This document shows, piece after piece, positions 1-64,000 of a stretch of 64,000 bases of DNA; position 1 is the first letter of the stretch; each line of letters starts with the position of its first letter. The stretch lies in NCBI RefSeq assembly GCF_003052165.1, contig NZ_CP024869.1, forward strand, positions 3,258,001 through 3,322,000, given 5' to 3'. The position numbers and the translations under genes are program-made. Under the pieces are notes generated by a model, which was not told the origin of the DNA, did no database searches, and saw only the letters and a list, made by a program, of their open reading frames with translations. Source of the DNA: Dietzia sp. JS16-p6b (lineage in GTDB: Bacteria > Actinomycetota > Actinomycetes > Mycobacteriales > Mycobacteriaceae).

Positions 1-762
1 CTACCGGCGGAGACCCGGTGGGCCATCCCGGTAGTCGTCGACGTCCTCGTCCCGGCGGGGCTCGTCGTCGTCGCCCTTCATCCGGCCGGGACGGCCGAAC
101 ACCGGCCGGTCGCGCCGCAGGCGGGTGTCGATCCCCCGCATGCTCCATCCGCGCATGGGGGCCGGGACACGCCACTGCAGACGCCACGCGACCATCCGGA
201 ACGTGAAGGTGAACGCGGACAACGCCGCCGCCGCGACCGGGCCCCACGTGTCGGTGGACACGGCCAGCGCGGTCAGCGCGGCACCGGTGGCGGCGGGGAT
301 GACGTACAGGTCGGAGCCGTTGAACACGGCCGGGATCTCGTTGGCCACGACATCGCGGAGCAGGCCCCCGCCGACCGCGGTGACCACCCCGAGTAGCAGC
401 GCGGAGGCGACGGGCATCCCGTGGTCGAGCGCCCGGGCGGTACCGAACGTGCAGAACAGCCCCAGCCCGGCGGCGTCGAAGACGATGATCAACGTCCGGA
501 CGCGGTGCAGGTGCGCGCCCAGCAGGTACACCACCGCGGAGGCGACGAACGGCGGCACCAGCAGGACCGGCTGGGCCAGGGCCAGCGGCGTGACCCCCAG
601 CATGACGTCACGCATGATGCCCCCGCCGAGCCCGGCCAGCAGGCCCAGGACCAGGCCACCGGTGATGTCGATGTTCTTGCGCGCGGCCAGCAGACTGCCG
701 GACAGGGCGAAGAAGAACACCCCCACGAGGTCGAACCACAGCAGCAGGGTCGAGGACTCCAC
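1..762 (-). CDS. TRIC/YadS-type (UPF0126) membrane channel protein
   Basis: The 253-residue protein starts at GTG, and its TAG stop is the first codon of the window, so the gene is complete. It is mostly hydrophobic with about seven membrane segments. It shows the family's internal duplication: a GGGIMRD motif near residue 46 and a matching GGGLLRD motif near residue 131. Proteins of this family (UPF0126, related to TRIC cation channels) lie in the inner membrane; cation or glycine transport has been proposed, so the substrate is not settled. The last 45 residues are charged and rich in Arg and Asp, probably a cytoplasmic tail. The gtrA-like gene ends 10 bases upstream of the start, so the two may be co-transcribed. 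Confidence 0.88.
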   Translation of the reverse strand: MESSTLLLWFDLVGVFFFALSGSLLAARKNIDITGGLVLGLLAGLGGGIMRDVMLGVTPLALAQPVLLVPPFVASAVVYLLGAHLHRVRTLIIVFDAAGLGLFCTFGTARALDHGMPVASALLLGVVTAVGGGLLRDVVANEIPAVFNGSDLYVIPAATGAALTALAVSTDTWGPVAAAALSAFTFTFRMVAWRLQWRVPAPMRGWSMRGIDTRLRRDRPVFGRPGRMKGDDDEPRRDEDVDDYRDGPPGLRR

Positions 763-772
763 GACCGGTCCC

Positions 773-1360
773 CTAGACCACCGCGTCCGCGGTGGAGCGG
801 GCGTGGTGGCGCCGCCGCACGGAACGGAACGTCCACAGCTTGTTGACGACGAAGTTGATCGGCATCGTGATGAGGATCGTCAGCAGCTGACCCCAGTACT
901 CCCGGGAGTGGATGCCCGCGTCCTCGTGGAACCACGGCTCCGGAAGGTAGAGCGGCGAGGTGGGGTTGGTGAAGGCCAGCTTGATGAAGATCCCCGCGGC
1001 GGCAGCGACCGAACCGACCAACAGGAACGGCCAGAACTCCTGCATGACCGGGGCCTTGTGCCCCTTACCGAACGTCCAGTGCCGGTTGAGCAGGAAGTTG
1101 TAGAGGTTGGCCACGAGGAACGCGACGATCCACACCAGGGTGGTGAAGCGGAAGTTGTAGTCCGTCCCCGCGAACGGGAACAGGATGTCCTGCGCGTTCT
1201 GGGTGCCGCCGTTGGCCCTGTTCATCAGGACCGTGACGATCATGTTGACGACCATCCCGGATCCGCCCACGATCCCGAACATGAGGAACTGACGGGCGTT
1301 TCGTCGATAACGACCTAGTTCGGACGGGGCCGGGTTCACAGCGAGCCAGTCTAGGCCCAC
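773..1360 (-). CDS. GtrA family membrane protein
   Basis: This 195-residue protein has about four membrane segments and the GtrA-like beginning QFLMFGIVGGSGMVVNM, followed by LVANLYNFLLNRHWTF and, late in the protein, PINFVVNKLWTF. GtrA proteins are thought to help flip or position polyprenyl-linked sugars for cell-surface glycan assembly; in mycobacteria a relative assists arabinogalactan synthesis. The GTG start lies 6 bases after a TAGATT box (minus strand, 1367-1372), which fits a leaderless transcript. That box overlaps the stop codon of the upstream gene. The target glycan cannot be told from the sequence. Confidence 0.87.
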   Translation of the reverse strand: MGLDWLAVNPAPSELGRYRRNARQFLMFGIVGGSGMVVNMIVTVLMNRANGGTQNAQDILFPFAGTDYNFRFTTLVWIVAFLVANLYNFLLNRHWTFGKGHKAPVMQEFWPFLLVGSVAAAAGIFIKLAFTNPTSPLYLPEPWFHEDAGIHSREYWGQLLTILITMPINFVVNKLWTFRSVRRRHHARSTADAVV

Positions 1361-1369
1361 GGGAGGAAT

Positions 1370-2440
1370 CTAGTCCGCTCCGTGGCCCTCCGGGACGCGC
1401 TCGGACGGATCCTCGATCGGCCCGGGGGCGGTGCCGTCACCGAACGGGCGGCCACCCAACTCATCGCGGTGGTGCGGGGTGAGCAGGCCGGACAGGTCGG
1501 GCCCCTTGGGCACGATGCCGGTGGGGTTCACGTCCCGGTGGACGTTGTAGTAGTGCTCCTTGATCTGTGGGAAGTCGCAGGTGTCGCCGAACCCGGGCGT
1601 CTGGAACAGGTCGCGGAGGTAGCCCCACAGGGCCGGCATCTCCGTGATCTTGTTGCGGTTGGCCTTGAAGTGACCGTGGTAGACGGCGTCGAACCGCACG
1701 AGGGTGGTGAACAGTCGGATGTCCGCGACCGTGATCGTGTCCCCCGCGAGATAGCGGCGGGTCGTCAACCGCTCCTCGAGACGGTCCAGTGAGGCCCAGA
1801 GCTCGTCGTAGGCCTCCTCGTAGGCCCTCTGCTCGGCCGCGAACCCGCAGCGGTAGACGCCGTTGTTGACGGTGGGATAGATCCACGAGTCCAACTCGTC
1901 GATCTCGTCGCGGTGCTCCTCGGGGTAGAGGTCCGGCGCACCGGCGCGGTGGAAGGCGGACCACTCCGTGAGCAGATCGAAGTTGAGCTTCTGATAGGCG
2001 TTGGTCACGACCGACGTGGTGGGGAGGTCGACCAGCGCCGGCACCGTGATGCCGCGCGGGTAGTCGGGGATCCGGTTGAAGTACGCCTCCTGGAGGCGGT
2101 GGATGCCCGTGACCGGGTCCTTGCCGTCCGGGTCGAGGTCGAAGACCCAGGAATTGACGTCGTGGGTCGGGCCGGCCAACCCCATGGAGATGGCGTCCTC
2201 CAGGCCCATCAGACGCCGGACGATGATCGAGCGGCTGGCCCACGGGCACGCGCGGGCCGCCATGAGGCGGTACCGCCCCGCCTCGACGGGCCACCGCATC
2301 TCGCCGACCTTGTCGCCCACCGGGTCCGATCCCGCCGGGAGATCCGCCACCACCCGGTCGTTGATGTAGGTGGCGTCGCGGACGAACTCACCGTCCTCCG
2401 AGGCGTTCTTGGCTGCGATGAACTCGGTGTCGTCTGCCAT
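1370..2440 (-). CDS. glutathione S-transferase family protein, glutathionyl-hydroquinone reductase type
   Basis: The 356-residue protein has the thioredoxin-fold active site ACPWASR with Cys65, typical of the YqjG/ECM4 class that reduces glutathionyl-hydroquinones. A C-terminal all-helical GST domain follows from about residue 190 (RRYLAGDTITVADIRLF). Actinobacteria use mycothiol in place of glutathione, so the physiological donor is probably mycothiol; this is inference. The start was chosen at ATG 2440 because AGGAGA stands 4 bases upstream. The reading frame stays open further upstream to about 2986, but that extension is low-complexity and unlike the family. A divergent DUF2332 gene lies about 100 bases away. 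Confidence 0.88.
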   Translation of the reverse strand: MADDTEFIAAKNASEDGEFVRDATYINDRVVADLPAGSDPVGDKVGEMRWPVEAGRYRLMAARACPWASRSIIVRRLMGLEDAISMGLAGPTHDVNSWVFDLDPDGKDPVTGIHRLQEAYFNRIPDYPRGITVPALVDLPTTSVVTNAYQKLNFDLLTEWSAFHRAGAPDLYPEEHRDEIDELDSWIYPTVNNGVYRCGFAAEQRAYEEAYDELWASLDRLEERLTTRRYLAGDTITVADIRLFTTLVRFDAVYHGHFKANRNKITEMPALWGYLRDLFQTPGFGDTCDFPQIKEHYYNVHRDVNPTGIVPKGPDLSGLLTPHHRDELGGRPFGDGTAPGPIEDPSERVPEGHGAD

Positions 2441-2542
2441 GGGATCTCCTGCGGTCGTCGTCGCGGCAAGTGATTGATGCATCACCAACGTACCTGGTGT
2501 CGGAACCACGCGCCACCGGAGCCGGTGTGCCACGCTGACCAC

Positions 2543-3565
2543 ATGGACTCCGCTCACGTCGACGACGTGCCCACCCGCTACGCCGAGTTCGCCGAATTCG
2601 AGGTCCGCGGCCGCACGCCCGTCTACCTGGCGTGGGCACGGGGAGTGGCCGAGGATCCGGCCACGTGCGAACTCATCGGGAGCCTTCCCCGGATCAAGAG
2701 ACAGCCCGCGTTGGTCTTCGCCTCCGCGCGGCACGCGGGCGCGCCCGAGACCGAGGACTACGCGGTGTTCCGGGAGTTCGTCCACAACCATTGGCACGAG
2801 ATCGAACAGATCGCACTCACACACTCGACACAGACCAACGAGGCCAAGCGGTGCGCGGTGCTCCTGCCGTTCCTCTCCCTCATCCCCGGCCCGCTCTCCC
2901 TGGTGGAGATGGGCGCCTCCGCCGGCCTGTGCCTGTATCCGGACCGGTACGCCTACCGGTTCTCGCTGGACGGCGGTCCCACCCACGAACTGCGACCACC
3001 GGGGTCCGGCACCGGCTCCCCGGTCTCCGGCGCCCCGGTCCTCGACTGCGCCCTGCGCGACGGCGTCCTCCGCCCACGGTCACTGCCCGACGTGGTCCAC
3101 CGCGGCGGGGTGGACCTGTCCCCGATCGACCCCTCCGACGCCGACTCGAGGGCCTGGCTGCGGAGCCTGATCTGGCCCGGACAGCACGCCGAGCGGGCGC
3201 CACGTCTGGAGTCCGCACTCGACATCGCCGCCGCGGACCCGGCGCACATCATCGCCGGCGACCTGGTCGAGAGGCTGGAGGACTCCGTGGCCGCCTGCCC
3301 CGCGGGATCCACGCCGGTGGTGTTCCACACCGCGGTACTCGGATACCTCGAACCTCCGGCCCGCGCGGAGTTCGTCCGCCGGGTCTCGGCGCTCGACTGC
3401 ATCTGGATCTCCGTGGAGGGGGTGACACTACTGCCCGACGTCGCCGAGCAGGTCCCGGAGTCGATCCGACGTCACAAGGGCATCTTCGTCGTCGCCGTCA
3501 ACGGTCGTCCACTGGCCACGGCGCACGGCCACGGCGACTGGGTCCGCGCACTCGACGTGCCCTGA
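2543..3565 (+). CDS. DUF2332 family protein
   Basis: The 340-residue protein matches DUF2332, an uncharacterised family common in actinobacteria. Recognisable blocks are RYAEFAEFEVRGRTPVYLAWARG at the N-terminus, the central EMGASAGLCLYPDRYAYRF and FHTAVLGYLEPPARAEF near the C-terminus. The EMGASAGL block resembles the glycine-rich SAM-binding loop of methyltransferases, so a methyltransferase-like fold is possible but not shown. ATG 2543 was preferred over an in-frame ATG at 2474, because family members begin close to this point. A CACGCT box 6 bases upstream would allow a leaderless start. Confidence 0.8.
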   Translation: MDSAHVDDVPTRYAEFAEFEVRGRTPVYLAWARGVAEDPATCELIGSLPRIKRQPALVFASARHAGAPETEDYAVFREFVHNHWHEIEQIALTHSTQTNEAKRCAVLLPFLSLIPGPLSLVEMGASAGLCLYPDRYAYRFSLDGGPTHELRPPGSGTGSPVSGAPVLDCALRDGVLRPRSLPDVVHRGGVDLSPIDPSDADSRAWLRSLIWPGQHAERAPRLESALDIAAADPAHIIAGDLVERLEDSVAACPAGSTPVVFHTAVLGYLEPPARAEFVRRVSALDCIWISVEGVTLLPDVAEQVPESIRRHKGIFVVAVNGRPLATAHGHGDWVRALDVP

Positions 3566-3591
3566 GTTCGACGCACCCCGGTCAGTCGAAC
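3566..3591. terminator. possible bidirectional terminator hairpin
   Basis: A perfect 7-bp inverted repeat, GTTCGAC and GTCGAAC, flanks a 12-base loop between two convergent genes and overlaps the stop of the minus-strand one. There is no U tract. It could be a short intrinsic terminator serving both directions, but 7 bp is weak support. Confidence 0.3.
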
Positions 3592-4409
3592 GGCCACTGT
3601 CTGCGCATCGGCCGGTCGAGCCCCGGCTCGATGAGGTACTCGGTCCCGAACGCCGCCGCGTAGACCTCCTTCGGCAGGGCCAGCATCATGCCGATGTCGC
3701 TGGTCTGACTGGCGTGGCACTGCATCGCGCGCCGCTTGAGCTCCAGTACGTCCGCGGGCAGGTCGATCGCCCACGCGATCTCCGACTGCGGGACCCCGAC
3801 CGGCAGTCCGTCATCACCGGTGAGGATCATCCGTCGCAGCTCGGCCACGTCCATTCCGCCGGCCGCGAGTGTCTCGAGGAACTCCGCGGCCTCGGGACTG
3901 TCGAGCATCTCGAGTTGCGCGTCCTGATTGGTGGTGGCCTCCAGCAATCGCGGTCGACGGGCCGCCACCCCCACCGCGCGGCGGGCGATCCGGTGGACGG
4001 CCAGGTGATCGGGGTGCCCGTAGTTCCCGTGGTGGTCGTACCCCACGAGGACGTCGGCGTCCTCCCTGTCGAGGATCCGGGCGAGACGGCCGGCGGCGTG
4101 GTCGGTGTCGGCGCTGTGCAGGGACAACGGGTCGTCGTTCTGCGCCCATCCGGTCATGCCCGAGTCGCGGTACCCCAGCCAGTCGATCCGGGCGACGCCC
4201 AGGACGTCCGCGGCGGCCCGGGCCTCCCCGCGCCGGTGCTCCACCAGGTCCCCGTCGTCTCCGAGGTGATCAGGTCGCTGACCGTGGTCGCCGTCCGTGG
4301 CGAAGACCGTGACGACGCGATGGCCACCGCGCGCGGCGACGGCCATCATCCCGGCGGTCTGGGACGTCTCGTCGTCGGGGTGGGCGTGGAGGAAGACGAT
4401 GGTCGACAC
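3582..4409 (-). CDS. PIG-L/LmbE family deacetylase
   Basis: This 276-residue protein has the zinc-binding motif HAHPDDE near residue 8 and the second metal/catalytic block GYGHPDH-like YDHHGNYGHPDHLAVH in the middle. The family removes N-acetyl groups from sugar amines or amide-linked thiol conjugates; mycobacterial members MshB and Mca act in mycothiol synthesis and detoxification. The block RDSGMTGW resembles MshB/Mca-type enzymes, but the substrate cannot be fixed. The GTG start at 4409 puts HAHPDDE at the usual N-terminal position; the frame stays open to 4505 without family similarity. It is one of three PIG-L proteins in this window. Confidence 0.85.
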   Translation of the reverse strand: MSTIVFLHAHPDDETSQTAGMMAVAARGGHRVVTVFATDGDHGQRPDHLGDDGDLVEHRRGEARAAADVLGVARIDWLGYRDSGMTGWAQNDDPLSLHSADTDHAAGRLARILDREDADVLVGYDHHGNYGHPDHLAVHRIARRAVGVAARRPRLLEATTNQDAQLEMLDSPEAAEFLETLAAGGMDVAELRRMILTGDDGLPVGVPQSEIAWAIDLPADVLELKRRAMQCHASQTSDIGMMLALPKEVYAAAFGTEYLIEPGLDRPMRRQWPFD

Positions 4410-4539
4410 CCGGACATTCTGCCCTGCCCGCCGGCCGGGTGTGCGCCCGGAATGGACCGAACCCGACGCGCATCCCCTCTCGTCTCGTGCGATCCGGGCG
4501 CGCACGCCGAAGAGGACACGCGGACCCGGCGGTGGCGCC

Positions 4540-4962
4540 CTACTTCTCCCGGACGACCGTTCCGTCGTCCTGGAGGCGAAGCAGCGGGTAGATGCCGTTC
4601 TCGTCGTGGTTCTCGTCGCCGACGACCGGCGGGTTGAAGACGCAGAGCATCTGCATCTCCTCCTCCACGATCACCTGGTGCTTCTCGTGACCGTCCAGGA
4701 GGTACATCGACCCCGCCTCGAGGGGGTACTCCTCGCCGTTGGTGAGGTCCCGCAGCGTGCCCTTACCCCGGGTCAGCCAGACGGCCTCGATGTGGTTGGC
4801 GTAGTGGAAGTCGTTGGTCGTGCCGGCGGCGATGGTGGTCTCGTGGAACGAGAATCCCACCCGGTCGTCGGCCAGGACGATGCGCTTGGACTCCCAGTTG
4901 CCGTTGTTGCCCTTGATGTGGCGCTCGGTGTCGGTGATGCCTGCGGTCGTGCGAACGATCAT
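4540..4962 (-). CDS. ectC: L-ectoine synthase EctC
   Basis: EctC is a 140-residue cupin that closes N-gamma-acetyl-L-2,4-diaminobutyrate to ectoine, the last step of the pathway. The sequence begins MIVRTTAGITDTERHI, as usual for EctC, and carries the cupin metal/substrate region FHYANHIEAVWLTRGKGTL and the later DGHEKHQVI. Its length equals the family norm. GAGG stands upstream of the ATG, and ectB ends 39 bases upstream, so it is the third gene of an ectABC operon. No hydroxylase gene ectD follows; the next gene on this strand is a PIG-L deacetylase. Confidence 0.97.
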   Translation of the reverse strand: MIVRTTAGITDTERHIKGNNGNWESKRIVLADDRVGFSFHETTIAAGTTNDFHYANHIEAVWLTRGKGTLRDLTNGEEYPLEAGSMYLLDGHEKHQVIVEEEMQMLCVFNPPVVGDENHDENGIYPLLRLQDDGTVVREK

Positions 4963-5001
4963 GAGGTGCCTCCTCGGGGAAGGGGGATGGTCTGGATGCG
5001 C

Positions 5002-6297
5002 TCAGACGTACTGCTGCGCCAGGACGTGGTCGACGGCCTCGTAACAGATCTCGATGCCGCGGTCGCGCTCCTCATCGGTCAGGGTGAGCGGCGCGAGAAA
5101 CTTGACCACCTCGTCGCTCGGGCCGGCGGTCTCGACGAGCAGGTGATTGTCGAAGCACCGGGCCATGACCTGGCCGGCGAGATCCGCGTCCTGGAGGAAG
5201 GCGATGCCGAAGGCCATACCGCGTCCACGCAGCTCGAGCTTGCCCTCGTACTTGTAGACCAGCGGGGAGAAGCGTTCGCGCAGGATCCGGCCGTTCTCGA
5301 GCGTGCGGTTCTGCAGATGATCGTCCGACCAGTACTTGCGCAGCGCGACGTCTGCGGTGACGAACGCCATGTTGTTGCCGCGGAAGGTCCCGTTGTGCTC
5401 GCCGGGGGTCCACTCGTCGAGGTCGCGACGGAAGAGGGTCAGTGCGAGCGGGAGCCCGTACCCGCCGATGGACTTCGACAGGGTGACGATGTCCGGCTTG
5501 ATCCCCGCGAACTCGAACGAGAAGAACTCACCGGTCCGTCCGCACCCCATCTGGACGTCGTCCACGATGAGCAGGATGTCGTGGCGGACACAGAGCTCGT
5601 TGAGCGCCTGCAACCACTCGGCGCGCGCGGCGTTGATGCCGCCCTCACCCTGCACACACTCGACGATCACGGCCGCCGGGCGGTTCATGCCCGAGCCGGA
5701 GTCGACCAGGACGCGCTCCATCCATTGGAAGTCCTCGGTCACGCCGCCGAAGTAGTTGTCGTACGGCATCGGCGTGGCGTGGACCAGCGGGATCCCGGCA
5801 CCGGCGCGCTTCATGGAGTTACCCGTGACGGACAGCGACCCGAGGGTCATGCCGTGGAACGAGTTGGTGAAGTTGATGATGGCCTCACGCCCGGTGACCT
5901 TACGGGCCAGCTTGAGCGCCGATTCGACGGCGTTGGTCCCGGTCGGCCCGGGGAACATGACCTTGTAGTCGAGTCCCCGCGGCTCGAGGATCGTCGAGGA
6001 GAAGGTCTCGAGGAAGGCGCGCTTGGCGACCGTGTACTTGTCGAGCGAATGCGTGACGCCGTCGCGCTGGATGTACTCCAGGAGAGCGGCCTTCATGTCG
6101 TCGTCGTTGTGGCCGTAGTTCAGCGCGCCGGCACCACCGAAGAAGTCGAGGTACTCCTCGCCCTCCACCGTGGTGAGCGTCGTGCCCTTGGCGGTGTCGA
6201 ACACCACCGGCCAGTTGCGGGAGTAGCTGCGCACCTCGGACTCGCGGTCCGAGAAGATGTCCGTGTTGGAGCTCGTGTCGTGCGTGGACTCGGTCAT
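5002..6297 (-). CDS. ectB: diaminobutyrate-2-oxoglutarate aminotransferase EctB
   Basis: This 431-residue class-III PLP aminotransferase converts aspartate semialdehyde and glutamate to L-2,4-diaminobutyrate, the first step towards ectoine. Visible family features are GPTGTNAVESALKLARK, the FHGMTLGSLSVTGN block, the acidic PLP residue in IVDDVQMGCGRTG, and the Schiff-base lysine in TLSKSIGGYGLP. The length is typical. It lies between ectA (72 bases upstream) and ectC in the order A-B-C. Synthesis of ectoine indicates life in changing or high salinity or dryness. Confidence 0.97.
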   Translation of the reverse strand: MTESTHDTSSNTDIFSDRESEVRSYSRNWPVVFDTAKGTTLTTVEGEEYLDFFGGAGALNYGHNDDDMKAALLEYIQRDGVTHSLDKYTVAKRAFLETFSSTILEPRGLDYKVMFPGPTGTNAVESALKLARKVTGREAIINFTNSFHGMTLGSLSVTGNSMKRAGAGIPLVHATPMPYDNYFGGVTEDFQWMERVLVDSGSGMNRPAAVIVECVQGEGGINAARAEWLQALNELCVRHDILLIVDDVQMGCGRTGEFFSFEFAGIKPDIVTLSKSIGGYGLPLALTLFRRDLDEWTPGEHNGTFRGNNMAFVTADVALRKYWSDDHLQNRTLENGRILRERFSPLVYKYEGKLELRGRGMAFGIAFLQDADLAGQVMARCFDNHLLVETAGPSDEVVKFLAPLTLTDEERDRGIEICYEAVDHVLAQQYV

Positions 6298-6369
6298 GGT
6301 CTTCTGATCACTCCAATGAAGAGAAAGGGCGGGCAGCGGTGGCGGGCCGGACGGCCCGTGCGCCGACGG

Positions 6370-6882
6370 CTAGGAAATCGTGTAGAGGTCTTCTCGCTCG
6401 TGACCCTCCCCGAGCAGCTCGGAGCTCAGGTAGTCCTCGCTGGACAGCGTCATGCCCCGGTCACGCGCGACCGCGCCGAACGTGCGCTGGGACGCCTCGT
6501 TGTCCGGGCTGATAGTGGTGCGCAACCGCACGACACCTCGCTCGGCCAACCGGTCCATCAGGCTGTGGAGCAGCCGCGCGGCCAGACCCTTGCCTCGCTG
6601 GTCCGCGTCCACGCCCACCTGCCAGACGAAGATCGTGTCCGGCTCCGAGGGTCGCAGGAAGCCGGTGACGAAGCCGACCACGCGGCCTTCCACCTCGACC
6701 ACCACCGAACTCTCGGAGAACTCCGCTCCCCACAGCACGTAGGCATAGGAGGAGTTCAGGTCGAGTACTCCGCTGTCGCGGGCGATCTCCCACATGCGAT
6801 TCCCATCAGCCGCAGTGGGCGGACGGAACATCGCGTCGGACGAATCAGGGTTACGGGGTGCTTCTCGTTCTCCTGGGTTCAT
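6370..6882 (-). CDS. ectA: L-2,4-diaminobutyric acid acetyltransferase EctA
   Basis: This 170-residue GNAT acetyltransferase makes N-gamma-acetyl-diaminobutyrate, the middle step of ectoine synthesis. The acetyl-CoA-binding loop VDADQRGKGLAARLLHSLM is present near residue 90, preceded by the EctA block DLNSSYAYVLWG. The ATG at 6882 starts a short nonconserved leader (about 17 residues) before FRPPTAADGNRMWEIA. As first gene of ectABC it should follow the operon promoter, which must lie in the 178-base gap before the divergent gene at 7061. I could not pick a convincing -35/-10 pair there. Confidence 0.95.
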   Translation of the reverse strand: MNPGEREAPRNPDSSDAMFRPPTAADGNRMWEIARDSGVLDLNSSYAYVLWGAEFSESSVVVEVEGRVVGFVTGFLRPSEPDTIFVWQVGVDADQRGKGLAARLLHSLMDRLAERGVVRLRTTISPDNEASQRTFGAVARDRGMTLSSEDYLSSELLGEGHEREDLYTIS

Positions 6883-7060
6883 AGGTATGACCCACCGTAG
6901 TGACGGCGACCGGTTGCTGCATCGTGGTTCGCCGGATCGTTACCTGATTGACGGGCGAGTCCGCAGGTGGTCAGCCCGCAGTGATGTCGGTCACCCGGTG
7001 TGGGCCCTCCGAGAGGTCGGCACTCTTCCGTCCCGGCCACGCACCTGGGAGGATATCGTC

Positions 7061-7486
7061 ATGGACGACAACCCGATCACAGAATTCGACGAGGGCCGGT
7101 CGCTCGAACTCCTGGCGACAGAGTCGCTCGGCCGTCTGGTCACCGTCACGGGCGGGCGGGCCGACATCTATCCCGTCAACTACGCGCTGTCGACGGAGGG
7201 CACCCTCTTCTTCCGCACCGCCGAGGGCAGCAAGCTCGCCGGCCTCACCATCCACCCCGACGTGCTGTTCCAGGTGGACCACATCGAGGACCGGGAGGCG
7301 TGGTCGGTGGTCGTCCGGGGGCAGGCCCGGCGGCTGGACGGCTTCGAGGAGATCAACCGCGCCGAGGAACTCGACCTCAAGCCGTGGATCCCCACGCTCA
7401 AGTACAACTTCGTGGAGATCACACCCGAGCACGTCTCGGGCCGCGGTTTCCTCTTCGGCGACGAGCCGGAGCGGTACGCCGGTTAG
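7061..7486 (+). CDS. pyridoxamine 5'-phosphate oxidase family (flavin-nucleotide binding) protein
   Basis: The 141-residue protein has a split-barrel fold signature: LGRLVTVTGGRADIYPVNYAL, then FFRTAEGSKLAGL and the barrel strand AWSVVVRGQARRL. Such small proteins bind FMN, F420 or haem and act in redox or oxidative-stress reactions; the cofactor cannot be told here. ATG 7061 was chosen because GGAGG lies 8 bases upstream and family members begin at this point, although the frame is open from 6794. It is divergent from ectA. Nothing links it functionally to ectoine synthesis. Confidence 0.85.
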   Translation: MDDNPITEFDEGRSLELLATESLGRLVTVTGGRADIYPVNYALSTEGTLFFRTAEGSKLAGLTIHPDVLFQVDHIEDREAWSVVVRGQARRLDGFEEINRAEELDLKPWIPTLKYNFVEITPEHVSGRGFLFGDEPERYAG

Positions 7487-7538
7487 ACGCGGGCCCCGGT
7501 CGGGCCCCGGACCCCACTGGCCGGATCAGCCGGTCGGA

Positions 7539-7985
7539 TCAGTCGGCGGCCGGGTCGTCCAGTTCCGCCCACAGGCGCCTGACCCGGGCGTCGATGTCGT
7601 CGCGGATCAGCGCCATCCGTTCCGGCCCGTCGATTCCCCGCTCGGCGGGCTCGTCGGTGTCCCAGACCTCGATGGCCGCGCGCATCCCGTCGACCGGATC
7701 GAGGCGGGCGGCAGTGCCGAGCACGACCACGCGGTCGGCTCGGCGCAGGACGTCGTCGTCCACCGGCTCGGCGACCGCCCCCGACATGTCGGCGCCGATC
7801 TCGGCGAGGGAGGCGACCGACTCGGCGTTGGGGGGCTCGCCCAGGGCGGGCCGCGTCCCGGCCGAGTGGATCTCGACGGCGTCCCCTGCGACCCGGCGCA
7901 GCAGCGCCTCGGCCATCTGGGACTTACCGCGGTTGGACTTGCAGACGAACAGGACGGTGGGCCGAGGAGTCTGCCGATCGCTCAC
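7539..7985 (-). CDS. arsC: low-molecular-weight phosphatase / arsenate-reductase-like protein with CX5K active site
   Basis: This 148-residue protein belongs to the LMW-phosphatase/ArsC family, beginning VLFVCKSNRGKSQMAEALL with nucleophile Cys15. The usual P-loop is Cys-X5-Arg-Ser. Here residue 21 is Lys, giving CX5KS, and the late Asp motif reads DTDEP in place of the DDPAG type seen in the other two copies. The fold is therefore clear, but classical phosphatase-like catalysis may be changed. Its GTG start overlaps the stop of acr3 (GTGA), so the two are translationally coupled and probably co-regulated by ArsR. A reductase or accessory role in arsenic handling is inferred from context. Confidence 0.85.
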   Translation of the reverse strand: MSDRQTPRPTVLFVCKSNRGKSQMAEALLRRVAGDAVEIHSAGTRPALGEPPNAESVASLAEIGADMSGAVAEPVDDDVLRRADRVVVLGTAARLDPVDGMRAAIEVWDTDEPAERGIDGPERMALIRDDIDARVRRLWAELDDPAAD

Positions 7986-9130
7986 CGGGGGCCCTCCCCT
8001 GAGCTGCGGACGGTGCCGGACGGCGCCTGACGCAGCGCGGTGGGCACGGTGGGATCGTCCTTGAACAGGCGCTTACCGGCCCAGAGACTCACGTAGACGA
8101 GCCCGATCAGGACCGGGACCTCGATCAGCGGCCCGACCACGCCCGCGAGTGCCTGGCCGGAGGTCACGCCCCAGGTCCCGATGCTCACGGCGATCGCCAG
8201 TTCGAAGTTGTTGCCCGCGGCGGTGAACGCGACCGCGGTGGACTTGGCGTAGTTCAGGCCCGACGCCCGCGCCGCGAGCAGGCTGCCGCCGAACATGAGC
8301 ACGAAGTACGCGAGCAGCGGCAGGGCGATCCGAGCCACGTCGAGCGGGTTGGCCATGATCGCGTCGCCCTGGAACGCGAAGAGCACGACGATGGTGAACA
8401 GCAGCCCGTAGAGCGCCCACGGGCCGATCTTCGGCAGGAACGTCTCCTCGTACCACTCGCGACCCCTGACCTTCTCGCCGTAGTACCTGGTGAGGAACCC
8501 CGCGACGAGGGGTATGCCGAGGAAGACCAGTACGCTCAGCGCGATCGCCCACACCGAGAACTGTGCGGTCGTGGTCTCCAGCCCGAGCCATCCGGGGAGG
8601 ACCTGGAGGTAGAACCAGCCGAGGCCGGCGAACGCGATGACCTGGAACACCGAGTTGAGCGCCACGAGGACGGCGGCGGCCTCCCGGTCCCCGCAGGCGA
8701 GGTCGTTCCAGATGAAGACCATGGCGATACACCGGGCCAGGCCGACGATGATGAGCCCCGTCCGGTACTCGGGCAGGTCGGGCAGCATGAGCCAGGCCAG
8801 GGTGAACATCAGCGCGGGTCCGACCAGCCAGTTGAGCGCGAGCGAGAGGACGAGGAGCCTGCGGTCCCCTGTGACCCGGTGGGTCTCGTCGTAACGGACC
8901 TTCGCCAGGACGGGGTACATCATGATGAGCAGTCCGAGCGCGATGGGCAGGGAGACATCCGCCACCTTGACGCTCTCGAGCACCCCGGCGATACCGGGGA
9001 CGGTCCGACCGAGCAGGAGCCCCGCCGCCATGGCCAGGAGTATCCACACCGCGAGGTAGCGGTCGAGGAAGGACAGTCTGGCGGCGACGTGCTCGCCGGG
9101 ATCGGCCGGGGCCGAGACCTGGGTGCTCAT
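7982..9130 (-). CDS. acr3: ACR3 family arsenite efflux transporter
   Basis: This 382-residue protein with about ten membrane segments exports arsenite (and possibly antimonite) across the cytoplasmic membrane. The ACR3 signatures FIWNDLACGDREAAAVLVALNS, with the conserved Cys, and TAAGNNFELAIAV are intact. ATG 9130 was chosen because it lies 7 bases after a TAGGGT -10 box with TTGACC at 17-bp spacing, a strong leaderless promoter. An in-frame ATG at 9166 lies upstream of that -10 box. arsC follows with a GTGA overlap. The divergent neighbour is arsR, and an ArsR-like operator overlaps the -35 box. Confidence 0.93.
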   Translation of the reverse strand: MSTQVSAPADPGEHVAARLSFLDRYLAVWILLAMAAGLLLGRTVPGIAGVLESVKVADVSLPIALGLLIMMYPVLAKVRYDETHRVTGDRRLLVLSLALNWLVGPALMFTLAWLMLPDLPEYRTGLIIVGLARCIAMVFIWNDLACGDREAAAVLVALNSVFQVIAFAGLGWFYLQVLPGWLGLETTTAQFSVWAIALSVLVFLGIPLVAGFLTRYYGEKVRGREWYEETFLPKIGPWALYGLLFTIVVLFAFQGDAIMANPLDVARIALPLLAYFVLMFGGSLLAARASGLNYAKSTAVAFTAAGNNFELAIAVSIGTWGVTSGQALAGVVGPLIEVPVLIGLVYVSLWAGKRLFKDDPTVPTALRQAPSGTVRSSGEGPR

Positions 9131-9137
9131 GCCGTCG

Positions 9138-9166
9138 ACCCTATGGGATTCATCGACGGTGGTCAA
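9138..9166 (-). promoter_or_regulatory. acr3 promoter
   Basis: On the minus strand TTGACC (9161-9166) and TAGGGT (9138-9143) are separated by exactly 17 bases, and the acr3 ATG follows 7 bases later. This is the best -35/-10 pair seen in the window and implies a leaderless acr3 mRNA. The -35 box lies inside the putative ArsR operator. Confidence 0.7.
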
Positions 9167-9168
9167 TG
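9151..9168. promoter_or_regulatory. putative ArsR operator between acr3 and arsR
   Basis: CATCGA-N6-TCAATG is an imperfect inverted repeat with the same 6-6-6 layout as the sites at 13457, 15270 and 10326. It covers the acr3 -35 box and lies about 30 bases upstream of the arsR -10 box, so bound ArsR could repress both directions. Confidence 0.6.
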
Positions 9169-9209
9169 TGTCCTACCGCGGCGGCACACCGGCCGGGTAC
9201 CCTTCGGTC

Positions 9210-9584
9210 ATGACCTCGCAGGAGCTCGGCACCGTCGCCGTCGCGGATGCCTCGTGCTGTATCGCCGGCGCGAACGGCCCCCTCGGCCAGGCCGAGGCGG
9301 AGGCCGCGGCGGCCCGGTTCAAGGCGCTCGCCGATCCCATGCGCTTGCGACTGCTCTCCCACATCGCGGCGGCGGAGTGCACCGACGTGTGCGTCTGCAC
9401 GCTGACCGAGCCGCTGGGCATCACGCAACCCACGGTGAGCCACCACATGAAGAAGCTGGTCGAGGCGGGCCTGGTCACCAGGGAGCAGCGGGGCCGCATG
9501 GCGCACTACAGCATCGTGCCGGAGGCGTTCGCTCAGATCCGCGACATCGTGGACGTCCGGGGGCTCCGTGCCCCTGACACCTAG
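9210..9584 (+). CDS. arsR: ArsR family arsenic-responsive repressor
   Basis: This 124-residue winged-helix protein has the ArsR core from RFKALADPMRLRLLSHI to the recognition helix ITQPTVSHHMKKLVEAGLV. Candidate metalloid ligands are the pair Cys16-Cys17 near the N-terminus and Cys57, Cys61 and Cys63 just before the recognition helix. This layout resembles the Corynebacterium type, which uses an N-terminal Cys pair plus a central Cys, and differs from the E. coli CVC-only arrangement. The ATG stands 6 bases after a TACCCT box (9198-9203), which suggests a leaderless message. It probably represses itself, acr3-arsC and the other ars units that share its operator. Confidence 0.92.
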   Translation: MTSQELGTVAVADASCCIAGANGPLGQAEAEAAAARFKALADPMRLRLLSHIAAAECTDVCVCTLTEPLGITQPTVSHHMKKLVEAGLVTREQRGRMAHYSIVPEAFAQIRDIVDVRGLRAPDT

Positions 9585-9590
9585 ATCAGC

Positions 9591-10307
9591 TCAGGATGCT
9601 CCCACCACTTTGTCCGCGCCATGTGATCCCGTGAGTCCCGAGGCGGGCGAGCGCGTCGTGGCGACGATCTCCGGCAGGGCCCGGCGGACCCGGGAGTCGA
9701 TGTCGTCCCGGATGGACCGCACCCGATCGAGATCCTGCCCGGCGGGATCCGAGACGTCCCAGTCCAGGTATCGCTTGCCCGGATAGACGGCGCACGCGTC
9801 CCCGCACCCCATGGAGATCACCACGTCGGCGGCCGCCACCACGTCGTCGGTGAGGGGCTTGGGGTACTCCTTGCCCAGGTCGAGGCCCATCTCCGCCATC
9901 ACGGCCGCGCAGTTCTCGTCGATCCCGGAGCCGGGCAGCGATCCGGCGGACCGCACGTGCACACGCCCCTCGGAGCGGTGCGCCATGAGCGCGGCCGCCA
10001 TCTGCGAACGACCCGAGTTCTGTACGCAGATGAAGAGCACCTCAGGGACGTCCTTGGCCACTGCTCCGTCAGCCTGGGCGAGCGCCTTGAGCCGGTCGGT
10101 GGCGAATCGCCGGGCGATGGAGGGCAGGTGCGCCGTGACCCGCGCGGTGCGGCGGAGCGAGGCGTACGACTCGAAGACCACGCGCTCGACGGTCTGCGGA
10201 CTGAACACGCCCTCGTAGTGTCGGGCCAGCTCTCGGGCATCGCGCTGGAGTTGCGTCTGGGGCATGAGCAGCTCGGGCAGCGGAGCGTCGTGCACGGATC
10301 GGGACAT
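9591..10307 (-). CDS. arsC: arsenate reductase with N-terminal three-helix domain
   Basis: This 238-residue protein has two parts. Residues 1 to about 95 are helical (ELARHYEGVFSPQTVERVV, then SIARRFATDRLKALAQ) and resemble the three-helix dimerisation domain fused to some actinobacterial arsenate reductases. The rest is a full LMW-phosphatase-type ArsC with the P-loop ICVQNSGRS (CX5RS intact), the central GCGDACAVYPGKRYLDW and the Asp loop SDPAG. It should reduce arsenate to arsenite, in actinobacteria usually with mycothiol and mycoredoxin. ATG 10307 was chosen for its GGAGG 6 bases upstream. It ends 6 bases from convergent arsR. Two overlapping ArsR-like operators lie upstream. Confidence 0.92.
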   Translation of the reverse strand: MSRSVHDAPLPELLMPQTQLQRDARELARHYEGVFSPQTVERVVFESYASLRRTARVTAHLPSIARRFATDRLKALAQADGAVAKDVPEVLFICVQNSGRSQMAAALMAHRSEGRVHVRSAGSLPGSGIDENCAAVMAEMGLDLGKEYPKPLTDDVVAAADVVISMGCGDACAVYPGKRYLDWDVSDPAGQDLDRVRSIRDDIDSRVRRALPEIVATTRSPASGLTGSHGADKVVGAS

Positions 10308-10325
10308 GTCGGCCTCCAAGCCTCG

Positions 10326-10359
10326 TATCGACATCCATCAATATAGACGGCCATCGATA
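10326..10359. promoter_or_regulatory. two overlapping putative ArsR operators upstream of arsC
   Basis: TATCGA-N6-TCAATA (10326-10343) and TATAGA-N6-TCGATA (10342-10359) share two bases and are offset by 16 bp. A TATATT -10 box on the minus strand (10340-10345) lies across their junction, with TTCCGG 17 bases upstream. The arrangement suggests tight repression by two ArsR dimers. Confidence 0.6.
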
Positions 10360-10405
10360 CTTCCGGAAGCAGGGCCGGAGGGATTCGCTCGGGACCGGCC
10401 CGCAC

Positions 10406-11920
10406 TCAGTGCCCGGCGCCGAGCCTGCCCGAGAGCTTGTCGAGCCGCTCCTTGCTGGCACCGTCGAGTCCGATCACCGTGAGGGTCTTGCCCTTGGCCG
10501 CGTACTTCTGCTGCACGGCGTCGAGCGTGGCGACGGTCGAGGCGTCCCAGATGTCGGCGTCGGTGAGATCGAGTACCACGTGCTCGGGGTCGCCGGAGTA
10601 GTCGAACCGGTACACGAGGTCGTTGCTGGACGCCCAGAACAGCTCGCCCGTGACCCGGTAGGTGCGGGTGTCGACCGCCCCGTCGTGGTCCGCGTCGAGC
10701 TCGGCGACCTTCTCGATGGTCGTCATGTGCGCGACCCGGCGCGCGAACATGATCATCGCCGTGACCACCCCCAGGATCACGCCGATCGCGAGGTTGTGGG
10801 TCCACACCGTCGCCGCCACGGTGACGACCATGACGAGCGTCTCCGACAGCGGCATCAGCCGCAGGGTCCGGGGATGGATCGAGTGCCAGTCCATGGTCCC
10901 CACCGAGACCATGATCATCACCGCGACCAGGGCGGCCATCGGGATCAGTCCGACGACGTCGCCCAGGACGACGACGAGGACCAGCAGGAACACGCCGGCG
11001 AGCAGGGTGGACAGCCGCGTCCGTGCGCCCGAGGCCTTGACGTTGATCATCGTCTGCCCGATCATCGCGCAGCCGCCCATCCCGCCGAAGAAACCGGTGA
11101 CGAGGTTGGCGACGCCCTGACCCCAGCCCTCACGCGTCTTGTCGGAGTGCGTTTCCGTGATGTCGTCGACCAACTTGGCCGTCATCAGCGACTCCATGAG
11201 CCCCACGAGCGCCATGGCGAGCGCGTAGGGGGCGATGATCTGCAGCGTCTCCAGGGTGAGCGGCACGTCCGGCAGCAGGAGGGTCGGCAGCGACCCGGGC
11301 AACTCGCCCTGGTCGTGCACATTCGGGACGGTCCACCCCACCCAGACCACCACGATCGTCAGGGCCACGATCGCGATCAGGGGCGCGGGGATGACCGTCG
11401 TGAGCCTCGGAAAGAACACGAGGACGAGCAGCCCCACCGCCATTAGCGGGTACACCAGCCACGGCACGCCCACCAGGTGCGGGATCTGGGCGGAGAAGAT
11501 GAGGATCGCGAGCGCGTTGACGAATCCGACCATCACCGATCGTGGGATGAACCGCATCAGCCTCGCAACCCCGAACACGCTCAGCAGCACCTGCAGCACC
11601 CCGGCCAGGAGGACCGTGGCGATGAGGTAGTCCAGTCCGTGCTCGAGCACGACCGGCGCCACGACGAGCGCGATCGCTCCCGTGGCCGCCGAGATCATCG
11701 CCGGGCGCCCTCCGGTGAAGGCGATCGTGACCGCCATGGTGAAGGACGCGAACAGACCGACCCGGGGGTCGACGCCCGCGAGGATGGAGAACGAGATCGC
11801 CTCCGGGATGAGCGCGAGGGCCACCACGAGGCCGGCGAGCACCTCGGTGCGCAGCCGGGCGGGGGAGGAGAACGCGGCGCGGAACGAGGGCAGCACGCCG
11901 GTCGGGAACTCGGTGCTCAC
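10406..11920 (-). CDS. SulP family inorganic anion transporter with STAS domain
   Basis: This 504-residue protein has a SulP membrane core (residues about 20-390; LVVALALIPEAISFSILAGVDPRVGLF and the GGMGGCAMIGQTMINVKASG block) and a C-terminal STAS domain (about 410-500; HVVLDLTDADIWDASTVATLDAVQ). SulP proteins move sulfate, bicarbonate or related anions. The GTG start has AGGTG 5 bases upstream. It lies inside the ars island but has no ArsR-type operator; a divergent MerR regulator shares its upstream region with a perfect palindrome. An arsenate- or sulfate-related role is only suggested by position. Confidence 0.9.
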   Translation of the reverse strand: MSTEFPTGVLPSFRAAFSSPARLRTEVLAGLVVALALIPEAISFSILAGVDPRVGLFASFTMAVTIAFTGGRPAMISAATGAIALVVAPVVLEHGLDYLIATVLLAGVLQVLLSVFGVARLMRFIPRSVMVGFVNALAILIFSAQIPHLVGVPWLVYPLMAVGLLVLVFFPRLTTVIPAPLIAIVALTIVVVWVGWTVPNVHDQGELPGSLPTLLLPDVPLTLETLQIIAPYALAMALVGLMESLMTAKLVDDITETHSDKTREGWGQGVANLVTGFFGGMGGCAMIGQTMINVKASGARTRLSTLLAGVFLLVLVVVLGDVVGLIPMAALVAVMIMVSVGTMDWHSIHPRTLRLMPLSETLVMVVTVAATVWTHNLAIGVILGVVTAMIMFARRVAHMTTIEKVAELDADHDGAVDTRTYRVTGELFWASSNDLVYRFDYSGDPEHVVLDLTDADIWDASTVATLDAVQQKYAAKGKTLTVIGLDGASKERLDKLSGRLGAGH

Positions 11921-11944
11921 GGATCACCTACAGTCGGGGACATG

Positions 11945-11965
11945 ACTCTCACACGGCGTGAGAGT
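11945..11965. promoter_or_regulatory. perfect palindrome, probable MerR operator
   Basis: ACTCTCAC and GTGAGAGT form a perfect 8-bp inverted repeat with a 5-base spacer in the 100-base gap between the sulP and merR starts. Size and placement fit the operator of a MerR protein controlling one or both genes. Confidence 0.65.
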
Positions 11966-12020
11966 AGAAAGCTACCGTAACGGGAGAGTTGTGGGCGGGC
12001 CAAGTCACGGCGAGCAGACC

Positions 12021-12374
12021 ATGAAGATCGGTGAGGTCGCCGAGCGCACCGCGCTGTCGATCCGGAGCCTGCGGCACTACGACGAACTCGGCCTGGTCAG
12101 CCCCTCCGCGCACTCCCCGGGAGGGTTCCGCCTGTACACGCCGGAGGACGTCGAGCGACTCCTGCTCATCCGCCGGATGAAGCCCCTGGGGTTCAGTCTG
12201 GATCGGATGCGCGACTTCTGCCGGGCCCTGGACCGCCGAGCCGACGACCCGGCGGGATCGGCGGCGCTGATCGCCGAGATCGAGGCGGAGGCCACCGAGC
12301 GCCTGGAGCGCCTTCGGACCCACCTGGGGTACGCGGAGGAGTTCGTCGAGATCGTCTCGCGCCTCAGGGCCTGA
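12021..12374 (+). CDS. MerR family transcriptional regulator
   Basis: This 117-residue regulator has the MerR helix-turn-helix at its N-terminus (MKIGEVAERTALSIRSLRHYDELGL) and wing GFRLYTPEDVERLLLIRRMKPLGFSL, followed by a dimerisation helix ending at VSRLRA. There is only one Cys (in DFCRAL) and no metal-binding loop like that of MerR, CueR or ZntR, so a metal signal is unlikely from sequence alone. ATG 12021 begins at the conserved MKIGEVA; the frame is open from 11958 without similarity. It is divergent from sulP across a perfect palindrome and ends flush against convergent arsO. Confidence 0.9.
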   Translation: MKIGEVAERTALSIRSLRHYDELGLVSPSAHSPGGFRLYTPEDVERLLLIRRMKPLGFSLDRMRDFCRALDRRADDPAGSAALIAEIEAEATERLERLRTHLGYAEEFVEIVSRLRA

Positions 12375-13418
12375 TCACCGGCCGAGAGCTGCGGCCACCG
12401 CCGCCTTCGCCCACTGACCGACCCCGATGAGGGTCGCCGATGCCGCGCCACACCAGTCGCCGTAGCCGAGCAGGAACAGTCCGGGCACGTCCGGGACCGC
12501 GGGCCCGTCAGTCACCACCCGGCCGCCGGCCCGCGACAGTCCCAGGCCGCGGAGGTGCCCGAGAGCCGGGCGGAATCCGGTGCACCAGATCACCGCGTCG
12601 ACCGCCTCACGTCGGCCGTCGTCCCACTCCACCCCGCCGGGGTGGAACCGGTCGAACATCGGGGTGGCCACGAGCAGGCCCGCGTCGCGGGCGGCGCGCA
12701 CCGGGGGGACGACGACGATGTCGCCCAACTCCGCGACACCGCGGCCGCTCCCGGACCGGACCGAGGCGGTGGCGACCCGGAACAACTCCCGTCCGTCGAC
12801 GTGGTCGGGCAGATAGCGCGGGGGCCCGGCGGTGCACCAGATCAGTTCGCCGTCGCTCTGCTGCAGATGTCCGGCGAGGTCGGCGGCGATCTGCGCGCCC
12901 GAGTTCGCACCACCCACCACCACGACGCGCCGACCGTCGAACGGCTCCGGACCCCGGTAGCCGGCACTGTGGATCTGGTGGCCCCGGAAACCCCCGACGC
13001 CCGGACAGGTCGGCACGAACGGCCTCGACCACGTCCCGGTGGCACTGATCACCGCGCGAGCACGCCACCGGCGGCCGTCGGCGGCACGGACGACGAACCC
13101 GTCCGGATCGTCCCGCTCCACGGCCACGATCCGGACCCCGCGCCGGACGGGTAGCCCGTAGTACTCCTCGTACCCGCGCAGATACTCCACCACGTGGGCC
13201 GCGTCGGGGTTCCCGTCGTCCGTCCGGTGCATCCTGCGACCCGGGAGGGACGAGTAGTCGGCGGGCGAGAACAGTCGCAGCGAGGGCCAGGTGTGCGGCC
13301 ACGCACCCCCCGGTCCGTCGGACGCGTCGAGGATCTCGAAGTTCGCGCCGGCGCGGGTGAGATGGAAACCGGCGGCCAGGCCGGCCTGGCCGCCTCCGAT
13401 CACCACGACGTCCCTCAC
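12375..13418 (-). CDS. arsO: ArsO-type flavin-containing monooxygenase
   Basis: The 347-residue enzyme has an N-terminal FAD loop VVVIGGGQAGLAAGFHL and a second dinucleotide loop VVVVGGANSGAQIAADL near residue 165. The short ATG-like motif GTWSRPFVP lies between them. The protein matches ArsO, a putative NAD(P)H-dependent monooxygenase found in ars operons whose reaction is not settled. GTG 13418 was chosen because it lies at the FAD strand and has GAGGGGG upstream; a much longer open frame to 14273 only mirrors the opposite-strand arsP gene. It is divergent from arsP across an ArsR-like operator. Confidence 0.88.
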   Translation of the reverse strand: MRDVVVIGGGQAGLAAGFHLTRAGANFEILDASDGPGGAWPHTWPSLRLFSPADYSSLPGRRMHRTDDGNPDAAHVVEYLRGYEEYYGLPVRRGVRIVAVERDDPDGFVVRAADGRRWRARAVISATGTWSRPFVPTCPGVGGFRGHQIHSAGYRGPEPFDGRRVVVVGGANSGAQIAADLAGHLQQSDGELIWCTAGPPRYLPDHVDGRELFRVATASVRSGSGRGVAELGDIVVVPPVRAARDAGLLVATPMFDRFHPGGVEWDDGRREAVDAVIWCTGFRPALGHLRGLGLSRAGGRVVTDGPAVPDVPGLFLLGYGDWCGAASATLIGVGQWAKAAVAAALGR

Positions 13419-13456
13419 CCCGCCCGACCCCCTCTCATCACCCCCTGAACAGTTCC

Positions 13457-13474
13457 TATCGACCCTCATCGATA
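13457..13474. promoter_or_regulatory. putative ArsR operator between arsO and arsP
   Basis: TATCGA-N6-TCGATA is a perfect 6-bp inverted repeat with a 6-base spacer. It covers the likely -35 region of the leaderless arsP promoter (TACAGT at 13482-13487, 6 bases before the ATG) and can also act on divergent arsO. Confidence 0.7.
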
Positions 13475-13493
13475 CCAATCCTACAGTGGAGGT

Positions 13494-14585
13494 ATGACCT
13501 CGTTGCCCGCCTCCGCGACCGGCCCGTCCGGCCCGGAGAACGACACCCCGGACACCGACACCGGTGCCCGTGAGCAGCGTCGGCTCGTGTCGGCGCTCGC
13601 GCTGGCCGCGGTGTCCTGGGTGGCCCTGTGGGTGGCCAACGAGTGGTTCTGGGACGCGGCCGTCGGCTGGCTCGGACTCGACCTCGCCGACCGCGCGATC
13701 GGTGCCGTGCACTTCTTCCTCTACGACACCGTCAAGATCGTCCTCCTGCTCCTCGGGCTGATGTTCCTGGTGGGCATGCTCCGGGCGAGCCTCGACCTCG
13801 ACCGCGCGCGGGACTGGCTCGAGGGCCGGGGGCTGTTCGTCGGCCTCACGCTGGCCATCGTGCTCGGCGTGGTGACCCCCTTCTGCTCCTGCAGCTCGAT
13901 CCCACTGTTCATCGGCTTCGTGGCCGCGGGGATCCCGCTCTCGGTCACCCTCACCTTCCTCATCGCCTCCCCGCTCATCAGCGAGATCGCGGCCATCATG
14001 ATCGGCGAGATGTTCGGGTGGCACATCGCCGCCGCCTACGTCGGCGCCGGCGCCGCCATCGCCTTCGTCGCGGGATGGGCCCTGTCCCGGTTCCGGCTCG
14101 ACAGGTGGGTCGACGACGTCGTCTTCACCACCCGCGTCGCCGTACTCCGCGCGGACGGCCACGTGCCCTCGCTGCGCGAACGGGTGGACGCCGCTCTCGG
14201 CGAATCCCGCGACATCCTCCGTAGCGTGTGGATCTGGGTGGTGGTGGGCGTCGGCGTCGGCGCGGTGATCCACGGCTGGGTCCCCGAGGACTTCTTCCTC
14301 CGCTGGGCTGGCCCGGACAACCCACTGGCGGTGCTCGTGGCCACCCTCGCGGGGATCCCGCTCTACGTCAACGGAGCCGGGGTCGTGCCGATCGCCGAGG
14401 CACTGTGGGCCAAGGGCATGAGCCTGGGCACCGTCATGGCGTTCATCATGAGCTCGATCGCGCTGTCGATCCCCCAGGCGATCATGCTCAGGCGGGTCAT
14501 GCGGCCACCACTGCTCGCACTGTTCTTCGCCGTCGTGGCGGCCGGCATCCTCGCCATCGGCCTACTGTTCAACGTGATCGCCTGA
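13494..14585 (+). CDS. arsP: ArsP-type permease
   Basis: This 363-residue protein with about eight to ten membrane segments belongs to the permease family that includes ArsP, an exporter of trivalent organoarsenicals such as methylarsenite and roxarsone derivatives. The conserved motif TPFCSCSSIPLFIGFVAAGIP near residue 125 carries the family's cysteines, and IPLYVNGAGVVPI repeats the pattern in the second half. The GGAGG directly before the ATG is too close to act as a ribosome binding site; a TACAGT -10 box 6 bases before the ATG suggests a leaderless message. A thioredoxin-like protein follows 20 bases downstream. Substrate specificity is inferred from context and family. Confidence 0.88.
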   Translation: MTSLPASATGPSGPENDTPDTDTGAREQRRLVSALALAAVSWVALWVANEWFWDAAVGWLGLDLADRAIGAVHFFLYDTVKIVLLLLGLMFLVGMLRASLDLDRARDWLEGRGLFVGLTLAIVLGVVTPFCSCSSIPLFIGFVAAGIPLSVTLTFLIASPLISEIAAIMIGEMFGWHIAAAYVGAGAAIAFVAGWALSRFRLDRWVDDVVFTTRVAVLRADGHVPSLRERVDAALGESRDILRSVWIWVVVGVGVGAVIHGWVPEDFFLRWAGPDNPLAVLVATLAGIPLYVNGAGVVPIAEALWAKGMSLGTVMAFIMSSIALSIPQAIMLRRVMRPPLLALFFAVVAAGILAIGLLFNVIA

Positions 14586-14605
14586 CCCCGGATGCAGGAG
14601 GAACC

Positions 14606-14842
14606 ATGATCGTCAAGGTGCTCGGGCCCGGATGCCGCAACTGCCACACCCTCGTCACCCGCACGAGGGAGGCCCTGGCAGCGCTGGGTGAGGACGCGGA
14701 GATCGTCGAGGTCACCGACGTCGGCGAGATCGCCGGCTACGGCCTCATGAAGACACCCGGGCTGGTGGTCGACGACGACCTCGTCCTGGGAGGGAAGGTG
14801 CCCACCGTCCGTCAGCTCACCGAGATCCTGCGCGGACGCTAG
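14606..14842 (+). CDS. small thioredoxin-like protein (redox-active disulfide protein)
   Basis: This 78-residue protein has a thioredoxin fold with the CxxC motif GCRNC at residues 9-13 and the cis-proline region MKTPGLVVDDDLVLGG. It belongs to the short MTH895/TM0996-like thioredoxins often found after permeases of the ArsP type. AGGAGG stands 4 bases upstream of the ATG, and arsP ends 20 bases upstream, so the two form an operon. A role in reducing or delivering arsenicals to ArsP is plausible but not shown by sequence. The stop overlaps the end of convergent arsC. Confidence 0.88.
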   Translation: MIVKVLGPGCRNCHTLVTRTREALAALGEDAEIVEVTDVGEIAGYGLMKTPGLVVDDDLVLGGKVPTVRQLTEILRGR

Positions 14843-15249
14843 ACCGGGCGCACGCCGAGCTCGGCGAGGAGTCCGGTCACCCGGCGCCTGATCTCGTCGC
14901 GGATGGGCCTGACCGCGTCGACACCCTGCCCGGCGGGGTCGTCGAGGACCCACTCGAGGTAGCGCTTGCCCGGGAATACCGGGCAGACGTCACCGCACCC
15001 CATGGTGATGCACACGTCGCTCGACCGGACCGCCCCGGTGGTGAGCACCTTCGGCGTGGCCGCCGAGATGTCGATGCCGTCCTCCGCCATCGCCTCGGCG
15101 ACGGCCGGGTTGATCGAGTCCGCTGGCGCCGACCCGGCCGAGCGGACCTCCACCGCGCCTCCGGACAGGTGCTCGGTGTAGGCCGCGGCCATCTGTGAGC
15201 GGCCCGCGTTGTGGACGCAGACGAAGAGGACGGACGGACGATCGGTCAC
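14839..15249 (-). CDS. arsC: arsenate reductase ArsC (single domain)
   Basis: This 136-residue LMW-phosphatase-type arsenate reductase has an intact P-loop VCVHNAGRS (CX5RS), the GCGDVCPVFPGKRYLEW block and the acidic loop LDDPAG. It is the most canonical of the three ArsC proteins here and lacks the N-terminal helices of the copy at 9591. It should reduce arsenate to arsenite for Acr3 to export. The GTG start has GGGGAG 5 bases upstream. A TACATT -10 box and the best operator of the set (15270-15287) lie just upstream, so arsenic control is likely. Confidence 0.93.
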   Translation of the reverse strand: MTDRPSVLFVCVHNAGRSQMAAAYTEHLSGGAVEVRSAGSAPADSINPAVAEAMAEDGIDISAATPKVLTTGAVRSSDVCITMGCGDVCPVFPGKRYLEWVLDDPAGQGVDAVRPIRDEIRRRVTGLLAELGVRPV

Positions 15250-15269
15250 GGTGACTCCCCGGCAGAATG

Positions 15270-15287
15270 TATCGACGACTGTCGATA
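15270..15287. promoter_or_regulatory. putative ArsR operator upstream of third arsC
   Basis: TATCGAC and GTCGATA form a perfect 7-bp inverted repeat around GACT, which is the same TATCGA-N6-TCGATA layout as at 13457. It overlaps the first bases of a minus-strand TACATT -10 box. Confidence 0.7.
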
Positions 15288-15316
15288 GTAGCCTCTCGGC
15301 GCCCTCACCCGGTGGG

Positions 15317-16474
15317 TCACAACGCCCGGCCGATGACCTCCTTCATGATCTCGTTGGTGCCGCCGTAGATCCGCATGACCCGGGCGGCCGCGAACTTCTG
15401 CGCGATGGGGTACTCCATCATGTAGCCGTAACCCCCGAACAGCTGGAGGCAGCGGTCCACCACATCGTCGAGCATGTCGGTGGCCTGGAGTTTGGCCATC
15501 GAGGCGGTCACGGCGTCCAGCTCGCCGTCGATCTCACGGGTGATGCAGTGGTCGATGAAGGTGCGGGAGGCCATGACGGAGGTCTTGCACGCCGCCAGTT
15601 CGAACCGTGTGTTCTGGAAATCCAGGATCGTCTTGCCGAAGGCCTGTCGATCGCGGGTGTACTCGAGGGTCTCCACGACTGCGGCCTCGGCCATGGCGAG
15701 CGCGTCCACGGCGATGGCCAGGCGCTCGCGCGGGAGCTGGTTCATGAGCTGGTAGAAGCCCTGCCCCTCCTCGCCCCCGAGCAGGTTGGCGGCGGGCACG
15801 CGCATGTCGTTGAAGAACAGCTCGGCGGTGTCGGCGCCGTGGCGGCCCATCTTCTCCAGCACTCGTCCGCGCTCGAAGCCCGGCGTCGAGGCCTCCACGG
15901 CGAACAGGGCCATGCCCTTGTGGCCGGCGTCGAGGTCGGTCTTGGCCACCACCACCACGAAGTCGGCGGAGCCGCCGTTGGAGATGAAGGTCTTGGAGCC
16001 GTTGATGACGTACGAGTCGCCGTCCCACTTGGCGGTGGTGCGCACGCCCTGCAGATCGGAGCCGGCGCCGGGCTCGGTCATGGCGATCGCGGAGATCCAC
16101 TCGCCCGAGCAGATCTTCGGCAGCCACTGCCGCTTCTGCTCGTCGGTGGCGTAGTTGGCGATGTAGTGCGGGGTGATGGTGGAGCCCACGCCCATCCCGA
16201 AGGCGGTGTCGCCGGAGTAGACGAGCTCCTCGGTCACGAGGTACTCCATGCCCGGGTCTCCGCCCTGGCCGCCGAACTCCTCCGGCACGTCGAGACAGAT
16301 GAGCCCCGCGTCACCCGTGCGGAGCCAGGTCTCGCGGTCCACGTGCTTCTGCGCGGCCCACTTCTCCTGGTGGGGCGTCATCTCCTTGGCGAAGAAGGCG
16401 CGGGCGTGCTCGCGCAACAGCCGGTGATCATCGGTCTCCCAGGACGGGCGGTAGTCGGGGAAGAGTGCGGACAC
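15317..16474 (-). CDS. acyl-CoA dehydrogenase
   Basis: This 385-residue flavoenzyme introduces a trans-2 double bond into an acyl-CoA. Family blocks are the FAD region TEPGAGSDLQGVRTTAKWDGDSYVI-like segment near residue 130, GSKTFISNG, DRQAFGKTILDFQNTRF and the C-terminal FGGYGYMMEYP...IYGGTNEIMKEVIGR. The length is normal for the short- to medium-chain and long-chain classes; the chain length handled cannot be read from sequence. The GTG start is preceded by GGAGG. Nothing beside it indicates one pathway. Confidence 0.92.
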   Translation of the reverse strand: MSALFPDYRPSWETDDHRLLREHARAFFAKEMTPHQEKWAAQKHVDRETWLRTGDAGLICLDVPEEFGGQGGDPGMEYLVTEELVYSGDTAFGMGVGSTITPHYIANYATDEQKRQWLPKICSGEWISAIAMTEPGAGSDLQGVRTTAKWDGDSYVINGSKTFISNGGSADFVVVVAKTDLDAGHKGMALFAVEASTPGFERGRVLEKMGRHGADTAELFFNDMRVPAANLLGGEEGQGFYQLMNQLPRERLAIAVDALAMAEAAVVETLEYTRDRQAFGKTILDFQNTRFELAACKTSVMASRTFIDHCITREIDGELDAVTASMAKLQATDMLDDVVDRCLQLFGGYGYMMEYPIAQKFAAARVMRIYGGTNEIMKEVIGRAL

Positions 16475-16616
16475 GGCTGGGCCTCCGGAGTGATGCGACG
16501 GGCGATACGGCAGGGGTCACGGCGGGATACGACGCCGACGGGGTGCGGGTCGAGCATACGACGGCGTCCCGACGCGACTTCTCGCGCGCCGGGGCGCGCG
16601 GGGCCATACTCGGGGC

Positions 16617-17333
16617 ATGACCCCTTCCCCGGCACCCGAGCCGTTCCCCACCGACTGGACCCGCTGTCTGGTCCTGGTGGCGCACCCCGACGACCCCGAG
16701 TACGGGATGTCCGCGGCGGTGGCCCGCTGGACGGCCGAGGGCCGGAGCGTCGTCTACGTGCTGGCCTCCAGCGGTGAGGCCGGCATCGAGGGGATGCCGC
16801 CCGAGGTCGCGGGCCCGGTCCGCGAGGAGGAGCAGCGGCGCTCCTCGGCGATCGTCGGTGTCGACCGGGTGGAGTTCCTGGGCTTCCCCGACAGCCGGAT
16901 CGTCAATGACGCGGAGCTCCGCGACGCCGTCGCCGACTCCATCCGCCGGCACCGCCCCGACGTCGTGGTCTCCCTGTTCTCCGGGGACGAGTTCGCTCCG
17001 GGGAAGCCCAACCAGAGTGATCACATGGAGTTCGGCGCGGCGGTGGGGGCCGCGTACGACGACCTGGTCGCGGCGGTGGGGGTCGATGCAGCGGAGGGGC
17101 GGCCGCAGATGTGGTTCGAGTCCTCGCCGGAGATGACGCACTACGTCGACGTGAGCGGGTTCGTCGAACTCGCCGTGGACGCGCTCGCCGAGCATTCCGA
17201 GTACCTCTCGGTGCTCGACCCGGCCACCCCCGTGCGGGATCAGGCCCGCGCGCAGGTGGAGCAGGTGTGCGCACCGCGGGACGGACTGTCCGACGGGAAC
17301 CCGGTGGTCGGCTTCCGGCGGATGCGGCCCTGA
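16617..17333 (+). CDS. PIG-L/LmbE family deacetylase
   Basis: This 238-residue protein has the zinc motif VAHPDDPEYG near residue 22, where the usual Glu of HPDDE is replaced by Pro-Glu (HPDDPE), and a second block DEFAPGKPNQSDHMEFG in place of GHPDH. It therefore belongs to a divergent PIG-L subgroup, and its substrate is unknown. A CATACT box (16605-16610) lies 6 bases before the ATG and would fit a leaderless start. It is convergent with the membrane protein gene at 17341, seven bases away. Confidence 0.82.
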   Translation: MTPSPAPEPFPTDWTRCLVLVAHPDDPEYGMSAAVARWTAEGRSVVYVLASSGEAGIEGMPPEVAGPVREEEQRRSSAIVGVDRVEFLGFPDSRIVNDAELRDAVADSIRRHRPDVVVSLFSGDEFAPGKPNQSDHMEFGAAVGAAYDDLVAAVGVDAAEGRPQMWFESSPEMTHYVDVSGFVELAVDALAEHSEYLSVLDPATPVRDQARAQVEQVCAPRDGLSDGNPVVGFRRMRP

Positions 17334-17340
17334 GCCGGGG

Positions 17341-18066
17341 TCAGGCGTGCTCACCCGGTCGCGCTAGTGGGGTGTCGGCCGCCTCGGTGGGCCGCAGTCG
17401 ATCGACGATCTCGTCCGCCCACTCGGCGCGGGGTGAGTGCAGGGTGCCGTCACCCGGCAGACCGATGTACGTGAGCCAGTAGCGCTGCGCGCCCTCCCCG
17501 ACGACCGCGGTGTACACGAGCGCGCCCTCGGGGCCGATGAATTCCTGGTCGGCGACGGGGAGCACTCGGAACGACACGGACCAGCCGTCGCCGACACCGG
17601 TGGCGATCTCCTCCGCCCGCTCCTCGACCGGCTGCCCCGGGACCGGTAGGAAGAACTGTCCGATCCCACCGGCCAGGGTGATCGCCGCCCGCCGGTTGTC
17701 CGGATCGCGCGGGTCGAACAGGTCCTCCGTGAGCGCGCCCGTGAGCACGATCCCGTCCGAGCGGTCGGTCTCCCCGTCCCCCGCCTCCCTGTCGGGGGTC
17801 AGCGCGGTGGTGCCGAAGACCAGCTGCTCGCCCGACTCGGCCTGCCAGCCCTCGGGGACACGGATGACGAGCCCGGTATAGGGGTCGACGTGGTCCGAGC
17901 CCGCGGCCACCTGGGTCGTCGGGGACAGGGTGCGGACCCCCGGTGCATACGTCGCAGACGAGACGAGCACGGTCACGACCGCGGCGGCCACCGCCAGGAC
18001 GGCGACCAGCACCACGAGGAGAAGTGACCGGTTCCGGCCGGTGGAGCGGGGGTTCCCTGAGTTCAT
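17341..18066 (-). CDS. single-pass membrane protein of unknown function
   Basis: I do not recognise this 241-residue protein. It has a short basic N-terminus, one membrane segment (about residues 14-36, LLLVVLVAVLAVAAAVVTVLV) and an extracytoplasmic part rich in Asp and Glu with YTGLVIRVPEGWQ, a phrase seen in surface proteins of the order that carry a PsbP/LpqN-like fold. Its ATG overlaps the stop of the upstream AlkB-like gene (ATGA), so translation is coupled to hisN and alkB. The coupling may only reflect compact gene packing. Confidence 0.75.
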   Translation of the reverse strand: MNSGNPRSTGRNRSLLLVVLVAVLAVAAAVVTVLVSSATYAPGVRTLSPTTQVAAGSDHVDPYTGLVIRVPEGWQAESGEQLVFGTTALTPDREAGDGETDRSDGIVLTGALTEDLFDPRDPDNRRAAITLAGGIGQFFLPVPGQPVEERAEEIATGVGDGWSVSFRVLPVADQEFIGPEGALVYTAVVGEGAQRYWLTYIGLPGDGTLHSPRAEWADEIVDRLRPTEAADTPLARPGEHA

Positions 18067-18809
18067 CCGCCCAGCGTAGGCGGGCGCCGCTCGCGCGGCG
18101 CGGCCGGGCGGGACTCCCGCGGTGTGTGCGGGCGGGACTCCCGCGGTGTGGGCGGGCGGGTCTCCCGCAGCGTGATGTTGACCCGCCCGGGCCCGACCCC
18201 GAGCACGTCCCGGCACCAGGTCGGCGCGGTCCCGTCGAAGACCCTGGGCACCCCGTGGAACGCCATCCTCGACGGGCCGCCGAACACCACGAGATCCCCT
18301 GACTCCAGCCGCACGTCGACGTACGGTCTGCCGCGGTGTTCCGGGGTGCCGAACCGGAAGGTGCAGGCGTCACCGAGGCTCAGCGAGACCACCGGAGCCG
18401 AGCTGGCCTCGTCGCGGTCCTGGTGCAGACCCATGGTGGCGCCACGACCGTAGAGGTTCACCAGCGCGGCGTCGGGGGTGAACGCCGACCCGGCCAGCAC
18501 GGGGTCGACGGCGGTCGCCGCCTCGAGCCCGGCCCGCGCCGCCCGGACCAGCCAGTCCGGTAGCGGCGGGACCACCTCGTCGTCGTCGTACCGGTACGGC
18601 GTCCAGTGCCGCCCCAGGCTGAGCGTCCGCACCGACATCCTGCCCCCGCCGGGCAGCACGATCGACCGCGGCGGTCGCGCGGCGGCCCAGTCCACGCACG
18701 CCCGGAGCAGGAACTCCTGCTGCGCGCGGTCCATCCAGTCCGGGACATGGACGGCGCCGGGGGCGAGGATCACCCGCGGACGGTGGATCCCGAAGAGAGG
18801 GTCGGTCAC
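18063..18809 (-). CDS. AlkB-like 2-oxoglutarate/Fe(II)-dependent dioxygenase
   Basis: This 248-residue protein is an AlkB homologue, the family that oxidatively removes alkyl groups from DNA or RNA bases. The metal triad is visible: His and Asp in GLHQDRDE and the distal His in RMAFHGVPRVF, followed by the 2-oxoglutarate-binding Arg in GRVNITLRETR. The block ALVNLYGRGATMGLHQDRD fits AlkB. The protein ends in about 34 residues of repeats of the form RExRPxxP, unusual for the family. The GTG start overlaps the hisN stop (GTGA). Confidence 0.9.
   Translation of the reverse strand: MTDPLFGIHRPRVILAPGAVHVPDWMDRAQQEFLLRACVDWAAARPPRSIVLPGGGRMSVRTLSLGRHWTPYRYDDDEVVPPLPDWLVRAARAGLEAATAVDPVLAGSAFTPDAALVNLYGRGATMGLHQDRDEASSAPVVSLSLGDACTFRFGTPEHRGRPYVDVRLESGDLVVFGGPSRMAFHGVPRVFDGTAPTWCRDVLGVGPGRVNITLRETRPPTPRESRPHTPRESRPAAPRERRPPTLGG
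18066..18167 (-). repeat. tandem repeats encoding the AlkB C-terminal tail
   Basis: About four imperfect 24-base units encode consecutive RExRPxxP octapeptides at the end of the AlkB-like protein, after the Arg of the catalytic core. Such repeats can vary in number by slippage. Confidence 0.6.
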
Positions 18810-19645
18810 CGCGGATCCGCGCCGAGCACTCCCCACGCCTGCTCGGCCAGGGCCGGTGTCGCGGCCGCCACGACGGTCCCGCCGCCCAGTGGCTGCCGCC
18901 CGTCCGGGCCGGTGATCACACCGCCCGCCGCCTCGACGATCGGGATGAGCGCCACGATGTCGTAGGGATTCAGATCCGACTCGACCACGAGGTCCACCCG
19001 GCCCGCGGCCAGCATGCAGTAGGCGTAGCAGTCCCCGCCGAAGCGTTGCAGGCGGACTCGCGAGGCGAGGTCGTCGTAGCGCCGTCGCAACCCGCCCTGG
19101 TCTCCGAACATCGACGGGTGCGTGGTGTACATGATCGCCTCGGACAGCTCGTCGCACCCGGAGGCGTGGAGGTCGAAGGCCTCCGGACCGTCCGACCGGC
19201 GACGCACGGTCGCCCGGCCGTGGACCGCGGAGAAGGTCTCCCCCAACACCGGCTGGTCCATCCACCCCGCCACCGCGCGGCCGTTCTCCACCACTCCGAC
19301 CAGCGTGCCCCACCCGGCCATGCCCGTCATGAAGGCCTTGGTGCCGTCTATCGGGTCGAGGTACCAGGTGCGCGAGGCGTCGGAGGGGCCGGACTCGCCG
19401 TTCTCCTCGCCCACCACCCGGTCCCCCGGCGCCATCGACGAGATCCCGGCACGCAGCAACGCCTCGATGTCCCGGTCGGCCTCGGTCACCGGGTCGTACC
19501 CCCGGTCGCCGCCCTTGTCCTCGGCGACCAGATCCTGGAGCTCACCGTGGAAGTGTCGGCGGGCGATCCTGCCGGTGGCGGCGAGCAGCTCGTCGAGATG
19601 CTCGATCAGGTCGGGGTCCAGTGGTCGGTCGGGCCTGGCAGTCAT
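18806..19645 (-). CDS. hisN: histidinol-phosphatase (inositol monophosphatase family)
   Basis: The 279-residue protein is an inositol-monophosphatase-fold phosphatase with the metal site GEENG, the motif WYLDPIDGTKAFMTGM and the C-terminal LNPYDIVALIPIVEAAGG. It matches actinobacterial HisN, which dephosphorylates L-histidinol phosphate, though relatives acting on inositol phosphate look alike. ATG 19645 was chosen; an in-frame ATG lies at 19660, and the open frame runs further up without similarity. It heads a coupled unit with the AlkB-like gene. Confidence 0.85.
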   Translation of the reverse strand: MTARPDRPLDPDLIEHLDELLAATGRIARRHFHGELQDLVAEDKGGDRGYDPVTEADRDIEALLRAGISSMAPGDRVVGEENGESGPSDASRTWYLDPIDGTKAFMTGMAGWGTLVGVVENGRAVAGWMDQPVLGETFSAVHGRATVRRRSDGPEAFDLHASGCDELSEAIMYTTHPSMFGDQGGLRRRYDDLASRVRLQRFGGDCYAYCMLAAGRVDLVVESDLNPYDIVALIPIVEAAGGVITGPDGRQPLGGGTVVAAATPALAEQAWGVLGADPR

Positions 19646-19775
19646 GGCCCCATGGTGCATCACGGCCACCGGTCGCACACCCGTTCGCGACGCGAGATCC
19701 TCGTTCCCACCCCTCCACCGCCACCCGTCCGGATAACGTGAGCAGACCGAACCGCACGGACGGAGCCGAGAGACG

Positions 19776-20420
19776 TTGAACGACCTCGTGGACTTCATCT
19801 CCACCCGCCGGCTCCAACTCGCCACGGATTCGTGGCAGCACGTCAGCGCGACCGTGCAGGCGGTCCTGCTCGCCACACTGCTGTCGGTCGCGGTCGGTGT
19901 GGCGGTGTACCGCAGCAGGGCCGGGTCCGCGGTGGCCACCGGCCTGGCCGCCACCGCCCTGACCGTGCCCTCGTTCGCTCTGCTGGGACTGCTCATCCCC
20001 ATCCTGGGCCTGGGTGTCCTGCCCACCATGACGGCGCTGGTCATCTACGCGGTGCTGCCGATCCTGCGCAACACCATCGTCGGGCTCGACGCCGTCCCCG
20101 CCGCGACGGTCGATGCGGCGCGCGGGGTGGGGATGAGCCGGATGGGAGTCCTGGGCCGGGTGGAGATCCCGCTGGCGTGGCCGTCGATCCTCGCCGGGAT
20201 CCGTGTGTCCACCCAGATGTCCATGGGCATCCTCGCCATCGCCGCGTACGCCAAGGGACCCGGGTTGGGCAACCTGATCTTCGCCGGGCTCTCCCGGGTG
20301 GGGACGCCCACCGCCCTGCCGATGGCGCTCACCGCGACCGTCCTCATCGTCGTCCTCGCGCTCGTCCTCGACGCGCTCCTCGTCCTACTCGGGCGCCTGA
20401 CCATCAGGGGGAACCAGTGA
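19776..20420 (+). CDS. glycine betaine/choline-type ABC transporter permease
   Basis: This 214-residue permease has about five or six membrane segments and the EAA-type loop TVDAARGVGMSRMGVLGRVEIPLAWPSI near residue 110, which contacts the ATPase. It is the OpuC/ProW type for betaine, choline or related osmoprotectants. The proposed TTG start at 19776 places the N-terminus at the family position; GTG 19788 is an alternative. It is the first gene of a permease-ATPase-permease-binding protein unit; its stop overlaps the GTG of the ATPase (GTGA). Confidence 0.88.
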   Translation: MNDLVDFISTRRLQLATDSWQHVSATVQAVLLATLLSVAVGVAVYRSRAGSAVATGLAATALTVPSFALLGLLIPILGLGVLPTMTALVIYAVLPILRNTIVGLDAVPAATVDAARGVGMSRMGVLGRVEIPLAWPSILAGIRVSTQMSMGILAIAAYAKGPGLGNLIFAGLSRVGTPTALPMALTATVLIVVLALVLDALLVLLGRLTIRGNQ

Positions 20421-21628
20421 CCACACCCGCCGCACACGAGTCCGGCGCAGTGTCCGGCGTGCCCATCGCCCTGGACGACGTCACCAAGATCTACCCCGGC
20501 CAGGAACGGCCCGCCGTCGACCACGTCTCGCTCGAGCTCCCCGCCGGGCGCACCACCGTGTTCGTGGGGCCGTCCGGCTGCGGCAAGACCACCACGATGC
20601 GGATGATCAACCGCCTCATCGAGCCGTCCTCGGGCACCATCACGATCGACGGCCGGGACAACCGGACCCTCGACGCCGACACCCTCCGACGCCACATCGG
20701 CTACGCGATCCAGGCGTCCGGCCTGTTCCCGCACATGACGGTCGCCCAGAACGTGGGGACCGTGCCCCGGTTGCTCAGGTGGAGGAGATCGCGCATCTCC
20801 GACCGCGTGGACCAGATGCTGGAACTGGTGGGCCTGGACCCCGCCGATTACCGCGACCGCTATCCCGCACAGCTCTCCGGCGGCCAGCAACAGCGCGTCG
20901 GGGTGGCACGCGCGCTGGCCGCCGACCCCCCGGTGCTGCTCATGGACGAACCGTTCGGCGCCGTGGACCCCATCACCCGCGCCTCGCTCCAGGACGAACT
21001 CATCCGCCTGCAGGAGGATCTGCACAAGACCATCGTCTTTGTCACCCACGACTTCAACGAGGCCGTCCGGCTGGGCGATCGGATCGCCGTGCTCGGTCCC
21101 GGTTCCTCGGTCCTCCAGTTCGACTCCCCCGAGGCGATCCTCGCCAATCCGGCGGACGAGACCGTCGCCGGGTTCATCGGCGACGACGCCGCGCTCAAGA
21201 CCCTCACCCTCCGGCGGGTGGGGGACGTGGACCTGGCGGGGGCGACGACGGCGAGGGAGTCGGAGGCTCCCTCGGACTTCGCCGCCCGCGTCCGCGGGAC
21301 CGACGACGAGTGGGCGGTGGTGCTCGCCGACGACGGGCGCCCCCTGCGCTGGGTCCGGGGTGACCTGGTGGCCGGGATGCCGGACCTGCGTTCGGGTGGT
21401 CAGCCGGTGACGGGAACCGTCACGGTCGACTCGACGCTCCAGGAAGCGCTCGACGGACTGCTCTCGACCGCCAGCGCGACCACCGTGGTGGTGGACCGGT
21501 CAGGCGCGTACCGGGGGACGATCGGGATCGACGACCTGGTGGCGGAGCTCCGGCGCATCCACCACCACCACAACGACCCTGGCTCCCCGGCGCCCACAGG
21601 CCCCACGGACACCGTGGAGCGCTCGTGA
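20417..21628 (+). CDS. proV: betaine/choline-type ABC transporter ATP-binding protein
   Basis: The 403-residue ATPase has Walker A GPSGCGKTT near residue 54, the signature LSGGQQQRVGVARAL, Walker B VLLMDEPFGAVD and the switch His in FVTHDFNEA. After about residue 270 there is a degenerate CBS-like region, as in ProV/OpuCA, which in relatives senses ionic strength or c-di-AMP. A run of four His occurs near the C-terminus (RIHHHHND). AGGGGG stands ahead of the GTG. It should energise uptake of betaine-type osmoprotectants with its neighbours. Confidence 0.92.
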   Translation: MTTPAAHESGAVSGVPIALDDVTKIYPGQERPAVDHVSLELPAGRTTVFVGPSGCGKTTTMRMINRLIEPSSGTITIDGRDNRTLDADTLRRHIGYAIQASGLFPHMTVAQNVGTVPRLLRWRRSRISDRVDQMLELVGLDPADYRDRYPAQLSGGQQQRVGVARALAADPPVLLMDEPFGAVDPITRASLQDELIRLQEDLHKTIVFVTHDFNEAVRLGDRIAVLGPGSSVLQFDSPEAILANPADETVAGFIGDDAALKTLTLRRVGDVDLAGATTARESEAPSDFAARVRGTDDEWAVVLADDGRPLRWVRGDLVAGMPDLRSGGQPVTGTVTVDSTLQEALDGLLSTASATTVVVDRSGAYRGTIGIDDLVAELRRIHHHHNDPGSPAPTGPTDTVERS

Positions 21629-22407
21629 GCGCCGCGACGACCGACTCCGCCTCCCGCGCGGGGTCCCGGGCGGGGTCCCGCGCGGATTCGGCACGGTTGG
21701 TGGTGCAGCCGATCGTCATCACCCTGGCCGCGGTGGGCGTGCTGTGGTGGGCCTTCGGGACCGAGCTCGACGAGACCCAGCGGGCCTCGCTGAACGCCTC
21801 GTCCATCACCCAACGCACCCTGGAGCACGTCCAGATCACCTTCACCGTGGCCGCGATCGTCGTCGCGGTGGGGGTGCCGTTGGGGATCCTGCTCACCCGC
21901 CGCCGGATGGGTTTCCTCGCGCCCGTCGCCATCGGGATCGCCAACATCGGCCAGGCGGCGCCGGCGATCGGCCTGATCGTGCTGCTCTTCCTCGCCACCA
22001 ACCGCACCGGCTTCTGGATCGGTGTCCTTCCCGTGGCCGTCTACTCACTGCTCCCGGTGCTGCGCAACACGATCGTGGGCATCCGGAACGTGGATCCGGC
22101 GCTGATCGACGCGGCGCGCGGGCAGGGCATGACCTCACGACGGGTCCTGCGCACCGTCGAGCTGCCGCTGGCGGTGCCGTTCATCCTGGCCGGGCTCCGG
22201 ACCACGCTGGTACTGGCGGTCGGCACCGCCACGCTGAGCTTCCTGGTGGACGCGGGCGGACTGGGGATCTTCATCGACACCGGTTACCGCCTCCAGGACA
22301 CCACCACCCTCGTGGTGGGTTCCGTCCTGGCGGTGTGCCTGGCCCTGCTGGTCGACTGGCTCGGCGGGGTGGGCGAGGTCCTGTTCAACCCGAGGGGGCT
22401 GCGATGA
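21625..22407 (+). CDS. betaine/choline-type ABC transporter permease
   Basis: This 260-residue permease has six predicted membrane segments and the ATPase-contact loop LIDAARGQGMTSRRVLRTVELPLAVPFI. It pairs with the 214-residue permease to form the membrane channel. Its N-terminus holds a short repeat, SRAGSRAGSRADSAR, encoded by near-identical 12-base units. The GTG start overlaps the ATPase stop (GTGA) and its own stop overlaps the ATG of the binding protein, so all four genes are translationally coupled. Confidence 0.9.
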   Translation: MSAATTDSASRAGSRAGSRADSARLVVQPIVITLAAVGVLWWAFGTELDETQRASLNASSITQRTLEHVQITFTVAAIVVAVGVPLGILLTRRRMGFLAPVAIGIANIGQAAPAIGLIVLLFLATNRTGFWIGVLPVAVYSLLPVLRNTIVGIRNVDPALIDAARGQGMTSRRVLRTVELPLAVPFILAGLRTTLVLAVGTATLSFLVDAGGLGIFIDTGYRLQDTTTLVVGSVLAVCLALLVDWLGGVGEVLFNPRGLR

Positions 22408-23381
22408 CCACCGTGAAGCGACTCCTCGCCTCGTGCCTGGCCACCGTGCTCGTGGCGACCGGGTGTGGGCTGAGCGACGGCGGGTCCGTACCGCTGCCCG
22501 TGGGCCCCGGGCCGGACGGGACCGTCCCCGCGCTCGAAGGGGTTCGCGTGACGGTCGGCGGCAAGGACTTCACCGAGGGCGTGATCAGCAGCTATCTGGT
22601 GGAGTTCCTCCTGGCGGCCGCCGGGATGGAGGTCTCCGACATGTCCTCGCTGGCCGGGTCCAACAGTTTCCGGCAGGCCCTGGTCACCGGCCAGGTCGAC
22701 ATCGGGATGGAGTACACGGGCACCGCGTGGATGAGCTACCTCGGCAACTCCGAACCGGTCCGCGACCCCGAAGCGCAGTGGGTCGCGGTCCGGGACGCCG
22801 ACCTCGAGGCCCACGACATCCGGTGGCTACCCCCGACCACCGTCGACAACACCTATTCGTTCGCCCTGAACCGGGACACCGCGCAGGAGACGGGCGTCCG
22901 CACGTTCTCCGACTACGCCCGGCTCGTCCAGACCGATCCGGAGTCGGCCGTGACCTGCATGGAGACCGAATTCTCCGTGAGGCGTGACGGCTGGCCGGGC
23001 CTGGCCGAGGCCTACGGCTTCGACGCCGCCACGGTCCCCGTGCCGATCATGCAGCCCGGGATCATCTACCAGGCCACCGCCACCGGCCGGGAATGCCGGT
23101 TCGGGGAGGTCTACACCACCGACGGCCGGATCAAGGGACTCGACCTGGTGGTCCTGGAGGACGACCGTCGCTTCTTCCCCGTCTACAACCTCGCGACGGT
23201 GGTCCGGGGCGAGTTCCTGGACGCGCACCCGGAGATCGAGCAGGTTCTCGCGCCGCTCATCGAGGTCCTCGACAACGACGTGATGGTCGACCTCAACATG
23301 CGGGTCGACGTCGACGGCGATGATCCGGCACTGGTCGCGAGGGATTTCCTGGTGGAACAGGGACTCGTCTCCGTGGAGTGA
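22404..23381 (+). CDS. proX: betaine/choline-type substrate-binding lipoprotein
   Basis: The 325-residue protein has a signal peptide ending at a lipobox-like VATGC (Cys21), so it is probably lipid-anchored outside the membrane. The OpuAC-type ligand domain begins TVGGKDFTEGVISSYLVEFLL and includes DIGMEYTGTAW. Trp and Tyr residues for binding quaternary amines occur in the second half, but I cannot assign them without a structure. It completes the transporter. Together with ectABC this gives both synthesis and uptake routes for compatible solutes. Confidence 0.92.
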   Translation: MTTVKRLLASCLATVLVATGCGLSDGGSVPLPVGPGPDGTVPALEGVRVTVGGKDFTEGVISSYLVEFLLAAAGMEVSDMSSLAGSNSFRQALVTGQVDIGMEYTGTAWMSYLGNSEPVRDPEAQWVAVRDADLEAHDIRWLPPTTVDNTYSFALNRDTAQETGVRTFSDYARLVQTDPESAVTCMETEFSVRRDGWPGLAEAYGFDAATVPVPIMQPGIIYQATATGRECRFGEVYTTDGRIKGLDLVVLEDDRRFFPVYNLATVVRGEFLDAHPEIEQVLAPLIEVLDNDVMVDLNMRVDVDGDDPALVARDFLVEQGLVSVE

Positions 23382-23450
23382 CCGTCGCCGGTCCGTGCAT
23401 CCGGCGGCGAGGTGGCGAACAATCGGGGGAGGCACCCGAGGAGGAGACCC

Positions 23451-24323
23451 ATGACCAGGAATCTGCTGTCGTCGCTCCCCAGGTCGGCGGCGCGGCTTCC
23501 GCGGATGGCGCCGGACGTGGGCCGGCTCCCGGCCGGGAGGATCGTCACCCTCACCGACGACGTCACCACCAGGCTCTACGACACGGGTGAGGATCACCTG
23601 ACCCCGGTGGTACTGCTGCACGGGATGGCGGCCACCGGAATGCTCAACTGGTACCAGACCTTTCAACGCCTGAAGGGGGAGTACCGGCTCATCACCTACG
23701 ATCAGCGGCGCCACGGCATGGGCGACGGTGGCCGGTTCGACTTCGACTCCCTGAGCGAGGACGTACTCCGGGTGGCCGACCACCTGGAGCTGGACCGGCC
23801 GGTCATCGGCGGGTACTCGATGGGCGGGATCGTCGCCCAACTCACGGCCCGGCGGGACCCGTCCCGGCTCGGGGGTCTGGTGCTGGCCGCGACCGGGACG
23901 GGCGCCCAGCGCAACGCCCTGGAGAGGATCACGCTCGGCTCGTTGACGCGCGGGGCGCCCGCCCTCAACGCCGTACCCGTCGAGGTGGCCAGACAGATCG
24001 ACGACGAGGTGCCCGGCGCCTACACCTGGGCGATACGCGAACTGGCCTCCGTGCCCCTCGCCACCCACCGGACTGTGATCGCGGAAGTGGCCCGGTTCAA
24101 CTCCACGTCGTGGCTCCACGAACTTGACCTCCCGGTCGCGATCATCAAGACCATGCGCGACATCGCCTTCCCCCGGTGGATCCAGGACGAGATGGCCGAT
24201 CTCCTGCCGCACAGCGCGGTGTTCCCGATCAGCGCCGGTCACGCGGCCTGCGCGACGCACCCCGGGAGGTTCGCGCGTCGGATGCGCACGGCGCTCGGCT
24301 GGGTGGTGTCCAACAGGCACTGA
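23451..24323 (+). CDS. alpha/beta hydrolase
   Basis: The 290-residue protein has the alpha/beta hydrolase core: oxyanion region LLHGMAATG near residue 59, the nucleophile elbow GYSMGG (Ser in the middle), and the late His in ISAGHAAC. The lipase- or esterase-like substrate is unknown. ATG 23451 was chosen for the GAGGAG 5 bases upstream; the frame is open from 23412. It follows the ABC transporter by 69 bases on the same strand, which may or may not be one transcript. Confidence 0.88.
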   Translation: MTRNLLSSLPRSAARLPRMAPDVGRLPAGRIVTLTDDVTTRLYDTGEDHLTPVVLLHGMAATGMLNWYQTFQRLKGEYRLITYDQRRHGMGDGGRFDFDSLSEDVLRVADHLELDRPVIGGYSMGGIVAQLTARRDPSRLGGLVLAATGTGAQRNALERITLGSLTRGAPALNAVPVEVARQIDDEVPGAYTWAIRELASVPLATHRTVIAEVARFNSTSWLHELDLPVAIIKTMRDIAFPRWIQDEMADLLPHSAVFPISAGHAACATHPGRFARRMRTALGWVVSNRH

Positions 24324-24380
24324 GTGCGGTCCGGGAGCGGCGCCGACGCCACGGTCCGGGCGCCTGTCCGGTCGGCGGGA

Positions 24381-24710
24381 CTAGAGCGCCGAGTACCGCA
24401 CCGCGGTGATGACGAAGACCACTATCGCGATCCCGCCGAGGACGACGCCGGCCAACCCCCGCCGAGGGTCGGGTTCCTCGTTGGTGAGCCACCCCGTGGG
24501 CCATCGCGCGAGCAGCCCGAACGCCACCGCCATCAACGCGGCGAGGAACGCGATGATGTTGAGCAGGGGAACCCAGGACAGCGCGAGGGAACCCGCCCCC
24601 AGCACCAGTGCCCGGGTACCCAGGTCCATGCTCCCGGACGGTCTCCTCCTCGGCATCCTCGTCGAGTCCTTCCTCTGCCGGCCGGGCTCGGAACGGGGGC
24701 GCGTCGGCAT
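24381..24710 (-). CDS. DUF4190-like small membrane protein
   Basis: The 109-residue protein has a basic N-terminus and two or three membrane segments (LVLGAGSLALSWVPLLNIIAFLAALMAVAFGLLA and GLAGVVLGGIAIVVFVITAV), the pattern of DUF4190. Function is unknown. The start is uncertain: ATG 24710 gives the full length, while ATG 24656 has a GGAAGGA about 10 bases upstream and would remove 18 basic residues. Confidence 0.7.
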   Translation of the reverse strand: MPTRPRSEPGRQRKDSTRMPRRRPSGSMDLGTRALVLGAGSLALSWVPLLNIIAFLAALMAVAFGLLARWPTGWLTNEEPDPRRGLAGVVLGGIAIVVFVITAVRYSAL

Positions 24711-24746
24711 GGGACGAGTCTAACCGCGCGCGTCCGCACCCCCGTC

Positions 24747-25214
24747 TCAGCTCAGGAACTGGCCGTCGACGAAGCCGGCCAGCAGTACCGCGAACCCGCC
24801 CATCTCACCCACGATGAGTGCCACCATGCCGACGTGCGTCGCAGGCGAGGCACCGTCGAACTGGTTGGTCGTGTCCTTCAGGGCACCGTGCACGATGTAG
24901 CTGGCGATCGCCACGACGAAGAAGAACACCAGGACCCCGGCCGCGGCGAGGTTGACCCAGGTCGGCCAACTACTCAGCTCCACGAACACGGCGATGAGCA
25001 GCGTCGCGAAGGAGTACAGCAGGGCCGCCCGGTGCGCGATGTCGACGTACGGGTGCGCGAGGTGGTCGGCGCTCGTCGCCATCTGCCGGTATTTCCACAC
25101 CCCCAGCCCCAGGGCCAGCAGGAAGATCAGCCCGGCGGCGAGCAGCGTGAGCCGCGTGTCCGGGCCGAGTTCGACCGTCGCCGCCGACAGGAGGTGGGAA
25201 TCGAGGGGGTCCAT
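24747..25214 (-). CDS. four-helix membrane protein of unknown function
   Basis: I do not recognise a named family for this 155-residue protein. It shows four membrane segments: TLLAAGLIFLLALGLGVW, AALLYSFATLLIAVFVEL, LAAAGVLVFFFVVAIASYIVHG and GMVALIVGEMGGFAVLLAGF. The short loops contain His46-type residues (HLAHPYVDIAHR) that could bind haem or metal, but this is only a pattern. It is the upstream neighbour of the DUF4190-like gene on the same strand, 36 bases away. Confidence 0.72.
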   Translation of the reverse strand: MDPLDSHLLSAATVELGPDTRLTLLAAGLIFLLALGLGVWKYRQMATSADHLAHPYVDIAHRAALLYSFATLLIAVFVELSSWPTWVNLAAAGVLVFFFVVAIASYIVHGALKDTTNQFDGASPATHVGMVALIVGEMGGFAVLLAGFVDGQFLS

Positions 25215-25339
25215 GGGTCCTTCCGAGGGCGCCGGACGGCACCGCCGTCCTTCATGACAGCTCCGACCCTAGGGCAGAGCGCGCTGCCGCGCGGTGACCT
25301 CCGGGGGTGCGGTGTCGTCCCTCCCGGAGAGCCACGAGA

Positions 25340-26419
25340 ATGCTCGGTATGCGACGACTCCGAGAACTCGCGGGCCGGCCCGACGTCACGACCGATCTCC
25401 TGCAGATCGTCAAGAGTGTGATCGCCGCCACCGCCGCGTGGTGGCTGTCGGCGCACGTGCTGAACTCACCCCTGCCGTTCCTGGCGCCCTGGACCGCGCT
25501 GCTCACCGTGCACGCCACGGTCCACCGGTCATTGTCCCGCGGAGTACAGACGACTGTGGCGTCCGCGATCGGTGTCGGGATGTCCTTCCTCATCGGCTAT
25601 TACCTGGGCGTCAGTGTGTGGACCTTCGCGCTGGCGATGTTCGTGGGGCTGGCCGGAGCCCGGATCACCTGGATCAGGGACGAGGGGGTGGCGATCGCCA
25701 CCACGGCGGTGTTCGTGCTCTCCAGCGGATTCTCCGATCAGCAGCCCCTCCTGCTCGACCGCATCCTCGAGGTCGCCGTCGGGGTGGGGATCGGGGTACT
25801 GGTCAATCTGCTGATCATCCCCCCGGTGCGCGACCAGCAGGCGTCCAGCCACGTGGACAGCATCGACCGCCGGCTCGGCGACATCCTCATCGACATGGCC
25901 GATGAGTTCTCCACCTCATGGGAGACCGACAACGCCGACGCGTGGCGTCGCGAGATCGAGTCGGTGTCCGAGGAGGTCGAGACGGCGTGGGGGACGGTGA
26001 ACTTCGCCCGGGAGAGCCGACGCTCGAACCCCCGTCTGATCCGGCGACGCCTCGGTGGCGCACGGCAGGTCGGCGAGAGCGTCGACTACGCGGAGGTGCT
26101 GAGCCGCGTCGACGAGGCCGTCTCGCACATGAGGCACCTGATCCGGACCCTCCACGAGGCCACCTACACCGAGGGGCCATGGGACGAGCGTTTCCGCAGC
26201 GAGTGGGCCTCGATCGCGCGGGACGCCGGCCGGGCGATCGCCGATCCCGACGCCGAGATGGACTCCATCCACGACAGGCTGATCGGGTTGACGCACTCCA
26301 TGGCGGAGGACGGCCGACTGCCCCGGGACTCCTGGCCGGTCTACGGTTCGCTGCTCACCAGCATGCTCCACATCGCGCTGCTCATCGACGACGTCGCCTC
26401 GGAGCGGACCGTGCGGTAA
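25340..26419 (+). CDS. FUSC/aromatic acid exporter family protein
   Basis: The 359-residue protein has an N-terminal block of about six membrane segments (residues 20-165), beginning VKSVIAATAAWWLSAHVL and with the FUSC-type phrase PFLAPWTALLTVHATVHRSLSRG. A cytoplasmic helical domain of about 190 residues follows. Relatives include efflux proteins for aromatic acids (AaeB-like); the cargo here is unknown. ATG 25340 has GGAGAG upstream; ATG 25349 follows a GAGAAT box by 7 bases and could be a leaderless start. Confidence 0.83.
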   Translation: MLGMRRLRELAGRPDVTTDLLQIVKSVIAATAAWWLSAHVLNSPLPFLAPWTALLTVHATVHRSLSRGVQTTVASAIGVGMSFLIGYYLGVSVWTFALAMFVGLAGARITWIRDEGVAIATTAVFVLSSGFSDQQPLLLDRILEVAVGVGIGVLVNLLIIPPVRDQQASSHVDSIDRRLGDILIDMADEFSTSWETDNADAWRREIESVSEEVETAWGTVNFARESRRSNPRLIRRRLGGARQVGESVDYAEVLSRVDEAVSHMRHLIRTLHEATYTEGPWDERFRSEWASIARDAGRAIADPDAEMDSIHDRLIGLTHSMAEDGRLPRDSWPVYGSLLTSMLHIALLIDDVASERTVR

Positions 26420-26424
26420 CCCGC

Positions 26425-26871
26425 CTAGTGATCGTCCCGGTCGGCCTGGCGCCGCAGATCATCCAGTCTGGCGACCCTCCTGGCGCCGGCGAGTTGCCGA
26501 TACGAGGATTCGACCAACTCGGCGACCTCGTCCCAGTCCACAGTGCCGGGATGCCCCGCCCCCGCCCCGGGCCGGTCCAGTGGCAACGCCCGCCATCCCC
26601 GGACCCCCACGTAGGCGGGCACCACGAAGCGCTCGTCCAGGTCGAGGGCCGGCAGGTCGTCGGGATCGGGGAGGAACAGCAGGGCGCGATCGAGTCGAGA
26701 CCCCGAATGCTCGCCCTTCACGGCGCCGCCGTAGGTGGCGAAGACCCTGGTCGTGTACCAGTTCGGTCGACCGTGCGAGATCTTCTCCGCAGCATCCGGA
26801 AGGGCCAGGCAGATGCGACGAACCCGGGCGAGCAGTGGATCGGAGTCGTCGAACATGACGGGGTGGCCCAC
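26425..26871 (-). CDS. MmcQ/YjbR family DNA-binding-like protein
   Basis: The 148-residue protein has the MmcQ/YjbR (CyaY-like) fold signature LPDAAEKISHGRPNWYTTRVFATYG, followed by LLFLPDPDDLPALDLDERF and a C-terminal helix pair LVESSYRQLAGARRV. The family is widely distributed and its role is unclear despite the name. The GTG start at 26871 has GAGG about 10 bases upstream; ATG 26856 is an alternative. It ends 5 bases from the convergent FUSC gene and starts 2 bases after the CDF transporter gene, so it is likely in the same transcript. Confidence 0.83.
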   Translation of the reverse strand: MGHPVMFDDSDPLLARVRRICLALPDAAEKISHGRPNWYTTRVFATYGGAVKGEHSGSRLDRALLFLPDPDDLPALDLDERFVVPAYVGVRGWRALPLDRPGAGAGHPGTVDWDEVAELVESSYRQLAGARRVARLDDLRRQADRDDH

Positions 26872-26873
26872 GG

Positions 26874-27764
26874 CTACAACCTCACGTCGTTGTAGGCCCT
26901 CTCGTCCTCGATCGGTTCGAGGTGGGTGGTGATGTGGGAATGCGGAAGCGCGGCGTGGATCTCCTGCTCGACCGTCTCGACGAGGTCGTGGCCCTGATCC
27001 ACACTCCAGTCACCGGGGACGAGCGCGTGGAACTCGACGAACCTCCACCTGCCGGATTCGCGTGTCCGCAGCTCGTGGAAGTCGACCCGGCCGGGCTGCC
27101 GATGCCTGTCCAGCACCTCCTGGATCGCCCGGTTGTCCTCGTCGGGCAGTGTCGCGTCCATCAGCCCCATGCCGGATTCGTGGACCAGCTTGTACCCGAT
27201 GAACAGGATGTTGAGCCCCACCGCGAGCGCGACGATCGGATCGAGGAACTCCCACCCGGTGATCCACACCAGTGCCACGCCGATCACCACACCGACCGAG
27301 GTCACGACGTCTGTCATCAGGTGTTTTCCGTCAGCCTTCAGGGTGGGTGACCGATGCCGTGTCCCCGCCCGGATCAACAGGGCGCCGACGACGCCGTTGA
27401 CCACCGCGGCCACGACCGAGATCGCGAGACCCAACCCGAGTGACTCGATCGGCACCGGGTTGATCAGGCGCTCGACGCCCGTGTAGAGGATGAACGTCGA
27501 GGCGACGAAAATCATCGCGCCCTCGACCCCGGCGGAGAAGTACTCGGCCTTGGAGTGGCCGTACTGATGGTCGTCGTCGGCCGGGCGCTCCGCGACCGTG
27601 ATGGCGATCAACGCCACCACCGAGGCCACCAGGTTGACCACCGACTCGGCCGCGTCCGAGAGCAGGCCGACCGACCCGGTCACCCACCAGGCCGCCATCT
27701 TCAGCGCGATGGTGACGATCGACGTGGCCACCGACAACCACGCGAACTTCTTCAGAGTCGACAC
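26874..27764 (-). CDS. cation diffusion facilitator family metal transporter
   Basis: This 296-residue protein is a CDF transporter that exports divalent metals (Zn, Fe, Co, Cd or Mn) in exchange for protons. It has six membrane segments; the family motif LLSDAAESVVNL, the HSKAEYFSAGVEG region, and HLMTDVVTSVGVVIG carry the Asp/His metal sites (here D-x-x-x-S type in the first and H-D in the second). The C-terminal cytoplasmic domain begins near residue 210. The GTG start is 8 bases after TACGCT, compatible with leaderless expression. Metal preference cannot be decided. Confidence 0.92.
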   Translation of the reverse strand: MSTLKKFAWLSVATSIVTIALKMAAWWVTGSVGLLSDAAESVVNLVASVVALIAITVAERPADDDHQYGHSKAEYFSAGVEGAMIFVASTFILYTGVERLINPVPIESLGLGLAISVVAAVVNGVVGALLIRAGTRHRSPTLKADGKHLMTDVVTSVGVVIGVALVWITGWEFLDPIVALAVGLNILFIGYKLVHESGMGLMDATLPDEDNRAIQEVLDRHRQPGRVDFHELRTRESGRWRFVEFHALVPGDWSVDQGHDLVETVEQEIHAALPHSHITTHLEPIEDERAYNDVRL

Positions 27765-27837
27765 GTCGACTCAGCGTAGTCCGACCGCGAGACGACGTCC
27801 CCCCTGCCGACCGGCGGATGTCGGTAGGGTCGTAGGC

Positions 27838-28272
27838 ATGCATGGAGGACTTGTCTGGCTCGCAGTAGCGGTGTTGCTCGCCGCCGGTGAGGCGGCGGGG
27901 GGCGAACTCTTCCTCATCATGCTCGCCGGGGGCGCACTCGGCGGGGCGGCGGCCGCCGCACTCGGCGCCCCGATATGGGGACAGGCCCTGGCCTTCGCCC
28001 TCGTCTCGATCATCCTCGTCGCGGGTGTGCGACCCCTCGTCCGCCGCCGCATGCTGGCCGCGCTCCCCGAGCACGACACCAACACCGCTGCCCTGACCGG
28101 ACGCGACGGCACCGTGATCGAGTCGATCGGGCCGTCCGGCGGTCTGGTCGAGATCGCCGGTGACACGTGGACGGCACGCCCGCTCATCGAGGGCGAGACG
28201 TTCGACGCCGGGGACAAGGTCCTCGTACATGAGATCGACGGGGCCACCGCGATAGTCGTGCGTGGACTCTAG
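27838..28272 (+). CDS. NfeD family membrane protein
   Basis: The 144-residue protein has two or three membrane segments at the N-terminus and a C-terminal OB-fold domain (about residues 80-144; GRDGTVIESIGPSGGLVEIAGDTWTARPL). Short NfeD proteins work with SPFH/stomatin-like partners, and such a gene follows 51 bases downstream. The ATG lies 7 bases after TAGGGT (27825-27830), a leaderless promoter pattern. The pair probably organises membrane microdomains or controls membrane-protein quality. Confidence 0.9.
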   Translation: MHGGLVWLAVAVLLAAGEAAGGELFLIMLAGGALGGAAAAALGAPIWGQALAFALVSIILVAGVRPLVRRRMLAALPEHDTNTAALTGRDGTVIESIGPSGGLVEIAGDTWTARPLIEGETFDAGDKVLVHEIDGATAIVVRGL

Positions 28273-28323
28273 AGCACGCGGGTCAGACACACAGCCGACA
28301 GCACGACACAATTGGAGGAAACC

Positions 28324-29628
28324 ATGGAAGGCTTGATCTTCCTCGCCGTCATCGTCATCCTGATCGCCTCGGTGGTGGTGAGTTCCGTGAAGCTCATACC
28401 GCAGGCGGAGGCCGCGGTCATCGAGCGGCTCGGGCGATATCAACGGACCGCGAGCGGCCAGCTGACGCTGATCATCCCGTTCATCGACCGCGTGCGCGCC
28501 AAGGTGGACCTCCGCGAGCGCGTCGTGACCTTCCCGCCCCAGTCGATGATCACCGAGGACAACCTCACGCTGAGCATCGACACGGTCGTCTACTTCCAGG
28601 TCACCGACCCGAAGTCGGCGGTCTACGAGATCAACAACTACATCATCGCCGTGGAGCAGCTCGCCACCACCACCCTGCGCAACGTCGTGGGTGGCCTCAC
28701 CCTCGAGCAGACCCTGACCAGCCGCGACATGATCAACAAGCAACTACGCGGGGTGCTGGACTCGGAGACCGGACGATGGGGCCTGCGGGTGGCCCGGGTC
28801 GAGCTGCGGTCGATCGATCCGCCGCCCTCCATCCAGGACTCGATGGAGAAGCAGATGCGTGCGGACCGCGAGAAGCGCGCGACCATCCTCACCGCCGAAG
28901 GTCAGCGCGAAGCCGCGATCACCACCGCGCAGGGCGCCAAGCAGGCCGCCATCCTCGACGCCGAGGGCAACAAGCAGGCCGCGATCCTGTCCGCCGAGGC
29001 CGACCGCCAGTCGCGCATGCTGCGGGCCCAGGGTGAGCGGGCCGCCCGGTACCTCGTGGCCGAGGGTCAGGCCGCGGCCATCGCCCGCGTCAACGCGGCG
29101 GTCAAGGCCTCGAAGCCCACCCCGGAGATGCTCGCCTACCAGTACGTGCAGAATCTGCCGGAGATGGCCAAGGGCGATGCCGCGACGATGTGGATGATCC
29201 CGTCGCAGTTCGGCGATTCGCTCGAGAACTTCGCCAAGGCCGTGGCCAAGAAGGACGACGACGGGGTCTTCCGCTACGAGCCCGCGGACGTCGACACGGA
29301 TGCGGATCTGCCGTCCGCGCCCGACGAGTGGTTCGACACGTCCACCGACCCGGAGATCGCCCGCTCCGTGGCCGCCGCGGAGGCCGCCGCCAAGGGGACG
29401 ACCTCGGTCATGGACGAGGAGCCGCGCAAGGCCAAGCCCAAGCCGGGCGTGTTCGACATGGTGCCGGAGTCCGAGGGCGGGGCCGCCCCCGACGACACGC
29501 CCGCCCTCTCCGGGCCGCAGGGGGCGCAGCCGGGTCAACCCACCGGTATCGACCCCGCCGCGGGGCTCGACACCGACCTGCACCAAGGCGGATACCCGCT
29601 CGACGAGAGCGGCCGAGACCGTCCCTGA
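28324..29628 (+). CDS. SPFH/band-7 (stomatin/paraslipin-like) membrane protein
   Basis: The 434-residue protein starts with one membrane segment (LIFLAVIVILIASVVV), followed by the SPFH domain (about residues 25-190; IPQAEAAVIERLGRYQRTASGQLTLIIPF) and a long Ala/Glu-rich helix with repeats such as AAILDAEGNKQAAILSAEAD (about 190-260). A disordered acidic tail of about 120 residues follows. The family forms large oligomeric cages at the membrane. ATG 28324 was chosen for GGAGGA 4 bases upstream, over an ATG at 28312. NfeD is its upstream partner. Confidence 0.93.
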   Translation: MEGLIFLAVIVILIASVVVSSVKLIPQAEAAVIERLGRYQRTASGQLTLIIPFIDRVRAKVDLRERVVTFPPQSMITEDNLTLSIDTVVYFQVTDPKSAVYEINNYIIAVEQLATTTLRNVVGGLTLEQTLTSRDMINKQLRGVLDSETGRWGLRVARVELRSIDPPPSIQDSMEKQMRADREKRATILTAEGQREAAITTAQGAKQAAILDAEGNKQAAILSAEADRQSRMLRAQGERAARYLVAEGQAAAIARVNAAVKASKPTPEMLAYQYVQNLPEMAKGDAATMWMIPSQFGDSLENFAKAVAKKDDDGVFRYEPADVDTDADLPSAPDEWFDTSTDPEIARSVAAAEAAAKGTTSVMDEEPRKAKPKPGVFDMVPESEGGAAPDDTPALSGPQGAQPGQPTGIDPAAGLDTDLHQGGYPLDESGRDRP

Positions 29629-29683
29629 ACGGATCCGGCCGGGTTCCGGGCGCCGCCACGACCACTGGAAGTAACATGCCTGT

Positions 29684-30328
29684 GTGGCACGTAACAGTGG
29701 ACGCGGTGGCGCCCAGCCACCCGATGAGGAGGACATCCGTCTGATCGAGGCGGCGGCCTCGGTCATCGCCGAGCGCGGCATCAAGGGCGCGAGCACCGAC
29801 GACATCGCCCGAGCGGCCGGGGTGACGAGGGTGACCCTGTATCGCCGGCTCGGTCCCCGCGAACAGATCCTCCGTGCCCTGTACGCCCACGAGGCACAGC
29901 GCCTGATGATGTCGGTCATCGCGCGGTTCACCCCGTTCGAGTCCCTCGAGTGGGACCCCGTCAGACACGTCGAGGACCTTCTCGTCGGCACCGTCTTCGA
30001 CATCCGGAGAAGCGAGATCCTGCAGCGCATCGTCGAGGTGGACAAGCTCGAGGCCATGGCGATGCTCGCCGGACAGTCCGACTCGGTCCTCGGTGCCATC
30101 ACCGAGATCGTCGCCGATTTCATCCGGAGCACCTGGAACGCCGATGTGCACACCCGCCCGATGGACGCGGACGAGTTCGACACCCTGTCCCGCGAGGTCG
30201 GGAGCGTCGTGGGCCGCTTCCTCCACTCCATCGCCGTGATGCCGGACGGACCGCCGGTCCTCGAGACCGAGGAGGAGATCCGGGAGCTGGCGCGGCGGGC
30301 CCTGGTCCCGATGATCCTGCAGCGCTGA
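29684..30328 (+). CDS. TetR family transcriptional regulator
   Basis: The 214-residue regulator has the TetR helix-turn-helix near residues 20-60 (AAASVIAERGIKGASTDDIARAAGVTRVTLYRRLGPREQIL) and a helical ligand-binding domain after it. The GTG start lies 6 bases after TAACAT (29672-29677), fitting a leaderless message. It stands alone between the SPFH gene and a convergent SRPBCC-epimerase gene, so its target cannot be named; no clear palindrome was found in the 55-base upstream gap. Confidence 0.88.
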   Translation: MARNSGRGGAQPPDEEDIRLIEAAASVIAERGIKGASTDDIARAAGVTRVTLYRRLGPREQILRALYAHEAQRLMMSVIARFTPFESLEWDPVRHVEDLLVGTVFDIRRSEILQRIVEVDKLEAMAMLAGQSDSVLGAITEIVADFIRSTWNADVHTRPMDADEFDTLSREVGSVVGRFLHSIAVMPDGPPVLETEEEIRELARRALVPMILQR

Positions 30329-30370
30329 GCGGTCTCGGAACGCCGGGTCGCCTCGGAGGGTCGGTCCGCC

Positions 30371-31756
30371 TCAGAGTGAGGTGGGCACCTTCTCCCCGCC
30401 CAGTTCATGGGCCAGCGCGGCCCCGAGGGCGGGATAGCGGAACGGATGTGCGAGATCGCGCAGCACCACCGGGTCGACCTTCTGGTCCGCCAGCGCGAGC
30501 TCGTCCGAGCCACGACTGCCCAGCAGCAGACCGGGCGCGAACCCGGGGACCGGGACCACGGTGGGACGGCGGAGCACCGACCCCAGGACACGGGTGAACT
30601 GCGAATTGGTGACCGGCTGCGGCGCCACTGCGTTGAGGGTCCCGACCAGTGTGGGGTCGACGACGGCACGGAGGTAGATGTCGGTGAGGTCGTCGAGCGC
30701 GATCCAGGACATCCACTGCCGCCCAGAACCCAATCGGCCACCGAGGCCCGTCCGGGTGATGGCGGCCAGGGGAGGCAACAGACCACCCGCTCCGGACAGG
30801 ACGAGGCCGGTGCGCATGGTCACCACGCGGGCGCGGGATCGGCGGGCGGGCTCGCAGGCCGCCTCCCATTCGGCCACGATCTCGGCCAGGGGCCCGGAAC
30901 CCGGGCCGGTCTCCTCGGTGAGGGTCCGATCACCGCAGTCGGCGCCGTAGTAGCCGATGGCGGAGGAGCACACCATCGCCGTGGCACCGTCCCGCGCGGC
31001 GACGAGCTCGGCGAGTCTGCGGGTGGGCCCGATCCGGCTGTCGCGGACCGCGGCCAGGTGGCGGTCGGTGAACCGGCCCGCGATGGAGGCGCCGGCCAGG
31101 TGGACCAGCACGTCCACGCCGTCGAGGAGCGTCGGATCCGGGTCACCGGTGTCCCACCGGCGTTCGTCGGCGCCGCTCGCCGCGCCCCGGACGAGTCGGA
31201 TCACGTGGTGGCCGGCGACGCCGAGAAGGGCGCACAGCGCGGTGCCGACCAGGCCCGAGGCACCGGTGACCGCCACGGTCAGGGTGCGCCGTCCTCCCGG
31301 GTCGGCGAAGTGCCGGACCCGGTCGAGGTCGAGGGCCATCTGGCGGTAGCGGTAGGCGAAGACCGGGGAGAGGAGGGGACCCGGCACGCGGGCGCGGACG
31401 CGGTCACCCAGCACGGCGGTACCCTCCGGGCCGGCGGTGACGGTGTGCTCGTGGACCCACCCCGTCAGCCCCGCGTAGGGCTGGGAGACGCAGCGGTCCA
31501 CGAACCGCTCGCCCTCGACGTACCCGCCGGGGTCGTGCCGGGCGACCCAGCGCGGTCCGAATCGGATCCCCAGGGGCCCGGGGAGCGCGGACCTCGGCTC
31601 GAGCACGGCCTCACCGTCCCGCAGGGAATCGGCCTGGCGCACCGGGCGCAGCGACATGAACGGTGGCGAGAGCCGGAGGAAGGCGCCCGGCGAGGCCAGG
31701 TAGTCCCACGCCTCGTCCGCGCCGGCCCGGATGGTGCAACGGAGATCGATACTCAT
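30371..31756 (-). CDS. SRPBCC domain-NAD(P)-epimerase fusion (TIGR01777 type)
   Basis: This 461-residue protein fuses an N-terminal SRPBCC/START-like ligand domain (about 1-150) to an atypical SDR epimerase. The latter has VAVTGASGLVGTALCALLG near residue 165, the SSAIGYYG active-site strand, and a C-terminal DUF1731 region (LLGSRGSDELALADQKVDPVVL). The combination is common in actinobacteria, but the reaction is unknown. ATG 31756 was chosen at the start of the SRPBCC fold. It ends close to convergent tetR and follows the lipocalin gene by 11 bases. Confidence 0.87.
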   Translation of the reverse strand: MSIDLRCTIRAGADEAWDYLASPGAFLRLSPPFMSLRPVRQADSLRDGEAVLEPRSALPGPLGIRFGPRWVARHDPGGYVEGERFVDRCVSQPYAGLTGWVHEHTVTAGPEGTAVLGDRVRARVPGPLLSPVFAYRYRQMALDLDRVRHFADPGGRRTLTVAVTGASGLVGTALCALLGVAGHHVIRLVRGAASGADERRWDTGDPDPTLLDGVDVLVHLAGASIAGRFTDRHLAAVRDSRIGPTRRLAELVAARDGATAMVCSSAIGYYGADCGDRTLTEETGPGSGPLAEIVAEWEAACEPARRSRARVVTMRTGLVLSGAGGLLPPLAAITRTGLGGRLGSGRQWMSWIALDDLTDIYLRAVVDPTLVGTLNAVAPQPVTNSQFTRVLGSVLRRPTVVPVPGFAPGLLLGSRGSDELALADQKVDPVVLRDLAHPFRYPALGAALAHELGGEKVPTSL

Positions 31757-31767
31757 GAGGCCGGCTC

Positions 31768-32466
31768 TCAGGGCAGCAGGCACAGCGGGGTGACGTCGCC
31801 CCGCCCGCCGGCCATGGGAACGGTCAGAAACGCACACGACCACCATCCACGCGCGTCGACGACGTCACGGACGGTGGACCACTGCGCCTCGTCGAGCGCG
31901 GGTCCGCGGCTCAGCACGAACCCGGAGGACCGGCTCGGGTCGCCGACGATCGCCAGCGAGTAGTCGTCCGCCAGGTAGGTGATCCGGTAGTTGACCGGGC
32001 CGTTCTCGTCCTGGAACGGCACCTGCGGGAAATTCACCCGTAGGGAGGCGTTGGTGGCGGTGTCACGGATCGTCGCCTCGCCCTCGATCACCGAATCCGA
32101 GCTGAGGGCCGATCCGCAGGAGTTGCGCACCGAGATCGTGTCGGGGGAGATTCGTGCGTACTCGGCGGTCGTGTCGTTGGTGCACTGCAGCGTGTACGGC
32201 TGCGGGATCGCGGCGACCTGGTACCAGGTTCCCACGAACCTGTCGGGGTCGACGTATCCGACCTGCTGCAGCTCGGGACCTCCGATCGACCCCACCGCGA
32301 TACCGTCGGGGACCCTGAGCTGCGAGGACCCCCCGCCGAGGCGGCCTCCGTCGGTCAGGTCCTGGGCCCCGGCCGCGGGGACGCCCACCACCCCGGCGGC
32401 CATCAGCGGGACCACGGCCAGTGCGGTGGCGATCAGACGGGACCGGGGACTGCGCGACGGGGTCAT
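31768..32466 (-). CDS. secreted lipocalin family protein
   Basis: The 232-residue protein has a classic signal peptide (ALAVVPLMAAGVVGVPAAGAQD, cleavage probably after AGA) and a lipocalin barrel beginning at FVGTWYQVAAIPQ, the GxW signature. The later strands RVNFPQVPF and DYSLAIVGDPSRSSGFVLSR also match Blc-type lipocalins. Four Cys residues could form disulfides outside the cell. Its ATG overlaps the stop of the MMPL transporter (ATGA), strongly suggesting a shared function, for example carrying a lipid exported by that transporter; this is inference. Confidence 0.88.
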   Translation of the reverse strand: MTPSRSPRSRLIATALAVVPLMAAGVVGVPAAGAQDLTDGGRLGGGSSQLRVPDGIAVGSIGGPELQQVGYVDPDRFVGTWYQVAAIPQPYTLQCTNDTTAEYARISPDTISVRNSCGSALSSDSVIEGEATIRDTATNASLRVNFPQVPFQDENGPVNYRITYLADDYSLAIVGDPSRSSGFVLSRGPALDEAQWSTVRDVVDARGWWSCAFLTVPMAGGRGDVTPLCLLP

Positions 32467-34688
32467 GGGTGGGTCTCCTTCGTGTCGGCTGTGCTGGCTG
32501 GGGCGGGGTCGTCCGGAGCCGCGCCGGGGGACGCGGAGGCGTGCGGGTCGCCCGGCCACCAGACCCGCTCCCCGACGAGGGTGAACAGTGCCGGCACCAC
32601 CAGGGTCCTCACGAGGAAGGTGTCCAGCAGGACGCCGAGGGCCACGATCACACCCACCTGGGTGAGAACGATGAGCGGCAGCACGCCCAAGACCACGAAG
32701 ACCGAGGCCAGGACGATTCCGGCGGAGGTGATCACGCCACCGGTGAGGGCCACGGCCCGGACCATGGCCTCGCGGGTGGAGTGCGTGGCTGCCTCCTCCC
32801 GGGCCCGGATGACGAGGAAGACCGAGTAGTCCACCCCGAGGGCCACCAGGAACAGGAAGCTGTACAGCGGGACCGACACGTCCAGCCCCGGGAAGCCGAG
32901 GATCTGGGTGGTGACGAAGGTCCCGAGACCGAGGGCCGCGAGCGACGAGAGCACCGTCGCACCCAACAGGAGCAACGGGGCGATCAGCGCCCGCAACGCC
33001 AGCACCAGGACGGCGAACACCACCAGGAGGATGAGCGGCGCGATCAGTGCGAGGTCGCGCAGGTTGCCGTCGGAGGTGTCGACGGCCTCGGCCACCGGAC
33101 CGCCGACGATCGCCTCGGATCCCGTCACCTCGTCGACCGCGGAGCGCAACGCCACGACGCTGTCCTCGGACCGGTCGGTCGCGGGGGCCGCGTCCAGGGT
33201 CACGGTGATGCGGCTCCACCCGGTATCCGATTCCCCGGCCGGCACTGCGGACACGACCCCCTCGACCCCCTGCACGGTCTCGAGGACGTCCGTCTCGGTG
33301 CCGGTCCGCGTGAGCACGGTGACAGGATCGGTGACGCCGGCCGGGAAGTGCTCGGCGGCCGTCTCGAGGCCGGCCACCGCCTCGGAGGGCGTGCGGAACT
33401 GCTCGGTCTGGCTGAGGCCGATCCGGGTTCCCAGCAGCCCGAACGCGAGGATGACCAGGATCAACACACACGAGATGAGGACCCGGACCGGGCGGGTGAC
33501 CACTCCGGAGGCGATGCGGCCCCAGACGCCGGACGGCACGTCCTCGCGGAAGCCCTCGGGGGTCGTCGGGACGGTCAGACGCCGGCGCGCGCCCGAGTCC
33601 GCGTTCGCGCGCCCGGTGTGGCGCCCCGGCCGGGGGACGAAGGGCCAGAACAGGCCGCGCCCGCACACGGCCAGCGCGGCCGGGAGCGCCACGAGGGCGT
33701 ACGCCAGGGCGACGAGCAGACCGACGGCCGCCGAGATGCCGAGCGACCGATAGTTCGGCAGGGTGGCGAGCAACAGCGTGAGCAGGGCCAGGACCACGGT
33801 GATGTTGCTGGCGACGATCGCGGGCACCGCCCCGCGGTACGCGTCGCCCAGCGCCTGGCGACGGTTCTCGGTCTTCCGCAGCTCCTCGCGGTATCTGGAG
33901 ACCAACAGCAACGCGTAGTTGGTCCCTGCCCCGAACACCAGGACGGAGACGATGCCGGAGGTGGACCCGTCGACGGTCACACCGAGGGCGTCGCCGACGG
34001 TCGAGACCAACAGGGAGGCGACCCGGTCGGCGACCGCGATCACGACGAGGGGGACGAGCCACAGGACCGGTGAGCGGTAGGTGATGATGAGGAGCACCGC
34101 GACGACCGTCGCGGTCGCGGCCAGCAACCGGAAGTCCGCGCCCTCGAAGGCGGCGGCCGTGTCGGCCGCGAAGGCGGGCCCGCCGGTGAGCTGGGCCTCC
34201 AGGCCGGGATCCAGGCCATCGGCGACGGCGGCGCGCATGTCGCGGACCAGCTCACTGCCCTGCTCGTTGGAGATCGACTCGACATCGACCGGCACCAGGA
34301 CCAGAGCGGCGGCCCCGTCCTCGGACGGGATCGGTCCCTGGGGCGCGGCGCCGACGACCTCCGCCATCCGCTCGCCCGCTCCCACCGCGGCCGCGATCCC
34401 CTCCGGGCCGAGCACGTCGCCGTCCTGCCTGGTGACCACCAGCACGGCCGGCACTGATCCGGCGTCGGGGAACTCCTGCTGGATCTGGGACACGAGGGCG
34501 GCCTCGGAGGTGTCCGGCAGCGTCTGGGGAGCCTCCGACGCCCCCTCGGACGAGGCCAGGGCGAACACGGCGCCGGAGACGAGCAGGACGGCCGCGAGGA
34601 TCATCCACGCCGTGAGCTTCCCCGTCAGCACCCGCACCCAGCCTCCGGAGGTCGCGTGCGTCTCGCCCGCCGTACTCCGAGTCCTCAT
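32463..34688 (-). CDS. MMPL family RND transporter
   Basis: The 741-residue protein has two repeats of one plus five membrane segments with large extracytoplasmic loops, the MMPL layout. Family motifs include the proton-relay-like GAGTNYALLLVSRYREEL in the first half and VALGVDYSVFLVIRAREEA in the second. MMPL proteins export lipids and siderophores in mycobacteria. ATG 34688 has GGGAG 5 bases upstream. Coupled downstream is a secreted lipocalin; an alpha/beta hydrolase gene lies 14 bases upstream. Together these may form a small lipid export or processing unit. Confidence 0.92.
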   Translation of the reverse strand: MRTRSTAGETHATSGGWVRVLTGKLTAWMILAAVLLVSGAVFALASSEGASEAPQTLPDTSEAALVSQIQQEFPDAGSVPAVLVVTRQDGDVLGPEGIAAAVGAGERMAEVVGAAPQGPIPSEDGAAALVLVPVDVESISNEQGSELVRDMRAAVADGLDPGLEAQLTGGPAFAADTAAAFEGADFRLLAATATVVAVLLIITYRSPVLWLVPLVVIAVADRVASLLVSTVGDALGVTVDGSTSGIVSVLVFGAGTNYALLLVSRYREELRKTENRRQALGDAYRGAVPAIVASNITVVLALLTLLLATLPNYRSLGISAAVGLLVALAYALVALPAALAVCGRGLFWPFVPRPGRHTGRANADSGARRRLTVPTTPEGFREDVPSGVWGRIASGVVTRPVRVLISCVLILVILAFGLLGTRIGLSQTEQFRTPSEAVAGLETAAEHFPAGVTDPVTVLTRTGTETDVLETVQGVEGVVSAVPAGESDTGWSRITVTLDAAPATDRSEDSVVALRSAVDEVTGSEAIVGGPVAEAVDTSDGNLRDLALIAPLILLVVFAVLVLALRALIAPLLLLGATVLSSLAALGLGTFVTTQILGFPGLDVSVPLYSFLFLVALGVDYSVFLVIRAREEAATHSTREAMVRAVALTGGVITSAGIVLASVFVVLGVLPLIVLTQVGVIVALGVLLDTFLVRTLVVPALFTLVGERVWWPGDPHASASPGAAPDDPAPASTADTKETHP

Positions 34689-34702
34689 CGTCTCCCTCGC
34701 CC

Positions 34703-35512
34703 TCACGCGTTGTATTCGGAGAGGAACGCCTCGAGGATGGCGTTGACCTCGTCCGGCCGTTCCATGGTCGGCGAATGCCCCGCACCGGGGATCTCGTGGA
34801 ACCTCGTGTCGGCGATGAGATCGGCTATCCGGCGCGACTTCTCGGGCGGCGTGGCGGCGTCCTCCGCGCCCACCACGACCAGCGTCGGGGCGATGATCCG
34901 GATGGCCTCGTCCTCGCACGGGTCGCGGTCCGCCACCGAGTTGATGGCCCGGACGAGGCCGGCGCGGTCAGTTCGCTCGAGGATCGCCATCCACTCGTCG
35001 ACCCAGGGGGCCGAGAGGTTGCGGTCGGCGAGCATGATCGGGGCCACCCGTGACCGCAAGGGCCTGATGCCGGCGAGGCGGTACACCTTGGACAGTGTCT
35101 TGTACTTGCTGCGGTTGGCCGGCTCCTCCGCCGTGGCCGCGGAGTCGAGGAGCGTGAGCGAGTGCACGATCTCTGGGTTGCGGGCAGCGAGCCGCATCCC
35201 CACGAAGCCGCCCATGGACAGGCCGACGAAGTTGACCACGGGGATCTGCAGGTGTCGGAGGAGCTCGGAGACGTCCACGGTCAGCGTGTCCATGTCGTAT
35301 CCGCCGAGCGCGCGGGGCGAGTCGCCCTGCCCACGGAAGTCGACGGCCACGCACCGGTACCTGTCCCGCAGGTGGGCGATCTGGTGCTGGAACATCCACC
35401 CCGAGAAGAGCAGACCATGGGCGAAGAACACCACGGGTGCGTCCTCCCGTCCGGCGGGGACGCCGGTGTCGGTGTAGGCGATGGTCGTGTGACCGCGCTG
35501 GAAAGTGGGCAT
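34703..35512 (-). CDS. alpha/beta hydrolase
   Basis: The 269-residue protein has the alpha/beta hydrolase elements FFAHGLLFSGWMFQHQ, the nucleophile elbow GLSMGG near residue 98, the Asp region LVVVGAEDAATPP and the His in PGAGHSPTME. The fold fits esterases, lactonases or C-C hydrolases. ATG 35512 has AGGAGAG 6 bases upstream. It is the first gene of the likely unit hydrolase-MMPL-lipocalin on the minus strand. Confidence 0.88.
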   Translation of the reverse strand: MPTFQRGHTTIAYTDTGVPAGREDAPVVFFAHGLLFSGWMFQHQIAHLRDRYRCVAVDFRGQGDSPRALGGYDMDTLTVDVSELLRHLQIPVVNFVGLSMGGFVGMRLAARNPEIVHSLTLLDSAATAEEPANRSKYKTLSKVYRLAGIRPLRSRVAPIMLADRNLSAPWVDEWMAILERTDRAGLVRAINSVADRDPCEDEAIRIIAPTLVVVGAEDAATPPEKSRRIADLIADTRFHEIPGAGHSPTMERPDEVNAILEAFLSEYNA

Positions 35513-35644
35513 CGTGGCTCTCCTGATAGTCGGACGGCCACCGTGTCCGGCCGCCACAGACGTACGTTACGGCGGCCGGCGCCACCTTTTCGTCACCTCG
35601 CGTTGATCGGCCGGCGGGTCACCCGTGGGCGGTCGGATGCCCGG

Positions 35645-36367
35645 TCACCTCAGGGTGATCAGACCCCGAGGGTCCTCCCCTCCCGCAGCCCGCTCCAGGT
35701 GCTGGTGCTCGTTGACGGCGATGCAGGTCATCCCGCCGCGACCCACGACGACCCGGGCCACTCCGGTGTTGACGGTCACCCGTTGGAGTCGGGTCCACAA
35801 CCCCACCACGCCCTCCGGGTCGGCCAACAGGCCCGCGACCGCCAGCGAGATCGTCCCGGCCGAGCTCACCACCACCGTCGTGCGGCCCGATCCGGATCGG
35901 GCCGCCGCGTCCGCGATCGCCGACTCCGCGGCCGCCCGGTAGGTGTCGAAGGCCTCGAGCCCAGCCCAGTGCCCGAGCGCGGCGTCGAGCTGACGTTGGA
36001 ACGCCTGCTTGGCCTCGTCCGAGGCACCGGCCGAATCGAGGGTCCCGTGACCGGCACTGACCCCGGCCACCCGGGCCGCGGTGAGCACCTCGTCGGCGTC
36101 GTACTCGGCCCAGCGCTCGTCGCACTCGACCGGGCAGTCCCACCCGGCCCCCTCCCGCAGGCCCTCTCGCAGGCCTTTGACCAGGCCCTGCGCGGTCTCG
36201 CGCTGACGCCTCATCCCGCCGTGGATCACCACGTCGGGCCGCAGCCTGCGGGCCGCCATGTCCCAGCCGGTGAGCTCGGCCTGGAGGTGGCCGGTCTCGG
36301 AGAGCCGGTCGTAGTCGCCGCTCCCGAACGAGGCCTGACCGTGGCGGACCAGGTGGATGGCCCCCAT
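35645..36367 (-). CDS. histidine phosphatase (phosphoglycerate-mutase-like) family protein
   Basis: The 240-residue protein starts with the RHG catalytic motif HLVRHGQASFGSGDYDRLSETG at residues 5-27. The second catalytic His lies in VVSSAGTISLAV, where Ala-Gly replaces the usual His-Gly, so the distal His is not evident in the expected place. Substrate is unknown. It is third after the acyl-CoA dehydrogenase and phosphotransferase genes (16 bases downstream of the latter) and may be co-transcribed with them. Confidence 0.83.
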   Translation of the reverse strand: MGAIHLVRHGQASFGSGDYDRLSETGHLQAELTGWDMAARRLRPDVVIHGGMRRQRETAQGLVKGLREGLREGAGWDCPVECDERWAEYDADEVLTAARVAGVSAGHGTLDSAGASDEAKQAFQRQLDAALGHWAGLEAFDTYRAAAESAIADAAARSGSGRTTVVVSSAGTISLAVAGLLADPEGVVGLWTRLQRVTVNTGVARVVVGRGGMTCIAVNEHQHLERAAGGEDPRGLITLR

Positions 36368-36383
36368 CAGCGATCGACCCCCG

Positions 36384-37682
36384 TCACGTGCGCTTCCCCG
36401 TCCGCGGTAGGCCACCGAGGAGCCCGACGATCTTCTGGCGCGCGTCGTGCACCCCGCCCGCGAGCAGCGGCACCACGACTCTGGGTACGGCGAGCACCTC
36501 CGGGATCACGTCGCGCGGGCCGAGCCGGGTGGGCGTCAGCCGCCCCTCGCCGGTGCGGATGATGCGCAGGCAGCGCTGCTCGAGGAACCCCACCGCGGGC
36601 CGGAACGCGCGGAACGCCGGGTTCGTCGTCTGGCCGTGGAAGAAGCGGTGGTTGATCTGCTGGGCGATCACCGCGAGGCGGAACAGTCCGAAGACCTCGT
36701 AGAACCGCCAGTCGTCCCTGCTGATCTCCAGGCCCGACCGCTCGGCGTAGCGCTCGACGACCTCCCACCGGGTGAGCATCCCGGGCGCGTGCGTGGGCTG
36801 GCGCCGGAACGCCTTGAACACCGGGCCGTCCCCGTCCTCGACCCAGTAGGCCAGAGCGCCACCCAGGTCCATGAGCGGGTCACCGACGGTGGCCATCTCC
36901 CAGTCCAGGACGCCGATGACGGAGGTGATGTCGCCGGGGTCCAGGACCAGGTTGTCGAAGCGGAAGTCGTTGTGGACCAGGCAGTGGCCCACGTCGTCCG
37001 GCTGGTTGGCGTCCAGCCACGTCATCACCGGCGCGAAGTCGGGCACGTCGGGGGTCCGCGCGCGGCGGTAGCGGGCCGACCACCCCTCGACCTGCCTGCG
37101 CACGTAGCCCTCGCCACGGTCGAGGTCGTCCAGGCCGGCGGCCCGGACGTCGACGGCGTGCAGGTCCACCAGGGCGTCGACCGCCCGTTCGGACAGACGC
37201 CGGATGGTGGCCCTGTCCGCGCGGAGTTCCCGGGGGAGGTCCTTGCGCAGGATCGTGCCCTCGAGTCGCTCCATCACGTAGAAGTCGGACCCGATCACCG
37301 ACTGGTCGTCGCAGAACCCCACCATCCTGGGCACCAGCGGGTACACCGGGCGGAGCGCCGACTGGACGCGGTACTCGCGCTTCATGTCGTGGGCACCGCG
37401 GGCCTTGGTGCCGGGCGGAGGGCGGCGCAGCACCAGGTCCCCGCCGGGATACCGCAACACGTAGGTGAGGTTCGACGCGCCTCCGGAGAACTGGCTGACC
37501 TCGGGCACGACCGGCTCGTCGTCGTCACCCAGATCCATCCCCGCCAGCACCGTGGGGTCCTCCGGGGTGACGGCACGCAGCCAGGCCGCCACCGCCTCCA
37601 CGTCGAACGCGTCCTCCCTGCGCACCGCGCCCGCGCCCGGGATCCGGCGGCTCAGGGGTGAGGCCCCGTGCGGTCGGCTCAT
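36384..37682 (-). CDS. phosphotransferase family protein (ACAD10/APH-like)
   Basis: The 432-residue kinase-like protein has the aminoglycoside-phosphotransferase fold: nucleotide region QFSGGASNLTYVLRYPGGDLVLRRPPPG near residue 65, the catalytic loop HNDFRFDNLVLD and the metal-binding DWEMATVGDPLMDLGG. It resembles the kinase domain of human ACAD10, which phosphorylates hydroxyacyl-CoA for further degradation. Its ATG overlaps the stop of an acyl-CoA dehydrogenase (ATGA). This reproduces, as two genes, the fused arrangement of ACAD10, supporting a role in 4-hydroxy-acid or related fatty acid breakdown. Confidence 0.88.
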   Translation of the reverse strand: MSRPHGASPLSRRIPGAGAVRREDAFDVEAVAAWLRAVTPEDPTVLAGMDLGDDDEPVVPEVSQFSGGASNLTYVLRYPGGDLVLRRPPPGTKARGAHDMKREYRVQSALRPVYPLVPRMVGFCDDQSVIGSDFYVMERLEGTILRKDLPRELRADRATIRRLSERAVDALVDLHAVDVRAAGLDDLDRGEGYVRRQVEGWSARYRRARTPDVPDFAPVMTWLDANQPDDVGHCLVHNDFRFDNLVLDPGDITSVIGVLDWEMATVGDPLMDLGGALAYWVEDGDGPVFKAFRRQPTHAPGMLTRWEVVERYAERSGLEISRDDWRFYEVFGLFRLAVIAQQINHRFFHGQTTNPAFRAFRPAVGFLEQRCLRIIRTGEGRLTPTRLGPRDVIPEVLAVPRVVVPLLAGGVHDARQKIVGLLGGLPRTGKRT

Positions 37683-38971
37683 CGGCCCGACTCTGCATCG
37701 GTAGTGGCTCCGGCGGCGTCGCGGTACGGCGCGAGCATCGACCGGGCGACCACGCCCAGGTGGACCTCGTCGGGACCGTCGGCCAGTCTGAGCGAGCGCG
37801 CGGTGGCGTAGGCGCCGGCGAGTGGGAAGTCGTCGCTCATCCCGCCACCGCCGTGCAGCTGCAACGACATGTCGATCACCTTCTGGGCCATCTTCGGCAC
37901 GGCGGCCTTGATGGCGCTGACCTCCACGGCCGCCTGCCCCTCGGTGTCGAGCTTCCAGGCCGCGTGCTGCACCAGCAGGCGGGCCTGGTCGATGGCGATC
38001 CGGGCCTCGGCGAGCCGCTCCCGGTTCCCGCCCAGGTTGACGACGGGTTTGCCGAAGGCCACCCGGCCCGAGGCGCGACGGCAGGCCAGGTCGAGCGCCA
38101 TCTCCGACAGCCCGATGAGCCTCATGCAGTGGTGGACGCGGCCGGGGCCGAGCCGACCCTGCGCGATCTCGGCGGCCCGCCCGGGTCCGGCGATGATGTT
38201 CTCCACCGGCAGACGCACGCCCTCGAGGGACACCTCACCGTGGCCGAGCGGTTCGTCGTAGACACCCTGTGCGGTGAGCATGCGCTCGACGCGCACCCCG
38301 GGGGCGTCCATGGGCACCAGCACCATCGAGTGCCGGAGGTACCGGTGGGCGTCCGGGTCCGACACACCCATGAAGATGCCCACCTTGCAGTCCGGGTGGC
38401 CGACCCCGGTGGACCACCACTTGCGGCCGTCCAGCACCACCTCGTCGCCCTCGACCCGCGCGGTGGCCGCCATGTTGGAGGCGTCGGAGGAGGCCACCTC
38501 CGGCTCCGTCATGAGGAAGGCGCTGCGGATCCTCCCGTCCAGGAGCGGGTCCAGCCATCGGTCCTTCTGCTCCTGCGACCCATACTTGAGCAAGACCTCC
38601 ATGTTGCCGGTGTCCGGGGCGTTGCAGTTGAACACCAGGGGCGCGACGAACGAGCGCCCCATCTCCTCCGCGACGGGCGCGTAGTCGGTGTTGGTCAGGC
38701 CGGTTCCGCCGTGGGTCCCGTACCGCTTCGCGTAGGGACCCTCGTGTCCGGCGGGCAGGAAGAGGTTCCACAGTCCCTGCTCGCGCGCCCTGGCCTGCAG
38801 ATCGGTGATCCGCGGATCGACCGCCCAGGGGTCCTCGCCGGCCAGACGGCGGCGGGCGATGTCGGCGTGGATCCCCGGCTCGAGCGGAGCGATGTGCGTG
38901 TCGATGAACTCGCGGACCGCCGCGGTGAGCTCGGCCGCGCGGGGTGAGGGTGAGAAGTCCATGCTGTGCAT
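37679..38971 (-). CDS. acyl-CoA dehydrogenase (ACAD10/11-like)
   Basis: The 430-residue flavoenzyme has acyl-CoA dehydrogenase blocks TEPEVASSDASNMAATARVEGDEVVLDGRKWWSTG-like near residue 160, GRAAEIAQGRLGPGRVHHCMRLIG and the C-terminal LHGGGGMSDDFPLAGAYATAR. These fit the ACAD10/11 class. It overlaps the phosphotransferase gene by four bases (ATGA). The start is ATG 38971; ATG 38962 is an alternative three codons on. The gene is divergent from gpgS, 72 bases away. Confidence 0.92.
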   Translation of the reverse strand: MHSMDFSPSPRAAELTAAVREFIDTHIAPLEPGIHADIARRRLAGEDPWAVDPRITDLQARAREQGLWNLFLPAGHEGPYAKRYGTHGGTGLTNTDYAPVAEEMGRSFVAPLVFNCNAPDTGNMEVLLKYGSQEQKDRWLDPLLDGRIRSAFLMTEPEVASSDASNMAATARVEGDEVVLDGRKWWSTGVGHPDCKVGIFMGVSDPDAHRYLRHSMVLVPMDAPGVRVERMLTAQGVYDEPLGHGEVSLEGVRLPVENIIAGPGRAAEIAQGRLGPGRVHHCMRLIGLSEMALDLACRRASGRVAFGKPVVNLGGNRERLAEARIAIDQARLLVQHAAWKLDTEGQAAVEVSAIKAAVPKMAQKVIDMSLQLHGGGGMSDDFPLAGAYATARSLRLADGPDEVHLGVVARSMLAPYRDAAGATTDAESGR

Positions 38972-39043
38972 CGTGGCACACCCGGGTGAACGGGGCCGTC
39001 CCACGGCGGCGGCTCGGCGGATACCTCTGGCAGGATCGCGGAG

Positions 39044-40042
39044 GTGAGCGAGAACGCGCGAACCCCCCTCGCGGACCGGGTCGACCCGATCCGCGACTGG
39101 TCGGCGCGACGCACCTACCGGGCGGGTGACTTCCGCGCCGAGGACCTCGTCGCGGCCAAGGCCGGCCGCCGGGTGTCCGTCGTGCTCCCGGCCCGGAACG
39201 AGGAGTCCACGGTCGGCGTGATCGTCGCCGCGCTTCAGGCCGAGCTGGTGGAGCGGGTGCCACTCATCGACGAGGTGGTGGTGATCGACTCCCACAGCGC
39301 GGATCGCACAGCGCACGTGGCCCGTGCCGCCGGCGCGAGAGTGGTGGCGCAGGGAGATGTGCTGCCCGCACTGGGAGACGTCCCGGGAAAAGGCGAGGCG
39401 CTGTGGAAATCCCTCGCAGCCACCGACGGGGAGTTCGTCGTGTTCCTCGATTCCGACCTGCGCGACTTCGACCCGGCGTTCGCGATCGGACTGCTGGGCC
39501 CGCTGCTCACCGACCCCGGGGTGGTGTTCAGCAAGGGCGCCTACGAGCGTCCTCTCGACGACGGCCGCACCGTCCTGCCGGCGGGCGGGGGACGGGTGAC
39601 CGAGCTCGTCGCCCGACCTCTGTTGGCCACCCACTGGCCCGCACTCGCCGGGTTCGTGCAGCCGCTGGCCGGCGAGTACGCCGGGACCCGTCACGCCCTC
39701 GAATCCATCCCGTTCGCCGGCGCATACGGAGTGGACATCGGGATCCTGGTGGACCTGTTCGAGGCGTTCGGCCTCGATGCGCTCGCCCAGGTGGACCTCG
39801 GTCGACGCACCCACCGACACTCCCCCGATTCGGCGCTGGCGGTGATGGCGATGCACCAACACCTCGCGGTACTCAGCCGCCTGCGGCGCCACGGTCGGGC
39901 ACCGGACACCCACGCCCCCGGTGACACGCTCACCCTGCACAGGCGCGATCCCGTCGGAGGCGGGTTCCACGCCGAGACCGTCGACGTCTCCCCCGGTGAA
40001 CGGCCCCCGATGAGCGAGGTCCGCGAAGAATTGACCCGGTGA
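39044..40042 (+). CDS. gpgS: glucosyl-3-phosphoglycerate synthase
   Basis: The 332-residue GT81-type glycosyltransferase joins glucose from UDP-glucose to 3-phosphoglycerate, the first step of glucosylglycerate and methylglucose lipopolysaccharide synthesis in mycobacteria. The nucleotide region VSVVLPARNEESTVG, the metal motif FLDSDLRDF and the acceptor loop FVQPLAGEYAGTR are present. The GTG start lies 7 bases after CAGGAT (39031-39036), which fits leaderless expression. Glucosylglycerate is also a compatible solute in some bacteria, so it could add to the osmoprotection loci here. Confidence 0.93.
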   Translation: MSENARTPLADRVDPIRDWSARRTYRAGDFRAEDLVAAKAGRRVSVVLPARNEESTVGVIVAALQAELVERVPLIDEVVVIDSHSADRTAHVARAAGARVVAQGDVLPALGDVPGKGEALWKSLAATDGEFVVFLDSDLRDFDPAFAIGLLGPLLTDPGVVFSKGAYERPLDDGRTVLPAGGGRVTELVARPLLATHWPALAGFVQPLAGEYAGTRHALESIPFAGAYGVDIGILVDLFEAFGLDALAQVDLGRRTHRHSPDSALAVMAMHQHLAVLSRLRRHGRAPDTHAPGDTLTLHRRDPVGGGFHAETVDVSPGERPPMSEVREELTR

Positions 40043-40108
40043 GCGCTCCCCGCGCCCTCCAGCCCCGACCCGACCCGACCGGGGAGTGTGCGGTAGCCGG
40101 TCGTGCCG

Positions 40109-40741
40109 CTAGCGACGCCGCGCCGAACCGCTGAGGATCGGCGTCAGCGGGAGTACCGGCGGGAACGTCCGGGTCCTGAGCCCGGTGACGTCGAACCCGG
40201 CCTCGGTCAGCGCCCGACCGGTGTCCCGGTTCGGTCGACACCCCCCGCCGAGCCGACTCCACACCGGCGCGATCCGGTCGGCCACGCGTCCCAGTCGGCC
40301 CTCTGCCCTGACGTGTTCGAACAGACGTAGTTCTCCCCCGGGGGCGAGTACCCGATCCGCCTCGGCGAGGGCGGCCGGGACGTCGGGGACCGTGCACAGG
40401 ACGAGACCGAAGACCACCGCATCGGCCTCTCCGTCCGCGAGCGGGAGCGCCTCCGCCACCGACTCCACCACCTCGACCGGCACAGACGCACGCGCCGCGT
40501 AGCGCCGCGCGTGGGCACGGAGATGCGGGTCCGGCTCGATCGCCACCACCCTCGTGACCTGCGGGGGATAGTGCTCGAAGGTGACCCCGCTGCCTGCCCC
40601 CACCTCCACCACCGTTCCCGACAGACCGGAGACCAGGCGCCGCCGGGATCTGGCGAGCCCGACGCGCTCGAGAACGGGGCTGGCGATCACCCATGCGCGG
40701 GCGAAGAGCGAGACATCGGTCCGATCGTGGGAGGCCTTCAT
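40109..40741 (-). CDS. class I SAM-dependent methyltransferase
   Basis: The 210-residue protein has the SAM loop VVEVGAGSGVTFEHYPPQVTRVVAIEPDP near residue 44, followed by DAVVFGLVLCTVPD and VLAPGGELRLFEHVR, typical of UbiE/phospholipid N-methyltransferase-like proteins. The substrate is unknown. ATG 40741 was chosen, although no strong ribosome binding site precedes it; the open frame continues upstream into a region antisense to the next gene. It is divergent from the PIG-L gene at 40814. Confidence 0.82.
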   Translation of the reverse strand: MKASHDRTDVSLFARAWVIASPVLERVGLARSRRRLVSGLSGTVVEVGAGSGVTFEHYPPQVTRVVAIEPDPHLRAHARRYAARASVPVEVVESVAEALPLADGEADAVVFGLVLCTVPDVPAALAEADRVLAPGGELRLFEHVRAEGRLGRVADRIAPVWSRLGGGCRPNRDTGRALTEAGFDVTGLRTRTFPPVLPLTPILSGSARRR

Positions 40742-40813
40742 GAGAAGATACGGTACCGGGTATCCAACGACCCGGAACGGCAATTCGCCGTCGACGATGA
40801 GGGGGCTCGGACC

Positions 40814-41485
40814 ATGGAGAACACGAGCATACTGCCGGGGTGGCGGGCGGTCCTGGCCGTGGTCGCGCACCCCGACGACGAATCCTTCGGCCTCGGCGCG
40901 GTGCTCTCGACCTTCGCCGGGGCAGGCTCGCTCGTGGACGTCCTCTGCCTGACCAGGGGCGAGGCGTCGACCCTCCACGGTGTCGAAGGAGACCTGTCAC
41001 TGATTCGCGAGAGCGAACTGCGGGCTGCTGCCGATGCGCTCGGGGTCCGACGGGTCACCCTGCTGGGCCACCCCGACGGCGGTGTGGCGGCTCTCCAGCC
41101 GACCGTCCTCGACGGCGACGTCGAGCGCGCACTGGAGCAGACCCGGCCCGACGGTCTCGTCGTCTTCGACTCCACCGGCATCAGCGGACACCCGGACCAC
41201 GTGGCGGCAACCGCGGCCGCCGTCCGGGCGGGCGATCGGCACGCACTTCCCGTACTGGCGTGGGCCCTCCCTGACGAGATCTGCGCCAGCCTCGCCTCCG
41301 AGGGGTACGCCGGATTCCTCGGTCGGCGCAGCGGGGAGATCGACCTGGCGCTGACCGTCGACCGCACGGCGCAACAGGCCGCGGTGGACTGTCACCCGAG
41401 TCAGGCCGTGCCGGGCAGTGTCCTGTGGAGGAGACTGGAGTTGCAGGGCAACACGGAACACCTGCGGTGGCTCCGACGCCCGTGA
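40814..41485 (+). CDS. PIG-L/LmbE family deacetylase
   Basis: The 223-residue protein has the full zinc motif VAHPDDESFGLG near residue 17 and the second block GISGHPDHVAATAAAV. It also has the C-terminal His in DCHPSQAV. Both metal motifs are intact, unlike the copy at 16617. The substrate is unknown. GGGGGC lies about 10 bases before the ATG. A methyltransferase gene follows 95 bases downstream on the same strand and another lies divergent, so PIG-L and SAM enzymes are clustered, possibly for one small-molecule modification. Confidence 0.86.
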   Translation: MENTSILPGWRAVLAVVAHPDDESFGLGAVLSTFAGAGSLVDVLCLTRGEASTLHGVEGDLSLIRESELRAAADALGVRRVTLLGHPDGGVAALQPTVLDGDVERALEQTRPDGLVVFDSTGISGHPDHVAATAAAVRAGDRHALPVLAWALPDEICASLASEGYAGFLGRRSGEIDLALTVDRTAQQAAVDCHPSQAVPGSVLWRRLELQGNTEHLRWLRRP

Positions 41486-41580
41486 GCCGTGCCACCCCTC
41501 CGCGGCGGGATCACCCGGGTACGCCCCCGACCCAGTAGAAGTAGAACCGAGCAGACGCAGCACCGAAAGGACCGCCGCAC

Positions 41581-42192
41581 GTGGACGCCTCCGAATGGAA
41601 CGCCCGATACCTCGCCCAGCCCGACGTGTGGGGCACCACCCCCGCGGCACGCATCGTCGCGGAGGTGACCGGTGCCGAGGACGCCGGCCTGCCCGTGGAC
41701 ACCGCGGTGGACCTGGCGTGCGGCGACGGACGGCACGCGCGGTGGCTGGCCGCGCACGGATGGCGGGTCTCAGCCGTCGACTTCTCCGAGGTCGCGATCG
41801 ATCAGGCCCGAGCCAAGGACTCCGATGACGGCCGTACCGGCAGCGTCGACTGGGTGGTCGGTGACGCCACCACCTGGGAGCCGGAGGAGTCGGTGGACCT
41901 CGTCGTCATCGGGTTCCTCCACCTGGACATGGACAGCCTGGTCCGGGTCCTGCGCAACGCCGGCGGGTGGCTGCGACCCGGTGGCCACCTCGTCTATCTC
42001 GGGCACGCCGCGGAGAACCTGCGTCGCGGCGTCGGCGGTCCGCAGGACCCGACCGTGCTCCCCGGGATCGCCGATCTGGCACTGGGATCCCAGGGACTCG
42101 AGGTGGTCTCGCTGCGTCACGACCTGCGGCCGGCCGGGAAGGCGACCGCGATCGACGTGCTCCTGCACGCACGATCCTGGGTCGACAGATGA
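41581..42192 (+). CDS. class I SAM-dependent methyltransferase
   Basis: The 203-residue protein has the tellurite-resistance-TehB-like start WNARYLAQPDVWGTTPAARIV, the SAM loop AVDLACGDGRHARWLAAHGWRVSAVDFS, and GWLRPGGHLVYLGHA. The substrate is unknown; such proteins often methylate small thiols, selenite or tellurite. The GTG start has AAAGGA about 9 bases upstream. A 14-base direct repeat at its stop codon leads into the MFS gene, which begins 13 bases later. Confidence 0.86.
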   Translation: MDASEWNARYLAQPDVWGTTPAARIVAEVTGAEDAGLPVDTAVDLACGDGRHARWLAAHGWRVSAVDFSEVAIDQARAKDSDDGRTGSVDWVVGDATTWEPEESVDLVVIGFLHLDMDSLVRVLRNAGGWLRPGGHLVYLGHAAENLRRGVGGPQDPTVLPGIADLALGSQGLEVVSLRHDLRPAGKATAIDVLLHARSWVDR

Positions 42193-42209
42193 CCCGGGTC
42201 GACAGATGA
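42179..42209 (+). repeat. 14-base direct repeat at a gene junction
   Basis: GGGTCGACAGATGA occurs at 42179-42192 and again at 42196-42209. The first copy contains the stop of the methyltransferase gene, and the second contains the ATG of the MFS gene. It looks like a short tandem duplication. Confidence 0.7.
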
Positions 42210-43549
42210 ACCGGACACGCCGGGATCCGGGTTCGGCCACCGGCCCGGGTGACGACCGAGTGCAGCGGCGGGTCGTGACGATCCTGGTCCTGGCGCAGCT
42301 GCTCTCCGGCGCGGGACTGGCCGCCGGGGTGACCGTCGGAGCGCTCCTCGCCGAGGACCTGCTCGGCGGGCCCGGCCTGTCCGGCCTGCCATCGGCGCTG
42401 TTCACCGGCGGGTCGGCCCTCGCGGCGATCGCCGTGGGCAGACTGTCCCAGGCGCGGGGCAGGCGCCCCGGGCTGGCGACGGGCTTCGCGTTCGGCGCCA
42501 TCGGAGCGATCGGCATCGTGGTCGCGACGGCCATCGACTCCCTCCCGCTGCTGTTCCTGTCGTTCGTCGTCTACGGCTCGGGCACCGCCACCAACCTCCA
42601 GGCGCGCTACGCCGGCGCGGACCTGGCCACCCCCGAGCACCGCGGACGGGCACTGTCATACGTGCTCCTGGGCACCACCGCGGGGGCCGTCGCGGGGCCC
42701 AACCTCGTGGGGCCGACGGGAGCGGTCGCCGAGTCGCTGGGCCTGCTCCCCTTGTCCGGACCGTTCCTCCTCGCCGCCGCGGCCTACGGTGGAGCGGCAC
42801 TGGTCATCTCACTGCTGCTGCGTCCCGATCCGCTGCTCGAGGCGCGGCGGCGGGCGACGGTGGGGCCGGACTCGGCGACAGCCTCGTCGTCGTTCCCGTC
42901 ACCGGCCCCCGCGGTCGTCTCCTCCCCCGAGCCGGCCGCACCCTCCCGCATCTGGACCGGGGACGTGCTCACCGGGGTGGCGGTGATGGCCCTGACGCAG
43001 TTCGTCATGGTCGGGCTCATGACCATGACACCGGTCCACATGCGCGCGCATGACCACGCGGTGACCGTGGTGGGGCTGGTGATCTCCCTTCACGTGGCGG
43101 CGATGTTCCTGCCCGCCCCGCTGTCCGGTTACCTGGTGGACAGGTTCGGCACGCGCCTCGTGGCCGTCTCGGCAGGCCTGGTGCTGCTGACCTCTGGCGT
43201 CCTCGCCGCGGTCTCCCCGCCGCAGTCGACCGTGCTGGTCACCACGGCCTTGATCCTCCTCGGGCTCGGATGGAGCCTCGGACTGGTCGCCGGGACCACG
43301 GTCCTCACCACGTCCGTGCCGCTCTCGGTCCGCGCCACCGTCCAGGGGCAGGCCGACGTGGCGGTGGCGCTGTCCGGTGCGGCGGGCGGCCTGCTCTCGG
43401 GCCTGGTGTTCGCGTGGATCGACTTCCGCGGCCTCGGCTTCGCACTCGCGGCGCTGTCGTTGATCGTCGTGGCCTCGGTGCGGCCGAGGCGTGCGTCACG
43501 CGGGGCACCTGAGACGGGAACCGCGCGGCCCTCATCGAAGGTCCGCTGA
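42206..43549 (+). CDS. MFS transporter
   Basis: The 447-residue protein has about 12 membrane segments in two halves joined by a long Pro/Ser/Ala-rich loop (residues about 215-250). The MFS loop motif GRLSQARGRRPGLATGFAFG lies after the second segment, and SGYLVDRFGTRLVAVSAG mirrors it in the second half. The cargo is unknown. The start ATG lies in the second copy of a 14-base repeat. It is probably co-transcribed with the methyltransferase and ends 5 bases from convergent ribM. Confidence 0.87.
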   Translation: MNRTRRDPGSATGPGDDRVQRRVVTILVLAQLLSGAGLAAGVTVGALLAEDLLGGPGLSGLPSALFTGGSALAAIAVGRLSQARGRRPGLATGFAFGAIGAIGIVVATAIDSLPLLFLSFVVYGSGTATNLQARYAGADLATPEHRGRALSYVLLGTTAGAVAGPNLVGPTGAVAESLGLLPLSGPFLLAAAAYGGAALVISLLLRPDPLLEARRRATVGPDSATASSSFPSPAPAVVSSPEPAAPSRIWTGDVLTGVAVMALTQFVMVGLMTMTPVHMRAHDHAVTVVGLVISLHVAAMFLPAPLSGYLVDRFGTRLVAVSAGLVLLTSGVLAAVSPPQSTVLVTTALILLGLGWSLGLVAGTTVLTTSVPLSVRATVQGQADVAVALSGAAGGLLSGLVFAWIDFRGLGFALAALSLIVVASVRPRRASRGAPETGTARPSSKVR

Positions 43550-43554
43550 CCGCG

Positions 43555-44274
43555 TCAGGCGACGGCCACCTGATCCGACCGATGCCCCTCAGAGGACTCC
43601 CGCACCCGGGCGGCCAGGTCGACGCGCCACCACACCACGAACCCCCAGACGACGAACGCCCCGTACACCAGGTACAAGGCCGCTGACGGGTAGTACCCGG
43701 CCTTGAGGAGCAATGGGACACCCACGATGTCGACGCCGATCCACAGCAGCCAGAACTCCGTCCAGCCCCGGGCCATGCCGTAGGTGGCCAGGATCGACCC
43801 GGTGAAGATCCACGCGTCCGCCCACGGGCCCCACGATCCGAGCTCGGAGAAGACCCACCCGAAGACCAGGGTGCCGGAGATCATCCCGACGACGAGTCCC
43901 GCCCGTTGCCGGCCCGTGGCCCAGTGCGGATGGACCGCGACCGCCTCGACTCCCGCCTGCCCCGGCAGAGCCGCGCTGGCCCGCCGGTCCCGCGACCAGC
44001 GCCACCAGCCGTAGATCCCCACGGCGAGGAACATGACCTGGCGGCCGGCCTGACCGTAGAGATCGACGTCCTGCGGGGTGTGGAAGACACCTCCGAGGAA
44101 GACCGTGAGAAGCGTGAGATTGCCGACGATCCCCACCGGCCAGGCCCATACCACTCGGCGCATCCCGCCGATCGCGGCGGCCAACCCGAAGACGTTGCCG
44201 ATGATCTCGCGCCACAGGATCGGTACTCCGCCGATCAACACCTGCGCGTCGAGGAATGAGACGAGAAGGCTCAT
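43555..44274 (-). CDS. ribM: riboflavin transporter RibM (PnuX), PnuC family
   Basis: The 239-residue protein has about seven membrane segments and the PnuC fold (WREIIGNVFGLAAAIGGMRRVVWAWPVGIVGNLTLL; YGWWRWSRD; WTEFWLLWIGVDIVGVPLLLKAGYYPSAALYLVY). On fold alone it would be called an NMN transporter. However, an FMN riboswitch precedes it, as for the riboflavin facilitator RibM/PnuX of corynebacteria and streptomycetes, so riboflavin uptake is the better call. AAAGGGG lies about 7 bases before the ATG. Expression should fall when FMN is plentiful. Confidence 0.88.
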   Translation of the reverse strand: MSLLVSFLDAQVLIGGVPILWREIIGNVFGLAAAIGGMRRVVWAWPVGIVGNLTLLTVFLGGVFHTPQDVDLYGQAGRQVMFLAVGIYGWWRWSRDRRASAALPGQAGVEAVAVHPHWATGRQRAGLVVGMISGTLVFGWVFSELGSWGPWADAWIFTGSILATYGMARGWTEFWLLWIGVDIVGVPLLLKAGYYPSAALYLVYGAFVVWGFVVWWRVDLAARVRESSEGHRSDQVAVA

Positions 44275-44373
44275 CGTGTGCCCCTTTCACGGGCTCGGCA
44301 CTCCACGGCCCAGGGCGTATGCCGCATCGCCCACGGTTCCACGGCCGAGCCGCGGTCCCTCGGGGGACACGCT

Positions 44374-44560
44374 GTTCTCTTCCATCCGGACTATGACCGT
44401 CGGCCCCGGGATCACACCGGGTCTGCTGACCCCCGCGAACGCGGTCCGGCCGGGCATGTCGCCTGGCCGCACCGCGTGTGCGGGGCGCTCGCGGGCTCGC
44501 CGCCGACCATGGGGCCGGTGACATCACCGCCGGTGGGGAATCTCACCCCGCCCTGAGAAC
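44374..44560 (-). promoter_or_regulatory. FMN riboswitch (RFN element) of ribM
   Basis: Read on the minus strand, the 187-base element begins and ends with the paired P1 stem GTTCTC/GAGAAC. Between them are the RFN hallmarks in order: GGGTGAGATTCCCCACCGG, CGGTGAT, GAGCCCGCGAGCG, CCGGTGTGATCCCGGGGCCG, ACGGTCATAGTCCGGATGG and AAGAGAA. These match the aptamer core that binds FMN. About 100 bases of expression platform (44275-44373) separate it from the ribM ATG; it has several GC-rich hairpin arms but no evident U tract, so control of translation start is likely. Confidence 0.93.
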
Positions 44561-44568
44561 GTGTTCCC

Positions 44569-44598
44569 GTTGTACTCCTCCCCGCTGCGACGCTGCAA
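44569..44598 (-). promoter_or_regulatory. probable promoter of the ribM leader
   Basis: On the minus strand TTGCAG (44593-44598) and TACAAC (44569-44574) are 18 bases apart, and the aptamer P1 stem begins 8 bases after the -10 box. The rest of the gap up to the Rieske gene (44599-44716) shows nothing else I can name. Confidence 0.45.
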
Positions 44599-44716
44599 CT
44601 CCGGCCGGCGTCGAGAAGGGCGTTCGGCGCGTCCTCACCCGGCCGATGGGGGCGGGACTCTCTTGCCGACGTGAGGTGGGCGCGGTCACCGGTGCCACCC
44701 CGGGCGGGGGCGTGGC

Positions 44717-45178
44717 TCAGCCGATCGTCAGTTGGCCGTTCGCCTCGGTCACCGGGACCACGTCGAGGGGTCGCGGTGCCGGAGCGAGGGTGTTGCGGCC
44801 GTCGGTGGCGTCGTACTCCGCGCCGTGGAGTGGGCAGCGCAGGTGCAGGTCGCGGACCACCTGAACGGTCCCACCCTGGTGGGTGCAGCGGGCGGAGTAC
44901 GCGACGAACTCCCCCTCGGTGGGCTGCGCGACGATCACCGTGGAGTCCCCCGACTTGACCTGCTTGGCGGTCCCGACGGGCACGTCCGACGCGGGCATGG
45001 TGCTGGCCTGCACCTCGGTCGTCTGCTGCACGGTCGAGGCAGGCTCCGCGGGTTGCGTCATCCCGCAGGCCGAGGCGATCCCCGGCAGCAGGATAATCCC
45101 GGGGAGAGCGGCCAGGACGGTACGGCGCTGCGTGCACGGTCCGACGGTGACGGATGCTGCGGCGGGGTGCTCGGTCAT
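44717..45178 (-). CDS. Rieske (2Fe-2S) domain protein, exported
   Basis: The 153-residue protein ends in a Rieske fold with both cluster motifs, CTHQGG and CPLHGAEYD, which supply two Cys and two His. The N-terminus has QRRTVLAALPGIILLPGIASAC, a twin-arginine-like signal followed by a lipobox-like Cys, so the protein is probably exported and perhaps lipid-anchored. Its electron partner is unknown. ATG 45178 was chosen; ATG 45187 adds three residues. It is divergent from the aminotransferase gene. Confidence 0.88.
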   Translation of the reverse strand: MTEHPAAASVTVGPCTQRRTVLAALPGIILLPGIASACGMTQPAEPASTVQQTTEVQASTMPASDVPVGTAKQVKSGDSTVIVAQPTEGEFVAYSARCTHQGGTVQVVRDLHLRCPLHGAEYDATDGRNTLAPAPRPLDVVPVTEANGQLTIG

Positions 45179-45224
45179 GTGGCCCATCGTATCGGGCGGC
45201 CACGACCGACCTAGGCTGCGTTCC

Positions 45225-46415
45225 ATGACCGTCCGACGCCTCCTGCCCCACGCCACCACGATCTTCTCCGAGGTCACCCAGCTCGCTGTGCGGTTCGGGG
45301 CCGTCAACCTGGGACAGGGCTTCCCGGACACCGACGGCCCCCCGTCGATGATCGAGGCCGCGGTGCGCGCCATGCGGGAGGGACACAACCAGTACCCACC
45401 CGGGACGGGGGTACCCGAGCTCCGGCACGCGATCGTCACGCACGAGACCGGGCACACGGGGCTGGTCCACGATCCGGACACCGAGGTACTGGTGACGGTC
45501 GGCGCGACCGAGGCGATCGCCGGTGCGGTGCTCGGCCTGGTGGAACCCCACGACGAGGTGGTGGTGATCGAACCGTCCTACGACTCCTACGCCGCCACCG
45601 TCGCGATGGCCGGGGCCACCCGGCGCCCCGCGCGGATGGTCCGCTCGGACGACCGTTTCCGCCTCGACGTGGACTCCCTGCGGGCGGCGTTCTCCCCGCG
45701 GACCCGGGCGGTGCTGGTCAACTCTCCGCACAACCCCACCGGTGCGGTGCTGCCCCGGGAGGATCTCGAGCAGATCGCGGCCCTGTGCCGCGAGTTCGAC
45801 GCGATCGCGATCTCGGACGAGGTCTACGAACACCTGACGTACGACGACACCGAGCACGTCTCCATCGCCACCCTGCCGGGCATGGCCGAGCGCACCCTGC
45901 GGATCTCGAGCGCCGGCAAGATGCTTAACTGCACGGGCTGGAAGATCGGGTGGGTGACCGGCCCGGCCGGGTTGGTCGCGGGTGTCCGGGCCGCCAAACA
46001 GTACATGAGCTACACCGCCGGTACCCCGTTGCAACTCGCCGTCGCGCACGCCCTGAGCCACGAGGACGAGTGGATCCGGGCGCTGCGGGCGCAGATGCAG
46101 GACAGGCGGGACCAGCTCGTGGGGATACTCACCGGGATCGGAGTGGATCTCGCCGTCACCCAGGGGACCTATTTCCTCACCGCGGACCCCCGGCCGCTCG
46201 GCGTCACCGACGCCGCGTCGTGGTGCCTGGAACTGCCCGAGAAGGTCGGCGTGGCGGCGGTTCCGTTCGCGCCGTTCACCGATACCTACTCCGCCGAGTG
46301 GTCGCATCTGGTGCGGTTCGCGTTCTGCAAACGACCCGAGGTGCTGTCGGAGGCCGGGCGCAGGCTGCGGGCGCTCGCGCCCTGGGACCGCGGGACTCTC
46401 AGCGCCCGGTGGTGA
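45225..46415 (+). CDS. dapC: pyridoxal-phosphate aminotransferase, N-succinyldiaminopimelate aminotransferase DapC-like
   Basis: The 396-residue class I/II aminotransferase closely resembles mycobacterial DapC (Rv0858c) from its start (RLLPHATTIFSEVTQLAVRFGAVNLGQGFPD) to its C-terminus. PLP residues are visible in NSPHNPTGAVL, SDEVYEHL and the Schiff-base Lys of SSAGKMLNCTGWKIGW. It would work in lysine/diaminopimelate synthesis, though KAT-like specificities share the fold. The ATG is 7 bases after TAGGCT (45212-45217), a leaderless pattern. Its 3' end overlaps the convergent oxidoreductase gene by 17 bases. Confidence 0.88.
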   Translation: MTVRRLLPHATTIFSEVTQLAVRFGAVNLGQGFPDTDGPPSMIEAAVRAMREGHNQYPPGTGVPELRHAIVTHETGHTGLVHDPDTEVLVTVGATEAIAGAVLGLVEPHDEVVVIEPSYDSYAATVAMAGATRRPARMVRSDDRFRLDVDSLRAAFSPRTRAVLVNSPHNPTGAVLPREDLEQIAALCREFDAIAISDEVYEHLTYDDTEHVSIATLPGMAERTLRISSAGKMLNCTGWKIGWVTGPAGLVAGVRAAKQYMSYTAGTPLQLAVAHALSHEDEWIRALRAQMQDRRDQLVGILTGIGVDLAVTQGTYFLTADPRPLGVTDAASWCLELPEKVGVAAVPFAPFTDTYSAEWSHLVRFAFCKRPEVLSEAGRRLRALAPWDRGTLSARW

Positions 46416-47364
46416 GGACGATCTTGCCCACCGCGCCGCGGCCGTCCATGAGTTCCAGAGCCTCGGACGCCTTGTCCAGCGGGAGCTCGACGCCCACGAG
46501 CGGGTCGAGCTTCCCCGCGGCCAACAGAGGCTCCACCTCGGCCCACTGTTTCTGCAGGTATCCGGGGTTGCTCATCCAGTACTCGCCCCATCCCACCCCC
46601 ACGGCGCTCTTGTTGCCGAGCAGCAGGCGGTTGACCTTGACCGTGGGGATCTCGCCACCGGTGAAGCCGATCACGAGGATCCGCCCCTCCTGCCCGAGGG
46701 ACCGGATGGAATCGGTGAACCGGTCGCCTCCCACGGGGTCCACCACGATGTCCACGCCCTTGCCGCCGGTGAGCTCCTTCACGGCGTCCTTGAAACCCTC
46801 GGGGGCGATGGCGTCGGACGCTCCGGCCCTGAGCGCCAGCTCCCGCTTCTCCTCGGAGGAAGCGACCGCGATCACGCGGGCACCGGATGCCACGGCGAAC
46901 TGGGTGGCCGCGATGCCGATACCGCCACCCGCGCCGTGCACGAGAACCGTCTCCCCGGGCTCGAGTCGGCCGCGGTGCGCCAGGGCGAAGTGCACGGTGA
47001 GGACGTTCATCGGAATGGACGCGCCCTGGGCGAAGGTCATCGAATCGGGGAGCCGGAACACCTGGGCGGGGTCGGTGGAGACCACCTCGGCGAACCCTCC
47101 GAGGCCGGGGAAGGCGCACACGCGGTCGCCGGCGGCGAATCCCGACCCCTCGGGGGCGGAACGGACCACACCCGCCACCTCCGATCCGGGCACGAACGGC
47201 AGCGGCGGCGAGATCTGGTATTTCCCGCGGGTCTGGAGGACCTCGGGGAAGGTCACCCCCGAGGCGTGGACGTCGATGAGGACCGCTCCCGGCTCCGGCT
47301 CGGGGAGATCCACGACCTCCAGGGCGGCGGGTCCGTCATGGGATGAGATGTGAATGGCACGCAT
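46399..47364 (-). CDS. NADPH:quinone oxidoreductase family protein
   Basis: The 321-residue zinc-free MDR enzyme has the GroES-like N-terminal domain (VHASGVTFPEVLQTRGKYQ) and a Rossmann domain with VLVHGAGGGIGIAATQFA near residue 145, followed by VDIVVDPVGGDRFTDSIRSL. It should reduce quinones or alpha,beta-unsaturated carbonyls with NADPH. No zinc-binding Cys cluster is present. The gene overlaps convergent dapC at its 3' end and has no evident operon partner. Confidence 0.9.
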   Translation of the reverse strand: MRAIHISSHDGPAALEVVDLPEPEPGAVLIDVHASGVTFPEVLQTRGKYQISPPLPFVPGSEVAGVVRSAPEGSGFAAGDRVCAFPGLGGFAEVVSTDPAQVFRLPDSMTFAQGASIPMNVLTVHFALAHRGRLEPGETVLVHGAGGGIGIAATQFAVASGARVIAVASSEEKRELALRAGASDAIAPEGFKDAVKELTGGKGVDIVVDPVGGDRFTDSIRSLGQEGRILVIGFTGGEIPTVKVNRLLLGNKSAVGVGWGEYWMSNPGYLQKQWAEVEPLLAAGKLDPLVGVELPLDKASEALELMDGRGAVGKIVLTTGR

Positions 47365-47412
47365 GGCCCCATAGTGTCAGCACACCCGTCGCGCCGGAAC
47401 CGACGCACCGGA

Positions 47413-47871
47413 TCACGTCTCGAGGTGCACCGGCGGGTTCGGCTCGTCCGTCTCGGGGTGCCGACGCAGTCCCCGGCGTCGATGGAGATGCAGGGCGAGC
47501 CCCACGGCCACCACCACCTGGCCCACCTGGAAGGCCAGCGCCATCAGGATGAACTCCCGCCCGAACGTGGTGGGCAGGACCAGCAGCAGCGCGCAGACGC
47601 CCAGCAGCGTCACCGTGAGCATCTGGCCACCGGCGAGGAGTCGACGCGGGGTGGTGACCAGACGGCCACGGGACAGCAGCAACACCGAGTTCAAGGCCAC
47701 GAGAAGACAGACCGGAACCCCGATCTGCGAGGGGAACAGGAACATGACCACGAACAAGGGGTGCGAGCTGAGCGTGACGGTCCCGGTCGCGACGAACTGC
47801 GGGACGCTCCACAGCGCGGTGATGAGAGCGCAGGTCACGGTGATCCACGAGCCGCCCACCAGGATCCGCAC
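47413..47871 (-). CDS. four-helix membrane protein of unknown function
   Basis: I do not recognise the family of this 152-residue protein. It has four membrane segments: SWITVTCALITALWSVPQFV, LFVVMFLFPSQIGVPVCLLVALNSVLLL, LAGGQMLTVTLLGVCALLLVLP and FILMALAFQVGQVVVAVGLALHLH. The C-terminus is charged and cytoplasmic. The start is uncertain: GTG 47871 is close to the first membrane segment, while GTG 47916 would add 15 Arg/Gly-rich residues. No good ribosome binding site distinguishes them. Confidence 0.65.
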   Translation of the reverse strand: MRILVGGSWITVTCALITALWSVPQFVATGTVTLSSHPLFVVMFLFPSQIGVPVCLLVALNSVLLLSRGRLVTTPRRLLAGGQMLTVTLLGVCALLLVLPTTFGREFILMALAFQVGQVVVAVGLALHLHRRRGLRRHPETDEPNPPVHLET

Positions 47872-47952
47872 CCGACGAGGATAACCGCGCCCCCAACCGG
47901 TGCGGCCCCTGCCCACCGCTCGGACCGGCCACGCCGCGAGGCCCCCCGCTAC

Positions 47953-48615
47953 TCACTCCCTGGTGAGGGCCTCGCCTATGGGGGTGGGGCCGTCGGAGAA
48001 CTCGATGGTGCGACCGATGGTGTCCGGCCTGCGCAGGACGGCCGCGGTGACGGCGGCCACGACGTCCCGGCTGGTGGCCCTGTCCTCGCGCTTCTCGGCA
48101 CCCACGCCGATCGACTCCCCGCCGGCGTCATCCGTGAGCTTCCCCGGGCCGAGGATGGTCCACTGCAGTTCCGAATCCCGCAGGTGGGCATCGGCGTCGG
48201 CCTTGGCCTGCGCGTAGGGGTAGAACGAATCGCCCTCGGGCACGCCGTGCTCGGGTCCGGCCCCGTCGTAGGAGATCATGACGTAGCGCTCGACCCCCTC
48301 CTGCACGGAGGCGTCCATGGATCGGATCGCGGCGTCGCGGTCGACGGCGTAGGTGCGATCGGCGTCTCCGCCACCCGCTCCGGCGGCCCACACCACCGAA
48401 CCGCTGCCGCGGAGCACCTCCCGCAATCCCTCGACGTCGAGCGTCTCGACATCCGCGACGACAGGGGTCGCGCCCACCTCCCGGATGTCGTCGGCCTGGT
48501 CCGGATTCCGGATCACCGAGTACACCTCGGCGCCCGCCCCCGCCAGGATCCGGGCCGCGCGGAGCGCCACCTTGCCGTGTCCGCCGATGATGGTCACAGG
48601 GCGTTCGATACTCAT
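47953..48615 (-). CDS. NAD(P)H-binding atypical SDR protein
   Basis: The 220-residue protein has a Rossmann N-terminus VTIIGGHGKVALRAARILAGAGAEVYSVIRNPDQ and the atypical-SDR pattern of NAD(P)-binding proteins, with YVMISYDGAG and FYPYAQAKADADAHLRDSELQWTILGPG, where Tyr and Lys of a YxxxK-type pair are present (YAQAK). Its substrate is unknown. The start ATG is preceded by a weak GGAGG-like element. It is divergent from the L,D-transpeptidase gene. Confidence 0.85.
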   Translation of the reverse strand: MSIERPVTIIGGHGKVALRAARILAGAGAEVYSVIRNPDQADDIREVGATPVVADVETLDVEGLREVLRGSGSVVWAAGAGGGDADRTYAVDRDAAIRSMDASVQEGVERYVMISYDGAGPEHGVPEGDSFYPYAQAKADADAHLRDSELQWTILGPGKLTDDAGGESIGVGAEKREDRATSRDVVAAVTAAVLRRPDTIGRTIEFSDGPTPIGEALTRE

Positions 48616-48819
48616 GGCCTCCGTTGTACTCCTCCACCCCGCCGTCGTGTGAGTCGCAGATCACTTCCCGGTCACCGTCCGGCCCGATCCGGTCACAACT
48701 CCACAACGACACGCCGTGGGCGCCCGTGTGGGTTCGCGTCCTGTCGGACCCTGCGTGCATCATGTGCTCATAAGCCGGTACTCACCGGTGAATCCCCAGC
48801 AATGCCCTCGGAGTCACGC

Positions 48820-50079
48820 ATGTCCTTGTCCCGGTCCGGGTCGCTCACGCCCTCGGCGTCTCAGGCGCCCTTCGTCCTCCTCGCCGGGCTCCTGGCCCTC
48901 CTGCTCGTCGCGACCGGATGCACCATCCCCGTGCCCACGGGGTCCGCGGGCGAGACCACCCCGACCGAGACCTCGGAGGCGCCGGTTCCGGCGACCCTGC
49001 AGGTCACCCCGGCGGACGGCGCGACGGACGTGGCCGTGGTGGACGGCGTCCGCGCCCGGGTGGAGAACGGTTCGCTCAGCGAGGTGGTGCTGACCAACGA
49101 CGCGGGCAAGGAGATCGAGGGCGAGCTGTCGCAGGACGCGACGTCGTGGGAACCCGCTGTCACCCTCGGATACGGGCGCACCTACACGCTGGATATCACC
49201 TACCGCGGAGCGACGGGCGGCCCGCGGACCGACTCGCGCACCTTCACCATGGCCACCCCACAGGCCATCGTCACCCCCAGCCTGGTCACCCCGGGCGGTG
49301 GCGCCCTGGAGTCGGATCGCGAGTACGGCGTCGGCATCATCGTGGCGGCGAGATTCGATCAGCCGGTCGCGGACAGGGAGACCGTCGAGAAGTACATGAC
49401 GGTCACGACGGAACCGGCGGTCGAGGGCAACTGGTTCTGGCTCGACGACGCCACCGCGCACTGGCGGCCCCGGGACTACTACGAGACCGGCACCCGGGTG
49501 AGCGTGGATCTGGACACCGAGGGCAGGAACCTCGGCGGCGGCCAGTGGGGTGGAGAGGGCGCGGAGGTCGACTTCACCATCGGTGACCGCCGGGTGGCCA
49601 TCGCGGACGACGACACCAAGACGGTCTCGGTGTTCCACAACCAGCAACTGGTCAAGACGATGCCCACGTCGATGGGCAAGGGCGGCTGGGCGACCTATAA
49701 CGGCGTGAGCATGCACTTCTGGACCCAGCGGGGTGTCTACACCGTCCTCGACAAGGCCAGCACGGTGCTCATGGACTCCTCGACCTACGGTCTACCGCTC
49801 GACGTCGGGTACCGGGTGACGGTCGACCACGGGGTGCGCCTGACCAACGAGGGCATCTACTTCCACGCTCTCGCCTCGTCGATGTGGGCGCAGGGCAACA
49901 CCAACGTCTCGCACGGATGCCTCAACCTGTCCCCCGATGACGCCGCCTGGTACTTCGACCAGGCGGTGGCCGGAGACATCGTCGAGGTCCGGAACACCGG
50001 TGGCCCGGAACAGCAGGTCCACCAGAACGGGGACTGGGCGGTCCCGTGGAGCACCTGGCAGAAGGGTTCCGCGGACTGA
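48820..50079 (+). CDS. L,D-transpeptidase lipoprotein (LdtMt2-like)
   Basis: The 419-residue exported enzyme makes 3-3 cross-links in peptidoglycan. It has a signal peptide ending at a lipobox-like VATGC, two Ig-like domains (about residues 50-270; LQVTPADGATDVAVVDGVRARVENG and PSLVTPGGGALESDREYGVGIIVAARF) and a YkuD catalytic domain with the motif NVSHGCLNLSPDDAAWYF holding the nucleophile Cys, plus GIYFHALAS upstream. Start ATG 48820 has GGAG 7 bases upstream; ATG 48802 would add six residues. The 186-base gap before it showed no further feature apart from an inverted repeat CCGGT/ACCGG. Confidence 0.9.
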   Translation: MSLSRSGSLTPSASQAPFVLLAGLLALLLVATGCTIPVPTGSAGETTPTETSEAPVPATLQVTPADGATDVAVVDGVRARVENGSLSEVVLTNDAGKEIEGELSQDATSWEPAVTLGYGRTYTLDITYRGATGGPRTDSRTFTMATPQAIVTPSLVTPGGGALESDREYGVGIIVAARFDQPVADRETVEKYMTVTTEPAVEGNWFWLDDATAHWRPRDYYETGTRVSVDLDTEGRNLGGGQWGGEGAEVDFTIGDRRVAIADDDTKTVSVFHNQQLVKTMPTSMGKGGWATYNGVSMHFWTQRGVYTVLDKASTVLMDSSTYGLPLDVGYRVTVDHGVRLTNEGIYFHALASSMWAQGNTNVSHGCLNLSPDDAAWYFDQAVAGDIVEVRNTGGPEQQVHQNGDWAVPWSTWQKGSAD

Positions 50080-50118
50080 GGGTTCCTTTTGCCGGGGTCG
50101 ACACGCTACTTTTGCGCG

Positions 50119-50997
50119 ATGGAGCCCCGCTCACCCCAGATGAGACTGCCCGGAGTCGCGATCGGCCACTGGACGGATCCTTCCGCGTTGACGGGGTGCA
50201 CCGTGGTGCTGCTCCCCGAGGGGTCGGTGGCATCGCGCGAGGTGCGGGGTGGCGCGCCGGCGACCCGCGACCTCGACGCACTCTCGCCGGACAAGGCGGT
50301 GACCTCCGTCGACGCCGTCGTCCTCACCGGAGGCTCCGCGTTCGGTCTCGCGGCCGCCGAGGGGGTGATGCGGTTCTGCGAGGAGGCCGGGAGGGGCGTT
50401 CCCACGCCCGGCGGGCGCGTCCCGATCGTCCCGGCCCTGGCGCTGTTCGACCTCGGGGTCGGCGATCCGAAGGTCCGCCCGTCGGCCGCCGACGGGTACA
50501 CCGCCGCCGCCGCGGCCACCGGCCCGCTGGTCGAGGTGGGGCAGGTGGGCGCGGGCACCGGGGCGTTCACGTCGCAGTGGCGCGGGGTCGAGAACATCCG
50601 TCCGGGCGGTATCCGCTACGCGGAGAGCACCGTGGGCGACCTGGTCGTCGGGGCATTGTGTGCGGTGAACGCCTACGGTGACGTCGATCCGGGGGGGACC
50701 GAGGTGGACCTCGCCAGCGTGGCGAACCTCGTGCCGCCGTTCGACTACGCCTCCGATCGCGTGCACACCACCATCGGAGTGGTGATCACCAACGCGAGGC
50801 TGGACAAGACCGCCTGCTTCGTCGTCGCCCAGGGCGCCCATGACGGCCTCTCCCGGTCCCTGACTCCGCCGCACACCCGATACGACGGAGACGGCTTCGT
50901 CGCAGTGGCGACCGGGGAGGTGCCCGCCGACGTCGACACCGTCCGCCTCATGGCGCTCGACGCCGTCTCCCGGGCGATACGGTCCGCCGGATCCTGA
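50119..50997 (+). CDS. P1 family peptidase (DmpA/NylC-like Ntn hydrolase)
   Basis: The 292-residue protein matches the P1/S58 family of self-processing N-terminal-nucleophile hydrolases. Family blocks are VAIGHWTDPSALTGCTVVL, DAVVLTGGSAFGLAAAEGVM and the likely processing site TTIGVVITNARLDK, where a Thr would become the nucleophile after self-cleavage. Relatives are aminopeptidases and amide oligomer hydrolases. ATG 50119 follows TACTTT (50107-50112) by 6 bases, fitting a leaderless message. Confidence 0.86.
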   Translation: MEPRSPQMRLPGVAIGHWTDPSALTGCTVVLLPEGSVASREVRGGAPATRDLDALSPDKAVTSVDAVVLTGGSAFGLAAAEGVMRFCEEAGRGVPTPGGRVPIVPALALFDLGVGDPKVRPSAADGYTAAAAATGPLVEVGQVGAGTGAFTSQWRGVENIRPGGIRYAESTVGDLVVGALCAVNAYGDVDPGGTEVDLASVANLVPPFDYASDRVHTTIGVVITNARLDKTACFVVAQGAHDGLSRSLTPPHTRYDGDGFVAVATGEVPADVDTVRLMALDAVSRAIRSAGS

Positions 50998-51152
50998 TCC
51001 ACCCGCCTGGACGGTTCACGGAACAGAGTCGACAATTCCGGTGTTGGGCGGGACAATGACTTGTCAACCCGGGCATCGGCCCGCGGGGTCACCGACGAAA
51101 GCGCAGGAGCACCTCCAGTGAGCCGAGCCGACACACCGGCCCGATCTATCAG

Positions 51153-51171
51153 CCCCCTTCTCGGAAGGGGG
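51153..51171 (+). promoter_or_regulatory. hairpin masking the ribosome binding site of the CNNM gene
   Basis: CCCCCTTC and GAAGGGGG form a perfect 8-bp stem with a 3-base loop (TCG). The AAGGGGG arm is the only ribosome binding site before the ATG at 51180, eight bases on. The leader upstream (50998-51152) holds no gene but has further inverted repeats such as GACAA-TGAC-TTGTC at 51053-51066. Confidence 0.6.
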
Positions 51172-51179
51172 AACACCGG

Positions 51180-52538
51180 ATGAGCATCGCGCTCTCACTT
51201 CTCATCGGCGTGGTGGTGGTCTTGGCCATCACCGCACTCACGGGCTACTTCGTGGCCCAGGAATTCGCGTTCATGGCCGTCGACCGCTCCCGGATGGGGG
51301 CCGCGGCGGAGAAGGGCGACCCGGCCGCGTCGCGTGTCCTCGGCGTGACCAGGCGGACGTCCTTCATGCTCTCGGGCGCCCAGCTCGGGATCACCGTCAC
51401 CACCCTGGTCGTCGGGTACGTCGCCGAACCGCTCATCGGTCGCTCGATCGGCGAGCTCCTCGGCCTGGCCTCCGTGCCCCAGGGGATCGGAGTGGTGGTC
51501 GGGACGGTCCTGGCGCTGCTCTTCTCGACGGTCGTGCAGATGATCTTCGGCGAGTTGGTGCCCAAGAACCTGGCCATCGCCCGACCGGAGCCGGTCGCAC
51601 GCTGGCTGGCCCGGTCCACCACGATCTACCTCGCCCTGTTCGGCTGGCTCATCGGCCTGTTCGACAAGGCGTCCGAGGCCCTGCTCAGGGCCGTCGGCAT
51701 CGAGCCGGTCCACGATAAGGAACACTCCGCCACCGCTCGCGACCTGGAGCACATCGTCGCCGAGTCCGAGGAGACCGGCGAGCTGTCCGAGGAACTGAGT
51801 CGACTGCTGGACAGGATGCTCGACTTCCCCGGCCAACCCGCCGAGCACGCCATGATCCCGCGCAGCCGCACCGACGTGGTGCGGGCGGAGGACACGGTCA
51901 CCGAGGTCCTGTACAAGATGGCCACCGGACACACCCGCTACCCGGTGGTCGGCGACGACTCCGACGACGTGATCGGCATCGTGGACCTCCACGACCTGCT
52001 CTCGGTGTGTGACGACGACCGGGCGGACCTCACGGCGGTGTCGACCCTCATGCGGGCACCGATCATCGTGCCGACCTCGCTGCCCCTTCCGGAGGTCGCC
52101 ACCCGCCTGGGTTCCCACAAGTCCGAGATGGCGGTGGTGGTGGACGAATACGGTGGTTTCGCCGGTGTCGTGACCATGGAGGACATGGCCGAGGAGATCG
52201 TCGGCGAGATCGCGGACGAGCACGATCCCCAGCAGGCGGCCGGGACCCCGGTCAGCGAGGGACTGGGCTGGCTCCTGGCCGGTGACACCCATCTCGACGA
52301 GGTGGAACGCCTGCTCGAGATCACCCTGCCCGAGGTGGACGCCGAGACCCTCGGTGGACTCGTGATCGAGACGACCGGAGACCTGCCCGAGGTGGGTGAC
52401 CGCGTCGACATCCCTCTCCCCGACACAGACGTGCTGGAGGAGATCTCCGCCGACAGGGTCCTGCGGACCGAGGTGCGCAGGATCGAACGCCGCGTTCCCG
52501 CTGAGCTGCATGTCGTGGTCGAGGAGGCCGCGCGATGA
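51180..52538 (+). CDS. CNNM/CorC-type hemolysin family membrane protein
   Basis: The 452-residue protein has a DUF21 membrane domain (about 1-190; FVAQEFAFMAVDRSRM and GAQLGITVTTLVVGYVAEPLI), two CBS domains (about 215-335; VMIPRSRTDVV-like start and VVVDEYGGFAGVVTMEDM) and a C-terminal CorC_HlyC domain (about 350-435). Relatives regulate or carry magnesium and cobalt efflux. The ribosome binding site lies in a strong hairpin. The second CNNM gene starts within its stop codon (ATGA), so the two are coupled and may form a heteromer. Confidence 0.92.
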   Translation: MSIALSLLIGVVVVLAITALTGYFVAQEFAFMAVDRSRMGAAAEKGDPAASRVLGVTRRTSFMLSGAQLGITVTTLVVGYVAEPLIGRSIGELLGLASVPQGIGVVVGTVLALLFSTVVQMIFGELVPKNLAIARPEPVARWLARSTTIYLALFGWLIGLFDKASEALLRAVGIEPVHDKEHSATARDLEHIVAESEETGELSEELSRLLDRMLDFPGQPAEHAMIPRSRTDVVRAEDTVTEVLYKMATGHTRYPVVGDDSDDVIGIVDLHDLLSVCDDDRADLTAVSTLMRAPIIVPTSLPLPEVATRLGSHKSEMAVVVDEYGGFAGVVTMEDMAEEIVGEIADEHDPQQAAGTPVSEGLGWLLAGDTHLDEVERLLEITLPEVDAETLGGLVIETTGDLPEVGDRVDIPLPDTDVLEEISADRVLRTEVRRIERRVPAELHVVVEEAAR

Positions 52539-53638
52539 ACCCCACCACCACCCTGCTCGCCGCCGAGGCCGGAACGGGCCTCACCAGCAACCCGATCGTC
52601 GTGGTGCTCGCCACGATCGTCCTCATCTCCGCGTCCGCGTTCTTCGTGGCCGTCGAATTCTCCCTGATCTCCGCGCGACGCCATCGCCTCGAGGACGCGG
52701 CGGCCTCGAGCGCCGCCGCCCGGGCGGCCCTGCGCAACGCCTCCGAGCTCACGCTGCTGCTCGCGGGGTCCCAGCTCGGGATCACGCTGTGCGCGCTGGC
52801 ACTGGGCTCCATCACCAAACCCGCGGTCCACCACTGGTTCACGCCGGTGTTCGCGAGCTGGGGGTTGCCCTACTGGACGGCCGACGTCATCGCCTTCGTC
52901 CTGGCGCTGCTCATCGTGACCTTCCTCCACCTGGTGGTGGGCGAGATGGCCCCCAAGTCGTGGTCCATCACGCACCCCGAGTACTCGGCCACGCTGTTGG
53001 CGATACCGATGCGGGGCTTCCTCTGGATCACCCGCCCGCTGCTGGTGGCGCTCAACACCCTCGCCAACCGGATCCTGCACCGGATCGGGGTGGAGACCCG
53101 CGACGAGGTGGCCTCCGGCCAGGACGCCGACTCCCTCCGCGAGCTCGTCCGCCACTCCGGTGAGGCCGGCACGCTCGACGACACCCACCACCGGCAGCTG
53201 CTCAGCGCCCTGGAGCTGCAGGAACTCACCGTGGGGGACCTGCTGGGCGATCGCGGGGTCAACGCGCCCGCCGCGCCGGATGAGATGTCCTCGGTCGACG
53301 TGGACGCCTCCCCGGAGGACATCCGCGAGACCGCGCGCCGCACCGGTCATCTCCGGCTGCTGGTGCTGGACGGGGAGACCGCGGTGGGTGTGGTGCACGC
53401 GCGTGACGCGATCAACATCCAGTCGGGGGCCACCGCACGGGAGCTCATGCGGCCGAGCCTGTCGCTCGAGCACGACCTGTCGGTGGCCGAGGCGTTCCGC
53501 CGGATGCGCGAGGCGCGGGCCCACCTCGTCGTCGTCGAACAGTCCGGTGGCCACCCGGGCACCCACGTCTCCGAGGTCAGAGGGGTCCTCACGCTGGACG
53601 ACGTGGTGCGGCGTCTCCTGCCGGTCACCTCCGTCTAG
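52535..53638 (+). CDS. CNNM/CorC-type hemolysin family membrane protein, second copy
   Basis: The 367-residue partner has the DUF21 domain (FFVAVEFSLISARRHRLEDAA; GSQLGITLCALALGSITKPAV; HLVVGEMAPKSW) and a CBS pair up to about residue 360, but it ends right after VLTLDDVVRRLLP and lacks the CorC_HlyC domain of its neighbour. A short and a long CNNM in tandem is common in actinobacteria. Its start overlaps the upstream stop by four bases. Confidence 0.91.
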   Translation: MNPTTTLLAAEAGTGLTSNPIVVVLATIVLISASAFFVAVEFSLISARRHRLEDAAASSAAARAALRNASELTLLLAGSQLGITLCALALGSITKPAVHHWFTPVFASWGLPYWTADVIAFVLALLIVTFLHLVVGEMAPKSWSITHPEYSATLLAIPMRGFLWITRPLLVALNTLANRILHRIGVETRDEVASGQDADSLRELVRHSGEAGTLDDTHHRQLLSALELQELTVGDLLGDRGVNAPAAPDEMSSVDVDASPEDIRETARRTGHLRLLVLDGETAVGVVHARDAINIQSGATARELMRPSLSLEHDLSVAEAFRRMREARAHLVVVEQSGGHPGTHVSEVRGVLTLDDVVRRLLPVTSV

Positions 53639-53680
53639 CTCGCGGGCCCGGACGCGGGACGGGGCCGGTCTCGGGGCGGG

Positions 53681-54223
53681 TCAGAACAGGCCGATCAGCC
53701 TGAGCAGGCCCCACAGCGCAAGACCCGCCATGCCGAGCAGCACCAACAGCATCAGCCCCACCGCGCCTACCGCCCGGAGCAGGTACCCGCGGGCGTCGGT
53801 GTCCACGCGTCTGCCCTCGGCGATGGTCCGGTCGACCAGTCGCAGGTTCTTGGACGTGGCCTTGTGGGCGGCGTCCGCCACGTCACCCACGAAGGGGATC
53901 ACGCCGAGCACGGCGTCGACGAGGTAGTTCCAGCCCATGCGGAACAGGATGTGGACGGGGACCCGGTTGCGTATCGCCTCCGCCAACACCGCTGCCGCGA
54001 CAACGGTCCCCAGCGCGTCCCCGACGACGGGTACCAGGCCGATCACCGGGTCCAGCCCCACCCGATACCGTGTGCCCGGGATGCGCACCAGATCGTCCAT
54101 GACGCGCGCGAGGCCGGAGGTCACGGGGGACGACCCGGTCCTCAGCGCGACGGCATCCGGAGGCGGGGCCGCCGCGGGGTCGGCCGCCGGGCGACTGTCC
54201 GGGTGGGGTCGACGGCTGGTCAT
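53681..54223 (-). CDS. DUF4112 family membrane protein
   Basis: The 180-residue protein has the DUF4112 hallmark LARVMDDLVRIPGTRYRVGLDPVIGLVPVVGDALG and the repeat NYLVDAVLGVIPFVGDVADAAHKATSKN, with two or three membrane segments and a hydrophobic C-terminal anchor (GLMLLVLLGMAGLALWGLL). Function is unknown. ATG 54223 was chosen; the frame stays open far upstream only as a mirror of coding on the other strand. It is convergent with the CNNM pair and divergent from the penicillin-binding protein. Confidence 0.85.
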   Translation of the reverse strand: MTSRRPHPDSRPAADPAAAPPPDAVALRTGSSPVTSGLARVMDDLVRIPGTRYRVGLDPVIGLVPVVGDALGTVVAAAVLAEAIRNRVPVHILFRMGWNYLVDAVLGVIPFVGDVADAAHKATSKNLRLVDRTIAEGRRVDTDARGYLLRAVGAVGLMLLVLLGMAGLALWGLLRLIGLF

Positions 54224-54326
54224 GGCCGACGAGCCTACGGGGGCGGGGACGACCCGCCACCGCGACCCGGGGCCGGTGTCCGGCGTGCCCGGTGCGCTGG
54301 GGACGGGTTTCTGATTGTGTGGGGTG

Positions 54327-56285
54327 ATGACGCCGATGCCACTGCGCCGCCCCCTCACCAGCAGCGCCCGCCGCCTGCCCCGACCCGCCATCGGGATCGC
54401 CGCTGCGGCTCTGGCCGCCGCGCTGACCGGCACCGGGTGTGCGGCACTGACCGGGGACACCGGATCGGATGAGCTCCAGCAGTTCCTCTCCGCGCTGAGC
54501 AGCGGCGACCTCGGGGGGGCGGCCGCGCTCACCACCGATCCGGCCGCGGCGCAGGAGACCCTCGAGGCCAACGTGCTGGCGATGGGGTTCACCCCCACCC
54601 TCTCGGCGAGGACCCCGGACGGGGACCGACGCCCGGACCGCGATCCCGTGCCGGTCGAGATCACCTGGGACATGGGAACCTCCGGGAACGACCAGGCCGA
54701 CGACGAGGCCGACGACGAGGCCGACGACGACGAGGCGGGCTCCGACCCGGCCGGCGGGACCCCCGGCGCGGAAGCCGCCCCCCGCATCGTCACGACCACC
54801 GGCGAGGCGCGGACCACCAGGGTCGGCGAGGACTGGAGGGTCGAGTGGTCGCCGACGATCCTCGACACCCGCCTCGAGCCGGGGGGCACCCTGGCCTTCT
54901 CCGAGATCCTGGACTACGACACCTCGGTTCTCGACCGCACGGGCGAACCGCTGCTGCAGTGGACTCCGGTGACCGCGGTGACCCTGGCGCCGGGGGCGGT
55001 GGAGTCCGCGGACGCGGTCGCGGCGTTGGTCAGCCCCGTGGTGCCGACGATCACCGGGCAGACGATCCGCGACGGCATGGCCGAGGCCGGCGACCAGCCG
55101 TACCAGATCGTCGCGCTCCGCCCGTCCGACATCGACCCGATCCGCGAGCAGCTCGCCGCCGTCCCGGGGGTGACGCTCCCCGAACGCGGGGACCTCATCC
55201 GCACCGACCGCAGCCTGACCTCTCCTGCGATCAACAATCTGCCGACCGCGTGGATGGACGCGATCGCCGCGGAAGGTGGCTGGACCGCGGAGATCGTCAA
55301 TCCCGACGCGGAACCGATCGAGCTCGGCAGCGCCCCGGTGGGCCAGGTCGACGACCTCGTCTCCACGCTGCAGATCTCGATGCAACGGGCGGCCCAGCAG
55401 GCGGTGGACTCCTCCGCCCTGGGAGCGTCGATCGTGGCGATCCAGCCCTCGACCGGCGGAATCCTGGCCGTGGCACAGAACTCCGTCGCCGACCGGCAGG
55501 GGCCGGTGTCCATGCAGGGCCGCTTCCCGCCGGGGTCGACGTTCAAGATCGTCACCACGGCCGCGGCGCTCGAGGCCGGCGTCGTCGGCCCGGACGAGGT
55601 CGTGCCCTGCCCGGCCTCGGTGACCGTGTCCGGGCGCACGATCCCCAACGACGACGACTTCGAACTCGGCCCGGTCCCGCTGGAGACCGCGTTCGCCCGC
55701 TCGTGCAACACCAGCCAGGCCGTCATCAGCGACCGGCTCTCGCCGGAGGCCATGAAGGACACGGCCGCGAAGCTCGGGCTGGGAGTCGGGTTCTTCGCCC
55801 CCGGTCTCGGTATGGACACCTACACCGGGTCCGTGCCCGTCACCGAGCAGGGTCCGGCCCGTGTGGAGGCGGCGATCGGGCAGGGCGAGGTGCTGGCCAG
55901 CCCGTTCGGGATGGCGGTCATGACGGCCTCGCTGGCGGGCGGCGGGCGGATGATCCTGCCGCACGTGGTCGACGGGATGCCCGCCACCGCCAACGACACT
56001 CCGGAACCCCTGGACCCGGGTGTGGTGGACACCCTGCGCCGGTACATGGAACAGACCGTGCGATCGGGCACCGCGACGGCTGCGAACTCGATCCCCGGAC
56101 TCGGGGGCAAGACCGGGACGGCCGAGGTCGGCACCGGCCCCGCCCACGGGTGGTTCGTCGGCTCCACCGGGGACATCGCGCTCGCGGTCCTCATCGAGGG
56201 CGCCGACTCCTCGGGCCCGGCCGTGTCGATGGCCGCGCAGTTCCTCGGTGCCGCGGGACAGCCCGCACCGCTGGCACGGGGCTGA
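54327..56285 (+). CDS. penicillin-binding protein (class B-like transpeptidase)
   Basis: The 652-residue lipoprotein-like enzyme has an N-terminal signal ending near GTGC, an NTF2-like MecA-N type domain (about 35-190), a dimerisation region, and a transpeptidase domain. The active-site motifs are all visible: SxxK as GSTFK (Ser404, Lys407), SxN as SCN and KTG as GKTGT near residue 595. It should cross-link peptidoglycan and be a beta-lactam target. An acidic repeat ADDEADDEADDDEA interrupts the NTF2-like domain near residue 125. ATG 54327 is preceded by GGGGTG; TTG 54315 and ATG 54336 are alternatives. Confidence 0.9.
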   Translation: MTPMPLRRPLTSSARRLPRPAIGIAAAALAAALTGTGCAALTGDTGSDELQQFLSALSSGDLGGAAALTTDPAAAQETLEANVLAMGFTPTLSARTPDGDRRPDRDPVPVEITWDMGTSGNDQADDEADDEADDDEAGSDPAGGTPGAEAAPRIVTTTGEARTTRVGEDWRVEWSPTILDTRLEPGGTLAFSEILDYDTSVLDRTGEPLLQWTPVTAVTLAPGAVESADAVAALVSPVVPTITGQTIRDGMAEAGDQPYQIVALRPSDIDPIREQLAAVPGVTLPERGDLIRTDRSLTSPAINNLPTAWMDAIAAEGGWTAEIVNPDAEPIELGSAPVGQVDDLVSTLQISMQRAAQQAVDSSALGASIVAIQPSTGGILAVAQNSVADRQGPVSMQGRFPPGSTFKIVTTAAALEAGVVGPDEVVPCPASVTVSGRTIPNDDDFELGPVPLETAFARSCNTSQAVISDRLSPEAMKDTAAKLGLGVGFFAPGLGMDTYTGSVPVTEQGPARVEAAIGQGEVLASPFGMAVMTASLAGGGRMILPHVVDGMPATANDTPEPLDPGVVDTLRRYMEQTVRSGTATAANSIPGLGGKTGTAEVGTGPAHGWFVGSTGDIALAVLIEGADSSGPAVSMAAQFLGAAGQPAPLARG

Positions 56286-56303
56286 CCCGGTAGGTTTCGC
56301 CTC

Positions 56304-57188
56304 ATGCGTCTTCCCCACCTCCCCGTGTCCGGTCTCCCCGTCCCCGGCCTCGACCGGATACCGTTCGTCTCCTCCCCCTCCCCCGCGGACACCAATCGCC
56401 GGGTCCTGGTCACCGGCGGGGCGTCGGGTCTCGGCCTGGCCCTGGCCACGGCGTTCCTCGAGCGCGGTGACCGCGTGATGATCGCGGACCTCGCGGCCAC
56501 CGACGACCGGCCGGACTCGCTGCCCGCCGACGCCCGCTATCTGCGTCTGGACGTGCGCTCCGAGGAGGAATGGCAGGCGGCGCGCGCCGAGGTCGAGAAG
56601 ACCTGGGGCGGGCTGGACGTGCTGGTCAACAACGCCGGGATCGCGCAGGGCGGCCGCATCGAGTACCTCACCGAGGAGGACTGGCGGCTCATCACGGACA
56701 TCAACCTGCTGGGTGTCGCGCGCGGGTGCCGCACTTTCGTCCCGATGCTCAAGGCCCAGGGCCGGGGGCACCTCGTCAACACGGCGTCCCTCGCCGGCCT
56801 CGTACACCCGCCGACCATGGCCTCCTACACAGCGGTCAAGGCGGCCGTGGTCGCGATCTCCGAGACCCTGCGGTGGGAACTGGAGCCGTTCGGGGTCGAC
56901 GTCTCGTTGCTGTGCCCGTCGTTCTTCCGCACCAACCTGGCCTCGAGCCTGAACTCCTCCGACCCCGCCGCGAGCGCGTTCGCGAGCAAGCTCATCGACC
57001 GCTCCGAGCGCGGTGCGGACGAGATCGCCGCCGAGGTGATGACCGGACTGGACGCGAAGCGGTTCCTGATCCTGCCCGACCCGGACGCCCGGAAGGCCTA
57101 CCGCGGCAAACGGTTCATGCCCGCCGCGTACGCCAGGACCATGCTCGGCATGGGCCAGAGGTTCGCCCGGGCCACCGGCGGGAGCTGA
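56304..57188 (+). CDS. SDR family oxidoreductase
   Basis: The 294-residue protein has the SDR cofactor loop VTGGASGLGLALATAFLERG, the NNAG motif, Ser in NTASLAGL and the catalytic YxxxK in SYTAVKAA. A C-terminal block of about 50 residues is basic. The substrate is unknown. The ATG is 7 bases after TAGGTT (56291-56296), fitting a leaderless message that starts inside the 18-base gap behind the PBP gene. The large acyl-CoA dehydrogenase follows 30 bases on. Confidence 0.9.
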   Translation: MRLPHLPVSGLPVPGLDRIPFVSSPSPADTNRRVLVTGGASGLGLALATAFLERGDRVMIADLAATDDRPDSLPADARYLRLDVRSEEEWQAARAEVEKTWGGLDVLVNNAGIAQGGRIEYLTEEDWRLITDINLLGVARGCRTFVPMLKAQGRGHLVNTASLAGLVHPPTMASYTAVKAAVVAISETLRWELEPFGVDVSLLCPSFFRTNLASSLNSSDPAASAFASKLIDRSERGADEIAAEVMTGLDAKRFLILPDPDARKAYRGKRFMPAAYARTMLGMGQRFARATGGS

Positions 57189-57218
57189 CGGCCGCGGCCG
57201 GCCGGGTAGCCTGCGGCT

Positions 57219-59045
57219 ATGGCTCCCTCGAATACCCTTCCCTCGACCGTGATGTCCCGGGCCGACATGGACTTCCTGCTCCATGACTGGCTCCGGGTGT
57301 CCGAGCTGTGTGGGCGCGAGCGGTACTCGGACCACTCGCGCGAGACCATCGACTCCGTGGTCGACCTGTCGGCCGAACTCGCCGAGAAGTACTTCGCTCC
57401 CCACAACCGCACGGCCGACCTCAACGAGCCCAGACTCGTGGGCGAAGAGGTCGAACTGATCCCGGAGATCGCCGAGGCCCTGCGCCGCTTCGCCGACGCG
57501 GACCTGGTGGGCGCCGCGATGGACTCCCGGGTCGGGGGCATGCAGTTGCCGTACACCGCGTACCTGGCGTGCATGGCGTGGTTCTACGCCGCCAACGTCT
57601 CCACCGCCGCGTACCCACTGCTCACCACCGGCAACGCCAACCTGTTGATCGAACACGGTTCCGAGGAGCAGATCGAGCGGTACGTCCGGCCCATGGTCGA
57701 GGGTCGCTTCACCGGGACCATGTGCCTGTCCGAGCCACAGGCCGGCTCCAACCTCGCCGACATCACCACCCGCGCCGAGCCGCAGGACGACGGGACCTAC
57801 CGGCTGTTCGGGCAGAAGATGTGGATCTCCGGCGGCGAGCACCAGATGTCCGAGAACATCGTGCACCTGGTGCTGGCCAAGGTGCCCGGTTCGCCGGCCG
57901 GTACCCGCGGCATCAGCCTGTTCGTCGTGCCGAAGTTCCTGGTCGACGAGGACGGGTCGATCGGGGAGCGCAACGACATCGTGATCACCGGCCTCAACCA
58001 CAAGATGGGCTTCCGCGGCACGGTCAACACCATGCCCACCCTCGGCCAGGGCATGCACACCCCCGGCGGCCGGCCGGGCGCTGTCGGGTACCTCGTGGGC
58101 GAGGAGAACACCGGCCTCAAGAAGATGTTCACCATGATGAACGAGGCCCGGCTCGGCGTCGGCCTTGGCGCCACGGCACTCGGATACACCGGCTACCTCA
58201 AGTCGCTCGACTACGCGCGCACCCGTCCGCAGGGCCGGGCACCCGGTTCCGATCCGTCCTCGCCGCAGGTCATGCTGACCGGTCACGCCGACGTGCGGCG
58301 GATGTTGCTGGCCCAGAAATCGTACGTGGAGGGAGCGCTCGCGCTGGGGTTGTTCTGCGCGCGACTCGTCGACGAGGAGAGGACCGGCTCGCCGGAGGAG
58401 GCCGTGGCCGCCTCGACCCTCCTGGACGTGCTGACCCCGATCGCCAAGTCGTGGCCGTCGCAGTGGTGCCTCAAGGCCAACGAGTTGGCGGTGCAGGTGC
58501 TGGGTGGTGCCGGCTACACCATCGACTACGACGTGGAACAGCACTACCGCGACAACCGGCTCAACCCGATCCACGAGGGCACGCACGGGATCCAGGCCCA
58601 GGACCTGCTCGGGCGCAAGGTCCTCGCCGGAGGTGGCGCCGGTCTCGCCGCGCTCAGCGAGCGCATCGCCGCCACCTGCGACCGCGCGGATGCGGCAGGC
58701 GGCGCGGTCGAGGAGTTCGCCGCACTGCTCCGACCCCGGGTGACACGACTGATCGAGGTGACCACCGCACTCGCGGGGGTCGGGGCGACCGACCCGGAGG
58801 CGTTCCTGGCCGACGCCACGGAGTATCTCGAGGCCACAGGGCACATCGTGATCGCCTGGATCTGGTTGGAGCAGGTGCTCGCCCTGGGGGGCCGTATCGA
58901 CGACGACACCGACGGTCTCGCCGCAGGGAAGCGGCAGGCCGCCGCGTACTTCCTCCGGCGGGAACTGCCCGTCGTGGACGCCAAGTTCGACCTGCTGGCC
59001 TCCGGCGACCGCACAACCCTGGACATGCGGGACGACTGGTTCTGA
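57219..59045 (+). CDS. large acyl-CoA dehydrogenase (FadE5/DmdC-like)
   Basis: The 608-residue enzyme belongs to the ~600-residue acyl-CoA dehydrogenases with an extra C-terminal domain, like mycobacterial FadE5 or methylmercaptopropionyl-CoA dehydrogenase. Visible blocks are LSEPQAGSNLADITTRA, GQKMWISGGEH, MMNEARLGVGLGA, LGGAGYTIDYDVEQHYRDNRLNPIHEGTHGIQ (with the Glu of the EGTxGIQ motif) and the C-terminal helices. Chain length is not readable. The ATG lies 6 bases after TAGCCT (57207-57212), a leaderless pattern. Confidence 0.92.
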   Translation: MAPSNTLPSTVMSRADMDFLLHDWLRVSELCGRERYSDHSRETIDSVVDLSAELAEKYFAPHNRTADLNEPRLVGEEVELIPEIAEALRRFADADLVGAAMDSRVGGMQLPYTAYLACMAWFYAANVSTAAYPLLTTGNANLLIEHGSEEQIERYVRPMVEGRFTGTMCLSEPQAGSNLADITTRAEPQDDGTYRLFGQKMWISGGEHQMSENIVHLVLAKVPGSPAGTRGISLFVVPKFLVDEDGSIGERNDIVITGLNHKMGFRGTVNTMPTLGQGMHTPGGRPGAVGYLVGEENTGLKKMFTMMNEARLGVGLGATALGYTGYLKSLDYARTRPQGRAPGSDPSSPQVMLTGHADVRRMLLAQKSYVEGALALGLFCARLVDEERTGSPEEAVAASTLLDVLTPIAKSWPSQWCLKANELAVQVLGGAGYTIDYDVEQHYRDNRLNPIHEGTHGIQAQDLLGRKVLAGGGAGLAALSERIAATCDRADAAGGAVEEFAALLRPRVTRLIEVTTALAGVGATDPEAFLADATEYLEATGHIVIAWIWLEQVLALGGRIDDDTDGLAAGKRQAAAYFLRRELPVVDAKFDLLASGDRTTLDMRDDWF

Positions 59046-59097
59046 GCTGAGGGGCTGACTCTGGGCCGCGGGCCTGACTGTCGCCCGAGTGTCCGGG

Positions 59098-59553
59098 TCA
59101 GTGCGTTGCGGACGCCGCCAGGACTCCGTCCAGCTCCTCGAACGCCTCGGTCCAGCCGTCGTGAGCACTGTGCTCGGAGCCGCGGTCGTCCGGCAGTCCA
59201 GCCACGTGGAACGTCATGAGGGTGTGACCGTCGCCCACCTCGGCGAGGTCGACGGTGATGACGGGGACCTCGTCCCCGTCATCACCGGGACTGCCCCAGG
59301 TGAACCGGAGCCGGTCGGGCTCGCGGATCTCGAGGTACTCGCCCGCGGCCGGCCATTCGCGGCCGGTCGGGTCGATCATCAGGTAGGTGTAGCGACCTCC
59401 CACGCGCAGATCGATCGCGACGCTGTCCGCGGGAGTGGTGACCTCGTGGGGATGCCACCAGCGGGCGGCGACGGCGGGGTCGGTCCACGCCCGCCAGACG
59501 GTCTCGCGCGGGGCGTCGAACGTACGTGTGATGGTGAATTCGGGAACGGACAT
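59098..59553 (-). CDS. SRPBCC/AHSA1-like protein
   Basis: The 151-residue protein has the AHSA1-like START fold: FTITRTFDAPRETVWRAWTDPAVAARWWHP, then LRVGGRYTYLMIDP and GWTEAFEELDGVLA. Such proteins bind small hydrophobic ligands and are very often paired with an ArsR-type regulator, as here (7 bases downstream of the regulator gene). The ligand is unknown. Confidence 0.88.
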   Translation of the reverse strand: MSVPEFTITRTFDAPRETVWRAWTDPAVAARWWHPHEVTTPADSVAIDLRVGGRYTYLMIDPTGREWPAAGEYLEIREPDRLRFTWGSPGDDGDEVPVITVDLAEVGDGHTLMTFHVAGLPDDRGSEHSAHDGWTEAFEELDGVLAASATH

Positions 59554-59560
59554 GGTGCCC

Positions 59561-59938
59561 TCACTCCTTCGATCGAGACCTTCGTCCTCGATGCTCGGGG
59601 TCGACGTGCCCGCGCTGGATGTCGGCCAGCACGCCGTCGAGTCGGTCGAACTTCTGCTGCCACAGCCCGCGGGTGCGCTCGACCCACTCCGTGGCGGCGT
59701 CCAGTGGTTCCGGCCGGAGCGTGCACACCCGCCACTGGGCGCGCGTGCTGCGCTCGATGAGACCGGAGCTCTCCAACACCCGCAGGTGTTGCGAGATGGC
59801 GGGTGCACTGATGTCGAAGGGGTCCGACAACTCGCCCACAGTCGCCGGCCCGGCGCTGAGCCGCTCGAGGATCCCACGCCGCGTGGGATCGGCGAGCGCC
59901 TGGAACACCCGGGACAGCGAATCACCAGCCTGTTTCAC
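59561..59938 (-). CDS. ArsR-type winged-helix regulator paired with the SRPBCC gene
   Basis: The 125-residue regulator has SRVFQALADPTRRGILERLSAGPATVGELSD and the recognition helix ISAPAISQHLRVLESSGLI. It lacks the Cys ligands of the arsenic sensor at 9210, so it is a non-metal member of the ArsR family, as usual for those paired with SRPBCC proteins. Two CCTTAATTA repeats lie 11-35 bases upstream of the ATG and are likely operator or promoter. It probably controls itself and the SRPBCC gene. Confidence 0.88.
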   Translation of the reverse strand: MKQAGDSLSRVFQALADPTRRGILERLSAGPATVGELSDPFDISAPAISQHLRVLESSGLIERSTRAQWRVCTLRPEPLDAATEWVERTRGLWQQKFDRLDGVLADIQRGHVDPEHRGRRSRSKE

Positions 59939-59948
59939 TTCGTGCTTT

Positions 59949-59973
59949 CCTTAATTAGGCGATACCTTAATTA
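59949..59973. promoter_or_regulatory. CCTTAATTA direct repeats upstream of the ArsR-type gene
   Basis: CCTTAATTA occurs twice (59949-59957 and 59965-59973) with a 16-base period, in an AT-rich patch unusual for this DNA. Each holds a TAATTA palindrome, so the repeats also read as inverted elements. They probably form the operator/promoter of the regulator gene. Confidence 0.6.
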
Positions 59974-60013
59974 TCCCCGTTGAGCGACCCGTGTCAACCC
60001 CCCCGCGACAGCG

Positions 60014-60053
60014 CACAGCCCGGGCCGACGCTGTCGCGTCGACCCGGGCTGTG
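60014..60053 (-). terminator. strong hairpin downstream of the fasciclin gene
   Basis: An 11-bp stem (CACAGCCCGGG with CCCGGGCTGTG) continues, after one mismatch, into a 6-bp stem (CGACGC with GCGTCG) around the loop TGTC. This near-perfect 40-base hairpin lies 60 bases past the fasciclin stop. It lacks a U tract, as many actinobacterial terminators do. Confidence 0.7.
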
Positions 60054-60112
60054 GTTGTGCTGTGGTGGTGTGACACCGCCCGGCGGTCAGGGATCACCGG
60101 AACTCAACGCGC

Positions 60113-60781
60113 TCACTCCTCGGGGACGAGGACCTGATCGATGAGGTAGACCGTGGCGTTGGCCGTCTGGACGCCGCCGCAGATCACGTTGGCCTCGTTG
60201 ACCATGATCTCGTCGCCGGAGCCGGTGACGTCGACGTCCTCGCCGGCGAGAGTGGTCTGCATGCCCTCGATGTCCTCGGGCGAGATCTGACCCTCGACCA
60301 CGTGGTAGGTCAGGATCGTGGTGAGCAGCTCGGGATCGGTCTGCAGAGCCTCCATCGTCGCGTCGTCGACCTGCGCGAAGGCGTCGTCGACCGGCGCGAA
60401 CACGGTGTACTCACCGTTGTTGAGGGTGTCGACCAGGTCGACCTCCGGGTTCACCCCGCCCGACACGGCGGCCGTGAGGGTGGTGAGGAGCGGATTGTTG
60501 GAGGCGGCGGTGGCGACCGGCTCCATGGCCATGCCGTCGACCGAGCCCGGGCCGTCCGGGTTCGCCTCGGCGTAGTCCGCACACCCGGGCCCGACCAGCA
60601 TGCCGGCCGGCTCCGCCATGGCGGTGGTCTCCTCGGTGGTCATCTCGGAGGTCATGGGGGCGGTCGTGGTGCCCTCGGCCTCGGTGGTGCCCTCGTCGTT
60701 CGCGCAGCCGGCCAGAACGAGGCCGCTCACGGCAGCCGCCGCGGCGATCGAAGCCATACGGCGGGAGATCGTCATGCTCAT
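60113..60781 (-). CDS. fasciclin-domain lipoprotein (MPT70/MPT83-like)
   Basis: The 222-residue protein has a signal peptide with lipobox LAGC (Cys26), a Thr/Glu/Met-rich linker and one FAS1 domain (about 85-222; [40 protein letters not shown] and [15 protein letters not shown]). It resembles the mycobacterial antigens MPT83/MPT70, which are controlled by SigK. AAAGGA lies about 10 bases before ATG 60781 (ATG 60775 is possible). A SigK-like promoter lies upstream, and a sigK gene is 2 kb away. Confidence 0.92.
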
Positions 60782-60826
60782 GGTGTTGGTCCTTTCAACA
60801 GAGCCTTGCGTGCTGGGTCACAGGTT

Positions 60827-60853
60827 CTTCGGCACAGTTCTCCGGCCGGATGG
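60827..60853 (-). promoter_or_regulatory. SigK-like promoter of the fasciclin gene
   Basis: On the minus strand CCATCC (60848-60853) and CCGAAG (60827-60832) are 15 bases apart, 46 bases before the fasciclin ATG. They resemble the CCATCC / CCGAAT elements recalled for M. tuberculosis SigK promoters, differing in the last -10 base and perhaps in spacing. Confidence 0.5.
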
Positions 60854-60913
60854 GTGACCCCCGAAATCTCTCTTCCCCACCGTCCGCCGAGGCCTGTGCT
60901 CCGAACTCCTGAC

Positions 60914-62539
60914 GTGGATATCACCCAGCCCCGAACCCGCGTGACAGCCCAGATCGCCGCGGGCGTCCTCGCGACCGGAATCGCTCTCGCGGTCGGTCAC
61001 GCCATGGCGGGACTGGTCGCCCCCGGTTCGTCTCCCTTCCTGGCGGTGGCCGACTCCGTCGTCGACCGCGCACCCTCGGCCGTCCGCGAGGCGACCATCG
61101 ACGCACTCGGTACCGCGGACAAACCGGCGCTGCTCATCGGCCTCGCCGGAATCCTGGCGGTGATGGGTGTGGTCATCGGTCTCACGGAGCGACCGCGGCG
61201 GCCGATCGGGTCCGTCCTCATCATCGCGCTCGGACTCACGGGAGTTCTCGCTGCGGCGACCCGCCCTTCGGCCGGGCTCGCGTGGGTGCTGCCGACGCTC
61301 GCCGGCACCGTCCTCGCCGTTGTCGCCCTGCGACTGATGGTCGGCGCACTGTTCCCCGCGTCCGGGGACGGGACAGGTGGCGGTTCGGGGGACGGGTCGG
61401 GGACCGGCTCGGGTGACCTCGTCTCGTCGACCGACGAGGCCCCCGCTTCCCGTCCGGGTCCTGATCGGCGCCGCTTCCTCGTCCTGGCCGGATCGGCCGT
61501 GGCCGTGATCGCCGCAGCGGGCGCGACCGGCGTGGCCGTCACCCGCCGGGCCGCCGACGCCCTCGCCGAGCGCGCGGGCCTGCGGCTGCCGCGGGTACTC
61601 GGTCGCAACGCCGCCCCGCCGGTGCCGGACGGAGTGGTTCCCGACGCCCCCGGTGTCACCCCGTTCCTCACGTCCAACGAGGAGTTCTACCGCATCGACA
61701 CCGCGCTGCGGGTACCCGCCCTGACCACCGCGGACTGGCGGTTGCGGATCCACGGGATGGTGGACAGGGAGATCGAGCTGGACTGGCAGTCCCTGACGAG
61801 CAGGGAGTTCCGGGACCGGATCGTCACCCTGACCTGCGTGTCCAACGAGGTCGGCGGCGACCTCGCCGGAACGGCGACCTGGACCGGCTTCCCGATCGAC
61901 GAACTGCTCGCGGAAGCCGGGCCCCTGCCCGAGGCCGACATGCTGCTCTCGACCTCGGTCGACGGCTGGACGGCGGGCACCCCGCTCGAGGCACTGACGG
62001 ACGGGCGGGACGCGTTGCTGGCCGTCGGGATGAACGGCGAGCCGCTCCCTCTCGAGCACGGGTATCCCGTCCGGCAGGTCGTCCCCGGCCTGTACGGCTA
62101 CGTCTCCGCCACCAAATGGGTGGTGGACTGGGAGGTCACCCGGTTCGACCGGGCGAGCGCCTACTGGACCGACCGGGGGTGGGGCGAGAGGGGGCCGATC
62201 CTCACCGCGAGCCGTATCGACCGGCCCGCCCCGCTGGCCCAGCTGGATCCCGGCCCCGTCGTGGTCGCCGGGACGGCGTGGGCCCAACACCGCGGCATCG
62301 ACCGAGTGGAGGTGCGGGTCGACGACGGGCCGTGGAACGAGGCAGCGCTCGCGGAGGAGTACTCGATCGATACCTGGCGCATGTGGTCGTGGACGTGGGA
62401 CGCCGAACCCGGCCTGCACACGCTGTCCGTCCGGGCGACCGATTCGACCGGTGAGGTCCAGACCGAGACGCGGCAGCCTCCGATACCCACCGGGGCCACG
62501 GGCTGGCACAACCGCACGTTCCGGGTGTCGGGGACATGA
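60914..62539 (+). CDS. membrane-anchored molybdopterin-dependent oxidoreductase (sulfite-oxidase fold)
   Basis: The 541-residue protein has about four membrane segments in the first 160 residues, a linker with GGGSGDGSGTGSGD, then a further membrane segment after RRRFLVLAGSAVAVIAAAGATG (twin-arginine-like). The catalytic part (about 270-541) has the sulfite oxidase/YedY fold; LTCVSNEVGGDLAGTATWTGFPI carries the Cys that binds molybdenum. The last 90 residues form a Mo-co dimerisation domain. Substrate is unknown. The start is uncertain: GTG 60914, with GTG 60896 or 60941 possible. Its stop overlaps an ATG in the sigK frame. Confidence 0.87.
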   Translation: MDITQPRTRVTAQIAAGVLATGIALAVGHAMAGLVAPGSSPFLAVADSVVDRAPSAVREATIDALGTADKPALLIGLAGILAVMGVVIGLTERPRRPIGSVLIIALGLTGVLAAATRPSAGLAWVLPTLAGTVLAVVALRLMVGALFPASGDGTGGGSGDGSGTGSGDLVSSTDEAPASRPGPDRRRFLVLAGSAVAVIAAAGATGVAVTRRAADALAERAGLRLPRVLGRNAAPPVPDGVVPDAPGVTPFLTSNEEFYRIDTALRVPALTTADWRLRIHGMVDREIELDWQSLTSREFRDRIVTLTCVSNEVGGDLAGTATWTGFPIDELLAEAGPLPEADMLLSTSVDGWTAGTPLEALTDGRDALLAVGMNGEPLPLEHGYPVRQVVPGLYGYVSATKWVVDWEVTRFDRASAYWTDRGWGERGPILTASRIDRPAPLAQLDPGPVVVAGTAWAQHRGIDRVEVRVDDGPWNEAALAEEYSIDTWRMWSWTWDAEPGLHTLSVRATDSTGEVQTETRQPPIPTGATGWHNRTFRVSGT

Positions 62540-62600
62540 CCGTCCTCGACACGCGCCGCCCCACCGCGCGCCCGTTCCCTGAGTTCCCCACCCCTCGGAT

Positions 62601-62606
62601 TAGACT
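62601..62606 (+). promoter_or_regulatory. -10 box of a leaderless sigK transcript
   Basis: TAGACT lies exactly 7 bases before GTG 62614, and no ribosome binding site is present between them. This supports the shorter sigK start and separate transcription from the upstream oxidoreductase gene. Confidence 0.5.
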
Positions 62607-62613
62607 GTCCTCC

Positions 62614-63195
62614 GTGTCCGACCCCACCGCCCTGTCGCTGGCCGATCCGGGGCGCCTGTTGGAACTCTCCGCGGCCGGCGACCTCGAGGCCTTCGCCCGC
62701 TTCTATGACCTCATGGCGCCCCGGGTCCACGGTCTCGCCCTGCGGGTCCTCCGCGACCCCGGGTACGCCGAGGAGACGGTGCAGGAGGTGTTCCTGCAGG
62801 TCTGGAAGCAGGCCTCGGGGTACAGTCCGAAGCTCGGGTCGGTCCATTCCTGGGTGCTGACCATCGCACACCGGCGCGCGGTGGACCGGGTGCGGTCGGA
62901 GAGCTCCGCGGCGCGGCGCGACGAGGCGGACGCCGCCGCGGGGATCACCCACTCCGGGGACGTCGCCGACCAGGTGACCGAGGAGATCACCCGGGAGGAA
63001 GATGCCGCCGACGTCCGTCGTTGTCTGGGGGAGCTCACCGAGAACCAGCGCGAGTCGATCGAGATGGCGTACTTCACGGGACTGACCTACCGAGAGGTCG
63101 CCGACCAGCTGGGGGCCGCACTGCCCACGATCAAATCACGAATCCGGGACGGCCTGCGCCGTCTCAAGAGCTGCCTGGGGGGTGAGCTGTCATGA
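62614..63195 (+). CDS. sigK: ECF RNA polymerase sigma factor SigK
   Basis: The 193-residue ECF sigma factor closely resembles mycobacterial SigK: region 2 AFARFYDLMAPRVHGLALRVLRDPGYAEETVQEVFLQVWKQA with SVHSWVLTIAHRRAVDRVR, and region 4 LTENQRESIEMAYFTGLTYREVADQLGAALPTIKSRIRDGLRRL. GTG 62614 was preferred for the TAGACT box 7 bases upstream; ATG 62536 would add 26 residues and overlaps the upstream stop. Its own stop overlaps the ATG of rskA, the cognate anti-sigma factor. Confidence 0.92.
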   Translation: MSDPTALSLADPGRLLELSAAGDLEAFARFYDLMAPRVHGLALRVLRDPGYAEETVQEVFLQVWKQASGYSPKLGSVHSWVLTIAHRRAVDRVRSESSAARRDEADAAAGITHSGDVADQVTEEITREEDAADVRRCLGELTENQRESIEMAYFTGLTYREVADQLGAALPTIKSRIRDGLRRLKSCLGGELS

Positions 63196-64000
63196 CCGTC
63201 CGACACCACGATCATCCGGAGTCCCCGGGCACGGTTCATCCCGAGGATCTCGACCTCTACGCCCTGGATGCGTTGGACGATCAGGAGACGGAGGCCGTCG
63301 AGCAGACCCTCGTCAACGCCGCACCGGATCAGCGCAGGTCGATGCTCGCCCACATCCGGTCCACCCGGGAGGTCGCAGCCGATCTGGTGGCCGATGCCGA
63401 CCTCGACGTCCCGCCGCCGCCGGGGCTCCGGGCCAGGATTCTCGATCTGGTCGCGGCGGAGTCCGCGCCCGTAACCGACGCGGGGACACCGGAACCCGAC
63501 GGCACCCGGGACACCGGCGGTGCGGCCGTGGTCGATCTGAGCCATGTGCGTGAGCGCCGGCGCCCCGGCGTGTGGACCGTCGTCGCCTCCGCCGCGGCGG
63601 CCGTGGTCCTCGTGGCCGCGGGCGTCACCGTCGGGCGCCTGACGGGCGGGGCGGCGCCGGAGAACGACCTGCCGGTCGCCGCTCCGCCCGCCGCCACGAT
63701 GCCGGACGAGGTCGCGTCCCTGCTCACCGCACCCGACCTCGAGATCTCCCGCGGTCAGGTGGGCGGCACCGGTAGCGCCACGGTGTTGGCGTCCAGGTCG
63801 GCTGACATGGCGGTCATCTCCATGACCGGGATCCCGGAGCCGGCCGAGGGCCGCGCCTATCAGCTCTGGCTGATGGGCCCGGATCACGACCCGATCCCGG
63901 CGGGGACGATGGAATCCGGCGAGGTGGGCCCGTCACCCTCCGCCGAACTGAGCGGTATCCGCGGCTCCGCCCAGATCGGGATCACCGAGGAGCCGGCGGG
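63192..64000 (+). CDS. rskA: anti-sigma-K factor RskA, partial at window end
   Basis: The frame stays open from ATG 63192 to the last base, 269 codons, so the gene is cut by the window end. Residues 1-85 form the cytoplasmic sigma-binding part (HPEDLDLYALDALDDQETEAVEQTL), one membrane segment follows near residue 125 (VWTVVASAAAAVVLVAAGVTVGRL), then the extracytoplasmic RskA domain with YQLWLMGPDHDPIPAGTM. It should hold SigK inactive until cleaved by membrane proteases. Start and sigK stop overlap (ATGA). Confidence 0.9.
   Translation, partial: MTVRHHDHPESPGTVHPEDLDLYALDALDDQETEAVEQTLVNAAPDQRRSMLAHIRSTREVAADLVADADLDVPPPPGLRARILDLVAAESAPVTDAGTPEPDGTRDTGGAAVVDLSHVRERRRPGVWTVVASAAAAVVLVAAGVTVGRLTGGAAPENDLPVAAPPAATMPDEVASLLTAPDLEISRGQVGGTGSATVLASRSADMAVISMTGIPEPAEGRAYQLWLMGPDHDPIPAGTMESGEVGPSPSAELSGIRGSAQIGITEEPA

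Follow-up and report, generated by a model that had tools for sequence, protein, structure and literature searches.

Among the genes controlled by FMN riboswitches, pnuX (ribM) is listed in PMC4418817, which also reports a phylogenetic split between RibM and PnuC and calls the assignment of cargo class by simple sequence inspection difficult. RibM has been characterised as a riboflavin facilitator in Streptomyces davawensis and Corynebacterium glutamicum, the latter protein working independently of energy with a Km of 11 uM (PMC3239331). According to PMC4510997, C. glutamicum ribM is lowered in FMN-rich cells via an FMN riboswitch in a process involving Rho and RNase E/G, and riboflavin biosynthesis in that organism is apparently not under such a riboswitch. 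The specificity of PnuC-like transporters is furthermore reported to be predictable from the class of the riboswitch (PMC7749635). Among the literature matches listed, none was a paper on Dietzia ribM; the pairing of riboswitch and ribM in this genus is nonetheless an ordinary one, already established in related bacteria.

Very probably, the stand-alone ribM gene at the Dietzia locus has a leader with a canonical FMN riboswitch, where FMN would bind and close the aptamer and thereby turn riboflavin uptake by RibM off, leaving riboflavin synthesis without a riboswitch. Within the window (the whole 64-kb stretch of DNA that was analysed), cmscan returned a single Rfam match at gathering score: minus-strand positions 44564-44370 fit the FMN riboswitch model RF00050 with 83.9 bits against a gathering score of 66.2 (E 1.3e-17) and with model positions 1-138 complete and untruncated. 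The next gene on the same strand (44274-43555, 239 codons) belongs to PF04973, NMN_transporter, and its ATG lies 95 nt past the end of the aptamer. The main features are the following.

44370..44564, minus strand: FMN riboswitch aptamer (RFN element), RF00050 full model, 83.9 bits.
44555..44560, minus strand: 5' strand of the P1 stem, GUUCUC, from the Rfam alignment; invariant in 19/19 genus leaders.
44374..44379, minus strand: 3' strand of the P1 stem, GAGAAC, from the Rfam alignment; invariant in 19/19 genus leaders.
43555..44274, minus strand: ribM (pnuX), 239 aa, probable riboflavin transporter of the Pnu family; PF04973, RibM side of the tree, signature R78 / W155-I156-F157 / G159.
44717..45178, minus strand: Rieske [2Fe-2S] protein gene, PF00355 (E 1.4e-14); upstream neighbour, outside the switch.

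The preliminary description had placed all RFN core elements on the minus strand, upstream of the transporter gene, and the covariance-model search confirms both points. It had also called P1 perfect: its limits, 44560 and 44374, are the exact ends of a stem of six consecutive Watson-Crick pairs (GUUCUC/GAGAAC), but the two outermost of the eight model pairs are unpaired. Across the one-contig 3.72-Mb genome, this match is the sole FMN riboswitch.

The match is not a chance one, because RF00050 was found over cut-off in 19 of the 23 genomes of the genus (14 of 15 when only genomes with completeness of 90% or more and contamination of 5% or less are counted) and always ends 93-102 nt before the same gene. 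PF04973 was found in 20 of the 23 genomes, and 19 of these 20 retain the linkage of riboswitch and ribM. The remaining genome, the one-contig G022, gave no RF00050 match (98 first-look candidates, 89 scored), and the three other genomes without a riboswitch match, 64-85% complete, had no PF04973 match either. P1 is invariant in the 18 distinct leaders and the sequence before the ribM start codon is strongly conserved across the genus; no helix covariation was seen in the genus leaders, whose sequences barely vary. Two size classes of the aptamer's variable arm occur in Dietzia (about 44437-44479 in the window; alignment A2 columns 86-130), with a total aptamer length of 156 nt in five of the 19 genomes and of 177-196 nt in the other 14.

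Three elements of the leader between aptamer and gene bear on how the switch may operate.

44309..44316, minus strand: GCCCUGGG, platform element complementary to CUCAGGGC in the aptamer 5' side; candidate anti-P1 element or antisequestor.
44267..44311, minus strand: putative hairpin enclosing the Shine-Dalgarno region, start codon and codons 2-3, suggested by the minimum-energy fold.
44281..44287, minus strand: Shine-Dalgarno-like AAAGGGG, 6 nt 5' of the ATG, read directly from the sequence; GGGG invariant in 19/19 leaders.

The platform sequence GCCCUGGGC is present in all 19 genus leaders, and in 18 of them its GCCCU pairs with AGGGC of the aptamer under unconstrained folding, at a mean probability of at least 0.69. 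Only in the leader of G006 does P1 beat the anti-P1 pairing under these conditions, and in the leader of the window P1 has a mean probability of 0.00 in the unconstrained ensemble, so that the folding energies by themselves give the aptamer no preference. Since the anti-P1 pairing is preferred over P1 in 18 of the 19 leaders, the two are taken as mutually exclusive and FMN binding would need to shift the balance to P1; the modelled folds thus support competition between them. Tested against mononucleotide shuffles, the complementarity between the aptamer 5' side and the platform was not significant in most single sequences (at locus L044, 44 of 200 shuffles were as good).

The hairpin containing the Shine-Dalgarno region and AUG was the minimum-energy fold in all five leaders tried of the 19 available. 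Its z-scores were -0.61 (window species), -2.02, -1.45, 0.05 and -1.23, of which only -2.02 clearly beats the shuffles, and in L033 the hairpin region is unpaired in the centroid fold. Two-state folding with P1 enforced in the 19 leaders produced no consistent change in access to the AUG or the Shine-Dalgarno region: the unpaired fraction of the AUG moved from 0.52 to 0.50 in the window species, from 0.77 to 0.24 in G010 and from 0.00 to 0.43 in G014 and G015. For this reason, the OFF direction is taken from relatives. A search for an intrinsic terminator found none within 43500-44800.

We propose that high intracellular FMN would close the aptamer and allow P1 to form, lowering ribM expression, and that at low FMN the 5' side of the aptamer would be free to pair with the platform element near the ribosome-binding site, so that RibM would be made. 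RibM would then act as a facilitator for riboflavin, and the imported vitamin would be trapped as FMN/FAD by flavokinase. With ribD-ribE-ribBA-ribH lacking an FMN riboswitch, feedback would, in line with the reports on C. glutamicum, be confined to uptake. Candidates for the last step are translational control, Rho-dependent termination and mRNA decay. By analogy with C. glutamicum, the readout may be Rho-dependent termination combined with RNase E/G decay rather than simple Shine-Dalgarno occlusion, an addition to the proposed mechanism that we regard as a serious possibility, if somewhat short of probable. This type of readout has been described for ribM of C. glutamicum (Takemoto 2015, cited by PMC4510997) and would agree with the lack of both an intrinsic terminator and a consistent change in ribosome-site access on folding, whereas the Dietzia platform sequence is unlike the Corynebacterium ones.

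The family assignment of the gene is clear, since its product scores 161.9 bits against a PF04973 cut-off of 27.3 (E 2e-47), and the ribM behind the riboswitch is the sole PF04973 match in the genome. The earlier expectation that the gene would otherwise be annotated as an NMN transporter holds for the Pfam name but not for the NCBIfam PnuC equivalog TIGR01528, where the product, at 40.7 bits, falls narrowly under the cut-off of 42.45; the G022 homolog, with a score of 49, exceeds it and would be named PnuC under that model. The Dietzia product is 26% identical to E. coli PnuC and 95% identical to its closest named protein, from D. natronolimnaea, in a comparison from which records of its own genome were possibly left out. 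A direct PDB search with the single ribM protein minus its first residue returned no match at 0.001; a profile search, with E. coli PnuC included in the profile, retrieved 4qtn, the solved nicotinamide riboside (NR) transporter PnuC of N. mucosa (E 1.7e-15).

We compared residues across 147 PF04973 proteins from fetched loci, of which 132 remained after 15 identical rows were dropped. Of these, 63 were riboswitch-linked (57 directly and six via a riboswitch at operon distance), and 69 were unlinked in the sense that neither the fetched DNA nor the genome search, whose stricter filters can miss weak ones, showed a riboswitch over cut-off (for one of the 69, L100, only ~0.6 kb of upstream DNA was included). 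Residue 78, in the numbering of the window protein, was Arg in 63/63 linked proteins and divided the unlinked ones into 33 with Leu and 36 with Arg; RibM-side genes are therefore not always FMN-regulated. Proteins with Leu78 mostly carry Thr156 (30/33), Thr157 (31/33) and Leu159 (30/33), and in those with Arg78 position 156 is Ile, with a single Leu, position 157 is either Phe or Leu, and position 159 is Gly. By profile alignment, the 4qtn equivalents of residues 78 and 156 are Leu and Thr. An Asn-to-Asp change at WxxWxxxN was also tried as a RibM marker and rejected, Asp being found in 68 of the 69 unlinked proteins as well and Asn only in E. coli PnuC.

A quick IQ-TREE maximum-likelihood search on 131 rows, one partial row being omitted, split off the 33 Leu78 proteins, including E. 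coli PnuC, by a branch with SH-aLRT 100; the tree has long branches (E. coli PnuC the longest), was built without the RibM proteins of C. glutamicum and S. davawensis themselves, and has its classes named by residue 78, itself one column of the alignment. On this tree the Dietzia protein groups with FMN-riboswitch-linked actinobacterial proteins rather than with PnuC. The placement bears on the reading that the gene encodes an ordinary PnuC importing nicotinamide riboside or NMN, with the FMN riboswitch there for another reason. This we consider very improbable: the Pfam family name and the resemblance to NCBIfam PnuC models, with the TIGR01528 cut-off barely missed, are in its favour, but the same SH-aLRT 100 branch sets the Dietzia protein apart both from the PnuC-type copies of Actinobacteria and from E. 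coli PnuC, residues 78, 156, 157 and 159 differ, and the genome search with the NadR model, the one used for NR kinases, gave a best score of 17 bits against a cut-off of 341.15, offering no NadR-type kinase as a trap for PnuC cargo.

Riboflavin is thus the best-supported cargo of the Dietzia ribM product, as far as sequence evidence reaches, because the riboswitch is real and the gene stands on the RibM/PnuX side by phylogeny and by residue signature; linkage to an FMN riboswitch, conserved in the genus, likewise assigns it to RibM/PnuX. The preliminary description had named riboflavin as the likely cargo, which these lines of evidence support. Its further statement that the riboswitch reassigns the gene agrees with the RibM-side placement, but is not new, RibM (PnuX) under FMN riboswitches being established in Actinobacteria.

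To extend the comparison to the order, we surveyed 298 genomes, which yielded 103 over-cut-off FMN riboswitches in 100 genomes and 136 over-cut-off PF04973 matches in 105 genomes (two being fragments in one genome), with five riboswitch and seven PF04973 rows excluded as below cut-off. Of the 103 riboswitches, 55 were followed within 6 kb by a PF04973 match on their own strand; the distance was at most 400 nt in 19 cases and 1.8-2.0 kb in 36. No linked riboswitch was found for 81 of the 136 PF04973 matches. Two over-cut-off PF04973 matches were present in 31 genomes (in one case the two fragments); 21 of these genomes combined a linked with an unlinked copy and none had both linked. In 21/21 within-genome pairs, 18 of them from one genus and hence not independent, the linked copy carried Arg78, Ile-Phe or Ile-Leu, and Gly, and the unlinked copy Leu78, Thr-Thr, and Leu (once Ile). 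The same pattern was seen in an additional genome whose riboswitch scored below threshold.

We tentatively suggest that a signature of Arg78, mostly Trp155-Ile156-Phe/Leu157, and Gly159, as against Leu78, mostly Thr-Thr, and mostly Leu, might separate riboflavin-carrying RibM from PnuC in Actinobacteria. These residues may even form a specificity switch that arose once, after duplication, and would make the cargo readable without a riboswitch, although we would sooner doubt than assert this. PMC4418817 already contains a phylogeny in which RibM and PnuC are apart, so that novelty could lie in the residues alone. Such a signature would allow homologs without a riboswitch to be sorted easily.

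A single cluster of the genome holds ribD, ribE, ribBA and ribH, all of which score above an NCBIfam cut-off, and a flavokinase gene is present as well; judging from this gene content, the organism should make riboflavin itself. Neither the rib cluster nor the flavokinase gene has an FMN riboswitch, because the only one in the genome precedes ribM. This indicates that in Dietzia, as in Corynebacterium, the FMN riboswitch exerts its feedback on the uptake of riboflavin rather than on its synthesis. RibM could alternatively carry riboflavin mainly outward, or carry several flavins, in which case the riboswitch would govern flavin balance rather than just uptake. Transport by RibM is reported not to require energy, so that the gradient sets the direction, S. 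davawensis RibM is reported to have raised the riboflavin output of a B. subtilis producer, and roseoflavin is reportedly moved as well; but repression by FMN would fit import and not export, and C. glutamicum RibM is reported as an uptake route for supplied riboflavin. We judge this alternative unlikely, and retain FMN-controlled uptake of riboflavin as the preferred reading.

RF00050 was present in the fetched DNA of 38 of the 65 named RibM loci (18/18, 13/17, 4/17 and 3/13) and was not found in that of the other 27. At 19 of these 27 riboswitch-free loci (L078, L082, L089, L107 and 15 more), ribM directly follows a release-factor-3-like gene, the frame with the release-factor-3 motif ending in the interval from 18 nt ahead of the estimated ribM start to 7 nt past it. 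Eighteen of the 19 belong to Rhodococcus/Rhodococcoides and one to Corynebacterium pelargi; the upstream gene of C. pelargi is prfC, over cut-off, and the remaining 18 were recognised by the short motif only. Of the 14 named Dietzia loci, 12 have a Rieske gene upstream of their riboswitch, the other two records ending too early to tell, and in G022 (L036, C1:3346272-3349859) the GTG start of ribM and the TGA stop of this Rieske gene overlap. The simplest reading is loss of the riboswitch and take-over by the upstream gene, the alternative being gain of the riboswitch in other lineages.

Other leader types were also observed. At nine Corynebacterium loci (L059, L062, L065, L067, L071, L073, L075, L079 and L108), an ATG lies only 9 nt past the modelled aptamer end and AGAGAAAGG is found at the P1 3' side, an arrangement which suggests that in these short leaders P1 itself would cover the ribosome-binding site, with no separate platform. 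At L091, from a MAG (Sporichthyaceae bacterium), the platform is perfectly complementary over 11 nt to an altered aptamer 5' side, a match equalled by 5/200 shuffles; this is a possible compensatory case for anti-P1 pairing.

Taken by itself, the Dietzia locus alters no general picture, but it strengthens the case for renaming such PF04973 genes. Its nearest counterpart, RibM (PnuX) of C. glutamicum, is likewise under an FMN riboswitch, and Corynebacterium homologs are 60-71% identical to the Dietzia protein over the best segment. The two genera differ in that the stretch between aptamer and start codon varies in sequence and length among the fetched Corynebacterium loci (a set to which C. glutamicum itself does not belong). 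The rib operon of C. glutamicum is under SigH control. RibM of S. davawensis (ribBMAH) is of the same family and is reported as a characterised riboflavin/roseoflavin facilitator under an FMN riboswitch (PMC3239331); there, ribM sits inside the biosynthetic cluster, whereas Dietzia ribM is separate from a rib cluster that lacks a riboswitch. The PnuC NR transporters of E. coli and N. mucosa (4qtn) share PF04973 with Dietzia RibM but have Leu at 78 and other PnuC-class residues in place of the RibM signature. Finally, the NAD+-II riboswitch (pnuC motif) with PnuC differs from the FMN riboswitch in RNA class and ligand, yet, as reported in PMC7749635, it resembles the Dietzia arrangement in placing a cofactor riboswitch over a Pnu transporter of the matching vitamin.
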